From assembly GCA_944325075.1 (NCBI GenBank), contig CALUYU010000009.1, forward strand, positions 1 through 49,780: a stretch of 49,780 nucleotides of DNA. Direction: 5' to 3'. The position numbers and the translations under genes are program-made. Below, one piece after another: positions 1 through 49,780 of the stretch. Every line of letters begins with the position of its first letter. The first letter of the stretch is position 1. Origin of the DNA: Candidatus Gastranaerophilales bacterium. Lineage in GTDB: Bacteria; Cyanobacteriota; Vampirovibrionia; Gastranaerophilales; Gastranaerophilaceae. The notes under the pieces were generated by a model. It did no database searches. It was not told the DNA's origin and was given only the letters and a program-made list of their open reading frames with translations.

Positions 1-594
1 ATGAATCAGGCAATACTAATGTCAGAGCAGGATAACGGCCCTAAGGAGTATTGGGAGTTTTCTTGCACTCAGGATGAGAACGGTAATTACGAGGATGATT
101 GTTCCCAAATATGGGAAAAGTATTTTTTGCCATATCTAAAGGTCTTAAAATATGAGAAGTTCACCTCCAGTGATATGTATAATATAGCAATGTATTTTAA
201 TGACGGGACAATTCTTGTTGGAAAACTTAATGATCAGAGTGTGGATAAAAATGCGGCGGAATTTTTCTTTTTCCCTAACGGCAAAAATTTTGATAAAGAA
301 ACTTTTGGAATATTTTCTGATGGCCAAATTAACAGGCCCGATCAGGGAATAACATATTTTCTTTTTAGATTTGCCCCGGCAACTGGTCGTGAAGGTGATC
401 GATATCACGTTAATAAAGGATTTGAACCTTATAAGTATGCTATACCTGCCGGCAATTTAACGAAAGAGTTTTTAACATCCGAAGGAAGTGGTTATACTTG
501 TAATAAAAATTCTAATAATAAAGCCTATTGTACAGCATTGATACAACTAAACGGCTGGAAAATACCTAAAGATTACCCGTTTAAGGTTCGCTGA
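1..594 (+). CDS. Type IV pilin-like (prepilin-family) protein, 5' end outside the window
   Basis: This is the C-terminal part of a pilin-like exported protein. The first residues (MNQAILMSEQDNG) line up with an internal stretch of the paralogue at 12537-13619 (INQAIMQSEVENG), so the ATG at base 1 is an internal methionine and the hydrophobic prepilin N-terminus lies upstream of the window. The two proteins also share the C-terminus: an AYCTAL motif, then LNGWKIPKDYP. The middle is rich in aromatic and acidic residues, with Cys pairs that could form disulfides outside the cytoplasm. The function is unknown; pilins or pseudopilins of a type IV pilus or type II secretion-like machine are the nearest category. 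The gene converges on the next gene with a one-base gap and no visible terminator. Confidence 0.75.
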   Translation: MNQAILMSEQDNGPKEYWEFSCTQDENGNYEDDCSQIWEKYFLPYLKVLKYEKFTSSDMYNIAMYFNDGTILVGKLNDQSVDKNAAEFFFFPNGKNFDKETFGIFSDGQINRPDQGITYFLFRFAPATGREGDRYHVNKGFEPYKYAIPAGNLTKEFLTSEGSGYTCNKNSNNKAYCTALIQLNGWKIPKDYPFKVR

Positions 595-595
595 T

Positions 596-1441
596 TTAGT
601 GCCAGGGAAGATATTCTTTGGGCAATGAAGAATTCTCTTTGCTAAAATTTTTGTTTGTCATTTTACAAACTGATTTGTCATTAACATATTTATTCCAAAG
701 ATTTTCGGCCTTATCACTGTATTCATTCTCAGGGTTGAATCTGCTCATTGCATCGTATAAATCCGCGGCTTGTTTCTCATCAAATTTACACTTCAATACC
801 AGAGAACCATAAGATGTCATAATTATCTGGTTATAATTGCAGAAACCGTTATTGTCTTTAAAAAAGAATTTTGTATCATGAAATACTGTACCTTTGTTGT
901 TTAATGCATTTTCTTCCCCGTAAAGCGAACATGTTTGAAAATTTTTGATAAATTTTTCTGAAAATCCGTTTGCCGTAAATCCCGGTAATGAGAATGCCAT
1001 AAAACATATAAGCATAAATATAAAATTCTTTTTTGCCAGCTTTTTTAAAACCTTTTCAAAAGGCACTATCGGAAGCATTTTATATCCGCAATCCTCTGAA
1101 AGTGCTCCCCCCATTGAGAAAAGCTCTTCCTGTGGATATCTTCTGCAAATCCCCGGACGGGTTTTGTGAATTTTACACTTGTGAGTTTCTTTATCTAAGT
1201 TCTGGCACTCAAAGACAAGGCCGGTTTCGTCTTTGTCAATAACTTTCAGATATGTGTAAAATCTATGCAGGTATTGTAATTTTCTAAACTCTTCCTCATC
1301 CTGGATAACATGCTTAAAGTGTTTAACATATATTTTAGTGCAGCACTTTCCGCAAGCCTTGCATTTCCCGGTTCTATAATAGTGCCGTCCAAGAATTTTT
1401 GAAAGTATAAATTTTTTTATTTCCAATAAAAAATTTTCCAT
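596..1441 (-). CDS. YkgJ-type cysteine-cluster protein fused to an exported-looking domain
   Basis: Residues 1-135 form a YkgJ/UPF0153-type metal-binding domain: C27-x2-C30-x2-C33-C34, later a CQNL...C pair and the signature HKTRPGICRRYP. Such proteins usually hold an Fe-S cluster or zinc and are about 100-130 residues long. Here the 281-residue protein continues with KKLAKKNF, a hydrophobic run (FIFMLICFMAFSLPGF) that looks like a signal peptide or membrane segment, and a Cys-containing region ending near LWNKYVNDKSVC. An exported-type domain behind a cytosolic metal domain is odd. It may be a true fusion, or two genes joined by loss of a stop. A possible -10 (TATGAT) lies 8 nt before the ATG and no SD is seen. 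Confidence 0.7.
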   Translation of the reverse strand: MENFLLEIKKFILSKILGRHYYRTGKCKACGKCCTKIYVKHFKHVIQDEEEFRKLQYLHRFYTYLKVIDKDETGLVFECQNLDKETHKCKIHKTRPGICRRYPQEELFSMGGALSEDCGYKMLPIVPFEKVLKKLAKKNFIFMLICFMAFSLPGFTANGFSEKFIKNFQTCSLYGEENALNNKGTVFHDTKFFFKDNNGFCNYNQIIMTSYGSLVLKCKFDEKQAADLYDAMSRFNPENEYSDKAENLWNKYVNDKSVCKMTNKNFSKENSSLPKEYLPWH

Positions 1442-1502
1442 GCCACAATATCATAGCATGGAAAATCTGTTAAAATCCTAAAATTTAACGTTAAAGCAAT
1501 TT

Positions 1503-1631
1503 TTATTTTTCAGTTTTAGAAATAAATTTCAGATACTTATTAATAAATTCTTCAACAAAACTTATTTCATTTTGAAGATTTTCAAAATTGGTTTCCTTTT
1601 TGTTTTCAGTAATTAACTCTTCATAACTCAT
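1503..1631 (-). CDS. Small protein of 42 residues, unknown function
   Basis: Translation gives a 42-residue acidic, Asn/Lys/Glu-rich peptide beginning MSYEELITENKKE and ending FISKTEK. A clean SD (AAGGAG at 1641-1646) sits 9 nt before this ATG, which is the main reason to call it real; a second in-frame ATG 7 nt further in is not favoured because its frame differs. No signal peptide or membrane segment is visible, and the central part could form an amphipathic helix. It lies between two minus-strand genes. The function is not recognised. Confidence 0.5.
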   Translation of the reverse strand: MSYEELITENKKETNFENLQNEISFVEEFINKYLKFISKTEK

Positions 1632-1722
1632 AATATAAATCTCCTTAAACTCTACAGGATTTTATACGGATTGTATTCATGAAAACTTTAGAAAATATAA
1701 CAAAACTTAACAGTAATATTTT

Positions 1723-1914
1723 TTAAATGAACCAAACAACTACCGAGCCAAGAATACATAAGATAAATATAATCCACGAAACTATTTTTTTTGCGCTGTC
1801 TGCAAAATCAAATTTTTCCGGTTCTAAATCTACTTTTTCAAAATCCGAACCTCCGCATTCACAATATTTTACATAATCGTTATAGAATCTGTTGCATATT
1901 TTACATCTGTACAT
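1723..1914 (-). CDS. Small zinc-ribbon protein with one C-terminal membrane segment
   Basis: This 63-residue protein has an N-terminal zinc-ribbon-like motif: C4-x2-C7, then a CECGG knuckle near residues 18-22. An acidic linker follows (DLEPEKFDFADS), and then a hydrophobic helix (WIIFILCILGSVVVWFI) running to the last residue. The arrangement resembles tail-anchored zinc-ribbon proteins of unknown function. No strong SD was seen, although AT-rich promoter-like sequence precedes it. Confidence 0.55.
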   Translation of the reverse strand: MYRCKICNRFYNDYVKYCECGGSDFEKVDLEPEKFDFADSAKKIVSWIIFILCILGSVVVWFI

Positions 1915-2024
1915 AATTTAATATTATTATAATACTTCCTTTTAATCAAGATTTTTATTTTTAAAAAATAAATTTATGTAAAATTTCCAAATGATAGGGT
2001 TTAAATGCATGCAAAAATAAGTTA

Positions 2025-2040
2025 TACTACAATTGTAGTA
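2025..2040. promoter_or_regulatory. 16-bp perfect palindrome, operator candidate
   Basis: TACTACAATTGTAGTA is a perfect inverted repeat with the core TACA-AT-TGTA. A looser outer dyad (GTTATA at 2021-2026, TATAAC at 2044-2049) surrounds it. The core matches the TACAnnTGTA half-sites recognised by winged-helix repressors of the BlaI/MecI/CopY group. It lies about 165 nt upstream of the c-di-GMP gene that starts at 2206. No such repressor gene is in the window, so the regulator is unidentified. Confidence 0.5.
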
Positions 2041-2205
2041 GAATATAACGGAAAGATTTTTGTTAATCAGATTATCCATCTAAATGGCGTATTGTAAATA
2101 AAAGGTTATGATGTACAATAATTTTAAGTAATGTTAAGATTATGGATACTTTTAACAATAAATTGAGTTTACGTTTTTTAAAGGAAAGTAGTAGGCAGGT
2201 AAATT

Positions 2206-4206
2206 TTGAAGAATAATTTGAAGCCAGAAAATATAGAAAAAACGGACAAAAACGGAGGAACCTCCCGTTCCGTGAGCCCGGTAACAAATCCTTCCGGTAA
2301 GAATAGCAAGCCTGTTTCTTCTTCAAAGGCTGCGTCTAAACCTGCCGGAAAATCTAAAACTAAAGCGAAAACAGTGCCCCCGTTAAATATACCCGCTGTA
2401 AACCCTGCCCCTGACAATAACCCGATTTTAAGAAACAGAGAAATTGTTGCCAAGATAAATAATATTAATACCGTAAAATCTTCAAATAAGATGTATGGAG
2501 GTTATTTAACCAATACATTGTCTTCCCAGCATAGAGCCGTGGACTATGCTGATGTTGTCAGAGAGCTGAATATTTCACTGCAGAATAAAAAAACTTTAAA
2601 TGACCTGTTTAACAGCATACATAATGTGTTTTCCGAAAAACTTCATTGCAGCTTTACGGCTTTCGGAATGTTTCATGAAAAGTCTAAATGTATAAATTTA
2701 AAGCTTTTCAGTACAATGGGAAGTACTTATTCTTCAAAAATATTTCTGTCAGAATCCGATAATCCGGTAATTGAATGTTTCACGAGTGCGTCGGCAGTAA
2801 TTCAGAATACTAACGCATTTTTAAACATTCCTTATATGAAAAATACCTCAACAATTATTCTTCCGCTTGTATCTCTTAATCAAACTGTAGGGGTTATGAT
2901 TTTGGGTAAAGAAGACCCTAATTGTAATCTTGGTATTCTTTCATTTATTGCAAATTACGCGGCTATGTTCATACAGAATGTCGAATTGCGTGAAAAGACC
3001 AATAAATATGCAAATACTGATACCTTAACGACTCTTTATAACCATAGAGGATTCCAGGAAGTTTTGGCAAATGAACTTCATCACGCCCAGGAGACAGATA
3101 CTCAGTTATCTATAATCATGTTTGACATAAATAATATCTCAAAGATTAACAGAGAATTGGGGCATGCCAAAGGAGATGAGGTAATAAAACTTTTGGCGGA
3201 AAAAGTAAAGCAAAATATCCGCTCAAATGATAAAGCCGGTCGATACGGCGGTGATGAAATTGCAATTATACTGCCTAATACCGGAACTGCTGATGCAAAA
3301 TATCTTGCAGAGTATATTTCTTATACTTTGTCTTGCTGTTTTGTAGATGATGTCGGCCCTGTTAAGGTTTCGGTTGGTATTTCCACTTATCCTGAAAATA
3401 CAAAAGATCAGGAAAAATTGTTAATTCTCGCAGAGCAGGCAATGTATATATCCCAGGCCAAAGGCTACAAAGAAGGTATGTCTGCAATAATTAGTTCTTC
3501 AGACTTTAATTTCTGGGATGATGCGGCACTTAATTCATTTGCGGAAGTTGTTGCCAAACGCCATGCTCAGCTTGGCATAAATTTTGAAGATGAACTTGTT
3601 CATAAATTTAACAGTGAGGAAATTATTTCCCAGAACCATTTGATAGAGATGGTTACATCTTTGGCCGGAGCGATTGATGCCAAGGATCCTTATACCAAAG
3701 GTCATTCAACGAGTGTTTCCCGCTATGCGGAAGCTCTTGCCCGGGCTATTAATCTTCCTGAAGAGGAAGTCCAGAAGATTACATTGGGTGGCCTGCTGCA
3801 TGATGTGGGGAAAATTGGTATTCCTGAGAACGTCTTAAGAAAACCGGGTAAGTTAGAAAATGATGAATGGGAAATTATGAAACAGCATCCGGTTATCGGG
3901 GCCGAAAAAGTTTTGGCGCCGAATGAGGCTTTATCTCACTTAATACCTATAGTAAAATATCACCATGAACATATTGACGGAAGCGGTTATCCGGAACATT
4001 TAAAGGGTGATGAAATTCCTTTATCCGCAAGAATTGTTGCAGTTGCGGATACATATCATGCGCTTATCAGCGACCGACCTTACCGTAAGGGAATGTCTGT
4101 GGAAAAGGCTTGTGAGATTTTGCAGGAAGGGGCCGGCCGGTTATGGGATGCTGATTTAGTTCGGCATTTTATTGCCATTGCCCCGTCTTTATCTACTATT
4201 ATTTAA
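2206..4206 (+). CDS. GAF-GGDEF-HD-GYP cyclic-di-GMP turnover protein
   Basis: Cytosolic sensor/turnover protein of 666 residues. A Ser/Lys/Pro-rich disordered N-terminus (about 1-85) is followed by a GAF-like domain (about 120-265), a GGDEF domain with the signature GGDEI at about 348-352, and an HD-GYP domain with intact LLHDVGKIGIP (H532-D533) and HHEHIDGSGYP (from H586). GGDEF domains make c-di-GMP and HD-GYP domains hydrolyse it. Both motifs look usable, so the net activity cannot be told. The start is TTG at 2206, with AGGCAGGT 5 nt upstream; no better in-frame ATG precedes the conserved region. It has the same layout as the protein at 18820-20712, whose HD motif is damaged. Confidence 0.88.
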   Translation: MKNNLKPENIEKTDKNGGTSRSVSPVTNPSGKNSKPVSSSKAASKPAGKSKTKAKTVPPLNIPAVNPAPDNNPILRNREIVAKINNINTVKSSNKMYGGYLTNTLSSQHRAVDYADVVRELNISLQNKKTLNDLFNSIHNVFSEKLHCSFTAFGMFHEKSKCINLKLFSTMGSTYSSKIFLSESDNPVIECFTSASAVIQNTNAFLNIPYMKNTSTIILPLVSLNQTVGVMILGKEDPNCNLGILSFIANYAAMFIQNVELREKTNKYANTDTLTTLYNHRGFQEVLANELHHAQETDTQLSIIMFDINNISKINRELGHAKGDEVIKLLAEKVKQNIRSNDKAGRYGGDEIAIILPNTGTADAKYLAEYISYTLSCCFVDDVGPVKVSVGISTYPENTKDQEKLLILAEQAMYISQAKGYKEGMSAIISSSDFNFWDDAALNSFAEVVAKRHAQLGINFEDELVHKFNSEEIISQNHLIEMVTSLAGAIDAKDPYTKGHSTSVSRYAEALARAINLPEEEVQKITLGGLLHDVGKIGIPENVLRKPGKLENDEWEIMKQHPVIGAEKVLAPNEALSHLIPIVKYHHEHIDGSGYPEHLKGDEIPLSARIVAVADTYHALISDRPYRKGMSVEKACEILQEGAGRLWDADLVRHFIAIAPSLSTII

Positions 4207-4260
4207 TAAGTTGTTTGCCATTTTTCTTGCAGAGCATAAATTTGATTTCAAAATATGGCT

Positions 4261-6957
4261 TTATACACTTTGAACATTATTGTTTACTTTAAATAAAAGT
4301 TCATTATTCTCACAGTCAATTAAAATATTGTCGTCTTTTTGGAACTCGTTTGAAATAATTCTCATAGAAAGAGGAATTTCAATTCTTTGTCGTATAACTC
4401 TTCTCAGTGGTCTTGCTCCGAAAAGCGGTTCGTAACTTTCATCTGCCAGATACTGTTTGGCACTTTCCGTAATAGTAAGTTCCATTCCAAGTTCTTCAAC
4501 TCTTTGTCTTAAAGAGGCAGTTTGAATTTCAACAATTTGTGCAAGATTATCTCTTGTAAGAGGAGAGAATGTTATAATTTCATCTATTCTGTTGATAAAT
4601 TCAGGTTTAAATTTAGTCTTTAACAACTGATTTACCTTATCTTTTTTCTCCTCATAAGAAATATTTTCATCCAGCAGAATTTCACTGCCAAGGTTGCTCG
4701 TCATAATTATAACGGTATTTTTAAAATCAACAACTTTTCCCTGACCGTCTGAGAGTCTTCCATCGTCAAACATTTGCAGCATAATGTTGAAAATATCGGA
4801 ATGGGCTTTTTCAATTTCATCAAAGAGTACAACAGAGTATGGCTTTTTTCGTACAGCTTCTGTGAGCTGACCGCCTTCTTCATAACCTATATAGCCAGCT
4901 GTTGTCCCGGTAAGCCTCGATACTGACTGCTTTTCCATAAATTCGCTCATATCTATTCTAACTAAAGCTTCTTCATCGTTGAACAGAAATTCCGCCAGCG
5001 TTTTGGCAAGTTCGGTCTTCCCAACTCCTGTCGGACCAAGGAATAAGAATGAACCAATCGGTCTTTTCCCGTCTCTGAGCCCTGAACGAGATAATCTTAT
5101 TGCATTAGCAAGCTTATTTACAGCTTCTTCCTGGCCTATCAGTCTTTTATGCATATAAGTTTCCATATTGATAAGCTTTTCTGATTCGTCCTGAATAAGT
5201 CTTGTTGTTGGTATTCCTGTCCATTTTGCAACAATTTGGGAAATATCTTCTGCCTCAAGATATTCTTTGATTAAGTGCTTCTTTGATTTGTTTGATTGCA
5301 GCTGTTTTAACTTCCCTTCCATCTCCTGCATTTTTTTTAGTTTGGATTCAAGAGAAGTCGTAAGTTCTCCTTTTTTCTGAGCCTGCGCAATTTGTGCATG
5401 CAGAATTTCAAGATTTTTCTTGACTTGCGTTGCTGCGTTAATTAATTTTTTTTCCTGTTCCCATTGGCTTTTTAGTTTTGCAATTTTAAGTTCCAGCCCG
5501 TCAATTTTTTTAGATATTTTTATTATTTTTGCATCATTAATACCTTCTTCACTCAGCGCTTTTTTCTCAATTTCAAGCTGAAGTTTTTCTCTTGTAAAAG
5601 TATCAATTTCTTCCGGCATGGTATCTATGTTAATTCTTAAAGAGCTTGCTGCTTCATCAATTAAGTCTATTGCTTTGTCTGGGAGAAAACGTTCAGAGAT
5701 ATATCGGTCGGAAAGTTTTACTGCCTGGGTAATAGCTTCATCCAGAATTTTTATTCCGTGAAAGACTTCATAATTATTTTTAAGTCCCCTCAAAATACTG
5801 ATTGCCGTTTCAATTGATGGTTCATCAACGACAACCGGCTGAAACCGCCGCTCAAGTGCTTTATCTTTTTCAATATATTTTCGGTATTCATCAATAGTTG
5901 TCGCGCCGATGACTCTGATAACACCTCTTGCAAGCAGAGGTTTTAATATATTCCCGGCATCAACTGAACCTTCAGAGGCTCCCATTCCCATTATCGTATG
6001 AATTTCATCAATAAAAAGGATTAAATCATCTGTTTTTTCTTCAATTTCTTTTAGAACTTTTTTTAGTCTTTCTTCGAATTCTCCTCTGTAAGAGGCCCCT
6101 GCAAGCAATGCCCCTAAATCAAGCGAAAGAATTTTATCGTTTTTTAAGCTTTCCGGCACATCCCCGCTTACAATTCGCTGCGCCAAACCTTCTATTACCG
6201 CTGTTTTCCCTACGCCGGGCTCCCCTACTATAACCGGATTATTTTTTGAGCGTCTGTTTAAAATCTGGATTACCCGTCTTATTTCATCATCTCTCCCTAT
6301 AACCGGATCAAGTTTGTTTTCCGCCGCTGTTTTGGTTAAATCTGTAGTATATTTTTCTAGTGCTGTATCAGAAGTAATTTTCTGATCTTTTTGCTTACTT
6401 TTCCCTGCACCTGCTGAATTGTTTGTATCAACCGTATTATCTTTATTATCTTTACCCGTTTCCCGGTCGTTTTTCTTTTTATTCCGAACTATTGTCTGCC
6501 CGTTAATAATATCTACATGCTGAATATTTGAAACAACTTCACACATTTTTTGATATAATTCGGAAAGTGTTATGCTGTATTGGCGGAAAACTTTTCTCAT
6601 AGTTTCGTTGCCGGACTTAAAAAGCGCCATAAGAATATATTCAATTCCTACAATATCGTCTCCAAGTGCAAGTCCTTCTTTTTCAGCATCTTCAATAAGT
6701 TTTGTAGATTTTGCGGATAGAGGCACATCCATATATTTTGCATGCATTCCCGGTAGTCTTGGAATGCTATCGTTGAAATCTCTGATAAGACGAGGATTAT
6801 CAAGCCCGATTTTCTGAAGCAGAAGTTTGGGAAGGTCATTCTCATCCATAAATAAAGCAAGCATAATATGTTCGGGGTCAACAAACTTGTAATCTCTTGC
6901 ATATGCGATGGTTTTTGCCGAGTGGATAATGTATTGTAAATGCTCTGTAAGCTGCAT
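4261..6957 (-). CDS. clpB: ClpB-type AAA+ disaggregase
   Basis: Hsp100 chaperone that, with DnaK, extracts proteins from aggregates. The order is Clp N-domain repeats (about 1-145), a charged low-complexity linker (about 155-200), AAA+ D1 with Walker A GEPGVGKTA, a long coiled-coil middle domain (about 135 residues, as in ClpB rather than ClpC), and AAA+ D2 with GPTGVGKTE and the GYEEGGQLTEAVR pore/loop region. It ends in a typical C-terminal domain (GARPLRRVIRQRIE). No IGF/LGF-type ClpP-docking loop was seen, which argues against ClpA/ClpC. An SD (AGAGG) precedes the ATG. No CIRCE element (TTAGCACTC-N9-GAGTGCTAA) was seen upstream. The charged Asn/Lys/Asp linker between N-domain and D1 is longer than usual. 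Confidence 0.92.
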   Translation of the reverse strand: MQLTEHLQYIIHSAKTIAYARDYKFVDPEHIMLALFMDENDLPKLLLQKIGLDNPRLIRDFNDSIPRLPGMHAKYMDVPLSAKSTKLIEDAEKEGLALGDDIVGIEYILMALFKSGNETMRKVFRQYSITLSELYQKMCEVVSNIQHVDIINGQTIVRNKKKNDRETGKDNKDNTVDTNNSAGAGKSKQKDQKITSDTALEKYTTDLTKTAAENKLDPVIGRDDEIRRVIQILNRRSKNNPVIVGEPGVGKTAVIEGLAQRIVSGDVPESLKNDKILSLDLGALLAGASYRGEFEERLKKVLKEIEEKTDDLILFIDEIHTIMGMGASEGSVDAGNILKPLLARGVIRVIGATTIDEYRKYIEKDKALERRFQPVVVDEPSIETAISILRGLKNNYEVFHGIKILDEAITQAVKLSDRYISERFLPDKAIDLIDEAASSLRINIDTMPEEIDTFTREKLQLEIEKKALSEEGINDAKIIKISKKIDGLELKIAKLKSQWEQEKKLINAATQVKKNLEILHAQIAQAQKKGELTTSLESKLKKMQEMEGKLKQLQSNKSKKHLIKEYLEAEDISQIVAKWTGIPTTRLIQDESEKLINMETYMHKRLIGQEEAVNKLANAIRLSRSGLRDGKRPIGSFLFLGPTGVGKTELAKTLAEFLFNDEEALVRIDMSEFMEKQSVSRLTGTTAGYIGYEEGGQLTEAVRKKPYSVVLFDEIEKAHSDIFNIMLQMFDDGRLSDGQGKVVDFKNTVIIMTSNLGSEILLDENISYEEKKDKVNQLLKTKFKPEFINRIDEIITFSPLTRDNLAQIVEIQTASLRQRVEELGMELTITESAKQYLADESYEPLFGARPLRRVIRQRIEIPLSMRIISNEFQKDDNILIDCENNELLFKVNNNVQSV

Positions 6958-7108
6958 CGTTTACCTCTGAAATTTTAACTATATGGATATATAACTTTCT
7001 TATTTATATAATACATTATTTTTGATATTTATTAATGTTTGTAAATTTTTTTAATATAAATGACAAATTTTTTATATGAGAGATTATTATTATACCGAGA
7101 GGTGAAAA

Positions 7109-7660
7109 ATGCAAGTTAGTTTTACAGGTTTTAAAAATGCAAGCACAATTTGTTTTCGTGATACTGAAAATCCCGATCATTCAATGTATGTTTTATCGGC
7201 CGAAATAACAAATGATTACGACGGAGCAGATTTGTCTAACTATAAAAAGGCAATACAGAAGAGTTCTCAGGCAGATCTTGGAAATAAAGTAAATAAAAAT
7301 TTTGCAAATTTTGCACTTGTTTGTCAGAATTTAAAAGATGTCAGGTTAAATAACAGCGCAATTTACTTGAACGGCAAGTTTGTTGATGTCAATGATACTA
7401 ATCTTGGAATTTTTACTTTTTTAGCTGATATGTCCAAAAAGCTTGCCCGTAAAAGTTCTAATGACTATACTTTGGATAAAGATTATTTGCAGAGTGAAGA
7501 TTTTGATAATATTGCCGTTCCGGGAAATAATTTGAATGAAATGCTTGGGCCTATTTATTCAAAAGTTGTGCCTCATATGGTTTCTCCTGATGAAATAAAA
7601 CGTAATTCAAATATAATGAATGAAAAGCTTGAAGATATTATGATAGATTATTTTGCATAA
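7109..7660 (+). CDS. Unknown protein of 183 residues
   Basis: A single gene with SD GAGGTG 7 nt before the ATG and its own terminator downstream. No signal peptide or membrane segment is evident. The N-terminus MQVSFTGFKNAS resembles the short '(I/V)SFTG' openings I associate with many proteins of this lineage, which is a weak memory-based link. The rest is a mixed alpha/beta sequence with Lys/Asn/Asp enrichment. No catalytic motif was recognised. It stands alone between divergent clpB and yggS. Confidence 0.7.
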   Translation: MQVSFTGFKNASTICFRDTENPDHSMYVLSAEITNDYDGADLSNYKKAIQKSSQADLGNKVNKNFANFALVCQNLKDVRLNNSAIYLNGKFVDVNDTNLGIFTFLADMSKKLARKSSNDYTLDKDYLQSEDFDNIAVPGNNLNEMLGPIYSKVVPHMVSPDEIKRNSNIMNEKLEDIMIDYFA

Positions 7661-7685
7661 GCAGGTTGAAAAATATTATAAAAAT

Positions 7686-7714
7686 CTCCTCTATATAGAG
7701 GAGTATTTTTTTTT
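7686..7714 (+). terminator. Rho-independent terminator after the 7109-7660 gene
   Basis: CTCCTCTATATAGAGGAG forms a perfect inverted repeat (7686-7703), followed by TA and nine T. It lies 26 nt after the stop codon. Confidence 0.85.
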
Positions 7715-7930
7715 CATTATAGTTTAAATTTAAATTGTAAATATTTTTTGCACATTCAAACAAAAACTTTAGTTATTAATAGTTTATAAGAGTTAGAAGG
7801 CATGCCTTGTTAACCTAATATTACAAAATATTAACTAAAGTTTAAGAAATATTAAAATCCTTAAAAGCATGTGTTCATCATGGTTTTGGGGGTAAGAGCA
7901 TGGGGAGAATAAGTGTAAAAAATAAAATAG
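7715..7930. other. Intergenic region with no recognised gene
   Basis: AT-rich spacer between the terminator at 7686-7714 and the yggS promoter. It holds a 12-bp perfect palindrome AAGGCATGCCTT (7797-7808) of unknown meaning. Two very short ATG frames near 7879 and 7899 lack SD sites and are not called. Nothing else is supported. Confidence 0.5.
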
Positions 7931-7959
7931 TTGTCCATATCATGCAGATGGGATAAAAT
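7931..7959 (+). promoter_or_regulatory. Promoter of yggS, leaderless arrangement
   Basis: -35 TTGTCC (7931-7936), a 17-nt spacer and -10 TAAAAT (7954-7959). Exactly 6 nt separate the -10 box from the ATG at 7966, so the predicted +1 falls on the start codon. Confidence 0.55.
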
Positions 7960-7965
7960 TAATAT

Positions 7966-8673
7966 ATGCTCGTAATTAGAGCGGTTTCTTGTAAAGGTAA
8001 AAGATTATTTATGCATTACAACGTTCGGGAAAATCTTAAACAAATACAAGAAGAAATTGTACCTTTTAAACCAAATATTGTTGCAGTTACAAAATATTTT
8101 GATGAAAACGCAATCGTTGAGGCCTATGAGGCAGGGATTAGAGATTTTGGAGAATCAAGAGTCGTTGAAGCTTGTGAAAAAATTCAAAAACTTCCTGATT
8201 ATGTACGAAATAACTCAAAGTTCCATTTCATAGGTCATTTGCAGACAAACAAGGCCAAAAGGGCTGTTGAAATGTTTGATTTAATCCAATCGGTTGATTC
8301 CGTAAAGCTTGCATCTAAAATTTCTGTGTATGCAGGCGAAATAAACAAGGTTCAAAATATTTTATTGCAGCTAAACAATGCGTGTGAAGTTCAAAAGTCC
8401 GGTTTTTCAAAAGAGGAGCTTATTGAGGCTTTTAAGGAGATTGTGGAATTTCCTAATATCAAGGTTTGCGGGCTTATGAATATCGCTCCATTGGGGGCTT
8501 CTGAAGATGTATTACATACACTTTTTAAGGATGTTGTTAATACAAAAAAATATTTGGAAGATATATACAAATGCGAGCTCAACGAACTTTCAATGGGAAT
8601 GAGCCAGGATTATCTTATTGCGGCTCAAGAAGGTGCAACAATGCTCAGAATAGGCAGAAAATTATTTATCTAA
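7966..8673 (+). CDS. yggS: YggS/PROSC family PLP-binding protein
   Basis: Pyridoxal-phosphate homeostasis protein with a single-domain alanine-racemase-like TIM barrel. Visible signatures are NIVAVTKYF (PLP lysine), DFGESRV, FHFIGHLQTNKAK, QLNNACEVQKSGF and the C-terminal LSMGMSQDYLIAAQEGATMLRIG. The family is about 220-235 residues. Two starts are possible. ATG 7966 gives 235 residues and coincides with a leaderless promoter. ATG 8011 gives 220 residues, fits the family alignment better, and has only a weak, distant AAAGG. The adjacency to sepF (56-nt gap) is conserved in Cyanobacteria and Firmicutes. Confidence 0.9.
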   Translation: MLVIRAVSCKGKRLFMHYNVRENLKQIQEEIVPFKPNIVAVTKYFDENAIVEAYEAGIRDFGESRVVEACEKIQKLPDYVRNNSKFHFIGHLQTNKAKRAVEMFDLIQSVDSVKLASKISVYAGEINKVQNILLQLNNACEVQKSGFSKEELIEAFKEIVEFPNIKVCGLMNIAPLGASEDVLHTLFKDVVNTKKYLEDIYKCELNELSMGMSQDYLIAAQEGATMLRIGRKLFI

Positions 8674-8729
8674 GTCAAGAGAGAATGTAGTAAGTAATAA
8701 TAATAAAAATAAAGGACGGAGGAAAAAAG

Positions 8730-9233
8730 GTGGCAGCAGTTACAGATAAAATTAAATCAGTAGTAGATTTCTTTGTAAAGGGTTTTGAACCAAAAGAAAC
8801 TATTTTTGATGAAATGGGTGAAGAAATAATAGATGATGACTATGAAGTAGAAGATAATTTGGCTATTGACCCGGCTTATAGTTATCAACCAAGACAGGAA
8901 AAGTCAAATGAGTTAAAAGTAGTTAACCATCCTAATTATCGCGGATATGAAGTAATGGTTATGGAACCACGTTCTTTTGATGATGCTGCACAAATTGTAC
9001 AACACCTTAAAGATAGAAAAACTATTGTTCTTAACCTCCACTTATTAGATAAAGAACAGTCTCAAAGAACTATTGATTTCGTATGCGGAGCTGCTCATGC
9101 GCTTAACGGCAAACCTCAAAAAGTCGGTGACTTGGTATTTGTATTTACTCCAAGCAACGTAACTTTATCGGTTGATATGAACCAGGCTCAAACAAAGTTT
9201 AGCGATTCTTTATGGAGAGCTCCTCTTCAATAA
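8730..9233 (+). CDS. sepF: SepF cell-division protein
   Basis: FtsZ-associated division factor that polymerises at the membrane and aligns FtsZ filaments. The protein has 167 residues. Its short N-terminal region (DKIKSVVDFFVKGF) could be the amphipathic membrane anchor, an acidic linker follows, and the conserved core runs from about 75, with VMEPRSFDDAAQIVQHLKDR, VLNLHLLD and RTIDFVCGAAHALNG. The start is GTG at 8730, with GGAGG 7 nt upstream. It lies between yggS and the nadK-ftsZ stretch, as expected for a division cluster. Confidence 0.93.
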   Translation: MAAVTDKIKSVVDFFVKGFEPKETIFDEMGEEIIDDDYEVEDNLAIDPAYSYQPRQEKSNELKVVNHPNYRGYEVMVMEPRSFDDAAQIVQHLKDRKTIVLNLHLLDKEQSQRTIDFVCGAAHALNGKPQKVGDLVFVFTPSNVTLSVDMNQAQTKFSDSLWRAPLQ

Positions 9234-9280
9234 AGGATCGCTTGGGATAAGAAGAAAGAGGATAGTTTAATTTAAAATAT

Positions 9281-9313
9281 AGCCGTGTTCTTTATAAGAT
9301 ACGGCTTTTTTTT
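9281..9313 (+). terminator. Rho-independent terminator after sepF
   Basis: Stem AGCCGT/ACGGCT with an inner TCTT/AAGA helix (9281-9306), followed by a T run to 9313. Confidence 0.8.
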
Positions 9314-9563
9314 AGTTACTTGCACGACAACTTTCGCCTAAAATTATTCCCCGTAGTTCCTCTTGTTACCGGCTAATAGGAGTCCTTCAAGGAAGAAAGT
9401 TCACAGATTAATTGTAGGTTTGGGGTTCTAACCCAACATTAATTTCTTTATGCAGAAATCTATATATTCTCGCTAGCGGCCGGATCCGGAACCAAGTTCA
9501 GGATTATAAATTCTTTTTTTATTAATTGTTTATTTCATTTTCTCGTGATATATTGTATAAGTC
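9314..9563. other. Intergenic region with repeat copies and possible structured RNA
   Basis: 250 nt without an ORF. It contains AACTTTC/GAAAGTT complementary segments (near 9330 and 9396) enclosing smaller stems. It also holds one copy of the GTAGGTTGGG hairpin repeat in variant form (9414-9442) and one inverted copy of the ATCCTGAA...TTCAGGAT repeat (about 9461-9504). The nadK promoter sits at its end: TTGTTT (9526-9531), 17 nt, TATATT (9549-9554), 9 nt before ATG. No match to 6S, SRP, RNase P or tmRNA signatures was recognised. Confidence 0.4.
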
Positions 9564-10367
9564 ATGAAATTAAAAAAAATTGCAATTGTGTATAATGAAC
9601 AGTTATCTCATTCAATCGAGATAAAAAATAAACTGAAATGTCTGCTGGATGATAAATATAATATTTGTTCGGAATTTTTTGATATTGACAGCCTCAAATC
9701 GGGTGTTGACTTTGTATTTGTTGTGGGCGGCGATGGAACAATTTTGAAAACATCAAGATACTATGCAAAATATGACATTCCTATTTTTGGTATAAATCTT
9801 GGGAGATTGGGCTTTTTGTCCCAGTCATCTGCTGAGGATCTAGAGCATGCGGTAAAAAAAATTCTTGCCGGAGAATATAAAACAGAAGATCGTATAATGC
9901 TCCAATATGGAAATATCACGGCATTGAACGATTTTGTTATAAAAGGATCCTTCACCGGAAGAACTTCAAGGTTTTCTTTGAAAATAAATAATAAAAAAGT
10001 TTGTGATTATCTTGCGGATGGTATAATAATTTCAACCCCGACTGGTTCAACAGCATATGGTTTGTCAGCCGGCGGCCCCGTATTGGTACCGTCACTTGAT
10101 GCTTTTGTTATAGTTCCTATTTGCCCGCATACTCTGACCGCTCGACCATTAGTTGTGCCTGACAGTGAGCTTATAACAATATGTTCAGGGAAAGATGATG
10201 ATAAATATTTTCTCTCAGCTGACGGGCAGGAGTTTTCAGAATTTCATTCTGAAATAAACATTCACAAATCTAAATATACAGTAAAACTGGCACTCCTTGA
10301 TGGAATGGAATTTTACTCGGTTTTGCGCGATAAGCTTCATTGGGGAATTTCTCCCGCCAAGATTTAA
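9564..10367 (+). CDS. nadK: NAD kinase
   Basis: Phosphorylates NAD+ to NADP+ in the cytosol. The protein has 267 residues, normal for the bacterial family. Motifs are VVGGDGTIL (residues about 53-61, the ATP/NAD site), GINLGRLGFL, LNDFVI (the NE/D motif) and DGIIISTPTGSTAYGLSAGGP. No SD precedes the ATG; a -10-like TATATT lies 9 nt upstream, giving at most a two- to three-base leader. It sits between sepF and ftsZ. Confidence 0.93.
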   Translation: MKLKKIAIVYNEQLSHSIEIKNKLKCLLDDKYNICSEFFDIDSLKSGVDFVFVVGGDGTILKTSRYYAKYDIPIFGINLGRLGFLSQSSAEDLEHAVKKILAGEYKTEDRIMLQYGNITALNDFVIKGSFTGRTSRFSLKINNKKVCDYLADGIIISTPTGSTAYGLSAGGPVLVPSLDAFVIVPICPHTLTARPLVVPDSELITICSGKDDDKYFLSADGQEFSEFHSEINIHKSKYTVKLALLDGMEFYSVLRDKLHWGISPAKI

Positions 10368-10524
10368 GCGTTATATTAATTTTTGTTCATAATTCGGCGA
10401 AATTTATTGTACTTTTTTTTTCTTTAAAATAGTATGTTATTATATTATTGATGAAACCTAATGTTAAAATTGGGTGTGAGTTATATAGAAAATCAAGTAA
10501 TATTTAATATAAGAGGTAAAAATC

Positions 10525-11718
10525 GTGGAAAATTTCGTATCAGATATCTTTGCGAAAAAAGATGAAACTCAGAGCAATCCGGCTCCGGGACAAGGACCTA
10601 GAAGTTCTGTTAACCCGACAAATATAAAAGTCGTAGGTGTAGGCGGCGGCGGCGGTAATGCTGTCAACCGAATGATTAAATCAGGTCTTTCAGGGGTTGA
10701 ATTTTGGTTAATGAATACTGATCTTCAGGTTCTAGAATATGGCCAGACTAAAAATAAAATTCAACTTGGTATAAAATCTACAGAAGGTCTTGGTGCAGGC
10801 GGAGACCCTTCAGTGGGAGAAAAAGCAGCTGAAGAAGCTCAGCAGGAAATTACAGAAGCATTAGATGGTGCTGATATGGTATTTATCACGGCTGGTATGG
10901 GCGGTGGTACCGGTACCGGGGCTGCTCCTATTGTTGCTAAGATTGCTAAAGAATTAGGAATTTTAACAATCGCGGTTGTTACAAAACCGTTCTCTTGGGA
11001 AGGCCGTAAAAGACAAAATCAGGCTAACCAGGGTTTGGAAAAATTAAGAGAATCTGTTGATGCTGTAATTGTTGTTCCTAATGATAAATTGCTTCAGGTT
11101 GTTGATAGACAAGTTTCATTAACAGAATCATTCCTTATTGTAGATGAAGTTCTGTTGCGTGGTGTTCAGGGTATTTCTGATATCATTACAATTCCTGGTA
11201 TGATTAACGTTGACTTTGCCGATGTTAAGAGCGTAATGCAAGGTTCAGGATCTGCGTTAATGGGTATTGGCCGTGCACAAGGTGAAGGCCGTGCTGTTAA
11301 AGCAGCTGAAATCGCTATTAACTCTCAGTTGCTTGAATCTTCAATTAATGGCGCAACCGGTGTTATCGTTAATATTACAGGCGGACCTGATATGACATTG
11401 CACGAAATTTCTGATGCGGCCAATATTATCCACGATGCCGTTACAGAAGATGCAACAGTTATCATTGGTACTGCTGTGAACGAAAATATTCAGAATGAGA
11501 TTAACGTAACTGTTATCGCAACTGGTTTTGAAGTTAAGAAGAATATGGATCAGCTTACAAAGGCCGATGTAAAACAATTGAATGCATCGGACTTTTTTGC
11601 CGGAACATCTTTCTCCAGTGGGTTGTCCTCTAATAATGACATTCCAAGAAGAAGTTCAATGCCTCATGTATCTTCAGGATTTTCAAATATTGAAATCCCT
11701 GATTTCTTGAAAAAATAG
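10525..11718 (+). CDS. ftsZ: Cell-division GTPase FtsZ
   Basis: Tubulin homologue that forms the Z-ring. The 397-residue protein has the order variable N-terminus (1-35), GTPase core with [13 protein letters not shown] and the tubulin signature [12 protein letters not shown] (about 126-132), T7-loop region ([11 protein letters not shown]), a Ser/Asn-rich linker, and the conserved C-terminal peptide IEIPDFLKK that binds partners such as SepF. The start is GTG at 10525, with AAGAGG 9 nt upstream. Its own terminator follows, and the repeat island begins directly after. Confidence 0.97.
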
Positions 11719-11742
11719 ATAAATATTCTATATAATAATTCG

Positions 11743-11776
11743 AAAACTTCCGCTCAATATTAGAGTGGAAGTTTTT
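11743..11776 (+). terminator. Rho-independent terminator after ftsZ
   Basis: AAAACTTCCGCTC (11743-11755), loop AATATTA, then GAGTGGAAGTTTTT (11763-11776), with one G-T pair and a T run. Confidence 0.85.
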
Positions 11777-11795
11777 GATTGTAAGAAATATCCAA

Positions 11796-11830
11796 CTTAC
11801 TTTTTTCTTTAGTCAAAAGAAAAAAGTAAG
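11796..11830. repeat. AT-rich hairpin repeat, copy 1
   Basis: CTTACTTTTTTCTTT pairs perfectly over 15 bp with AAAGAAAAAAGTAAG around a 5-nt loop AGTCA. The same stem with other loop bases occurs at 49268-49302 and, slightly shorter, at 49401-49433 and 49491-49523. The flank GCAAAAAAGAAAGCA is shared by all of these copies. Confidence 0.9.
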
Positions 11831-11960
11831 CAAAAAAGAAAGCATTAAGAGTCGAGAGATTTTATTTATCCTTTAAGGACTTAAAACGAATTTTCTTTAG
11901 ATGTAGGTTGGGGTGGAAACCCCAACAAAAAAAAATAATGAATTTCAAGAATTAACCAAC

Positions 11961-12019
11961 TGTCATCCTGAACTTGTTTCAGGATCTAGCCGCCGTTAAA
12001 AATATTCAGTCATCTGCAC
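11961..12019. repeat. ATCCTGAA...TTCAGGAT hairpin repeat, copy 1
   Basis: An 8-bp perfect stem (11965-11972 with 11978-11985) around CTTGT, then a conserved tail containing CTAGCCGCCGT and CATCTGCAC. A second copy lies at 12603-12720 with an insertion, and a third inverted and diverged copy lies near 9461-9504. Confidence 0.8.
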
Positions 12020-12121
12020 ACAAAAAACTAATGTTGGGCTGAAAGCCGAACCTACTTTGGTTTTAATATTATTTCTACGCGTTTCAGACAGCGCAGCGTT
12101 ATTAAGAAGTGCCTCAGGCAC

Positions 12122-12159
12122 CACTTTTTCTTTTTGAGGGCGTGCAAAAAGAAAAAGTG
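12122..12159. repeat. AT-rich hairpin repeat, variant
   Basis: CACTTTTTCTTTTTG pairs over 15 bp with CAAAAAGAAAAAGTG across an 8-nt loop AGGGCGTG. It is related to the hairpins at 11796, 49268, 49401 and 49491 but has a different loop. Confidence 0.85.
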
Positions 12160-12349
12160 AACCGAAAAAGAAAAACTAGCTATTTACCTTCACCGCCTAA
12201 GGCGGTGATTCGCCCCAAAGAAAGACAGAAATGCTAACGCATTTCCACGTTAAGTCTCACTATGGCGCTCATTCCATTCGCGCACGTTCGCCAATCGTTA
12301 AATGTAGGTTGGGCTTTCAGCCCAACATTAAAATTATATTTTCCGCCCC

Positions 12350-12377
12350 TTGAAAATTTGAAAAAATAATGTATAAT
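12350..12377 (+). promoter_or_regulatory. Promoter of G-tract leader, copy 1
   Basis: -35 TTGAAA (12350-12355), a 16-nt spacer and -10 TATAAT (12372-12377). The same boxes and spacer occur at 49574-49601. A strong SD (AAAAGGAGGG, 12384-12393) follows. Confidence 0.7.
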
Positions 12378-12400
12378 AAGAGAAAAAGGAGGGTAAACAC

Positions 12401-12445
12401 ATGGAAAAGTCAAGTATAGTACGGCATACGGGGGGGGGGGGGTAA
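12401..12445 (+). CDS. G-tract leader ORF, copy 1 (14 codons in the present frame)
   Basis: ATG 12401 follows a near-perfect SD with 7-nt spacing and a consensus promoter. As sequenced it encodes MEKSSIVRHTGGGG and stops at TAA 12443, immediately after a run of 13 G (12430-12442). With 12 or 15 G the frame stays open with no stop through 12537 and enters the pilin-like frame ending at 13619. With 14 G it would end at a TAA after about 30 codons. The 14-residue peptide may itself be the product, or the ORF may be the off-state of a phase-variable gene. A homopolymer-length error in the assembly is the main alternative. Confidence 0.6.
   Translation: MEKSSIVRHTGGGG
12430..12442. repeat. Mononucleotide tract, 13 G
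   Basis: An unbroken G13 inside the leader ORF. An identical G13 in the same context lies at 49653-49665. Long G runs in an AT-rich genome are hypermutable by slipped-strand mispairing. Confidence 0.95.
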
Positions 12446-12536
12446 CGAACCTCAAGGGAGACAAGACTTTTGGTCAAAATTATCTTTCTCCAAATTAAAG
12501 TTTTCTGTATCAAACGTAAATAAATCTAATGTTGGG

Positions 12537-13619
12537 GTGAAACCCCAACCTACATTGAACTGTGTGGGACGCATATGGAAAGGGTCTATAAAAGATTCTC
12601 CATGTCATCCTGAACTCGCAGCTCCTCTAGTTGCCGACGAAAAGGAGGCTTACAAGGGAGGGTGCTCGCAGAGTATTTCAGGATCTAGCCGCTGTCAAAA
12701 ATGTTCGACCATCTGCACTGTATCAGGGAAAGAAGTATTAGATAAAGTAGGTTGGGCTTTCAGCCCAACAATGAAATTATGTTGGGGTAGAAACCCCAAC
12801 CTACAAAAGGCTATTTCTTATGCATCTCGGACAGCGCAGCGTCATGTGAGAGGGGACTTAGTCCCCGCGTTCACCCTGGCGGAAGTTTTTTCACCATACT
12901 ACTACTCGCCTCGTAGAATTGCATTTACTCTGGCGGAAGTTTTAATAACCCTGGGCATAATCGGAGTTGTTGCTGCTATGACCCTTCCGGTATTAACAGC
13001 TAATTATAGAAAATCAGTTATAGAGACAAGACTTGCAAAATTTTATTCTGTAATTAATCAGGCAATAATGCAAAGTGAAGTAGAAAACGGAAGTAGATTG
13101 TATTGGAACCGTATGGAGGTCAGAAATCAGGATGATGTTGTTACTACTGAGGGCATATCCCCTAAGGAATGGTATGAAACTTATTTAAAAAAATATCTTA
13201 AAACGCTTAAAGTTGAAGAAAGCGGAACTATTGAAAGGCGGTTTGATGTTTATTTTACAGATGGTAGTATGGTTTCATTTTCAGGTTCCGGCTGGGTATT
13301 TTTCCCATATGCAAAAGATTATGCAACCATAGAAAAAGAATCCGGTGATGGTTTAAGTTTTGAGGATATTGATAGAGAGAGTGCAGGAACTAAATCATTT
13401 AATTTTTTATTCCGAGCTTATGACAGCAGTAATAAATATCTGTATAAAAAAGGTGTTGAACCTTATATCTTAAGGGGTTGGGACGGAACAAGAGAAAGTT
13501 TATTTACTAACAGTGCAATTGGATGCCAAAAAAATGTAAGTAATACACGTGCATATTGTACTGCCTTGATATTTCTCAACGGATGGAAAATTCCTAAGGA
13601 TTATCCGTTAAAATTGTAG
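12537..13619 (+). CDS. Type IV pilin-like (prepilin-family) protein with repeat-derived N-terminal extension
   Basis: The recognisable protein starts at about 12918: RRIA|FTLAEVLITLGIIGVVAAMTLP, a class III-type signal with Ala instead of Gly at -1, Glu at +5 and a long hydrophobic helix. An exported domain of about 210 residues follows and ends LNGWKIPKDYPLKL, paralogous to 1-594. Upstream, the open frame back to GTG 12537 runs through copies of the intergenic repeats (12528-12556, 12603-12720, 12746-12804), so residues 1-about 125 look like translated repeats. AFTLAEV occurs twice, 54 nt apart (12867 and 12921). The true start is unclear: GTG at about 12846 has no SD, and ATG 12401 would need one base fewer in the G tract. 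No SD is seen near 12537. Confidence 0.7.
   Translation: MKPQPTLNCVGRIWKGSIKDSPCHPELAAPLVADEKEAYKGGCSQSISGSSRCQKCSTICTVSGKEVLDKVGWAFSPTMKLCWGRNPNLQKAISYASRTAQRHVRGDLVPAFTLAEVFSPYYYSPRRIAFTLAEVLITLGIIGVVAAMTLPVLTANYRKSVIETRLAKFYSVINQAIMQSEVENGSRLYWNRMEVRNQDDVVTTEGISPKEWYETYLKKYLKTLKVEESGTIERRFDVYFTDGSMVSFSGSGWVFFPYAKDYATIEKESGDGLSFEDIDRESAGTKSFNFLFRAYDSSNKYLYKKGVEPYILRGWDGTRESLFTNSAIGCQKNVSNTRAYCTALIFLNGWKIPKDYPLKL
12603..12720. repeat. ATCCTGAA...TTCAGGAT hairpin repeat, copy 2, with insertion
   Basis: The stem halves ATCCTGAA (12607-12614) and TTCAGGAT (12677-12684) are as in copy 1, but 62 nt instead of 5 nt lie between them. The extra DNA is bounded by a 7-bp direct repeat CTCGCAG (12615-12621 and 12665-12671) and contains a CTCCT/AGGAG stem. 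It lies inside the extended pilin-like reading frame. Confidence 0.75.
12746..12804. repeat. Two head-to-head GTAGGTTGGG hairpin repeats
   Basis: GTAGGTTGGGCTTTCAGCCC (12747 on) is followed, 10 nt later, by an inverted copy ATGTTGGGGTAGAAACCCC with CTAC at the end (12779-12804). Both are read in frame in the N-terminal extension of the pilin-like ORF, giving VGWAFSP and GRNPNLQ. Confidence 0.85.
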
Positions 13620-13655
13620 CTTGATAAAATTTGGCCTTTGTCATAATTTAATTAT

Positions 13656-14813
13656 ATGAGCAAAGATTATAATCATGCGGTAAAAGTATTAACCTCGCAA
13701 GGAAAATTTTATATAAATCTCGGGTTGGAAAGAATAGAAAAAATTCTTTCTATTCTCGGAAATCCTCAGGATAATTTAAAATGTATTCATGTCGCTGGTA
13801 CAAACGGTAAAGGTTCGGTATGTGCTATAATTGCCTCTGTTCTTACTGTATCCGGCAGAAAGACCGGATTGTACACAAGTCCTCATATCTTTGAATACAC
13901 AGAAAGAATTAAGATTGATGGAGAGGATATTTCAAAAGAAAAATTTGCCGAATATGTATTTATGATTAATGAGCTTGCGCAGACGAACAATATTCATTTA
14001 ACGGAATTTGAACTTTTAACGGCTGTTATGTTTAAATATTTTTCGGATGAAAATGTAGATGTAGTTGTTCTGGAAACCGGTCTTGGAGGCCGTTTTGATG
14101 CAACGAATGTAATTAAATCAAACCTTTGTGCCGTGATAACTCATATTGATCTTGATCATACAGACAGACTTGGCAGTACAAAAGATGAAATTGCATTTGA
14201 AAAGGCAGGTATTATCAAGCCCGGCTGTCCGGTTATATCATGTGAAGGCTATGAAGCAATAAAAGATAAAGCTGATGAGTGTAATTCGCTTTTTTTAATG
14301 GTTGCTCCGTTTGAAGACACTTCAGAACTTTCGTTAAAAGGCACTTTTCAACAGGAAAATTTATCCCTGGCCCTCGCTGCAATAAGGCTTGTCTTTCCTG
14401 ATATTCCGCAGGAAGCTGTTCTCAAAGGATTGCATGAAGTGCGTCATCCTTGCAGATTTGAATTTTTTAAGGACAAAATGCTAATTGTCGATGGGGCTCA
14501 TAACCCTAACGGAGCTATTGCCCTTAGAGAGAGCCTTGATCAATATTTCCCGGATAAAAAACGCCGATTTGTATTTGGCTGTTTAAAAACAAAAGATTAT
14601 CCCAAAATGATGGAAATTCTGTTTACTAAAAATGACGAAATTTACTTCTATCATTTTAATAATCCAAATTCCGCGACGTTTGAAGAACTTCAGTCAAAAT
14701 GTAAATATCCTGCAAAAAAATTTGTATCTCTGGACTGTTTTGATATAAAAAATGACACGCTTACTATAGTTTGCGGCTCGTTTTATATGATTAATGAAGT
14801 TCTGCTTTCTTAA
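13656..14813 (+). CDS. folC: FolC: folylpolyglutamate / dihydrofolate synthase
   Basis: Mur-ligase-family enzyme that adds glutamate to folates or joins dihydropteroate to glutamate. The protein has 385 residues. Motifs are the P-loop HVAGTNGKGSV (about 45-55), TSPHI, VLETGLGGRFDATN, ITHIDLDHTDRLGST and VDGAHNPNGA. No SD precedes the ATG; a weak promoter (TTGATA, 15 nt, CATAAT at 13642-13647) ends 8 nt upstream. ruvC follows after 27 nt. Confidence 0.92.
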   Translation: MSKDYNHAVKVLTSQGKFYINLGLERIEKILSILGNPQDNLKCIHVAGTNGKGSVCAIIASVLTVSGRKTGLYTSPHIFEYTERIKIDGEDISKEKFAEYVFMINELAQTNNIHLTEFELLTAVMFKYFSDENVDVVVLETGLGGRFDATNVIKSNLCAVITHIDLDHTDRLGSTKDEIAFEKAGIIKPGCPVISCEGYEAIKDKADECNSLFLMVAPFEDTSELSLKGTFQQENLSLALAAIRLVFPDIPQEAVLKGLHEVRHPCRFEFFKDKMLIVDGAHNPNGAIALRESLDQYFPDKKRRFVFGCLKTKDYPKMMEILFTKNDEIYFYHFNNPNSATFEELQSKCKYPAKKFVSLDCFDIKNDTLTIVCGSFYMINEVLLS

Positions 14814-14828
14814 TAATGGAATTTTGTG

Positions 14829-14834
14829 TATAAT
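14829..14834 (+). promoter_or_regulatory. -10 box for ruvC, leaderless arrangement
   Basis: A perfect TATAAT ends 6 nt before ATG 14841, which puts the expected +1 on the start codon. No clear -35 is seen, and no SD is present. Confidence 0.5.
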
Positions 14835-14840
14835 TTATCT

Positions 14841-15311
14841 ATGAAGATTTTAGGTATAGATCCCGGCATGGCAATAGTTGGTTATTCACTTATTGACTTT
14901 GATGGCAATAACTGCAACCTTTTATCTTCAGGGTCAATTCAAACCCAAAAAGGTGAACGAGAATCTTCAAGACTTTTGGAAATTTACAATGATATGCACA
15001 CTATATTAGAAGAATTTAAGCCCGATGCGGCCGCTATAGAAAAACTGTTTTTTGTGCATAATCAGACAACCGTAATGCCGGTGGCCCACGCCAGAGGCGT
15101 GATTTTAACCGTGTTGGAAAAATTCGGAATACCAATTTTTGAATATACCCCAATGGAAGTGAAAAAAGTTTTAACAGGGTATGGCCGTGCGGATAAAAAA
15201 GAAGTTGAAATGATGGTTAAAATTTCCCTTAATACAGACAATCTTCCGAAACTTGATGATACAGTTGATGCAATCGCAATTGCAATATGTCATTCAAGAA
15301 ATGTTAATTAA
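14841..15311 (+). CDS. ruvC: Holliday-junction resolvase RuvC
   Basis: Endonuclease that cuts Holliday junctions in the RuvABC pathway. From ATG 14841 the protein has 156 residues, normal for RuvC. The motifs carry the four acidic metal ligands: LGIDPG (Asp near 7), AAIEKLFF (Glu), and LDDTVDAIAIAICHS (Asp pair). A GTG five codons earlier (14826) is rejected: it overlaps the -10 box TATAAT and lacks an SD. The C-terminus overlaps the end of the convergent GH57 gene by 4 nt. Confidence 0.93.
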   Translation: MKILGIDPGMAIVGYSLIDFDGNNCNLLSSGSIQTQKGERESSRLLEIYNDMHTILEEFKPDAAAIEKLFFVHNQTTVMPVAHARGVILTVLEKFGIPIFEYTPMEVKKVLTGYGRADKKEVEMMVKISLNTDNLPKLDDTVDAIAIAICHSRNVN

Positions 15312-17539
15312 TCCCTTTTTATATTTAAAAGCATTTCGTTAGGGATGAATACATCGTTAACTCCAACTGCGGCATTAACAAAAACAAATTCCATATTTTC
15401 ATCATGATCAATATCAAGATTTGAAAACGGAATTTTTAAATCAATAACTTTTCCGAATACGGCAGTAATATCTTTTGGATTTTCTAATACCCAAAGATTT
15501 CCGGGTATTGATTTTATTAATCTTACAAGACGTAATTCTCCGTTTCTGACAGATAACTGTAATTCATTATGAAATTTCTGTTTTGTTATTGGTAAAATAT
15601 CTTCTGTTTTATTAATTAGTCTTACCGGAGAAAGTGAATGTTTTTTCGAAGAATTTCTTGTGTAAACATACATTTGATAAACCGCATCATCTCTTGTCGG
15701 ATTTTCAAGAATGTAATTATTCAGGTAAAATCTTAAATAAAAATTGTCTTTGTCGTAGCCAAAGCATATTCTGTCGAAAAGCTTATTTGCTTTTAACACC
15801 GGCCCGTCCGGAATATCAATACATCCGGCATTAAGCCATGAATCATCATCCTGATTGTCAATCCCGTCCAAAACCGGCTGAATTTCTCCGCGTGGGTATC
15901 TTGAAGGTTTAGTAATTGCAGTTAAAAGCGGATCATCCAAATAATCCGGAACATCAAGCCCAAGGTAAATATATATATTCTTTAAATGTTCCCTGAACAA
16001 ATAGTCAAATATATTGTCCCGTCCGGAATCGTTCGGTTCGCCATACCACCAGAACCAGTCGCTTCCTTCACACACAAAGAGTTCTTTTCTCGCAAGATCA
16101 ATATTGGGATGCAGCGGATTTTCTTTGACAAATTTACAAAAATCATCCCTTACATTTTTCAGATATCTCCAGGCAAGATTTTTTATCGGCTCGTCAATCC
16201 AGAGTTTAAAGTTTCGGTTAATCCAGGAGCCTGATTTAATTTTATTTAGCGGTTTATGGTGTTTTTCATTTTCAATATAATCGCTTATAAGAACAGTTTC
16301 AAGACTTTCATCTTCATCAATAAGCTTATAAAGTGTTTTGAGGAAAATTCTGCCGTCCTGAGGGTAGTTTTCCCAGCAGTTTTCTCCGTCCATAGCAATA
16401 GTCAAAAGATGGTTTTCATCAGGAGATGACAGTAATTTGCTCTGCATGACTTTAATTCGTTCATAGAGATCTTTTGCTGCAAGTTCAGAATCATAATTGG
16501 GATATTCAAAACCTATAAGATTTGAAATCATCGCATTTCTAAAAATCATTTTTAAACCGTTTTTATATTCGTATGATTTAAGAAGATGATACGGATCTTC
16601 CAGATATCCTTTGAAATCTCTTATGAACTCAAAGTTTATTGAGGCAGACAAAATCCCCTCATCAGAAATAGTCCACTCAAGTCCAAGCTCCTTAAACAAA
16701 TCCAGCTCTTTGGGACTTACACAATGTTCTGAGGGCCAAATTCCTTTAGGCCGTTTGCCGATAAGTTCTTCTATCCGGTCTAATGCTGTTTGCGTTTGAA
16801 TTTTTGCATCAAGTGACATTTTTAAATCAGAAGGCAGACCTTCCGTATTTGTAAGTTTTATCGATTTGATATCAAGTAAAATCGGTAAAATCGGGTGGTA
16901 ATAAGGACTTGTTGTAACTTCAACTTTCCCTCTTTTAACATATTCTCTGTATGCCGGAATAATTTTTCTAATAATTTCTCTTTGTATATCTATTATATTT
17001 TGCCGGTCTTTAAGAGAATAATTTTTCCCTTTTTTAATTAATTTTTTCAATTTGGGGAATTGTTCTGCATACTCAGGATCAAACCAAACAAGGTTAAACA
17101 AAGCCATTAAGTCCGAATATTCCTGATCAGTAAAAGCGTTTATGTCTACTTCAGAAAAAGATTGGCGCTTTTGAAATAACTTATTATACTGTGGATAAGG
17201 ATAAATCATTGTTTTATAATTTGCATCAAAAAAATTGTTTAGAATAAATTCCTTATCCTCATCATTTAGCTCCTCAACCGGGGTAACAGTTAATCTTGAA
17301 TGCAGATCATGCGCGTTTTTTTCACCATAGTCAATTAACGCATCAAGAAGCACAGGCACAAGGTTTACATTAACCTTTATATCCTTGAATTCGTCAACAA
17401 TTGTTATCATATCAAGATAATCCTTAACCGCGTGCAGACGAACCCATGCCATTAAATAATCGCCATCTGGCGACAACTGGTAAACCGGCTGATGCATGTG
17501 CCAATAGAATGCTATGGATAATTTTTTTGTCTGACTCAT
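15308..17539 (-). CDS. Glycoside hydrolase family 57 alpha-glucanase-like protein
   Basis: GH57 enzymes cleave or transfer alpha-glucan (glycogen/starch). The 743-residue protein has HMHQPVY near the N-terminus, VTTSPYYHPILP, the nucleophile region GIWPSEHCVS and the acid/base region AMDGENCWENYP. This set fits the amylopullulanase-like branch. The C-terminal 200 residues look like a beta-rich accessory domain. No signal peptide is present, so it is likely cytosolic. ATG 17539 is preferred over 17542 because a -10 GATAAT (17551-17546) ends exactly 6 nt before it. It is divergent from a ROK kinase, which suggests breakdown of storage glucan followed by phosphorylation. The exact substrate is not determined. 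Confidence 0.88.
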   Translation of the reverse strand: MSQTKKLSIAFYWHMHQPVYQLSPDGDYLMAWVRLHAVKDYLDMITIVDEFKDIKVNVNLVPVLLDALIDYGEKNAHDLHSRLTVTPVEELNDEDKEFILNNFFDANYKTMIYPYPQYNKLFQKRQSFSEVDINAFTDQEYSDLMALFNLVWFDPEYAEQFPKLKKLIKKGKNYSLKDRQNIIDIQREIIRKIIPAYREYVKRGKVEVTTSPYYHPILPILLDIKSIKLTNTEGLPSDLKMSLDAKIQTQTALDRIEELIGKRPKGIWPSEHCVSPKELDLFKELGLEWTISDEGILSASINFEFIRDFKGYLEDPYHLLKSYEYKNGLKMIFRNAMISNLIGFEYPNYDSELAAKDLYERIKVMQSKLLSSPDENHLLTIAMDGENCWENYPQDGRIFLKTLYKLIDEDESLETVLISDYIENEKHHKPLNKIKSGSWINRNFKLWIDEPIKNLAWRYLKNVRDDFCKFVKENPLHPNIDLARKELFVCEGSDWFWWYGEPNDSGRDNIFDYLFREHLKNIYIYLGLDVPDYLDDPLLTAITKPSRYPRGEIQPVLDGIDNQDDDSWLNAGCIDIPDGPVLKANKLFDRICFGYDKDNFYLRFYLNNYILENPTRDDAVYQMYVYTRNSSKKHSLSPVRLINKTEDILPITKQKFHNELQLSVRNGELRLVRLIKSIPGNLWVLENPKDITAVFGKVIDLKIPFSNLDIDHDENMEFVFVNAAVGVNDVFIPNEMLLNIKRD

Positions 17540-17661
17540 CATAGAATTATCTTAACTCCGAATGTAAGTAAATTATATCACTTAAACAGAATAAATGTAA
17601 AGGTTGTTTTTTCCATCAGGCTTGTTATTATAACATTTGAATGTATGGCGGAATTTTATGT

Positions 17662-17667
17662 TATAAT
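17662..17667 (+). promoter_or_regulatory. -10 box for ROK kinase gene, leaderless arrangement
   Basis: TATAAT ends 6 nt before ATG 17674. A TTGAAT lies 19 nt upstream (17637-17642). No SD is present. Confidence 0.5.
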
Positions 17668-17673
17668 ACTTAT

Positions 17674-18627
17674 ATGAAAAAATATTCAATTGGAATTGAT
17701 TTGGGCGGGACAAAGATTTTAACGGCCCTTATTGATAAAAATAACGGAGAAGTTGCCGGTTTTGTAAAAAAGAAAACGAAGAAGGAAAAAGGGCCTGAAA
17801 ATATAGTTCGGAAAATGCTCGACAGTATTACTGAAGTGATGGCGGAAACCGGGGCTGGCCTGAGTGATATTTCATCAATCGGAATTGCGGCAGCAGGCCA
17901 GATAGATCGTAATAACGGCGTTATTATCGGTGCGCCCAATTTAGAATGCTATGATTTGAATTTACGCCAAATTGTTCAAAGTGAATTTGATATTCCGGTT
18001 TTTCTTGGAAATGATGTTGAAGCTGCTGCAATAGGAGAGATGAAGTTTGGAGCTGCAAAAGGTGTTAAAGATTTTGTCTGCGTATTTGTGGGAACAGGAG
18101 TCGGAGCTTGTATCGTTAAGGACGGAAAGGTTATCCGCGGAGCTACCGGAACAGCTGGCGAAATTGGTCATATTATTGTAGATTTAAATGGAAGACCTTG
18201 TGCTTGCGGGGCACACGGGTGTCTTGAGGCTTATGCGTCCCGTTCTGCTATAGAAAAAAGAATCGAAGGAGCCTTAAAAAAAGGTAGACATTCTGTTATT
18301 TTAGATTATTTAACAGACGGGAAGTCAATTACGTCAAATATGATAAGAAAATCTATTGAACGTGAAGATGAATTGGTTACTCATTGTGTTGATGAGGCAT
18401 CTGCTTATCTCTCAGGAGGCCTTGCCAGCATAATAAATTTTATAAATCCTGAGCTTATAGTTTTAGGTGGTGGACTTATTGAGGCAGTTGATTATTTTTA
18501 CCGGAAAACAATAAAAAATGCCAGACTAAAATCTCTTCCGGTTCCTGCTGTAAAAATAGAGTTTAAAAAAGCTGCATTGGGTGACTTTTCCGGTGTAATC
18601 GGGGCTGCTTATCTTGAGGAATGTTAA
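17674..18627 (+). CDS. ROK-family sugar kinase, probably glucokinase
   Basis: 317 residues from ATG 17674 (MKKYSIGIDLGGTKI, the ATP phosphate-1 motif). Other motifs are GNDVEAAA, VGTGVGACIV, GATGTAGEIGHI and the ROK zinc motif CACGAHGCLEAYAS. The ROK family includes glucokinases, fructokinases, N-acetylmannosamine kinases and repressors; no N-terminal HTH is present, so this is a kinase. The neighbouring GH57 gene makes glucose the likely substrate, an inference. An in-frame ATG at 17641 is rejected because it lies upstream of the -10 box. Confidence 0.9.
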   Translation: MKKYSIGIDLGGTKILTALIDKNNGEVAGFVKKKTKKEKGPENIVRKMLDSITEVMAETGAGLSDISSIGIAAAGQIDRNNGVIIGAPNLECYDLNLRQIVQSEFDIPVFLGNDVEAAAIGEMKFGAAKGVKDFVCVFVGTGVGACIVKDGKVIRGATGTAGEIGHIIVDLNGRPCACGAHGCLEAYASRSAIEKRIEGALKKGRHSVILDYLTDGKSITSNMIRKSIEREDELVTHCVDEASAYLSGGLASIINFINPELIVLGGGLIEAVDYFYRKTIKNARLKSLPVPAVKIEFKKAALGDFSGVIGAAYLEEC

Positions 18628-18819
18628 TTAAAGGGGCTCCTTTTAAAATATACATATTAAGCCTTTTATAGCTTGATATTTTTTAACATACTACATAAAA
18701 TTTCAAAAATGGTGTATAATATAAAAGTCTATGTAAAAATCAGACAGGTAATTTTAAGCCTTCTTAAGAAAGTAAAGTCTTGAAATTACGTTGGTGTAAA
18801 TTAAATTTTGCAGGTACAA
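18628..18819. other. Intergenic leader region before the second GGDEF gene
   Basis: A weak terminator-like hairpin AAAGG/CCTTTT lies at 18630-18645. Further on, GTAATTT (from 18749) pairs with AAATTAC (ending near 18790), enclosing a 28-nt loop in the probable 5' UTR. It does not match the c-di-GMP riboswitch classes I know. Confidence 0.35.
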
Positions 18820-20712
18820 ATGGGCTTTTTCGATAAATTTAATGAAGTAAGAAAAAAAATTTCCGAAGTAGAAGAAAATCTATACCACGGGAAACAGGAT
18901 TTTCTTGAAATTTATGAACGGAATCTTCAATTAGAACAGGAAATCGAAGAACGTACCAGAGAACTTAATATTGCAAACAAGCGTATGCTTACGCTGCAGA
19001 ATATTCTGGATATGATGAATTCTGCAAAACCCCTTCATAACGTACTTGATACCATTGTTAACAGTATTCAGGGTGAGTTTGGCTATGTTCACAGCTCAAT
19101 AATGCGAAAAGAACAGGATAATAAAGGTCTTTATCTTGCAGTGGCCGCTGAGGCCGTTAATGAAACAATTAAACGCGCTGATAATATTTTGGAAACCCCA
19201 ATTCAGGCAAGACGTTTGGCTTACCTGCCAGACGGAATGTTCGCTATGGCACTGGAAAATAAAAAAATAATTCAGTCAAGGGATATCAGAAGTTCACTTA
19301 AAGCTATTATGCCGGATGTGGAAGATACGGTTATTGATAAAATATTAACAGACAAATCCATTCGTTCTATTATAGTAATTCCTCTTTACGCAATGGAAAA
19401 AGCGTTTGGCGTGTTTTGTGTTTTTTCTTCAAGAGAAGAACTGGCTGAGTCTGAAACAGATTTCCTTTCAACTTTTGCCCAGCAGATTGAACTTGCTATT
19501 ACCATTGCGGATTTGTTTGAAAAAGTTAAAGCCCAGGCTGTAACCGATGGTCTGACAGGACTTTATAACAGGCGATATTTTGAAGAGTATTTGAAAAAAG
19601 AAGTAACCCGCGCTAAACGTATAAACCAGCCTTTTAGCATTATTGGCCTTGATCTTGATTTCCTGAAAAAAATCAATGACAAATATGGTCATGCATATGG
19701 AGACCTTGCAATAAAAACAATAGCAGATGTTTTAAAGTCAAATGCCCGTTCAATAGATACTGCTGCAAGGATGGGAGGAGAAGAGTTTAATATAATTCTA
19801 CCCGGAGTAAAGTCTGATGGGGCAATGATTGCGGCAGAAAGAATCCGGAAAGCTATTGAAAATACAAATTTGGAAAAAATCGGTAATATTACGGCAAGTA
19901 TTGGGGTTGCAACTTTTCTTGAACATTCTGACAATATTGATGAGATTTTAGAACTTACAGATCAGGCCATGTATCTTTCTAAGCGTAACGGACGAAACAG
20001 GGTTACTCTTGCAAAACCAATTGATGAAACTTCCTGGCAGGAACTTGCTGTTAGTGCATTTTTAGATATTCTTGGAAAAAGAAAAATTCCTTTGTCGGAA
20101 GATTTCAAAAATGATCTCTCCGCAAAACTTGTAAGTACAGAACCTCAAAGTGAAGTGCTTTATTCCGTGGCTGACTTGCTCACTCAGGTATATAATCCGT
20201 TACATGTTCAAGGTGGTGTAAAGCTGAAGGTTCTTGCGGCCGTTAGTCTTGCAAAACGTTTTGACCTTTCAAAAGAAGAAATTGATAATTTAAGAATTGC
20301 CATGCTGCTTTATGATATAGGAAATCTTCTTGTCCCTCAGGAAATTTTCAGAAAAACCGCTCCTTTAACTGACGAGGAAAAGAATTCGATAAAAGAACAT
20401 CCGGTTATTGCTGCTAAAAAAATATTAAATCCTATTTCATATATTCAGGAGATAATCCCTATTATTGAATCTCACCATGAAAATTGGGATGGAAGCGGAT
20501 ATCCCGCAAATCTCTCAAAAGATGAAATCCCGGTAAGTTCACAGATTATTTTAATTGTGGATGCTTTTTTTGCGTTAATTGAACAAAGGCCTTATCGCGA
20601 TAAAATGTCCCCGGCAGAGGCTCTTGAATTAATTAAACAAGATTCGGGGAAAAAATGGAATTCAGCACTTGTAAATGAGTTTGTAGCACTTATAGAAAAT
20701 GAATTAAAATAG
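18820..20712 (+). CDS. GAF-GGDEF protein with degenerate HD-GYP domain
   Basis: 630 residues. An N-terminal coiled coil (about 15-60) is followed by a GAF-like domain (about 75-235), a GGDEF domain with a canonical GGEEF (about 319-323), and an HD-GYP-like domain (about 440-625). In the last, the HD catalytic pair has become YD (Y498-D499, LLYDIGNLLVP), while HPVIAAKK and SHHENWDGSGYP remain. The protein should therefore make c-di-GMP, and may sense rather than cleave it. Start ATG 18820 has AGGT 4 nt upstream; a TTG four codons earlier is possible. It is followed within 5 nt by thiL. Confidence 0.88.
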   Translation: MGFFDKFNEVRKKISEVEENLYHGKQDFLEIYERNLQLEQEIEERTRELNIANKRMLTLQNILDMMNSAKPLHNVLDTIVNSIQGEFGYVHSSIMRKEQDNKGLYLAVAAEAVNETIKRADNILETPIQARRLAYLPDGMFAMALENKKIIQSRDIRSSLKAIMPDVEDTVIDKILTDKSIRSIIVIPLYAMEKAFGVFCVFSSREELAESETDFLSTFAQQIELAITIADLFEKVKAQAVTDGLTGLYNRRYFEEYLKKEVTRAKRINQPFSIIGLDLDFLKKINDKYGHAYGDLAIKTIADVLKSNARSIDTAARMGGEEFNIILPGVKSDGAMIAAERIRKAIENTNLEKIGNITASIGVATFLEHSDNIDEILELTDQAMYLSKRNGRNRVTLAKPIDETSWQELAVSAFLDILGKRKIPLSEDFKNDLSAKLVSTEPQSEVLYSVADLLTQVYNPLHVQGGVKLKVLAAVSLAKRFDLSKEEIDNLRIAMLLYDIGNLLVPQEIFRKTAPLTDEEKNSIKEHPVIAAKKILNPISYIQEIIPIIESHHENWDGSGYPANLSKDEIPVSSQIILIVDAFFALIEQRPYRDKMSPAEALELIKQDSGKKWNSALVNEFVALIENELK

Positions 20713-20716
20713 AAAA

Positions 20717-21637
20717 ATGAAAGAAAAAGACTTCATAAGCATTATACAAACAACTTTAAATTCAAAATATATCGGAGACGATTGTGCATATTTAAAGGAT
20801 TTAGGTATTGTTGTTACGCAGGATAACCTTGTTGAGGATGTTCATTTTTCCGGAAATTATGCTGATCCTTATCAAATCGGTTACAAGGCGGTTATGGTAA
20901 ATATCTCTGATATATGTGCAAGCGGCGGTATCCCTAAATATTTAACAATAGGTTTATCCCTGCCTGATAACATTAATGAAAATTTTATAAAAGAGTTTTA
21001 TAGAGGTGCAAAATCTGCCGCGGGCAGAGTTGAAATTGTCGGAGGTGATATCACCGGCGGAAGTAAAATCTTTATTTCCGTCACGGCAATTGGTTCAGCC
21101 TTGGATAGAAACATTTCATCAAGACGTAACGCTGTTGTCGGGCAGAAAATAGTAATTTCAGGGGAGCATGGTTCATCGGGCGCCGGACTTAATCTACTTT
21201 CAGGTAAGCAATATAACTGTTTGACAGATGAAGAAAAGAAACAATTGATTAATGCTCATCTTATGCCTTCTGCTCAGCTTGAATTTTCCGGGAAAATTCA
21301 AAAGTGTGTATATGGCAAATACGCAATGATGGATACTTCTGACGGTTTGGCAGATGCATTGGCTGCAATTGCCTATGAAAGTTCTGTTTTGATTGAAGTG
21401 GATTTTAATAAAATTCCTCACTCAAAATCTATTGAAAAGCTGCCTGATTATCATAACCTTGTTCTTTATGGGGGTGAAGATTACGGGCTTGTAGCCTCTG
21501 TTGACTCTCCTGGGGATCTTTTGGTTATTGGCGAGGTCAGGGCCGGAGAAGGGGTAAAGATAAACTATGACGGATATTCGGAATTTTTAACAAAAAAGGA
21601 TGTAGAAGAAAAAATATTTAAACATTTTAAGGAGTAA
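20717..21637 (+). CDS. thiL: Thiamine-monophosphate kinase
   Basis: Phosphorylates thiamine monophosphate to thiamine diphosphate. The protein has 306 residues. Motifs are YIGDDCAYL, DNLVEDVHF, NISDICASGG, VGGDITGG, MMDTSDGLADAL and YGGEDYGLV. It starts 4 nt after the preceding stop and ends 3 nt before ispD, so the three genes form an operon. Confidence 0.94.
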   Translation: MKEKDFISIIQTTLNSKYIGDDCAYLKDLGIVVTQDNLVEDVHFSGNYADPYQIGYKAVMVNISDICASGGIPKYLTIGLSLPDNINENFIKEFYRGAKSAAGRVEIVGGDITGGSKIFISVTAIGSALDRNISSRRNAVVGQKIVISGEHGSSGAGLNLLSGKQYNCLTDEEKKQLINAHLMPSAQLEFSGKIQKCVYGKYAMMDTSDGLADALAAIAYESSVLIEVDFNKIPHSKSIEKLPDYHNLVLYGGEDYGLVASVDSPGDLLVIGEVRAGEGVKINYDGYSEFLTKKDVEEKIFKHFKE

Positions 21638-21640
21638 ACA

Positions 21641-22291
21641 ATGTCAGTAAATGCAATAATTACAGCCGGAGGGACATCTTCCAGGTTCGGTCATAAAAAT
21701 AAATTACTTGAAAAAATTAACGGGATTGAGGTTATCAAATATACCGTTAATGCTTTCAGATACTCTAAAGCCGATAAAATTATAATATGTGCACATATTT
21801 CAATAATGGATGAACTAAAGGATATCTTTAAAGACTATGAAAATGTTGAGATTATAGAAGGCGGAGCAACAAGACAGCAGTCTGTATATAACGGGTTAAA
21901 ACATGAAAAAGCTGATTATGTGGTAATTCACGACGCAGCCAGACCGGTTATAACACCTGAATTGATTAATATCTGTATTGAAATGGTAAAAGAGGTAAAG
22001 GCTCTCTCTGTTATGACCAAAACAATTGATACAATAAAAGAAGTTGAGCACGGTAAAATCGTAAGAACAATTGACCGGGCTAAATTATACAATACCCAAA
22101 CTCCTCAGGCCTTTGAATATGATATGATTTTGTCGGCTCACCGAAGATACGAAAATAGAACCTTCACGGATGACGCTGCTCTGATTGAAGAAATGGGCGG
22201 AACTGTATATGTTGTCGACGGCAGCTATAGAAATATAAAAATTACGACCCAAAGTGATATTGAATTGGCAAAAGTTTATCTTGAAAATTAA
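21641..22291 (+). CDS. ispD: 2-C-methyl-D-erythritol 4-phosphate cytidylyltransferase
   Basis: Third enzyme of the MEP isoprenoid pathway; it transfers CMP from CTP to methylerythritol phosphate. The protein has 216 residues. Motifs are ITAGGTSSRFG...NKLLEKI (CTP loop), GGATRQQSVYNGL, VVIHDAARP and NTQTPQAF. The SD AAGGAG lies 6 nt before the ATG. ispG of the same pathway lies at 25140. Confidence 0.94.
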   Translation: MSVNAIITAGGTSSRFGHKNKLLEKINGIEVIKYTVNAFRYSKADKIIICAHISIMDELKDIFKDYENVEIIEGGATRQQSVYNGLKHEKADYVVIHDAARPVITPELINICIEMVKEVKALSVMTKTIDTIKEVEHGKIVRTIDRAKLYNTQTPQAFEYDMILSAHRRYENRTFTDDAALIEEMGGTVYVVDGSYRNIKITTQSDIELAKVYLEN

Positions 22292-22387
22292 TTTGTAAAC
22301 TTATGTAAAATTTCATATGCACAATAGCAAAGATTTTTTTTCTTGGCTTTAAAATATAATAAAAATAAGGTTCACAAAGGAGAAAAT

Positions 22388-23062
22388 ATGGACGTAAAAA
22401 GAGTTGAAGGCGTTGCGATTCCAACCGCTATAGCAGCAGTAGCCGCTGGTACTGCCGGATATGTGATACCAAAAGCTGTTACTAAAAACGGAGAAATGTC
22501 TGATATGTTCGTTAAATATGTCGCAGGCGGCTTAAACGCCAGTGATATAAAATTGATGAAAGAAGCTGATTCTTTGGATAAGATTAATCCGTTCATTACA
22601 GACGAAGAAGTATTAAAATTAAAAGGTGATAGAAACAGAGTATTAGATTATGCTGCTAGAAAATTGAAGAAAGCAAATGCCGCTCTTGAAAAATTCGCAA
22701 CAAAACATGCGGATGCATTGGGTATAAAACCAAAAGAAGGTCAAAAGTTAAGTGATGCAGTAAAAGCATACCTTGTTGGTAAAGATGCTGCTGCAGTTAA
22801 AGAAGATTTCCTGCCTTCTTCAACAAGAAGAATTTTGGAATCACAAACTTATATTGATGAAGTTCAAGATGCATTTGGAGAAGTTTATGATTCAGCGGCT
22901 AAAAAGTTCAAAAGCGGTGAAGGCATAGACGAAACTGTAAAATTCTTCAAGAAGGCTGCAAGAAATATGAAACTTACAGTAGGCGGTGCGTGGGCCTTAG
23001 CCGGTGGCGGCATTGCATTGGCAAGTACAATAATTGCAGATCGTATTTCTCATAGATCTTAA
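22388..23062 (+). CDS. Unknown protein with hydrophobic N- and C-terminal segments
   Basis: 224 residues from ATG 22388, which has AAAGGAG 7 nt upstream; an upstream in-frame start at 22343 has no SD and is rejected. An Ala/Gly-rich hydrophobic stretch near the N-terminus (IPTAIAAVAAGTAGYVIP) and another near the C-terminus (GGAWALAGGGIALASTIIA) flank a Lys/Ala/Glu-rich helical middle. Both ends could sit in a membrane. The family was not recognised. It has its own terminator. Confidence 0.75.
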   Translation: MDVKRVEGVAIPTAIAAVAAGTAGYVIPKAVTKNGEMSDMFVKYVAGGLNASDIKLMKEADSLDKINPFITDEEVLKLKGDRNRVLDYAARKLKKANAALEKFATKHADALGIKPKEGQKLSDAVKAYLVGKDAAAVKEDFLPSSTRRILESQTYIDEVQDAFGEVYDSAAKKFKSGEGIDETVKFFKKAARNMKLTVGGAWALAGGGIALASTIIADRISHRS

Positions 23063-23139
23063 TATTTGGAACTATTCGATAAGTTCTTATTCCGGAACTT
23101 AAATTCCTCCTTTTTTACAGAATAGTTTCAAATAAAATT

Positions 23140-23165
23140 ACACCGCTAAAGTTTTTTAGCGGTGT
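23140..23165 (+). terminator. Hairpin after the 22388-23062 gene
   Basis: ACACCGCTAAA pairs with TTTAGCGGTGT over 11 bp around GTTT, followed by CCATTTTTA. The T run is short but the stem is strong. Confidence 0.65.
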
Positions 23166-23201
23166 CCATTTTTATATAAATAAGAAAAAAGGAGAAAATT
23201 T

Positions 23202-23387
23202 TTATTCGTTAAATATAGATGGTTTCCCGTGAATATTTTTGCTATCTTCCGGAGAGAATATTGTCTGGCAGTTAATTTCAACAATTTTGGAAACAGAGTT
23301 ATCTTTTGTATCCTTCTGTTTTAAATCATTCCAATATGATTTTCCCAGATCGGGAAGTCCCTGCTGTATTTCGTTGAAATTTCCCAT
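23202..23387 (-). CDS. Small protein of 61 residues, unknown function
   Basis: Begins MGNFNEIQQGLPDLGKSYW and continues as a polar, mostly charged sequence with one Cys. A purine-rich AAAGGGAAAC lies just before the ATG and may act as an SD. There is no signal peptide. It lies downstream of the response regulator on the same strand. Function not recognised. Confidence 0.45.
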   Translation of the reverse strand: MGNFNEIQQGLPDLGKSYWNDLKQKDTKDNSVSKIVEINCQTIFSPEDSKNIHGKPSIFNE

Positions 23388-23475
23388 ATTGTTTCCCTTT
23401 CCCTGACATGGTGTTATATCGTCATAATTCGGGAAATCTTGAGCTTATTTATAAAAATTGTTACAAAACTTAAAA

Positions 23476-24144
23476 TCAGACCAAACCTTCTTTCAATGCT
23501 TTTACTGCGGCCTGAGTCCGGTCATCTACAACAAGTTTTTGTATTATATTGCATACGTGTGCTTTTGCTGTATGTTCTGAAATCGTAAGTTCCTGTGCAA
23601 TTTCATTGTTAGATTTCCCGTCAACCACAAGTTTCAGGACTTCATATTCTCTTTGAGTGAGATTTGCGTGCTGTTCTTTAAACATTGCTCTGGACATTTG
23701 TCTTGGAGGAACAACTCCACAGTTTTTGTCACGCAATATTGGGACAACCTGGGGATCAAGCCACATTGCTCCGTCTTTAACTGTTTTTATAATCATTTTT
23801 AATATTTCAATATTTATATCTTTCATAACATAAGCCCTTGCTCCGGCATGGAGTGAGTCCATAACTTCCTGTTCTGAAAGATGGGATGTTAAAATTAGTA
23901 TTCTTGCTTGGTTATTTATCTCTAGAATTCTTTTTGTCGCTTCTATTCCGCTGATATCCGGCAGGCCTATGTCCATTAAAACAACGTCCGGATGCGATAT
24001 TTTATAATTCTCTACTGCCTCTTTTCCGCTTTGGGCCTCTGATATAACCTCAAGTTCGTCATGTTCTTCAAACAGAGATTTCAATCCGACTCTCATAAGC
24101 TTATGATCTTCTACTAATAATATTCTTACCGGTGATATTTCCAT
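23476..24144 (-). CDS. NarL/FixJ-type response regulator
   Basis: 222 residues: an N-terminal receiver domain (phosphoacceptor Asp in VVLMDIGLPD, conserved T/S in LTSH, K in VMKDI) and a C-terminal LuxR-type HTH (LTQREYEVLKLVVDGKSNNEIAQ, TISEHTAKAHV). It binds DNA when phosphorylated. The SD GGAGGAG lies just before the ATG. No histidine kinase is adjacent, so it is an orphan here, and the signal and targets are unknown. A roughly 30-residue insertion between the two domains is slightly long. Confidence 0.9.
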   Translation of the reverse strand: MEISPVRILLVEDHKLMRVGLKSLFEEHDELEVISEAQSGKEAVENYKISHPDVVLMDIGLPDISGIEATKRILEINNQARILILTSHLSEQEVMDSLHAGARAYVMKDINIEILKMIIKTVKDGAMWLDPQVVPILRDKNCGVVPPRQMSRAMFKEQHANLTQREYEVLKLVVDGKSNNEIAQELTISEHTAKAHVCNIIQKLVVDDRTQAAVKALKEGLV

Positions 24145-24353
24145 ATCTCCTCCTGATTTAATTTTTATTTTTCATTTTATTTATAAAATATATTGTTTGT
24201 TTTTTAATCGGCCTCAATTTATTTGGGATAAGCTAATATTATATGTTTGAGATTTATAAGTGAAATTTGTCATAAAAAAAGAAATACTATCTGTAAATTT
24301 TAAATAAAAAACAGATAGTATTCTTTTAAAAAAAAAACTTTAGAATAAATAAA
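24145..24353. other. Intergenic region with minus-strand terminator
   Basis: Holds a hairpin AATACTATCTG (24283-24293) / CAGATAGTATT (24312-24322). Read on the minus strand it is followed by seven T (24279-24273), so it terminates the phosphoesterase gene. The rest is the AT-rich promoter region of the response regulator. Confidence 0.7.
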
Positions 24354-25091
24354 TTATAAATGTCTTAAAATGGGCATAACCAGCTGATTGGAAAGCTCAA
24401 CAGAACCTTCAAACTCTCTGGCTCTTACAAGTTTCGCCGCAAGCAGGTAATCATATTCAACTTCTCTATGTTCAACAGTGAATGTACCGTTGCTAAAATC
24501 AATAATAGCATAATTAGCTTTAGGTACTCCAGTCATTGGTCTGCCAACACTTCCAACATTTACTACTGTTTGCTTGGTAAGTGTTTGGTATCCGCAAGGA
24601 ACATGTGTGTGACCGCATAAGATTAGATTTGCAGTCTCTCCCTCAATCATTTCCTGAACCTCAGAAATTCTCATATTTGGAAGAATATCTTCATTATTTC
24701 GTCTCGGAGAGCCATGGACTAAAAGTACTGTAACTCCCTCTACCACAAGTTCTTTTCTTGGCGGTAGAGATTTTAGAAAGTCTTTTTTATCTTGTTCCAA
24801 AATGTCAACATCATCCAAAAGTGCATTAGCCATTACAGGATATTCCTTATTAAGCTTATCATACATTTTAAGATTAAATTCAGCAATCATTTTATCGGTA
24901 TTTCCTTGAATAATTGTCCAGTTTTCAGTTTTATTCATAATATAGTCAACAACTAATCTTGGCTGAGGACCGGCCATTGCAAGGTCTCCTAAACAGAAAA
25001 CTTTTTCACAGCCTTGCATTTGGTAATCTGCTATAACACTTTCCAGGGCTTGAAAATTCGCGTGAATATCGGATATTACAGCTACTTTCAT
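24354..25091 (-). CDS. Calcineurin-like metallophosphoesterase (YfcE/MJ0936 type)
   Basis: 245 residues. Dinuclear metal motifs appear in order: ISDIHANFQAL (D-x-H), CLGDLAMAGP (GD), IQGNTDKM (GN), VHGSPRR (H) and LCGHTHVPCG (GHxH). These proteins hydrolyse phosphodiesters or phosphomonoesters; the substrate cannot be told. The SD AAAGGAG lies 9 nt before the ATG. It is divergent from ispG with a 48-nt gap. Confidence 0.88.
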   Translation of the reverse strand: MKVAVISDIHANFQALESVIADYQMQGCEKVFCLGDLAMAGPQPRLVVDYIMNKTENWTIIQGNTDKMIAEFNLKMYDKLNKEYPVMANALLDDVDILEQDKKDFLKSLPPRKELVVEGVTVLLVHGSPRRNNEDILPNMRISEVQEMIEGETANLILCGHTHVPCGYQTLTKQTVVNVGSVGRPMTGVPKANYAIIDFSNGTFTVEHREVEYDYLLAAKLVRAREFEGSVELSNQLVMPILRHL

Positions 25092-25139
25092 AAATAAATT
25101 CTCCTTTGGGTCTTTTTATTTTTATGTTAACATAAAATC

Positions 25140-26198
25140 ATGATTAAAAGAAGAGAGTCTAAGCAAATATCAATAGGAAATATTAAAATTGGCGGCGATG
25201 CTCCGATAAGTGTTCAGTCAATGTGTAATACTGATACAAGAGATGTAAAACTAACATGCCGCCAGATCCATGCACTATCAGAAGCGGGTTGTGATATCGT
25301 ACGGCTTGCTGTTTTGAATAAGGACGCCGCTACAGCAATAAAAGATATTGTAAAAGAATGTTCTTCAGTCCCTTTAGTTGCTGACATCCATTTTGATTAC
25401 CGGCTTGCAATAGAATGTATAAATAATGGTATAAGCGCATTGAGAATTAATCCCGGGAATATTGGGAAACGTGAAAATGTTGAAAAAGTTGTAAAACTTG
25501 CAAAACAACAAAATATTCCTATTAGAATAGGTGTGAATGCAGGGTCTCTTGAGAAAAGTCTGCTTGAAAAAAATATTCCGTTGCATGAAAAAATGGTTGA
25601 AAGTGCAATGTCTCATATTCGTATTTTGGAGGATTTAAATTTTGATTTAATTAAAGTTTCATTAAAATCGTCGGATGTAATGACGACAATAGAGGCTTAT
25701 AGAGCAATTGCTGAAAAAATTCCATATGCACTTCATCTGGGAGTAACAGAAGCCGGAACTCTCCGCGGCGGGCTTATAAAATCGTCTGTCGGGCTTGGAA
25801 CACTTCTTGCGGAAGGGCTTGGAGATACCATCAGAGTTTCGTTAACTGAAGACCCTATAGAAGAAGTCAGTGCGGGGATAGATATTCTGAAAAGTCTCGG
25901 ACTCAGAAAAAAAGGGGTTAATTTCGTTTCTTGTCCTACATGCGGAAGAACTCAAATTGATTTAATAAATTTGGCAAAAAAAGTAGAAGAAAAATTCCGT
26001 ACATTGGATCTTCCCATTACTATAGCTACTATGGGCTGCGCCGTTAACGGGCCGGGAGAGGCAAAACATGCTGACTTTGGCATTGCAGGCGGAATAGGTG
26101 AAGGTTATATCTTTAAAAAAGGCGAAATAATTGCTAAGGTTCCGGAAAGCCAGCTTCTTCAAAAATTAGAAGATGTTATAAAAAAATCATACGAATAA
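25140..26198 (+). CDS. ispG: 4-hydroxy-3-methylbut-2-enyl diphosphate synthase
   Basis: [4Fe-4S] enzyme of the MEP pathway. The protein has 352 residues. The TIM-barrel part starts RRESKQISIGNIKIGGDAP and includes SVQSMCNTDT; the C-terminal part carries the cluster ligands CPTCGRT and CAVNGPGEA. Length and motifs fit the short bacterial form. No SD was seen before the ATG. Confidence 0.96.
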   Translation: MIKRRESKQISIGNIKIGGDAPISVQSMCNTDTRDVKLTCRQIHALSEAGCDIVRLAVLNKDAATAIKDIVKECSSVPLVADIHFDYRLAIECINNGISALRINPGNIGKRENVEKVVKLAKQQNIPIRIGVNAGSLEKSLLEKNIPLHEKMVESAMSHIRILEDLNFDLIKVSLKSSDVMTTIEAYRAIAEKIPYALHLGVTEAGTLRGGLIKSSVGLGTLLAEGLGDTIRVSLTEDPIEEVSAGIDILKSLGLRKKGVNFVSCPTCGRTQIDLINLAKKVEEKFRTLDLPITIATMGCAVNGPGEAKHADFGIAGGIGEGYIFKKGEIIAKVPESQLLQKLEDVIKKSYE

Positions 26199-26284
26199 TA
26201 CATTTTTTTTTTATGTAAAGAAATTATAATACTATTGCAAGAGTTTAAAAAAAATGTTAATATTAAATAAAATAGAGGTGTAAT

Positions 26285-26626
26285 ATGAAGAAATTTTTAT
26301 TAACTGTTGGAATTTTGGCTATTGCATTGCCGGCGTTTTCCTCTGTAGATGTTAAAGAGACTACAACTCCGGAATATTTGGATAATTACGGTTATTCAGA
26401 TGAGGCCGTAAGGGTAATACAAATGCAAAAAGCTATGTTCAATGGTGAAAAATATATTGTTCCGGTAAGCAGTCAATCGCATGCTAAATATTATACAAAT
26501 AATAAAGTGTGGAATAGCTTAGTAGATGCGACAAGATCTTTCTTCACTTATCTTGATCCTGCTCTTGATAAGGGACAGTTTTTACGTACTGATATTAAAT
26601 ATTATTCTAATACCAGTGATTACTAA
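26285..26626 (+). CDS. Small exported protein, unknown function
   Basis: 113 residues with a clear signal peptide (MKKFLLTVGILAIALPAFSS) and SD GAGGTG before the ATG. The mature part is Tyr- and Asn-rich and has no Cys. No family recognised. It overlaps the next gene by 11 nt, which suggests translational coupling. Confidence 0.75.
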   Translation: MKKFLLTVGILAIALPAFSSVDVKETTTPEYLDNYGYSDEAVRVIQMQKAMFNGEKYIVPVSSQSHAKYYTNNKVWNSLVDATRSFFTYLDPALDKGQFLRTDIKYYSNTSDY

Positions 26627-27284
26627 AAAGTATATTGTTAGCTTTTTATTAACTTCAATAGTATTTATATTGTTTAATGCTACGGTTTACGCTGTTGATG
26701 GTCAACAATCAAATGCAGGCAGTGTAAATACGGAGTCTATTGTCGATTATGAATACATCAGAGAACTGGAGGCAGAGGCTGATAAGTTTTTTTATACAGG
26801 CATTAACACAGAAGATCAAAAATTAAGAGAAGCATATTTATCAAAAGCTCTGGCTAAGTATATGCTTCTTTTAAAATTTCAACCTGATAATGCTATTTTT
26901 TGTACACAGATAGCAGTTATTCATGATATCTGCAATCATATTCCACAAGCCAAGGAATATTTTTTCAGGGCAATTAACTTAGAAAATCTTAACCCTTTTG
27001 CCAATTTCTACTTTGCAGAGTATTATTTTATTAATAAAGATTATAATAATGCTTTAAAACACTATCTTATAGCTTATAATAACGGTTATAAAGATTATTA
27101 CCAGGTAAATCTGAAAATCGCAAAAATTTATGAGCGTTTAGGAGACATTGAAAAGGCAAAAATCTATTATACAAATACTAAAAATCTTAACCCATCATTA
27201 GAAGGGTTGGAGTCAAAAATTCAATCATTAGATAATGTCTATTATAGTAAAGAAGATTATAGACCTCGTACTATCAGGGAGTAA
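26616..27284 (+). CDS. Exported TPR-repeat protein
   Basis: 222 residues from GTG 26616, which gives a signal peptide (ITKKYIVSFLLTSIVFILFNATVYA). An open frame back to 26526 exists, but starting there would place about 30 hydrophobic residues before the signal. The mature protein contains three to four TPR-like units, with features such as AKYMLLLKFQPDNAIF, AKEYFFRAINLENLNPFA, ALKHYLIAYNNG and AKIYYTNTKNLNPSLE. It is likely a periplasmic or cell-surface scaffold. It lies 3 nt from the GHL10 gene. Confidence 0.75.
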   Translation: MITKKYIVSFLLTSIVFILFNATVYAVDGQQSNAGSVNTESIVDYEYIRELEAEADKFFYTGINTEDQKLREAYLSKALAKYMLLLKFQPDNAIFCTQIAVIHDICNHIPQAKEYFFRAINLENLNPFANFYFAEYYFINKDYNNALKHYLIAYNNGYKDYYQVNLKIAKIYERLGDIEKAKIYYTNTKNLNPSLEGLESKIQSLDNVYYSKEDYRPRTIRE

Positions 27285-27287
27285 GTT

Positions 27288-29228
27288 ATGAAACTTAAGT
27301 ATATAGTAATAACACTACTTTTATTAATATTAGAGATATTTATTCCGGTATTGGCAGATTCGGATTACACAATGATGGAACCTTATCAAATGGAAGAGAA
27401 TGAAATTCTGTTTTCTCAATCAAGGCGCCAGGTAGATGCAGTTAATCCTACTTCATTATCTAATAAAGCAGGAAGTTACTCTCCGGGCGGACGGGGTTCT
27501 AATCAATTAATTTTGTATACATCAGAATACGGGCCGCGAACAAATACAAATGAATTTGGGGCAGAAGCTATAATAGAAGGAAATACAGTTGTTGAATTAA
27601 GCGGGGCAGATTCGTTTATCCCTGCAAAGTCCGGTGCTGTTATAAGCGGGCATGGTACCGCTAAAAATTGGCTTAATTCTAATATTTCTATTGGTACAAA
27701 AATTTATTATGATCCTGCTACTAAAGTTATAACTACTTATACAACATCTCAGAGCTACATATTTGAGGCAGTGAAGAAAATTGATGAAGCAAATGCTATG
27801 ATAAGTTATTATAAAGAAACTAATCCGAGTTATGATTTTAAGGCGCCGATGAATTATATTAAGGATGCCCAGAATTATGTTCGTAAAGGACAAAAAAATC
27901 CCGGTTCTATCCAAAAATATTCCCAGCAGGCAATTGAGGCTGCAAATTCTGCAATAAAAAGTGTTTTGCCGTTTAGGATAAATGAATTTAAAGGAGTATG
28001 GTTAAGACCGGTTGAAACAAGCGAAGATGAAATTATTAAATCTGTTGAAAAAATAAAAAGAGCAGGTATTGACAATATATTTCTGGAAACCTATTTTCAC
28101 GGAAGAACTATTTTTCCTAGTAAAACGATGAAAGATTATGGATTTATACAGCAAAATGAAAAATTTGCTGGGTTTGATCCTTTAAAAATATGGATTAAAG
28201 AGGCGCATAAAAATAACATAAAGGTTCATATATGGTTTGAAACATTTTATGTAGGGAATATGAAACCGTCTTCAAACCCTCAGAATATTCTTGCAGTGAA
28301 ACCTGATTGGGGGAATAAAACTTTATATGGTTATGAGTCGGCTAACGCAACCCCTTCATCATCTGAACATAACGGATATTTTTTGGATCCATCCAATGCC
28401 CAGGTTCAGGAATTTTTACAGAAATTACTCAATGAAATTATTACATGCTATAAACCGGATGGTATAAATTTGGATTATATACGCTATCCTCAGGCAATAT
28501 CGTTATCTCCTTCCGGGAATTGGGGATATACGGAAAATGCACGTTCAATGTTTTACCAGCTTTACGGAGTTGATCCTGTTGACATAAAGCTTTCTGATCC
28601 TCTGTGGGCTAGATGGGGGGATTTTAGAAGACAGCAGGTAACAAATTTTGTGAAAAAAGTAAGTGAGATTGGAAAGAAAAATTCTGTATATGTCAGTGCT
28701 GTTATTTTCCCTGATAAAAGTGTGGCTTATTCAAGAAAAATGCAGGATTGGGCTGTTTGGTCACAAAATCATTATTTGCAGGGATTAACCCCATTATTCC
28801 TCACTTGTAACCCTAAAACTTTAAACTCTCAGGTTACAACGGTTATAAATAATAAGGCTCCTGAAACGGACTTGTTTGCCGGCTTATTTGTAACATTTAT
28901 GGGCGGAAGTGAAGAGGATTTAATAAGGCAAATCCATGAAACACGTAAGTTAAATGTTAATGGCGTTATTTTATTTGATTTTGCCCATTTAGGGGATAAA
29001 TATGTGAAAGCATTATCTAAAAGAGTTTTTTCTTCAAGCGGGAAAAATAACAAATCAGAAAATACCGTGCCAATTAACTGGAATCAAACTGATGAAATTA
29101 TAAAAAAAGCCGGACTTCCATTGAATAATGTTGTTACTATTCAGCGGTATGATCCAAATAATGTAAGGGCATTATATCAACAGTCGAAAAACGAAAATTC
29201 TTCAGTTGTTGTGTCGCAAAAAAGATAA
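27288..29228 (+). CDS. Exported glycosyl-hydrolase-like protein, GHL10/DUF187 family
   Basis: 646 residues. A signal peptide (about 1-24) is followed by an N-terminal domain (about 60-160, including ISGHGTAKNWL), a helical spacer, and a GHL10 TIM-barrel (about 225-560) with EFKGVWLRPVET, FLETYFHGRTIFPS, VHIWFETFYVGN and PDGINLDYIRYPQ. In the DUF187 family, acidic residues in the barrel are thought catalytic and act on cell-surface polysaccharide. The substrate is unknown. It is the last gene of a three-gene exported-protein operon and has its own terminator. Confidence 0.82.
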   Translation: MKLKYIVITLLLLILEIFIPVLADSDYTMMEPYQMEENEILFSQSRRQVDAVNPTSLSNKAGSYSPGGRGSNQLILYTSEYGPRTNTNEFGAEAIIEGNTVVELSGADSFIPAKSGAVISGHGTAKNWLNSNISIGTKIYYDPATKVITTYTTSQSYIFEAVKKIDEANAMISYYKETNPSYDFKAPMNYIKDAQNYVRKGQKNPGSIQKYSQQAIEAANSAIKSVLPFRINEFKGVWLRPVETSEDEIIKSVEKIKRAGIDNIFLETYFHGRTIFPSKTMKDYGFIQQNEKFAGFDPLKIWIKEAHKNNIKVHIWFETFYVGNMKPSSNPQNILAVKPDWGNKTLYGYESANATPSSSEHNGYFLDPSNAQVQEFLQKLLNEIITCYKPDGINLDYIRYPQAISLSPSGNWGYTENARSMFYQLYGVDPVDIKLSDPLWARWGDFRRQQVTNFVKKVSEIGKKNSVYVSAVIFPDKSVAYSRKMQDWAVWSQNHYLQGLTPLFLTCNPKTLNSQVTTVINNKAPETDLFAGLFVTFMGGSEEDLIRQIHETRKLNVNGVILFDFAHLGDKYVKALSKRVFSSSGKNNKSENTVPINWNQTDEIIKKAGLPLNNVVTIQRYDPNNVRALYQQSKNENSSVVVSQKR

Positions 29229-29237
29229 TATATTTCA

Positions 29238-29267
29238 AAAACGGATTTTTAGTTAATCCGTTTTTTT
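29238..29267 (+). terminator. Rho-independent terminator after GHL10 gene
   Basis: AAAACGGATT and AATCCGTTTT form the stem around TTTAGTT, with a T run to 29267. Confidence 0.85.
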
Positions 29268-29372
29268 AGTTTCTGATCCCAATATTAGAAATACGGGTTC
29301 TGGCCTGAATTTGATTTTTATATTTGTTCGTGTTACCCTTTTGTAGTAAGTAATTTACATTAGAGTTAAGTT

Positions 29373-30377
29373 ATGAATATAGATAAAGAGAAGATTGTTG
29401 CTTATATAAAAAAGCTAAACCGACCTAAAATCCTTGTTGTTGGTGATTTGGCAATGGACGAGATGGTTTACGGGGATGCAGAGAGAATTTCAAGAGAAGC
29501 TCCGGTTCTGATTCTTCAGCATACTCATACAAAACCTATTCTTGGCGGGGCCTCAAACGCGGCGCATAACGTTGCGACATTGAATGACGGAAAAGTTTCC
29601 GTTATTGGTGTGTTTGGAAAAGATTATCAGGCAGATCAGCTTTTTGGGGCGTTTGCAGATGCCGGAATTGATACAAAATATGTTATTCAGGATGAAAATC
29701 GCAAAACTATCACAAAAACCAGAATCCTTGGCTCAATTACAACCTCAATTACGCAGCAGATTGTAAGAATTGACCGTCAGACTAATACTCCTTTGAGCCC
29801 TGAAACAGAAGAAAGAATTATAAAAAATATTGAGCAGGCAATACCTGAGTATGATGCGGTAATTTTATCAAACTATCATATAGGCACGTTGACTAACAAG
29901 GTTATAAATAAAACTATAGATCTTGCAAATAAGTATTCTAAGCAAATTATTGTAGATGCACAGCGGGATTTGGGCAGTTATAAAAATGTTACATCTATGA
30001 CTCCTAACCTTCCGGATACACAAAAGTCTGTCGGATTTGTACTTGAAAATGAAGCAGATTTACAAAAAGCCGGAGATAAGCTGCTTGAGGAGACTAATGC
30101 AAAAGCTGTTTTGATTACTTGTGGTGCAGATGGAATGTTTGTTGCCGAAAAGAATAATAAGTATACTAAAATTCCGGTATTTAATAAATCAGAAGTATTT
30201 GATGTTACCGGTGCCGGCGATACGGTTACTGCTGTATACTCTCTTGCGCTTGCTGCAGGCGCTGATCCTGTGTATGCCGCATTAATCGGAAATGTTGCTG
30301 CAAGTATTGTCGTAAGACAATGGGGCTGCGCAACTACTACTGTTGATGATCTTCTGTCAGCAGTTGAAAAAATATAG
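29373..30377 (+). CDS. rfaE1: RfaE1-type D-glycero-beta-D-manno-heptose-7-phosphate kinase
   Basis: PfkB-family kinase of the ADP-heptose pathway that supplies the LPS inner core. The 334-residue protein has KILVVGDLAMDEMVYG, RISREAPV, LGGASNAAHNVA, RIDRQ and FDVTGAGDTVTA near the C-terminus. It lacks the nucleotidyltransferase domain found in fused HldE, so that step must be encoded elsewhere. Implies an outer membrane with heptose, an inference. It is followed by DUF4330 with a 9-nt gap. Confidence 0.87.
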   Translation: MNIDKEKIVAYIKKLNRPKILVVGDLAMDEMVYGDAERISREAPVLILQHTHTKPILGGASNAAHNVATLNDGKVSVIGVFGKDYQADQLFGAFADAGIDTKYVIQDENRKTITKTRILGSITTSITQQIVRIDRQTNTPLSPETEERIIKNIEQAIPEYDAVILSNYHIGTLTNKVINKTIDLANKYSKQIIVDAQRDLGSYKNVTSMTPNLPDTQKSVGFVLENEADLQKAGDKLLEETNAKAVLITCGADGMFVAEKNNKYTKIPVFNKSEVFDVTGAGDTVTAVYSLALAAGADPVYAALIGNVAASIVVRQWGCATTTVDDLLSAVEKI

Positions 30378-30386
30378 GAGAATTTT

Positions 30387-30965
30387 ATGGATAAATTTCA
30401 ATTTTTAAAAAAAATAGGACCTTTTGATTTAATTGTAATAGTAGGATTAATTATTGCAATTGCAGTTGGTTTTGTTACATTTAAACACTTTAGGCAGACT
30501 GCTGATAAACAAATTGAAACAACTTCCCCGATTGTTTTCGATGTATTTTTGCGCGGTATAACTCTTACCGGTGGAGAAGTTCCTATTAAATCGGGAAACA
30601 AAACCTTTATTAGTATTAGAAATGTTCCATATTCGGATTTGGAAATTTTAAATGTTAAAACAGAACGTAAAAAAACTGTTCTTCCTGTTTTGGCAAATGC
30701 TAAAAACGCTACTAAAAATGTGCTTGTTGTAGACGATGTATCTCAGTCTAACTTGTATGATATTGTTGTAACTTTAACTGATACTGCCAAGATTACCAAA
30801 GACGGGGCTGTTGTGGGCGGAAACAAGATAAAGATGGGACTGCCTATTACGTTGGAAGGTGTTGATTATAAATTTAACGGTACCGTCTCAAATATTACAG
30901 TATCGCATGATGATATGAAAGGTGATATTGATTCCAATATAAATAAAGTTGATGATGTTCAATAG
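30387..30965 (+). CDS. DUF4330 membrane-anchored protein
   Basis: 192 residues: a short cytosolic start, one membrane helix (LIVIVGLIIAIAVGFVTF), then a beta-rich extracytoplasmic domain. The FQFLKKIGPFDLIV opening is typical of DUF4330 proteins, known mostly from Cyanobacteria. Function unknown. Its last 14 codons overlap the start of the IctB-like gene. Confidence 0.7.
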   Translation: MDKFQFLKKIGPFDLIVIVGLIIAIAVGFVTFKHFRQTADKQIETTSPIVFDVFLRGITLTGGEVPIKSGNKTFISIRNVPYSDLEILNVKTERKKTVLPVLANAKNATKNVLVVDDVSQSNLYDIVVTLTDTAKITKDGAVVGGNKIKMGLPITLEGVDYKFNGTVSNITVSHDDMKGDIDSNINKVDDVQ

Positions 30966-32277
30966 TGTATTTAGTTTTACTCAGCAAAAATTGAATTTTT
31001 TATACGAAAACAGTTTATTTTTACGGAATGTAGATAAACTGATTTTCATATTAATAATTTCCGTGTTTTTACTTTCTACTGTAATGTCATCGGATGTTAT
31101 CGGTTTTGTTGCTTTAATCGCTGTGTTTTTGACTATTGTGCAGATATTAACAAAACCGAATGATAAATTTGAACCAAATCATTTTGAATTGTGGATTCTT
31201 GCATATTTTATGGTTGTTGTAGTAAGCCTTGCGGGATCAAGTCTGTTTGCATTAAGCCTGAAGGGTTTTATGAAAACTGTAACATATCTTGGATTTTATG
31301 TTTCTGTTGTGCATTATTTAAAGCATAATATAAATAAAATCCCATATATTTTGGGGGCGATTGGAATTTGTGTAGGATTTGAAAGCTTTATAGGATTGTT
31401 ACAGAATTTTTCGCATGTTGCGGAAATTTCGACCTGGCAGGATGTTTCATCTCTTAATCCTGAAGAGGTTATGACACGTGTTTACGGATCTTTAAAGCCT
31501 TATAATCCTAATTTGCTTGGCGGTTACTTTGTTGCTGGGATTCCTGCATTGTTTGGCTTGGCTGCTTATTTTGCTTATAAAAAACATTTAAAATCATTTA
31601 TAACCTCAATATGTTTTGCGCTTCTTGCTGTTATTGTTTTGTTTTTGACCGGTTGTAGAGGTGCTTACATCGGATGTATGGTTATTCTTACCGGAATTTT
31701 TCTTGTTTGTGCAAAATTTTTGTGGAATAAATATAAGAAATTTTTTGTATCAATTATAGCATCGTGTTTTGTTTTTGCAGTATCCGCTCTTATGCTGGTT
31801 GCCTCTTTAAGAAAAAGAGTTTTTTCAATATTTGCAATGAGGCAGGACTCATCAAATTCATTTCGTTTTAACGTTTATCAATCTTCTATTCAGATGTTTA
31901 AAGATAACTGGCTGTTGGGGATTGGTGTAGGCAACAAGAATTTCAGAGAAATTTACGGGTTGTATATGAAAACCGGATTTGATGCGTTGAGTGCTTACAA
32001 TATTTTTCTTGAAACTGCTGTTGAAAGCGGAATTTTTGCATTAATAGCTTTTGTAGGATTTCTGGTTGTAATGTTGAAAGATGGTATTAAATTTATTTTA
32101 TCATCTGGAAAAATTAATGAGGTAATCTTTGTAGCGGCTGCTGTTATCTCTATTATTGCAATGATGGTTCATGGTCTTGTAGATACTGTATTTTTCAGAC
32201 CACAAATTCAGTTTATATTCTGGACAATGGCTGCAATAATTTCTGCTGTGGTGAATAATAATTCTTGTGAGAATTAG
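30952..32277 (+). CDS. IctB-like O-antigen-ligase family membrane protein
   Basis: About 441 residues from ATG 30952 (ATG 30955 is also possible). About 10-12 membrane helices. Family features are PYNPNLLGGYFVAGIPALFG, TGCRGAYIG and RQDSSNSFRFNVYQ followed by WLLGIGVGNKNFREIYGLYM and ALSAYNIFLETAVESG. This closely follows cyanobacterial IctB, a Wzy_C/O-antigen-ligase relative whose transport role is disputed. Ligase or polymerase activity on a surface glycan is the more likely job here. Start overlaps DUF4330 by 14 nt; tlyA starts 2 nt after its stop. Confidence 0.82.
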   Translation: MMFNSVFSFTQQKLNFLYENSLFLRNVDKLIFILIISVFLLSTVMSSDVIGFVALIAVFLTIVQILTKPNDKFEPNHFELWILAYFMVVVVSLAGSSLFALSLKGFMKTVTYLGFYVSVVHYLKHNINKIPYILGAIGICVGFESFIGLLQNFSHVAEISTWQDVSSLNPEEVMTRVYGSLKPYNPNLLGGYFVAGIPALFGLAAYFAYKKHLKSFITSICFALLAVIVLFLTGCRGAYIGCMVILTGIFLVCAKFLWNKYKKFFVSIIASCFVFAVSALMLVASLRKRVFSIFAMRQDSSNSFRFNVYQSSIQMFKDNWLLGIGVGNKNFREIYGLYMKTGFDALSAYNIFLETAVESGIFALIAFVGFLVVMLKDGIKFILSSGKINEVIFVAAAVISIIAMMVHGLVDTVFFRPQIQFIFWTMAAIISAVVNNNSCEN

Positions 32278-32279
32278 CT

Positions 32280-33089
32280 ATGACAAAAGAACGGCTTGAT
32301 AAATATCTTACGGATTTAGGCTATTTTGAAACAAAAAGTAAAGCTGCCTCGGCTATTTTGGCAGGAAATGTCAAAATTAATGATGAGTACATAACAAAGG
32401 CCGGTTTTCAGATTAATCCTTCCAAGGAATATGAGATAGAGGTTAAGTCAATGCCGTATGTTTCGCGGGGAGGTTTTAAACTAAAGAAAGCATTGGATGC
32501 ATTTTCTTTTGATGTAAAAGATAGAATTTGTCTTGATGCCGGTGCTTCAACCGGAGGATTTTCGGACTGCCTTTTGCAAAACGGAGCAAGGTTTGTTTAT
32601 GCAGTTGATGTTGGATACGGTCAGCTTGACTGGAAGATTCGTTCTGATAGCAGAGTAAAGGTTATTGAGAAAACAAATTTGAGAATTTGTGAATTTTTTG
32701 ATATTTATTCCGCGGGAGATGGCATAGCCGATTTACTTGTAAGTGACCTCTCATTTATTTCGCTTACTAAGGTGCTTGAAAACTTAAAAAAACTTTTGGC
32801 TCCTGATTTTCATGAGATGATTTGCCTTATAAAACCACAGTTTGAGGCAGGAAAAGAGCATGTTGAAAAGGGTGGAGTCGTGAGAGATAAAAAGGTTCAC
32901 GAAAATGTTATCAAAAATGTTTCTGATTTTGCAAAGTCTATCGGATACTCTGTAAAAGGGCTGACTTACTCGTCAATTAAGGGACCGTCGGGGAATATTG
33001 AGTATTTAATATGGCTTTCTACAGACGGTGACTCTGTAAAAACAATTATTGAAGATGTTGTGACTGATGCTTTTTTCAATTTGGGTTAA
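32280..33089 (+). CDS. tlyA: TlyA family rRNA 2'-O-methyltransferase
   Basis: 269 residues: an N-terminal S4 RNA-binding domain (about 1-60, ERLDKYLTDLGYFETKSKAA) and an FtsJ-type SAM domain starting SRGGFKLKKAL, then LDAGASTGGFSDCLLQ. TlyA methylates rRNA cytidines; it was earlier called hemolysin A. Terminal gene of the rfaE1 group. Confidence 0.9.
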   Translation: MTKERLDKYLTDLGYFETKSKAASAILAGNVKINDEYITKAGFQINPSKEYEIEVKSMPYVSRGGFKLKKALDAFSFDVKDRICLDAGASTGGFSDCLLQNGARFVYAVDVGYGQLDWKIRSDSRVKVIEKTNLRICEFFDIYSAGDGIADLLVSDLSFISLTKVLENLKKLLAPDFHEMICLIKPQFEAGKEHVEKGGVVRDKKVHENVIKNVSDFAKSIGYSVKGLTYSSIKGPSGNIEYLIWLSTDGDSVKTIIEDVVTDAFFNLG

Positions 33090-33266
33090 AATTTGCCGAG
33101 CTATTTTCTTCTGAACGATGTGGTTAATTTTTTGCTTTTAATTTACTGATATTGAGCAGCAATATATACAATAATGCTCCTGAATTTGAGGAGGAGTTTT
33201 CGGAATCATTTTGCCGGAAATCGGTGGCTGAATATTAAAATAGACAAACATTGAAATTTGTTGTAA
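33090..33266. other. Intergenic region after tlyA
   Basis: A short stem CTCCT/AGGAG (33177-33181, 33189-33193) followed by GAGTTTTC may be a weak terminator for tlyA. No ORF is supported. The region leads into the small-peptide transcript. Confidence 0.4.
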
Positions 33267-33272
33267 TATAAT
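33267..33272 (+). promoter_or_regulatory. -10 box of the small-peptide transcript
   Basis: Perfect TATAAT. The only -35-like element is TAGACA (33241-33246) with a long 20-nt spacer. Predicted start is near 33279, giving a leader of about 87 nt that begins with a stem AAGTAGGT...ACCTGCACTT (about 33288-33309). Confidence 0.5.
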
Positions 33273-33365
33273 TTCGTACAAATATACAAGTAGGTAAGTA
33301 CCTGCACTTACTGCCCTCTGACACACGACAATGAAGGAAATGGTCAGGAAGGAGGTGGTGAGAGA

Positions 33366-33440
33366 ATGAATAAGCAAATAATAAAAGCTGCAATCATTGC
33401 AGTGATCGCAGCTTTACAAATTGCTTTATTGTTAATGTAG
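33366..33440 (+). CDS. 24-residue hydrophobic peptide, candidate type I toxin
   Basis: Starts MNKQIIKAAIIAVIA and ends in a Leu-rich tail (IALLLM): two Lys near the N-terminus, then a nearly continuous hydrophobic helix, the usual make-up of small membrane-acting type I toxins. The SD AAGGAGGT (33349-33356) is close to ideal, 9 nt before ATG. A possible 9-bp pairing (with G-U pairs) of CTTACTGCC (33307-33315) to GGTGGTGAG (33354-33362) would cover part of the SD. The stop codon lies inside a long 3' hairpin, and a convergent antisense promoter follows. No sequence match to a named toxin family is claimed. Confidence 0.65.
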   Translation: MNKQIIKAAIIAVIAALQIALLLM

Positions 33441-33490
33441 GTATGAAGCGGAACTCTAAGGAACCAGAACTTCTTTAGGGTTCCCCCTAC
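33375..33490 (-). ncRNA. Predicted antisense RNA to the small-peptide mRNA
   Basis: Bounded by the promoter at 33497-33525 and by a hairpin AAAGCTGC/GCAGCTTT with an inner ATCA/TGAT helix (33384-33415). On the minus strand the hairpin is followed by U-rich sequence (TTTTATTATTTG), giving about 115 nt. It is fully complementary to the 3' two-thirds of the peptide ORF and the 3' hairpin, as in convergent type I toxin-antitoxin pairs. Extent is inferred, not measured. Confidence 0.5.
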
Positions 33491-33492
33491 AT
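33435..33492 (+). other. Long 3' hairpin of the small-peptide mRNA, overlapping its stop codon
   Basis: Outer stem ATGTAGG (33435-33441) / CCTACAT (33486-33492); inner 14-bp stem GGAACTCTAAGGAA (33450-33463) / TTCTTTAGGGTTCC (33471-33484) with two G-T pairs and loop CCAGAAC. There is no T run downstream, so it is an RNA structure rather than a classic terminator. The antisense transcript is predicted to begin at its right-hand base. Confidence 0.8.
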
Positions 33493-33496
33493 GTAT

Positions 33497-33525
33497 ATTA
33501 TTTACTATGTTCTTTTATTTGTCAA
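33497..33525 (-). promoter_or_regulatory. Antisense promoter facing the small-peptide gene
   Basis: On the minus strand: perfect -35 TTGACA (33525-33520), exactly 17 nt, -10 AATAAT (33502-33497, five of six bases). Predicted +1 near 33490. It is the best promoter match in the region and has no gene of its own to drive. Confidence 0.65.
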
Positions 33526-33616
33526 GTGTAGATGTGAAAATTAATATTAACGGTAAACCATTGAATTAAGACTGTATATAAAAAATCTTTTACTCAGCGA
33601 TTTCCGGCGTGAATTG

Positions 33617-34045
33617 TTATGTTTTTGGAATTTGTTCAACTTTTGCATCAACATTTATGTCAATGTATTTAAAAATATTTGAAACTATTCCAGGAGCAAA
33701 ATAGTAGTTATTGTTAACCGGTGTTATTTTCAGCATACTTTTATTTAACCCGTAATATACAACAGAGGCAAGATATTCTTTACCGCCTGCCTTAAAAAGA
33801 ATATATCCGGTTTTGGATTGCATTTCTTTAATTTCAAATCTATTTGCACTTATGCTTGCAAGCGTAAGATAATATAACTTTTCCGCCGGCATATTGTAAT
33901 CTTTTGTGCAATCATCATATGATACATTTTGCGGAGTTGTAAGCTGCTGCATTGTAGGTTCCTCACACAATCCGGCCGGGCATAATGTAATAATTGTCCC
34001 TGATATGATTAAAGTATAAGTTAATAATTTTATTAATCTTTCCAT
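33617..34045 (-). CDS. Small exported protein, unknown function
   Basis: 142 residues. A signal peptide (LIKLLTYTLIISGTIITLCPAGLC, possible lipobox-like Cys at the end) is followed by a mature domain with LYYLTLASISANRFEIKEMQSKTGYILF and an AT-rich beta pattern. The ATG overlaps the polA stop by 13 nt and has AGGTG upstream, so it is translated after polA. I associate such short exported domains with this lineage but cannot name a function. Confidence 0.7.
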   Translation of the reverse strand: MERLIKLLTYTLIISGTIITLCPAGLCEEPTMQQLTTPQNVSYDDCTKDYNMPAEKLYYLTLASISANRFEIKEMQSKTGYILFKAGGKEYLASVVYYGLNKSMLKITPVNNNYYFAPGIVSNIFKYIDINVDAKVEQIPKT

Positions 34046-36891
34046 GTTTCACCTGTATTAATATCAACAACAAGCGGTACCAGTAAAGGCTGGTTAAGTT
34101 CCATTGCCTCTCTTACTATAGATTTTACCTGGTCAAGCTCAGATTTCAATGTTTCTATTACAAGTTCGTCATGAACCTGGAGAATTAATTTTGATTTAAG
34201 ATTATTTTCCTTTAATTTTTGTGAGCAGGCAATCATTGCAAATTTCATAAGATCCGCTGCCGTTCCTTGGAGCGGTTGATTTATTGCAGCTCGTTTTGCA
34301 AATTCTCTTATCATCATATTCGGACTTTCAAGTTCACTTTTGAGATAGCGTCTTCTTCCAAATATAGTTTCAACATAGCCGTTTTTTTCTGCCGATTCAA
34401 CTGTTGCTTCCATATATAGTTTAATGTTTGGATAAGTTTCAAAATATTTTTTAATAAATTCGTCGGCTTCACTGTTTGTTATTCCAACGGATTTGGCAAG
34501 TCCGTATTTACTTTGTCCATATATTATTCCAAAGTTTACTGCTTTTGCCTTATATCTCATTTCCTTTGTCACCTTATCAATTGGCACTTCAAAGACTTTT
34601 GAGGCCGTCAGGGTGTGAACATCAATATCATGCGTGAAGGCTTCAATCAGATGTTTATCTTTGGAAATGTGGGCAAGCAGCCTTAGTTCTATCTGAGAGT
34701 AATCGGCCGAAAGCATTACGTAATGTTCTTTGTCTTTTGGAATAAATGCAAGCCTGATTTTATTTCCTTCCTCAGTTCTTGTCGGGATATTTTGTAAATT
34801 AGGGTTTGATGAGGACAGTCTTCCCGTGGCTGTGACCGTAAGGTTAAATGAAGTATGTATGCGTCCGTCTTTATTGCTTATCAGTGCAGGAAGTGCATCT
34901 GTATATGTTGATTTAAGCTTGGCAAATTTTCTGTAATCCAAAAGAAGTTTTGCAATTTCATATTCCCCGGCAAGTTCTTCTAATACTTCTGCGCTAGTGG
35001 ATTTTTTTCTTTTTTTGCTTTTCAACCCCAGCTTATCAAACAGTACTTCTCCAACCTGCTTAGGAGAATTTATATTAAATCCGCAATCCGCAAGGTTATA
35101 TATTCTTCTTTCAAGTCTGAGAAGTTTGTTATTCATTATTTCAGAAAGTTCTTTTAAGTATTTTGTATCAATTGAAACCCCGTTAAATTCCATGTCGGCC
35201 AGAACCTTTGTCATCGGAATTTCGATATTATATAAAACTTTTAACTCTTCTTTATTTAAATTTTTATACCAATATCCGGTAAGTTCTAAAATAGTAGCGA
35301 CTTCATCACAAACATTTCTTAAAACCCTGTCAATATCAGAATTTTCTAAGGTCGCACGACGTTTTTTGATATCTTCAAAATCTGCAAATTCGTAAATTGC
35401 ATGGTTCAGATGTTCCATTGATTGAATTTCAAGTTCGTGTTTCCTGGAAGGGTTGTTAACATAACTTGCAAGTTGAACATCAAAAAGCATGCCCTTTAGA
35501 TCTATACCGTTACAGCGTAAGATATTATATTCATCTTTTACATCATAACTTGTTTTTCTTATATTTGCGTTTTCAAATATTTCTTTAAGTCCTTCTAGAA
35601 CATCTTTTTGAGAAAGCTGTGTTGTTAGGTTTTTATGTCTTAGAGGAATGTAAAATGTTTGTAAGGAACCGTTTTCTTTATTTTCGATTTCATCTCCATG
35701 TGCCTCAAAACCTTCTTTAAATGCCAGTGTTATTCCAATAAGTTCATTATCAACTGCATTTACGAAATTGGATTTTAGGTAAAATGCAATTAAAGATTGT
35801 TTTTTTAGAAGGTTACAAAGTTCTGTAAAGTCTTCTGTATCTGTAATTAATTTTGCATTGTTATTCTTAATTCCGTTTGAATTATTATCTCCATTCGACG
35901 GTATTTGTGAAAATAGCCCTAATTGTGTTTGAGTAGGAGACGTATCTTTTGATAAGGCCTTATTTAAGTCAACTTTTACCGGTTCTGCATCGGGATTGAA
36001 TGAAGTTAAAATTGAATTTATGTTTTTTAGAAATTTATAGAACTGCATTGATCTAAGAAATTCTGTAACCTGTGCAATATCAGGTATTTCGACTTTAGTC
36101 TTATCGAAATCAAAATTAACATCAAGATCCCTTATGATGGTTGCAAGAAAATAACTTAATCTTGCATCTTCAATTCCTGTTTGGACTTTTGTTCTTATTG
36201 AATTAGACTTGATTTCTTCTGCGTGTTCAATAACGTTATCAAGGGTTCCGAATTCCTGTAAAAGCGCCTGGGCCGTTTTTTCTCCTATCCCTTTTATTCC
36301 GGGAATACAGTCGGATGTATCCCCGCGCAATGCTTTATAATCTATAATTTGGTCAGGGTATACACCTAATTTTTCGAACACTCCGTTCCAGTCGTATTCT
36401 CTCAGTTCCCCTCGAGATGGAATTATAACTTTTACACATCCTTGTTTATCTATTAACTGAAATGCATCCTGATCTCCGGTTAGAATAAGAACTTTGTGCC
36501 CAAGTTCACATGCTTCCCTGGAAATAGTTCCTATGACATCATCCGCTTCAAATCCCTCTTTGGTATATATAGGAATGTTAAATGCTTTAAGTCCTTCTGC
36601 TATTAAGTCCATTTGTGATCTCATCGCATCAGGCATTTGTTCTCTGTTGCTTTTGTAGTTAGGATATTTCTCTACACGGAATGTGTTATGGCTTACGTCA
36701 AATGTTACTGCAATTGCGTCTGTTTTAATTTTTTGGTTTTTCAAAAGATCAAATATAGCTTTAAAAAATCCAAAAACTGCCCATGTCGGCTGCCCGTCGG
36801 ATGTTTTCATTCCGGTTCTCTCAAGTGCATAGTACTCTCTAAATGCAAGTGCGTGACCGTCTATTAAAATTAATGTTTTACTATTCCCCAT
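34033..36891 (-). CDS. polA: DNA polymerase I
   Basis: 952 residues. The N-terminal 5' nuclease (about 1-300: LIDGHALAFREYYAL, GFEADDVIGT, TGDQDAFQLI, GIKGIGEKTA) is followed by a 3'-5' exonuclease-like domain (about 340-560) and a family A polymerase (about 580-952: RLSSSNPNLQNIPTR, motif A SADYSQIELRLLAH, motif B KAVNFGIIYGQS, motif C QVHDELVIE). In the exonuclease domain, the DxE metal motif expected near IAF is replaced by IAFYLKS, so proofreading is probably lost, as in Bacillus and Thermus enzymes. Length is otherwise standard. Confidence 0.95.
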   Translation of the reverse strand: MGNSKTLILIDGHALAFREYYALERTGMKTSDGQPTWAVFGFFKAIFDLLKNQKIKTDAIAVTFDVSHNTFRVEKYPNYKSNREQMPDAMRSQMDLIAEGLKAFNIPIYTKEGFEADDVIGTISREACELGHKVLILTGDQDAFQLIDKQGCVKVIIPSRGELREYDWNGVFEKLGVYPDQIIDYKALRGDTSDCIPGIKGIGEKTAQALLQEFGTLDNVIEHAEEIKSNSIRTKVQTGIEDARLSYFLATIIRDLDVNFDFDKTKVEIPDIAQVTEFLRSMQFYKFLKNINSILTSFNPDAEPVKVDLNKALSKDTSPTQTQLGLFSQIPSNGDNNSNGIKNNNAKLITDTEDFTELCNLLKKQSLIAFYLKSNFVNAVDNELIGITLAFKEGFEAHGDEIENKENGSLQTFYIPLRHKNLTTQLSQKDVLEGLKEIFENANIRKTSYDVKDEYNILRCNGIDLKGMLFDVQLASYVNNPSRKHELEIQSMEHLNHAIYEFADFEDIKKRRATLENSDIDRVLRNVCDEVATILELTGYWYKNLNKEELKVLYNIEIPMTKVLADMEFNGVSIDTKYLKELSEIMNNKLLRLERRIYNLADCGFNINSPKQVGEVLFDKLGLKSKKRKKSTSAEVLEELAGEYEIAKLLLDYRKFAKLKSTYTDALPALISNKDGRIHTSFNLTVTATGRLSSSNPNLQNIPTRTEEGNKIRLAFIPKDKEHYVMLSADYSQIELRLLAHISKDKHLIEAFTHDIDVHTLTASKVFEVPIDKVTKEMRYKAKAVNFGIIYGQSKYGLAKSVGITNSEADEFIKKYFETYPNIKLYMEATVESAEKNGYVETIFGRRRYLKSELESPNMMIREFAKRAAINQPLQGTAADLMKFAMIACSQKLKENNLKSKLILQVHDELVIETLKSELDQVKSIVREAMELNQPLLVPLVVDINTGETWKD

Positions 36892-37009
36892 GACAACATC
36901 TTTTCATAAACATGACTTTTTATCAATTAAATGATATAAAAAATACATTCTTGAGGTCTATTTTCAAAGGGAAAGTAATTTTTCTTAATATTAAGAATAT
37001 TTCATCTTT

Positions 37010-38107
37010 CTAATCATAACGGATTTGCTTTAAAATTTGACCTTCATCATCGTAGAAGTTTTCTGCAATTAATTTTCCATCTTTGTTATAATAGTCGGAT
37101 TTTATTAGTAAATTCTTGTCTCCTGTTATATCCCGGTAACTTATTGTATCAATATATCCTTCTTCATTTATTAAAGATATTTTTTTAATCTTTCTTTCTC
37201 CGGAATTGAAGCTTTGGCAAAACCCTGTTAATTTCCCTTCAGTGGAGTAGAATAATTTGCCGCCGCCATTTACCCACGTAATTTGGCCGTCAACGTATTC
37301 AACTGTTAGACCGGTATCAAGGCATTTATTAATTATGGTTTGGTCGTTTCTAAATATTAATAAGTTTGTGTCACTTTTTATCGCACAAATATGCTTATTC
37401 TCGAATAATATCGAGTAATTTTTTCCATCTTTGGTCTGAATGTTTATATGTCCGCTTGGTCTAGTAGCAAGATCATTTTCTACAAGTTTTCTTATCTCTT
37501 CAATATAATCAGGAAGTTTCGGAACCTCTATCGTCAACGGTTCTGGTATTTTCGGAATTGTCCTGTCTAATTCCGCATTAATTTTTTCAAAATTATATGT
37601 TTTCCCTTTGATGGTAACTTCGGAGGTATCAATGTCAATCTTTCGTGAGATATCATCTGCCGGATCATCAATGCCGCTGCCAATAATATCGTCCGAACGG
37701 CTTCCTGCGCCTCCATTTATCTCTTCCGGGCCTGTAATATCATCAATAATCTCATTACCGCGTCTGCTTGCATCATCAGCAGCTTCGCCTGATTTCTTCT
37801 CTGCTCCGCCGAAAAGTTTTTGCAGCCCTTTCCCGAGTTTTCCGCTTCTTCCCAACATTACAAGCCCTATTAACCCGGCGGCAGAACCTATGCCGATACA
37901 CCAGTTCCTTACTTTATTATTACTCTTTACCGGAGATTTTTCGTTTTCATTTTTTTTTGTGTAACTGTCTTGCCCGGCAGCAGGTTGAATCTGAGGTACT
38001 GTCTGCTGGATTGTCTCTTGTGTGATTTGCTGTGTTATCGGCTGATTCTTAATTCTGTTCAGTAATGATGTGTCTGATGTAAAACTTACTATTCTTGAAA
38101 TACTCAT
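37010..38107 (-). CDS. Unknown protein with one membrane segment and a beta-rich C-terminus
   Basis: 365 residues. A Gln/Thr-rich N-terminus (MSISRIVSFTSD...) leads to one hydrophobic segment (WCIGIGSAAGLIGLVMLG, about 73-90) and a Gly/Asp-rich disordered stretch. The C-terminus, from about 220, has repeated short units of the type YYNKDGKLIAENFYDDEGQ that resemble MORN/wapA-like hairpins. No family assigned. It sits between polA and clpX on the same strand. Confidence 0.7.
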   Translation of the reverse strand: MSISRIVSFTSDTSLLNRIKNQPITQQITQETIQQTVPQIQPAAGQDSYTKKNENEKSPVKSNNKVRNWCIGIGSAAGLIGLVMLGRSGKLGKGLQKLFGGAEKKSGEAADDASRRGNEIIDDITGPEEINGGAGSRSDDIIGSGIDDPADDISRKIDIDTSEVTIKGKTYNFEKINAELDRTIPKIPEPLTIEVPKLPDYIEEIRKLVENDLATRPSGHINIQTKDGKNYSILFENKHICAIKSDTNLLIFRNDQTIINKCLDTGLTVEYVDGQITWVNGGGKLFYSTEGKLTGFCQSFNSGERKIKKISLINEEGYIDTISYRDITGDKNLLIKSDYYNKDGKLIAENFYDDEGQILKQIRYD

Positions 38108-38197
38108 TTTGCTACCCGAAAATTTCTACACATATATATAAAAATTAAAAAATAAAAATTTTTGATTAAATTTTTTTAATATTTAACATTTGTTAAT

Positions 38198-38221
38198 AAA
38201 ACCGCCTTTTAAGGCGGTTTT
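38198..38221 (-). terminator. Terminator after clpX
   Basis: AAAACCGCCTT (38198-38208) pairs with AAGGCGGTTTT (38211-38221); symmetrical, so it can act on both strands. It lies 15 nt past the clpX stop. Confidence 0.8.
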
Positions 38222-38235
38222 ATAGTTTTTATATA

Positions 38236-39540
38236 TTATGCTGAAATTTCTTTGCTGTCCTCTTTTTTCGGAAGCGGTATCAGTTCCGCGCATTTTCTGT
38301 TTCGAACCATGTCTGCTGTTATTACAATCTTATCAGCATGCTCTTTTGACGGAACATCATACATTACATCAAGCATAAGTTCTTCCACTATTGAACGCAG
38401 TGCTCTTGCTCCGGTTTTCCGTTTTATAGCCTCTTGAGCTATTACATCAACTGCTTCCGGTTCAAACTCAAGATCAACTCCGTCCATTTCAAGAAGGCAT
38501 TTATATTGTTTCAGTACAGCGTTCTTTGGTTCGGTCAAAATCATTTTGAGCGTTTTTTCGTTTAACTGATCAAGAACCGCATAGGTCGGTATTCTCCCGA
38601 TAAATTCCGGTATTAAACCAAATTTGAGAAGATCTTCCGGCTGTAATTTCTTAAGCAGTTTTGCTGCATTGGCCTCTTTTTCTGCCTGGGACATAGCTGC
38701 TTTTGCGCCAAATCCTACAGAAGATCCTACATCAGCTCTTCTTTCGATGATTTTTTCAAGCCCTACAAACGCCCCGCCAACTATGAACAGAATATTGCTT
38801 GTATCTATTTCAATAAATTCCTGATGAGGGTGCTTACGGCCTCCCTGAGGCGGTACATGGGCTACTGTTCCTTCTATCATTTTTAACAGTGCCTGCTGTA
38901 CACCTTCTCCTGATACATCTCTTGTTATTGATGTATTTTCGGATTTTCTTGAAATTTTATCGATTTCATCAATATAGATAATCCCGCGCTCAGCCTTTGA
39001 TGAGTCAAAATCTGCGTTCTGGTAAAGACGTAAAAGTATATTTTCAACGTCATCACCTACATAGCCTGCCTCTGTTAAGGTTGTTGCGTCTGCAACTGCA
39101 AAAGGTACATCAAGCATCTTTGCTAATGTCTGGGCTAGTAATGTTTTTCCTGAACCGGTCGGTCCTACTAACAGTATGTTTGACTTCTGTATTTCTACAT
39201 TGTTTTTTAAGTCCGCTGTCTTGTTGTGTTTTAGACGTTTATAATGGTTATATACCGCAACTGAAAGCACTTTTTTAGCATCATCCTGCCCAATAATATA
39301 TTGATCAAGATAAGCTTTTATTTCGTGAGGTTTTGGAATTGGTTTTTCCTCAGCTTTTTTATCTGGGTTTTCCCCTTCCTTGTCTTTGTTTTCAAAAAAT
39401 TCTTCATCAAGAATTTCATTACAAAGTTCTACACATTCGTCGCAGATGTATACTTCAGGACCTGCAATAAGTTTTTTTACCTGATCCTGGGATTTTCCGC
39501 AAAACGAACATTTTAATCTGCTGTCATCATGCTTTGGCAT
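38236..39540 (-). CDS. clpX: ClpX, ATPase subunit of ClpXP protease
   Basis: 434 residues. N-terminal Cys4 zinc-binding domain (KCSFCGK and [10 protein letters not shown]), Walker [13 protein letters not shown], Walker [10 protein letters not shown], pore region GYVGDDVEN, sensor motifs and [12 protein letters not shown]. It unfolds substrates for ClpP. SD AGGAG lies upstream. Gap of 26 nt from clpP. Confidence 0.97.
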
Positions 39541-39566
39541 AATACAAATTTCTCCTATTTGAAATC

Positions 39567-40157
39567 CTACTTGATGGCATCTCTTGATACAACTTTATCA
39601 ATCATACCATATTCTAACGCCTCAGCCGGAGTCATTATATAATCACGGTCTGTATCTTTTTCAATCTTTTTCAAAGATTGACCGGTGTTAGATGCTAGAA
39701 TTTCGTTTAATGATTTTTTTATTCTGATAATTTCAGCGGCCTGAATCTCAATATCAGTTGCCTGACCTTGAGCGCCGCCTAAAGGCTGGTGAATTAAAAC
39801 TCGTGAATGAGGGAGTGCCATTCTTTTTCCCTTTGCACCGGATGATAGCAAAAATGCCCCCATTGAAGCTGCTTGACCAAGACATATTGTTGAAACATCA
39901 GCTCTTATGTGCTGCATTGTATCATAGATTGCAAAACCTGCCGTAACACTTCCACCCGGGCTATTTATGTATAACATAATATCTTTTTCAGGGTTTTCGC
40001 TATCCAGCAAAAGTAATTGCGCTACTACCAAATTAGCTACCATATCATCTATAGGGGTACCCAAAAAGATAATACGTTCTCTTAACAGCCTTGAAAAGAT
40101 GTCAAAAGACCTCTCACCTCTGCTTGATTGTTCTATTACTACAGGTACAAAACTCAT
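39567..40157 (-). CDS. clpP: ClpP, proteolytic subunit
   Basis: 196 residues. The serine protease triad sits in [14 protein letters not shown] (Ser), [14 protein letters not shown] (His) and a downstream Asp in [10 protein letters not shown]. Makes a 14-mer with ClpX. Order tig-clpP-clpX is the common bacterial arrangement. Confidence 0.97.
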
Positions 40158-40195
40158 TTTAATTTTCCCTTTCTTATTTCATTATACAAATATTC

Positions 40196-41521
40196 TTATT
40201 TTTCTTCAACCTTTTTGCTTTTTTTAGGCTGAACTATTTCTATCTTGTTATTTTTTACCAAGAAATCTCTAACCTTGTCGTTCATCGCTTGTTGGGATAA
40301 TGAAGACAATATTTCAGGATTTTTAGCGATTTGTTTATAAAGATCCTGCTGTGATATTCTGTATGCTGCACTTAATTCTGCAAACTTTTTATCAAGATCA
40401 GATCTTTCTAAAGTAAGATTTTCTGTTTTGGCAATTTTATCTATTACCAAAGAATTTTTAATTCTTATTTTAGCATCTTCATTAATATTTTTAGTTAATT
40501 CTTCTTCACTTTGGGCTTTTGTAATCATTTCCCAGCTTATACCTTGAGCTGCAAGTCTGTTTTTATATTCCGCAAGAAGTGATTGAGCCTCACGGTCGAT
40601 CATTGATTGCGGAATTTCAACGATTGCATTGTCTATAACTTTTTTGAATATTTCGTTTTCGGAATTATTTTTATTTGTATTTTCTCTGGCTTCTTCAAGA
40701 TATTTTTGAACATCAGCTTTTAGTTCATCAACAGTCTTGAACGGCCCTACTTTTTGTACAAACTCATCTGTTAATTCCGGTTTTATTTTTTCGTTTATTT
40801 CGTTAATTTTGATTTTAAATACGGCTTTTTGACCTTTTAAAGTTTCATCGTGGTAATCTTCCGGGAAGGTTACTTCTATGTCAAATTCATCGTTAAGGTT
40901 TTTGCCGACAAGCTGTTCTGCAAAACCAGGGATGAAGTTTGAATGAGCAAGATCCAGCGGATAATTCTTTCCTTCTCCGCCTTTAATTTTTTCACCGTTT
41001 ACAGAACCGTCAAAGTCAATTTTTACAATATCAGTATCTATTGTTGCACGATCTGTAATGATTTTAGTTTCTGAATGCTGGGTTCTGAGGTTATCAATTG
41101 CTTTATCAAGTGCATCTTCTGCTATTGGAGAATCTTCTACTTCCAGAGTTATTCCTTTATATTCTCCCAATGTAACTTCAGGTCTTGTTTCAACTTTTGC
41201 TGTTACTTTCAGATCCTGGCCTACTGTAAAATCATATGATGTAATATAAGGCTGGGTAATAACATCCAATTTATTTTCGTCAATTGCCTGACTAAGGACT
41301 TTAGGCATTAAGCCTTCAAGAGCTTCCTGTTTAATTCTTTCTACTCCGACATGTCTTTCAACCATATCACGTGGAGCTTTACCTTTTCTGAACCCGTCTA
41401 TATTTACGTATTGTGAAATTCTTCTTACTGCATTGTTATATGCGTCAGCAGCTTCTTTTGCCGGGACTGTGATGTCTAATTTTACTACATTCTCTTTTTC
41501 ATTTTCTAGTGTAACTTGCAT
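40196..41521 (-). CDS. tig: Trigger factor
   Basis: Ribosome-associated chaperone of about 441 residues. The ribosome-binding signature GFRKGKAPRDMVERHVG (about 45-60) is present, then a PPIase FKBP-like domain (about 150-245) and a helical C-terminal arm. ATG 41521 is chosen (AAAGGA about 9 nt upstream, family-like MQVTLENEKENVVKL start); an upstream in-frame start at 41551 adds ten residues without support. Confidence 0.94.
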   Translation of the reverse strand: MQVTLENEKENVVKLDITVPAKEAADAYNNAVRRISQYVNIDGFRKGKAPRDMVERHVGVERIKQEALEGLMPKVLSQAIDENKLDVITQPYITSYDFTVGQDLKVTAKVETRPEVTLGEYKGITLEVEDSPIAEDALDKAIDNLRTQHSETKIITDRATIDTDIVKIDFDGSVNGEKIKGGEGKNYPLDLAHSNFIPGFAEQLVGKNLNDEFDIEVTFPEDYHDETLKGQKAVFKIKINEINEKIKPELTDEFVQKVGPFKTVDELKADVQKYLEEARENTNKNNSENEIFKKVIDNAIVEIPQSMIDREAQSLLAEYKNRLAAQGISWEMITKAQSEEELTKNINEDAKIRIKNSLVIDKIAKTENLTLERSDLDKKFAELSAAYRISQQDLYKQIAKNPEILSSLSQQAMNDKVRDFLVKNNKIEIVQPKKSKKVEEK

Positions 41522-41614
41522 AAATAATTTCCTTTGTAATTTGAGTATCAATATCTTTTAAAATTATATCTCAAAAAAGATTTCATGCAAGTCCACCAGA
41601 GAGATGAGATAATC

Positions 41615-41643
41615 TTGCCGGCGTTTTATTTTCGTGTTATCCT
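41615..41643 (+). promoter_or_regulatory. Promoter of the acyltransferase gene
   Basis: TTGCCG (41615-41620), 17 nt, TATCCT (41638-41643), which ends 7 nt before ATG 41651. The -10 match is moderate. Confidence 0.4.
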
Positions 41644-41650
41644 ATGGTTT

Positions 41651-42334
41651 ATGGTAAGATTAATTAACAATAAAAATGTTATTGTTTTGAAAAAAGCAAT
41701 CAGTGGTTATATGCAGGTACAGAAGTATTTTACGCATATTTTGGAAGTCAACAATAAAAACTTAAAACCATGCATATACGCAATGTGGCATGCTGATCAA
41801 TTTTGTGTATACGGAATTGAAGATAAAGGGCATCTGAGCATTCTTATAAGTACTTCATTTGACGGTGACATTGTTGCTTATGCCTGCGAGGGGCTGGGGT
41901 TTAAAACAGTTCGCGGCTCAAGCGGTAAACGCGGGGCTATTGAGAGTACTTTAAAAATGGTTGAACTTCTTAATGAAGGTGAATGTGTTGGAATTATGGT
42001 TGATGGGCCTAACGGACCTCTTCATAGTGTTAAAAACGGTGTAATAAGAATTGCTAAGATGTCCGGAGCGCCGATTGTGCCTGTCGGGTGGTATTGTCCT
42101 CAGTGGAATTTTGTTAAACTTCCGTCCTGGGATAAAATGACGGCTCCTCTTGGGCATGCAAATATCCTTAACCTTTACGGAGAACCGATTTATGTACCAA
42201 AGGATCTTCCGCAGGATAAGGAGGTTGATATCAGAAATCAGCTTAAGGCTGCTTTAGATGACATACATAACTGTATGCCTGAGGTTTATAAGGAGGCAAA
42301 AAAAAATAACGAATGGAAAAAGTTGAAAAAATAA
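41651..42334 (+). CDS. DUF374-type lysophospholipid acyltransferase family protein
   Basis: 227 residues from ATG 41651; an earlier ATG at 41585 (249 residues) overlaps the -35 region. Features are YAMWHADQFCVYG (HxxxxD-like acyltransferase motif), ISTSFDGDIVAYACEGLGF, VRGSSGKRGAIES and GIMVDGPNGPLHSVKNGVIRIAK. DUF374 proteins relate to lipid A acyltransferases and are usually encoded in Gram-negative envelopes. Substrate not known. Overlaps the next gene by 22 nt. Confidence 0.78.
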   Translation: MVRLINNKNVIVLKKAISGYMQVQKYFTHILEVNNKNLKPCIYAMWHADQFCVYGIEDKGHLSILISTSFDGDIVAYACEGLGFKTVRGSSGKRGAIESTLKMVELLNEGECVGIMVDGPNGPLHSVKNGVIRIAKMSGAPIVPVGWYCPQWNFVKLPSWDKMTAPLGHANILNLYGEPIYVPKDLPQDKEVDIRNQLKAALDDIHNCMPEVYKEAKKNNEWKKLKK

Positions 42335-43137
42335 AAATTTCAGCTCTCCAAATGTCTTCATTAGTCGGGAAAGTTCATAAAAATTATGATAAGGTTCAAA
42401 AGATTTTATCAGATGAACTTGAAAATGATGTAGACCTTCTGGTATTGCCGGAGGTTTGGACTGTTGGATGGTCTTGTGAGGATTTCATTGATTCTGCTGA
42501 GGATTCCGGACAAAGTGAGACTGTAAAATTCTTATCAGATATTGCAAGGTCTTATAATATAACCATATTAGGCGGAAGTTTTATTGAAAAGAGTGTTGAC
42601 GGGAAATATTACAACACTTGTCCGGTGATTAACCGTAAGGGGGCGTTGGTTGCATCTTACTCTAAAATGCATTTATATTCTTATGGCGGATGTGAGGAAG
42701 GCAGGTATATAACTGTTGGGAAAGAACCGGTGTTGGTTAATATTGAGGGAATAAATATCGGGCTTACAATATGTTATGATATTCGTTTCCCGGAGATTTT
42801 CAGGGCATATAGAAAAGCTGGAGCTGATTTGCTTGTAAATATGGCTGCATGGGGGCTTAAAAAACCAATTCCATGGGAGACTTTAACAAGGGCCAGGGCA
42901 ATAGAAAACCAGACTTATATGGTTGCTGTTACGCAATCCGGATTGATTAAAGATGACGAGTGGAATATCGGTCATTCAAGAGTTTTTGACTTTACCGGAG
43001 AAACTGTTGCGGAAATTAAAGACCAGAAGGAAGGTCTTATGACTTGCGAAATAAATTTTAATGATATGTATCTTTATAGAAATTCTTATACTATACTTAA
43101 CGATATAAGAGAAAATTATGAGGTTAAAGCTCTATGA
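42313..43137 (+). CDS. Carbon-nitrogen hydrolase (nitrilase superfamily), omega-amidase-like
   Basis: 274 residues with the Glu-Lys-Cys triad: LLVLPEVWTVGW (Glu), YSKMHLYSYGG (Lys) and LTICYDIRFPE (Cys). Closest to the Nit2/omega-amidase or deaminated-glutathione amidase group, judged from the KMHLY and CYDIRFPE motifs. Cytosolic. Translation is likely coupled to its neighbours, since it overlaps both (22 nt and 4 nt). Confidence 0.88.
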   Translation: MEKVEKIKISALQMSSLVGKVHKNYDKVQKILSDELENDVDLLVLPEVWTVGWSCEDFIDSAEDSGQSETVKFLSDIARSYNITILGGSFIEKSVDGKYYNTCPVINRKGALVASYSKMHLYSYGGCEEGRYITVGKEPVLVNIEGINIGLTICYDIRFPEIFRAYRKAGADLLVNMAAWGLKKPIPWETLTRARAIENQTYMVAVTQSGLIKDDEWNIGHSRVFDFTGETVAEIKDQKEGLMTCEINFNDMYLYRNSYTILNDIRENYEVKAL

Positions 43138-44489
43138 AAAAATTTTGGTGTTTAGTTCTTTTGTTTAGTTTTTATATATCATTATTGCCTTCATATGCCG
43201 CTGATAGCATTAACAAGGTTATATCAAAGTCCGGAATTGATAAATCTGCGGTTTCAATTTCTGTTAAAGATATAAAAAACGGCAAAACAGTATATTCGCT
43301 TCACCAGGATCGGCTTATAAACCCTGCATCAACCCAAAAATTGATTACTCTTGCAGCGTCTCTTGATACTTTAGGTTATGATTACAGATTTTTGACTCTT
43401 TTATACAAATCAACAAATAACGATTTATATTTAAAACTAGGGGCTGATCCATATTTAACAAGCAGTGATCTCAAGTCCATGATGCAAAAGGCTAAATCCA
43501 AAAATATAACTGAACCCAAAAATATTTATATTGATGATTATATTCTTGACTCTGTTACATGGGGTGAAGGCTGGCAGTGGGATGATGATTTAAACCCTCT
43601 TATGCCTAAATTCGGCCCTTATAATCTTGACAGAAATCTGATTAAGGTTATTGTTTCCCCAACAACATTAAACTCCCCGGCAAATGTTTATCCGGAAGTA
43701 TTTTATCCGTTGACATTTATGAATCTTGTGACTACCGGAAAAGAAAACGATATAAATATTTCACATAATACAACTATTGCAAATAATGTTCTTCAGGTAG
43801 AAGGAAGTGTCGCAAAACTAACTGGTATAACTATTCCGGTTAGTAATATTAAACGGTATTTCCGGCTTAGACTAGAAGATGCGGTTCGCAACGCCGATAT
43901 TTTGTTTTATGGAACTATTACACAGAAGAAGCTGCCGGAAAAAAACGTTTATCTTGTAGCTCAAACTGAACACCCTATTAAAGATGCGGCAAAAGATATT
44001 TTGCAAAAGAGTGATAATATGATTGCAGAAACAGTGTTTAAACTTGCCGGCGGAAAGTTTAAGAATAATACCGGTTCAATAAGTTCTGCACTGGAAATGT
44101 TTAATGCATTTTGCGGAAAGAACAACTTGAAAGCAGAAGATGTAAAACTCGTTGACGGGAGCGGTGTTTCTAAAAATAATCTTATGAGTGCGGATTTTAT
44201 GACCTCATTCCTTGTTGCTGAGGCTAAGCAAAGTAACTTTGAGACATATAAATCTTTGATGGCTTCTCCGGGAACAGGCACATTAGAGGATCGAATGCTT
44301 TATTTCAGAGACAATCTTAAGGCAAAAACCGGAACTTTAACGGATGTCAGCGCAATTGCAGGGTATATAAAAACACAGCGCGGGCATGAATATGCATTTG
44401 ATATTATGATTAATGACCATAAATCGTCTCCGGCTGATAAAAAGATGCTGGAAGAATATATTCTCCGTTCGGTATTTGTAAATTACTAG
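43134..44489 (+). CDS. dacB: D-alanyl-D-alanine carboxypeptidase/endopeptidase, S13 family (PBP4/DacB)
   Basis: Periplasmic peptidoglycan peptidase of 451 residues. Signal peptide 1-22 (FWCLVLLFSFYISLLPSYA), then the three serine penicillin-binding motifs: STQK (SxxK), SDN in KSDNMIAETV (SxN) and KTG in AKTGTLTDVSA. An insert between SxxK and SxN is typical of S13. Start ATG overlaps the stop of the preceding gene by four bases. Confidence 0.92.
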   Translation: MKKFWCLVLLFSFYISLLPSYAADSINKVISKSGIDKSAVSISVKDIKNGKTVYSLHQDRLINPASTQKLITLAASLDTLGYDYRFLTLLYKSTNNDLYLKLGADPYLTSSDLKSMMQKAKSKNITEPKNIYIDDYILDSVTWGEGWQWDDDLNPLMPKFGPYNLDRNLIKVIVSPTTLNSPANVYPEVFYPLTFMNLVTTGKENDINISHNTTIANNVLQVEGSVAKLTGITIPVSNIKRYFRLRLEDAVRNADILFYGTITQKKLPEKNVYLVAQTEHPIKDAAKDILQKSDNMIAETVFKLAGGKFKNNTGSISSALEMFNAFCGKNNLKAEDVKLVDGSGVSKNNLMSADFMTSFLVAEAKQSNFETYKSLMASPGTGTLEDRMLYFRDNLKAKTGTLTDVSAIAGYIKTQRGHEYAFDIMINDHKSSPADKKMLEEYILRSVFVNY

Positions 44490-44583
44490 TTTGTATTTAG
44501 CATTTTTACCGCGGAATGGCTGTTTTTTAGGTTCGGATGCGCACGCCAATGTTAATCTAATGGAGTTTCAAATCCAATTTGGC

Positions 44584-45153
44584 TTATCTAAGCTTTCTTG
44601 CGAAAGATAAACCCGCCGGAAGATCAAGTATTGTATGTCTGTAGTCGGGATGTGAATTAATCGCTTCAATATAAGTCCGGACTTTTTCTTTATGAGAAAG
44701 AACATTATCACAAGTATAAATTCCGCCAGCTTTTAAATGTGGATGAATTAGTCTGAAATAGTCAACAGACTCTCTTTTATTAGCGTCAACAAATGCAAAG
44801 TCAAATTTCAGTTCTTCCGGAAGATATTCAAGAACCTTAACTGCTTCTCCGGGGCGTATAGTTATTACTTCGGCTACTCCGCATTTTTCAAAATTTGCCT
44901 GAGCAATTGAATACCTTTTTTCATAAAATTCAATGGTAGACATCTGTCCGCCGTTGGCTTTAAAAGCTTTTCCGAGCCAAATTCCGCTGTACCCGTTAGA
45001 GGTGCCGACTTCAATACCGGATACAAATCCTTCTGTTGTTATTATTTTATATAAAAATTCCGCTGTTTGACGTGAGATATTCCAAAAATCCCGCTGCGTT
45101 TTTTCTAAATCTTTTAATACATCCTGAGTTATCTTATCAAAGTTTTCAATCAT
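44584..45153 (-). CDS. Class I SAM-dependent O-methyltransferase (family 3)
   Basis: 189 residues. SAM motif GIEVGTSNGYSGIWLGKA, STIEFYEKRY, FDFAFVDANKRE and GGIYTCDNVL (metal-binding region) fit the COMT-like PF01596 group. Substrate unknown. It starts directly after the stop of the beta-propeller gene and closes the operon. Confidence 0.85.
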   Translation of the reverse strand: MIENFDKITQDVLKDLEKTQRDFWNISRQTAEFLYKIITTEGFVSGIEVGTSNGYSGIWLGKAFKANGGQMSTIEFYEKRYSIAQANFEKCGVAEVITIRPGEAVKVLEYLPEELKFDFAFVDANKRESVDYFRLIHPHLKAGGIYTCDNVLSHKEKVRTYIEAINSHPDYRHTILDLPAGLSFARKLR

Positions 45154-46587
45154 TTACTTTGCCGTACCGATCTTTTTAATTTTGTTGGTGACATATATAG
45201 TTCCTACAGGAATTTCAAGCTGATTAGTTTGTACTATTTTTTTCTGGTCAAGATTAAGGATTGAATACACTCCGGCCTTTGCATCGGTGATTAAAGCAAG
45301 GTTAGAATTTTCTATTGGGGTTATTTTGGTTGGGAATTGGTTTTGTGTCAGTTCAATAGTTCCGGTAAGCTTATCTATTGTGGTATCAATTAAATCTATT
45401 GATTTATTTCCGGCACTTAAGATAAACAACGTATCTTTATATGCAAACATATCTACAGGCTTGTCGGAAATTTCATTTTCAGACATTAACCCCATTGTTT
45501 CGTAATCTATAATTGCAAGTCTATTTTTGGTACGGCTGGTTAAATAAATTTTACCGTTAACATAGGCAATTTTAGATACATTTGGAAATTTCCCGATTTC
45601 TTTCAGCAGATAGTCATTATCCAGCTCAACCGCCCAAACTTCTCTTGTTTGTTTGTCGTTATAAAAAAGTTTTGTTCCGTCATCGCTTAGCGTAACCTTT
45701 TCACACATCCCGTTCAAGCGTATTTGTTTTTTTATTGTCATTGTCTCTAAGCTTATCACATACATACTGGCGTCTTCACCACTTGAGATATACGCTATTT
45801 TATTTTTTTTATCAATAATAATTTCTTCAGGCTGTGTTTTGAATGAAATTTCTTTAATCACTTTTTCATCTGCCAAAGAAATAACATCAAGTGATTTTTT
45901 TCCGTATGAGGTTACCAGAAGAAAGCCTTCATAGCCTTTTATTGAAATAGGGATATCATCCTGAGCTAATGCATAACTTGCAATTTTTCTCTCAGGAGTT
46001 ACTACCTGAATATTTTTTGAGGCATTGGAGGCTATGTACATAACTTTATCCTTAAGTACAGGAGTAAGAGTAAGAGAGTTTACAACTGCTCCGGTTTTTG
46101 GCTGTGCAACCGGAATTACAAGGCCGGTATCCTTTGAGGTTTGAATATTTAAGTTACCTATAATATTTTTCAAACTTGAAGGAATAATTAAATTTTTCGG
46201 TACAAGCATATCCTGCGGCAGTAAACCGGTTCGCAGCTCCAACGGCGGTGCCGGTAAATCAATTACGGTATTTTTCCCTTTGTTGTTTGTTATCATCTTC
46301 AAAAGTACATAGTCATTACTTAATATAACAGCATCAGGTTTTTGTGCCATTGTTTTGCCGGCAGGAATTGTCGATTTGATAGTAATTGTTTCACTGTTAT
46401 TGAACTTTGAGGGAATAAGAGGCAAGTAAACAGTATTATCCGGTAGAATAACAACTCCGTCAAACCTGAAATCGGTTTCCGGGAATGCTTCTTTCACAAA
46501 ATTTTGTACATTGTCCGGTAGTTTTGCCGCATTAACCGGCATGGATACTGTTAGCATTATTGCTAATACTATTAATACTTTCCGCAT
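45154..46587 (-). CDS. Exported YncE-like beta-propeller protein
   Basis: 477 residues with signal peptide (VLIVLAIMLTVSMPVNAA). Repeated blades with patterns such as IIDKKNKIAYISSGEDASMYVI, VTLSDDGTKLFY and VNGKIYLTSRTKNRLAIIDY match the YVTN/NHL-like seven-bladed fold. Envelope-located; role unknown. It overlaps the dnaJ stop by one base (TAATG). Confidence 0.8.
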   Translation of the reverse strand: MRKVLIVLAIMLTVSMPVNAAKLPDNVQNFVKEAFPETDFRFDGVVILPDNTVYLPLIPSKFNNSETITIKSTIPAGKTMAQKPDAVILSNDYVLLKMITNNKGKNTVIDLPAPPLELRTGLLPQDMLVPKNLIIPSSLKNIIGNLNIQTSKDTGLVIPVAQPKTGAVVNSLTLTPVLKDKVMYIASNASKNIQVVTPERKIASYALAQDDIPISIKGYEGFLLVTSYGKKSLDVISLADEKVIKEISFKTQPEEIIIDKKNKIAYISSGEDASMYVISLETMTIKKQIRLNGMCEKVTLSDDGTKLFYNDKQTREVWAVELDNDYLLKEIGKFPNVSKIAYVNGKIYLTSRTKNRLAIIDYETMGLMSENEISDKPVDMFAYKDTLFILSAGNKSIDLIDTTIDKLTGTIELTQNQFPTKITPIENSNLALITDAKAGVYSILNLDQKKIVQTNQLEIPVGTIYVTNKIKKIGTAK

Positions 46588-47714
46588 TACTGGAATACTC
46601 CTTTAACTTTTGCAAGCAGTGATTCGGAATATTTTTTACCGCTTTTTAGTTCATATATTTTTTTATACAATTCTTTTTCTTCATCACTTAATTGTGTCGG
46701 AATTTTTACGGAAACTACAATTATATGATCGCCTCTTTGAGAAGGTCTTGAAAGAAGTGGAATTCCAGCGTTTCTGATTTTTATTGTATTCCCGTTTTGA
46801 ATTCCGGCATGGATTTGGATTTTTTGTTCCCCGTCAAGTGTCTTGATTGTAACTTCATCTCCAAGAACTGCTTGTTCCGGAGAGATTTGCAATTTTGTGT
46901 AAACGTCAGCTCCATCACGGGTAAAGTAGTCTGAGGCTTTAACATGGATTACAACAAATAAATCTCCCGGACGTCCGCCGTTTATACCTGCATCACCTTC
47001 TCCTGATACACGCATTTTGGAATGGTTGTCAACTCCGGCCGGAATTTTAATTTCAATTTTCTTTTCTTTTTCGATTTTTCCGTACCCTTTGCAGGCTTTG
47101 CATGGTTTTGAAATTTTAACACCGGTTCCGCGGCAGTCCGGACATGTCGTAATTTGTGTGAATGAACCAAGAGGGGTTCTTGCTACAGTCTGAACCTGGC
47201 CTGAACCGTGGCATGTCGGACATGTTTCAGGTTTAGAGCCTTTTTCTGCTCCGGTTCCGCCGCACTCTGAACATGTTTCAAGATGATCAAATTTTATTTC
47301 TTTAGTTGTGCCAAATACAGCCTCTTCAAATGATATTTCCACGTCGTATCTCAAATCATCGCCGGGCTGCGGGGCATTTGGATCAGGGCGGCCGCCGCCA
47401 AAACCAAAACCGCCGAATCCGCCAAAAAATGTATTAAAAATATCATTAAGATCGCCAAATCCGCTTTCAAACGGGCCGTTGGTGTTAAATCCGGCGTTCT
47501 TAAGTCCGTCTTCTCCATAGCGGTCATAAGTTGCACGTTTATTGTCGTCCATTAATGTTTCATAGGCCTTACCCAGTTCTTTGAATTTTGCTTCTGCATC
47601 CGGGGCCTTGTTTACATCGGGGTGTAGTGTACGGGCTTTCCGTCTGAAAGCCGATTTTATCTCGTCCTTAGAGGCGTTTTTTTCAACGCCTAGTATTTCA
47701 TAGTAATCTGACAT
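46587..47714 (-). CDS. dnaJ: DnaJ co-chaperone
   Basis: 375 residues. J domain (1-70, with HPD in LHPDVN), Gly/Phe-rich region (about 80-115, [10 protein letters not shown]), four zinc motifs ([32 protein letters not shown]; the last slightly degenerate) and a C-terminal substrate domain. It works with DnaK and GrpE. grpE lies just upstream, but dnaK, usually between them, is absent. Confidence 0.97.
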
Positions 47715-47749
47715 TTTTCCCTATTCTTTAATCTTCTTCTTTTACTCTA

Positions 47750-47824
47750 TTATAATTCAAATTTATTTTTTATGTCCAATTTTTCTAAAAGCGGAGAAAG
47801 ATCGGCTTTCAGGTTTATTTTCAT
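47750..47824 (-). CDS. Possible 24-residue peptide between grpE and dnaJ
   Basis: Starts MKINLKADLSPLLEKL and ends KNKFEL. It lies 9 nt after the grpE stop and reads as an amphipathic helix. The only SD candidate (GGAG) is about 16 nt before the ATG, which is far. A -10-like TATAAT for dnaJ overlaps its end. Low confidence. Confidence 0.25.
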   Translation of the reverse strand: MKINLKADLSPLLEKLDIKNKFEL

Positions 47825-47833
47825 AGACGTAAA

Positions 47834-48415
47834 TTATTCTCCGGTTGTCGCAACGTTAACCAAAGACGGGCGCAGAACTTTATCACCAAGTTTATAGCCC
47901 TTTTGTAATTCAGCAATAACTGTATGCTCTGGGTATTCATTAGTCGGGGTCTGCATAACTGCATCGTGGAAGTTTGGATCAAATGCTTTTCCGGCAGCGT
48001 CAATAGGTTCCATACCAAGTTTTGTGAGAGTATCAACTACTTGTTTATGCAATAGTTCAAAACTATCTTTGTATTGTTTACAGTCTTCAATATTTTCAAG
48101 CGCTTTTTCTGCTCGTTCAAAGTTGTCAAGAACTTCAATCATTTTTGTTAATGCATTTTCTGTTCCAAAACGCAGTAAGCTTTCTCTTTCCGCTTCCTGA
48201 CGTTTTCTGTAATTTTCAAAATCCGCAGCAAGACGAAGATATTGATTGTTCAATTTTTCATAATCTTCTTTTAATTTATCTGTTTCCTGATTGCTGTTAT
48301 CTGAGGCTTCAGGTTCTTTTTCGGTTTCAGGGGCCTGAGTCTCTTCTTTTATTGTTTCGTCGGTATTTTCCAAACCGTCATTTTTAAACGGATTATGTCC
48401 ATGTTTATGTTTCAT
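47834..48415 (-). CDS. grpE: GrpE nucleotide-exchange factor
   Basis: 193 residues from ATG 48415, with AAGGGG 7 nt upstream; an in-frame ATG six codons earlier (48433) is less well placed. An acidic disordered N-terminus, then a long helix with YLRLAADFENYRKRQEAE and the beta-wing GMEPIDAAGKAFDPNFHDAVMQ. Exchange factor for DnaK. Standard length. Confidence 0.94.
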   Translation of the reverse strand: MKHKHGHNPFKNDGLENTDETIKEETQAPETEKEPEASDNSNQETDKLKEDYEKLNNQYLRLAADFENYRKRQEAERESLLRFGTENALTKMIEVLDNFERAEKALENIEDCKQYKDSFELLHKQVVDTLTKLGMEPIDAAGKAFDPNFHDAVMQTPTNEYPEHTVIAELQKGYKLGDKVLRPSLVNVATTGE

Positions 48416-48575
48416 GATATTTCCCCTTTTCAATCTGTTTCAATATTTTAATTATAGAATAATAAAACTCAGATGAGAATAAAATTTATTATTTTTTAAT
48501 ATTTTGTATTCTTATTATCTGATAAATCGGCTAATCCAGATGTATAGAAAAGTTGTTTGAAAAGCTAAATGAATT

Positions 48576-48613
48576 AAAAAAAAAAATAAAAACCGGAGGT
48601 CATAGACCTCCGG
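48576..48613 (-). terminator. Rho-independent terminator after the pilin-like remnant
   Basis: CCGGAGGT...ACCTCCGG forms an 8-bp perfect stem (48593-48613). On the minus strand it is followed by a long T-rich tract (48592-48576). Confidence 0.85.
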
Positions 48614-48664
48614 CCAACGAGATTTAGAACCATTTAATCACGGATTATTTTTAACTATATTTTT

Positions 48665-49036
48665 TTATTTCCCTTTGTACATAACGGCTCTGGCTGCAGA
48701 TGTCGCAGGAAGAATTGTTTGATCATACATGTAAATTGGATAAATATCTGTCGGATTAGATACTACACAATCATCATCAGTTGCTTTGTAATTAGAAGAT
48801 CCATCACAAGTAACAAGTTTGTTAGGGTTTTTGCTGCTGTTAACGTCAACTACACCATAACATTTGTTGGCTTCAGTACATTGAGCAGATCTGGTTTTTC
48901 CTGAACCGGGAGCTTTAGTGAATGTAAGAGTAATACCATCATTAAAGAATAATGTGTAGTTACCGGTAGCAGCATTACCGAATTTTGCTTCTGTAGGCCC
49001 CCAACCTTCACCGTTATAAGTACTTACAACGTTCAT
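48665..49036 (-). pseudogene. 5'-truncated pilin-like protein remnant
   Basis: 123 residues that resemble the C-terminal domain of pilin-like exported proteins (AATGNYTLFFNDGITLTF, Cys pairs in CTEANKC and CDGS...C, end MYKGK). No prepilin leader or any signal peptide is present, and no SD precedes the only ATG. The upstream frame closes at a TAA about 27 nt earlier. The hairpin terminator behind it is intact. Most likely a gene that lost its 5' part next to repeat island B; a very short true gene cannot be excluded. Confidence 0.55.
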
Positions 49037-49267
49037 TCTGTTGTTTAATAAAAATATGTTTTTTTATATTTTAAAAATGTAATAAAATTTTATTGAGGTT
49101 AAAGATGGACGATAGAGTGGAATATTTTAATGTAGGTTGAGGGTCGACCCAAAAATATAAACAATTATCATTTCATCCCGCCGGCGGAGCATTGTAATGT
49201 AGTTCATTAGGCACTTTGGCAGAAAGCAGATTTTGTTAAATAAAGTAGGTTGTGGTTGCCATCCCAA

Positions 49268-49302
49268 CTTACTTTTTTCTTTCGGCCAAAGAAAAAAGTA
49301 AG
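49268..49302. repeat. AT-rich hairpin repeat, copy 2
   Basis: The same 15-bp stem as at 11796-11830 (CTTACTTTTTTCTTT), with loop CGGCC instead of AGTCA. Loops differ while both stem arms match exactly. Confidence 0.9.
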
Positions 49303-49400
49303 CAAAAAAGAAAGCACTATGAGTCATGAGATTTGATTTATCCTTTAAGGGTTTAAAACGAATTTTCTTTAGTTGATGTAGGTTGGGGTTTCTACCCCAA

Positions 49401-49433
49401 CTTACTTTTTCTTTAGCGCAAAGAAAAAGTAAG
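49401..49433. repeat. AT-rich hairpin repeat, copy 3
   Basis: 14-bp perfect stem CTTACTTTTTCTTT with loop AGCGC. One T shorter than copies 1 and 2 in both arms. Confidence 0.9.
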
Positions 49434-49490
49434 CAAAAAGAAAGCACTATGAGCCGTGTGATTTAAAATTCAAAATCAAGACTTGAAAAT

Positions 49491-49523
49491 CTACTTTTTT
49501 CTTTGGTCAAAAGAAAAAAGTAG
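49491..49523. repeat. AT-rich hairpin repeat, copy 4
   Basis: 14-bp perfect stem CTACTTTTTTCTTT with loop GGTCA, followed by GGCAAAAAAGAAAGCA as in the other copies. Confidence 0.9.
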
Positions 49524-49573
49524 GCAAAAAAGAAAGCATTAAGAGTCGAGAGACGTAAATTAAAAACAGATAC

Positions 49574-49601
49574 TTGAAAAAATAAAGAAATAGTATATAA
49601 T
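49574..49601 (+). promoter_or_regulatory. Promoter of G-tract leader, copy 2
   Basis: -35 TTGAAA (49574-49579), 16-nt spacer, -10 TATAAT (49596-49601), then SD AAAAGGAGGT. Identical layout to copy 1 at 12350-12377, although the spacer sequence differs. Confidence 0.7.
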
Positions 49602-49623
49602 AAAAGAAAAAGGAGGTAAATAT

Positions 49624-49668
49624 ATGGGAAAGTCAAGTATAGTGCGGCATACGGGGGGGGGGGGGTAA
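49624..49668 (+). CDS. G-tract leader ORF, copy 2 (14 codons in the present frame)
   Basis: Encodes MGKSSIVRHTGGGG in the present frame, then TAA at 49666 directly after G13. It differs from copy 1 by one residue. With 12 or 15 G the frame stays open to the window end through the sequence GVKP. The downstream gene is outside the window; by analogy it should be another pilin-like gene. Confidence 0.55.
   Translation: MGKSSIVRHTGGGG
49653..49665. repeat. Mononucleotide tract, 13 G (copy 2)
   Basis: Same length and context as 12430-12442: CAT-AC before it and TAACGAAC after it. Confidence 0.95.
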
Positions 49669-49763
49669 CGAACTTCAAGGGAGACAAGGGTTTTTGTCAA
49701 AATTACCTTTCTCCAAATTTTTCACCAAAACAAAGTTTTCTGTATCAGATGTAAATAAATATT

Positions 49764-49780
49764 ATGTTGGGGTGAAACCC
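49764..49780. repeat. GTAGGTTGGG hairpin repeat, cut by the window end
   Basis: ATGTTGGGGTGAAACCC, the first half of the repeat seen complete at 12528-12556, in the same position relative to the leader. Confidence 0.8.

Follow-up and report, generated by a model that had tools for sequence, protein, structure and literature searches.

A poly-G tract in a prepilin leader of a Candidatus Gastranaerophilales bacterium, a probable default-off translational switch of a type IV pilin-like gene

The Opa genes of Neisseria carry a pentamer repeat inside the signal peptide. The locus described here is similar in that a repeat tract lies in the signal peptide of a multi-copy surface family whose copies would switch singly, but the Opa genes use a pentamer repeat and a Sec signal peptide and are far fewer. 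The palindromic elements of Rickettsia sit in frame inside protein-coding genes. In-frame palindromic repeats are also found within the ORFs studied here, although the sequences are unrelated and the repeats here lengthen a leader whose removal is expected, which would explain their tolerance. A large stock of divergent pilin sequences is shared with the Neisseria pilE/pilS system. However, pilS copies are themselves silent and donate sequence to one expression locus, whereas each copy with the leader type of our locus (F1) has its own promoter and start. Strains of Campylobacter jejuni have a phasome of 18-39 variable genes of many kinds, mostly with G9 or G10 tracts, and the share of ON genes in a draft set is near the neutral expectation (PMC6321876). 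These poly-G loci resemble ours in that a G run about as long switches the frame ON or OFF, and in that surface genes are affected and the genome is AT-rich. In contrast, about 85 of the 100 tracts examined here serve pilins only, the bias to OFF is strong, and tract length is typical of the genus (G10, G11 or, for F1, G13). The Neisseria pathogens harbor 15-18 poly-G tracts, including that of pilC, which is likewise a frame switch within the ORF of a pilus gene (PMC5953494). Two pilus-associated genes are concerned there, while here the tract lies in the prepilin leader of pilin-like subunits, many per genome. Poly-G contingency genes as such are already well known from Campylobacter and Neisseria. 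The novel aspects here are the lineage, how many such loci belong to one gene family, the placement in a prepilin leader, the default-off bias and the expansion of the leader by repeats. The open-access literature yielded no earlier report of poly-G pilin switches in Gastranaerophilales, an uncultured gut lineage known mostly through metagenomes; papers on it mention pili but do not describe such switches.

The window, the whole stretch of 49,780 nucleotides that was analysed, belongs to a genome of 2.26 Mb in 107 contigs. The nearest relative of its FolC is found in CALUYR010000022.1 (86% identity), and FolC relatives come from Candidatus Gastranaerophilales and related MAGs. The promoter, Shine-Dalgarno sequence, ATG, G13 tract and TAA lie exactly where the initial annotation had placed them. 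The features are as follows:

12350..12377, plus strand: sigma-70-type promoter TTGAAA-N16-TATAAT (TTGAAA 12350-12355, TATAAT 12372-12377), read from the sequence, with a spacing common to sister cassettes
12387..12392, plus strand: Shine-Dalgarno sequence AGGAGG, found by pattern search
12401..12429, plus strand: leader start, ATG 12401 and codons MEKSSIVRHT, an F1-type leader read from the sequence
12430..12442, plus strand: G13 tract, proposed to act as the frame switch (ON at G12, OFF at G13)
12443..12445, plus strand: TAA at which the leader frame closes as sequenced (OFF)
12443..12923, plus strand: expanded leader (linker) of 160 codons, stop-free in the pilin frame
12924..13619, plus strand: mature type IV pilin-like protein of 231 aa, FTLAEVLITLGIIGVVAAMTLP..., plus stop
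49574..49780, plus strand: second copy of the promoter-leader cassette, G13 at 49653-49665 (OFF), truncated by the contig end

The G13 tract forms codons 10-14 of the leader frame, being a homopolymer of at least nine G in the 5' part of the ORF. As had been claimed, loss of one G opens the frame of ATG 12401 for 405 codons through the pilin to 13619 (stop 13617-13619), while the frame has 14 codons at G13 and 32 at G14. A chance origin of the run was ruled out by dinucleotide shuffling and by the tract repertoire of the genome: 0.42 occurrences of G8 were expected in the window and 12 overlapping ones were found, all from the two G13 tracts. No Rfam matches were detected at 10000-16000 of the window, and the leader pattern was not found in viral contigs. 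Dense palindromic repeats (TGTTGGG..CCCAAC, TCATCCTGAAC..TCAGGATCTAG) occupy 11890-12340, between ftsZ and the cassette. The same repeats are present at 12525-12870, inside the leader, and are stop-free there.

The encoded protein has the N-terminus of a prepilin, (G/A)/FTxxE followed by a hydrophobic segment, here in the form A/FTLAEVLITLGIIGVVAAMTLP. Across 40 relatives F1, L3, A4 and T2 are invariant, E5 is kept in at least 90%, and residue -1, Ala in the window copy, is Gly or Ala in most. In Pfam the mature pilin matches PF20318 (DUF6613) with 73.8 bits against a cut-off of 24.3, and PF07963 (N_methyl) with 20.1 bits, just below the cut-off of 21.2; the NCBIfam pilin models also score below their cut-offs. 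The AF2 model (pLDDT 92) has a helix at residues 3-55 and then strands, that is, a long N-terminal helix plus a sheet. A Foldseek search against PDB gave nothing useful. The structure matches in VIA-align are weak, but a pilin tops the list (3sok FimA, Z 3.6; 2hi2, Z 2.9) and the pilin structures align to the model from residue 1. The orthologue in the nearest named species is 81% identical. Genes for a prepilin peptidase and for MutS are present in the genome, and loss of mismatch repair was rejected as a driver of slippage because of the latter.

The genome harbors 128 tracts of at least nine G. The pilin start FTLAE[VI]L[IV]TLG is present in 140 of its genes, while the reversed control pattern gave 0. 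We fetched and examined 100 of the 128 tracts, and the counts of leader types refer to these 100. The type of the window, F1 (MEKSSIARHT-G-NEPQGRQ), accounts for 49 of them, F2 (MLKFNHSADFPDR-G-ARLHLKP) for 10 by a strict rule and F3 (MQNPIIARISLI-G-QTKGLKP) for about 25; these three types make up the pilin-associated tracts, and the remaining tracts are unrelated or relics. The window promoter-leader has 73 DNA matches in the genome, of which about 40 are of the full type. The F1 sister cassettes are not promoterless silent cassettes like pilS, as a promoter TTGAAA/TTGCAA-N16/17-TATAAT and an ATG were found in 42 of 43. Many contigs of the genome stop within promoter-leader cassettes, which therefore seem to break the assembly.

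The F3 tracts are arranged differently. Each controls an upstream ORF about 75-90 codons long. In most copies the stop codon of this ORF falls within a span from 8 nt ahead of the pilin start to 23 nt past it (e.g. AAAAGGAGGTATTTTATGA, L141), and the pilin is a separate gene with its own SD/ATG (L141:1500-4100 on the reverse strand, L116, L132, L161 and L174). This layout is as expected for translational coupling and suggests a second use of the G switch. Three F3 copies are fused through to the pilin and form an intermediate toward F1/F2.

In F1 and F2 the linker between tract and pilin ranges from 45 to 182 codons, and its length modulo 3 is constant across all open copies of each type. It is wholly open in the pilin frame in 39 of the 46 copies with a pilin downstream (31 of 36 F1, 8 of 10 F2). 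The open linkers comprise 4,750 codons with 0 stops in the pilin frame and 581 stops in the other two (455 in F1, 126 in F2). The window linker (12443..12923) follows this rule, with 0 stops in the pilin frame and 11 and 8 in the others. The leader had been suspected to encode a regulator of initiation instead; that idea was rejected for the window copy, as its linker is open only in the pilin frame, and fits the F3 type. Linkers consist largely of palindromic repeat elements that also occur outside cassettes. Stops in the same frame are found in 139 of 217 copies of the GTTGGG element outside linkers versus 0 of 35 inside and in frame, and in 6 of 30 copies of the TCAGGATCT element outside versus 0 of 26 inside. 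No third-position excess was seen in the leader codons (160/113/139, for the ungapped first 20 codons only), so that this test gives no sign that the identity of the leader residues matters. Such a lack of codon-position conservation is consistent with a segment that is cut off. The linker of the window is mostly palindromic repeats plus one remnant FTLAEVF unit. Units of FTLAEVFSPYYxSPRR are repeated ahead of the true pilin start in L157 (in tandem), in L056 and at 12860-12925 of the window, and these units may be what is left of earlier pilin starts that piled up in the leader.

If the leader were a decayed or unrelated upstream ORF, the pilin would start alone and the tract would be irrelevant. 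GTG, TTG and ATG codons are indeed present in the pilin frame of the window (12537, 12555, 12564, 12771 and 12846), and in F3 copies the pilin does have an SD-ATG start of its own, downstream of an ORF under tract control. However, each of these codons lacks an SD, and a search of the pilin frame 3' of the window tract found no start codon with one. In addition, 39 linkers are stop-free in the pilin frame only, and in the relatives the tract sits in the sole possible leader. Independent initiation is thus very improbable. In Neisseria, the guanine quartet of pilE is a proposed quadruplex trigger of gene conversion, and the G runs of this genome may likewise be imagined mainly as DNA elements, such as quadruplexes starting gene conversion among pilins, with a secondary effect on the frame. 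The many near-identical promoter-leaders and the remnant FTLAEV units do suggest recombination between copies, but a recombination signal has no need of a strict one-frame rule, and F1 copies have promoters and starts of their own, unlike silent pilS cassettes. We give this explanation hardly any weight.

Of 241 genomes surveyed within the order, 49 contain a tract followed by FTLAE, with up to 67 cases per genome, and the reversed pattern gave 0; among 292 sampled genomes of the phylum, no case was detected beyond the order. We compared 30 loci, each from a different genome, and at every one of them a single tract class yields the pilin, with leaders of 16-29 residues in which the tract is read as GGG or GGGG. 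Examples are MKKLLNRNL-GGGG-NLKLA/FSLAEVLITLG (L213), MKNIAILEKT-GGG-QTRFLSGKG/FTLAEVLITLG (L200) and MKELLNSATR-GGG-RNLSSIRA/FTLAEVLVTLG (genome G171). The locus of the window, upstream of folC, has a tracted pilin in five other species, all OFF, and tract-free short leaders in further species, e.g. MKKAFTMAEVLIT or MQKGFTLSEILIT. The window leader is not the short cytoplasmic leader of type IV pilins, of up to about 30 residues. The relatives resolve the caution that the initial annotation had urged about its length of 174 residues. Since the relatives carry the tract inside leaders of 16-29 residues, the length looks derived, and it is best read as an expansion, in this lineage, of an ordinary prepilin leader by in-frame palindromic repeats. 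From the ATG across the tract and on to FTLAEVLITLG, a single frame remains open in dozens of paralogues and relatives, and this comparison strongly supports the view that the pilin's reading frame is determined by the tract.

The sequence data, taken as a whole, make it likely that the window locus is a phase-variable, default-off prepilin leader working as a translational ON/OFF switch, OFF as sequenced. The earlier proposal of a phase-variable pilin in the OFF state stands for the setting of the frame and for the OFF state at G13, while slippage in the population, a change of tract length at the DNA level, is what we infer. Lengths do differ in consensus assemblies, on which all tract-length comparisons here rest, covering paralogues and related species. 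In the genome of the window F1 copies range from G11 to G15, and 7 of 31 open F1 copies, but 0 of 8 open F2 copies, are ON (G12 for F1) as assembled. Among related species L242 is G13 and OFF while L243 is G12 and ON, and the pair L253/L256 differs as G11/G10.

Across 88 loci in four genera, 60 need +1, 25 need -1 and 3 are ON as assembled. Three ON loci against an expectation of one third gives P = 6e-12, a value to be read with the paralogues not being independent, and the 30 relatives compared above, with one locus per genome, are less extreme (6 of 30 ON as assembled). Within genus g6 the tracts are mostly exactly G10 (91 of 101 in genome G119, 37 of 39 in genome G171), and in these two genomes the scatter is below that of a freely drifting contingency set. 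In genus g10 the typical length is G11, with both the +1 and the -1 OFF phases present at G11 and never ON. An assembly artefact fixing one length was rejected, as the G10 mode recurs in apparently independent genomes (G171, G213, G022). The two OFF phases at the same G11 in g10 exclude a constant miscall as the cause of uniform length. In genome G171, tracts that lack a pilin (L292-L299) show almost without exception the same length of exactly G10; some of them have relic leaders (SGGGAxLSF...) followed by a stop. Uniformity of length need therefore not reflect selection on the frame only. On the simplest interpretation, mutation keeps the tracts at a length typical of the lineage, and the leaders are maintained a single slip away from ON.

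A uniform out-of-frame state would likewise be explained by slippage at the RNA level, with the DNA out of frame and some mRNAs or ribosomes slipping on the G run, through polymerase slippage or frameshifting, to give a constant low level of every pilin. This would suit the 85 of 88 loci that are off frame by exactly one, the nearly fixed tract length within genome and genus, and the use of both phases but never phase 0 by g10; with only 3 of 88 loci ON, expression might not depend on ON states in the DNA. On the other hand, ribosomal frameshifting should prefer one direction and both are found, tract lengths differ between related species, the F1 copies of one genome vary in length with some of the open ones ON, and the fixed length extends to tracts without a pilin. 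An RNA-level switch is thus unlikely, although less so than the two alternatives above.

In the DNA-level switch, transcription from the promoter at 12350-12377 and initiation at ATG 12401 would be independent of tract length. At G13 the ribosome would stop after 14 codons and no pilin would be made. Replication slippage to G12 (or G15) would bring leader and pilin into one frame. The prepilin peptidase would then cut the resulting precursor, about 405 residues long, at A/FTLAEV and so remove its 174-residue leader. We infer this cleavage, but a leader of this size before a prepilin peptidase site far exceeds the usual length. The set of loci in the genome, each with its own start and tract, would by default be one slip from ON, so that of its many pilins a given cell would display just a few. 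This leads to a tentative proposal, which we hold as plausible but somewhat short of even chances: dozens of pilins are silent per genome and a random few are shown transiently per cell, with mutation pressure holding tract length and selection keeping leaders one base out of frame. If true, this would be antigenic variation at the scale of protozoan surface-coat repertoires, achieved by single-base slippage in prepilin leaders. The biological use of the switches may lie in adhesion, or in evasion of immunity or phages. The switch set would be unusually large for phase variation within one gene family and would be located directly in the pilin-like subunits. Its default-off layout also predicts how few pilins a cell shows. 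As the consensus assembly is OFF, automatic annotation likely labels such genes as truncated, start-less or pseudogenes.

Some tracts were observed in other genes. In genome G123, a G9 tract lies at 2610 on the minus strand of L309, where the +1 frame opens an ORF of 1,610 residues; in the genus of this genome, tracts may also control other large proteins. L311 of genome G077 has a G10 tract at 2357 on the plus strand, within what looks like the gene of a thiamine-pyrophosphate enzyme (GINTLTGVAGAYMDSVPMLIISGQ); this gene, not a pilin, may be phase-variable. Finally, L295, L298 and L299 of genome G171 encode a second family, of long proteins (500-670 aa) that start with GYTLAE[VI]I[VT]VMLIIA and have G10 in the leader.
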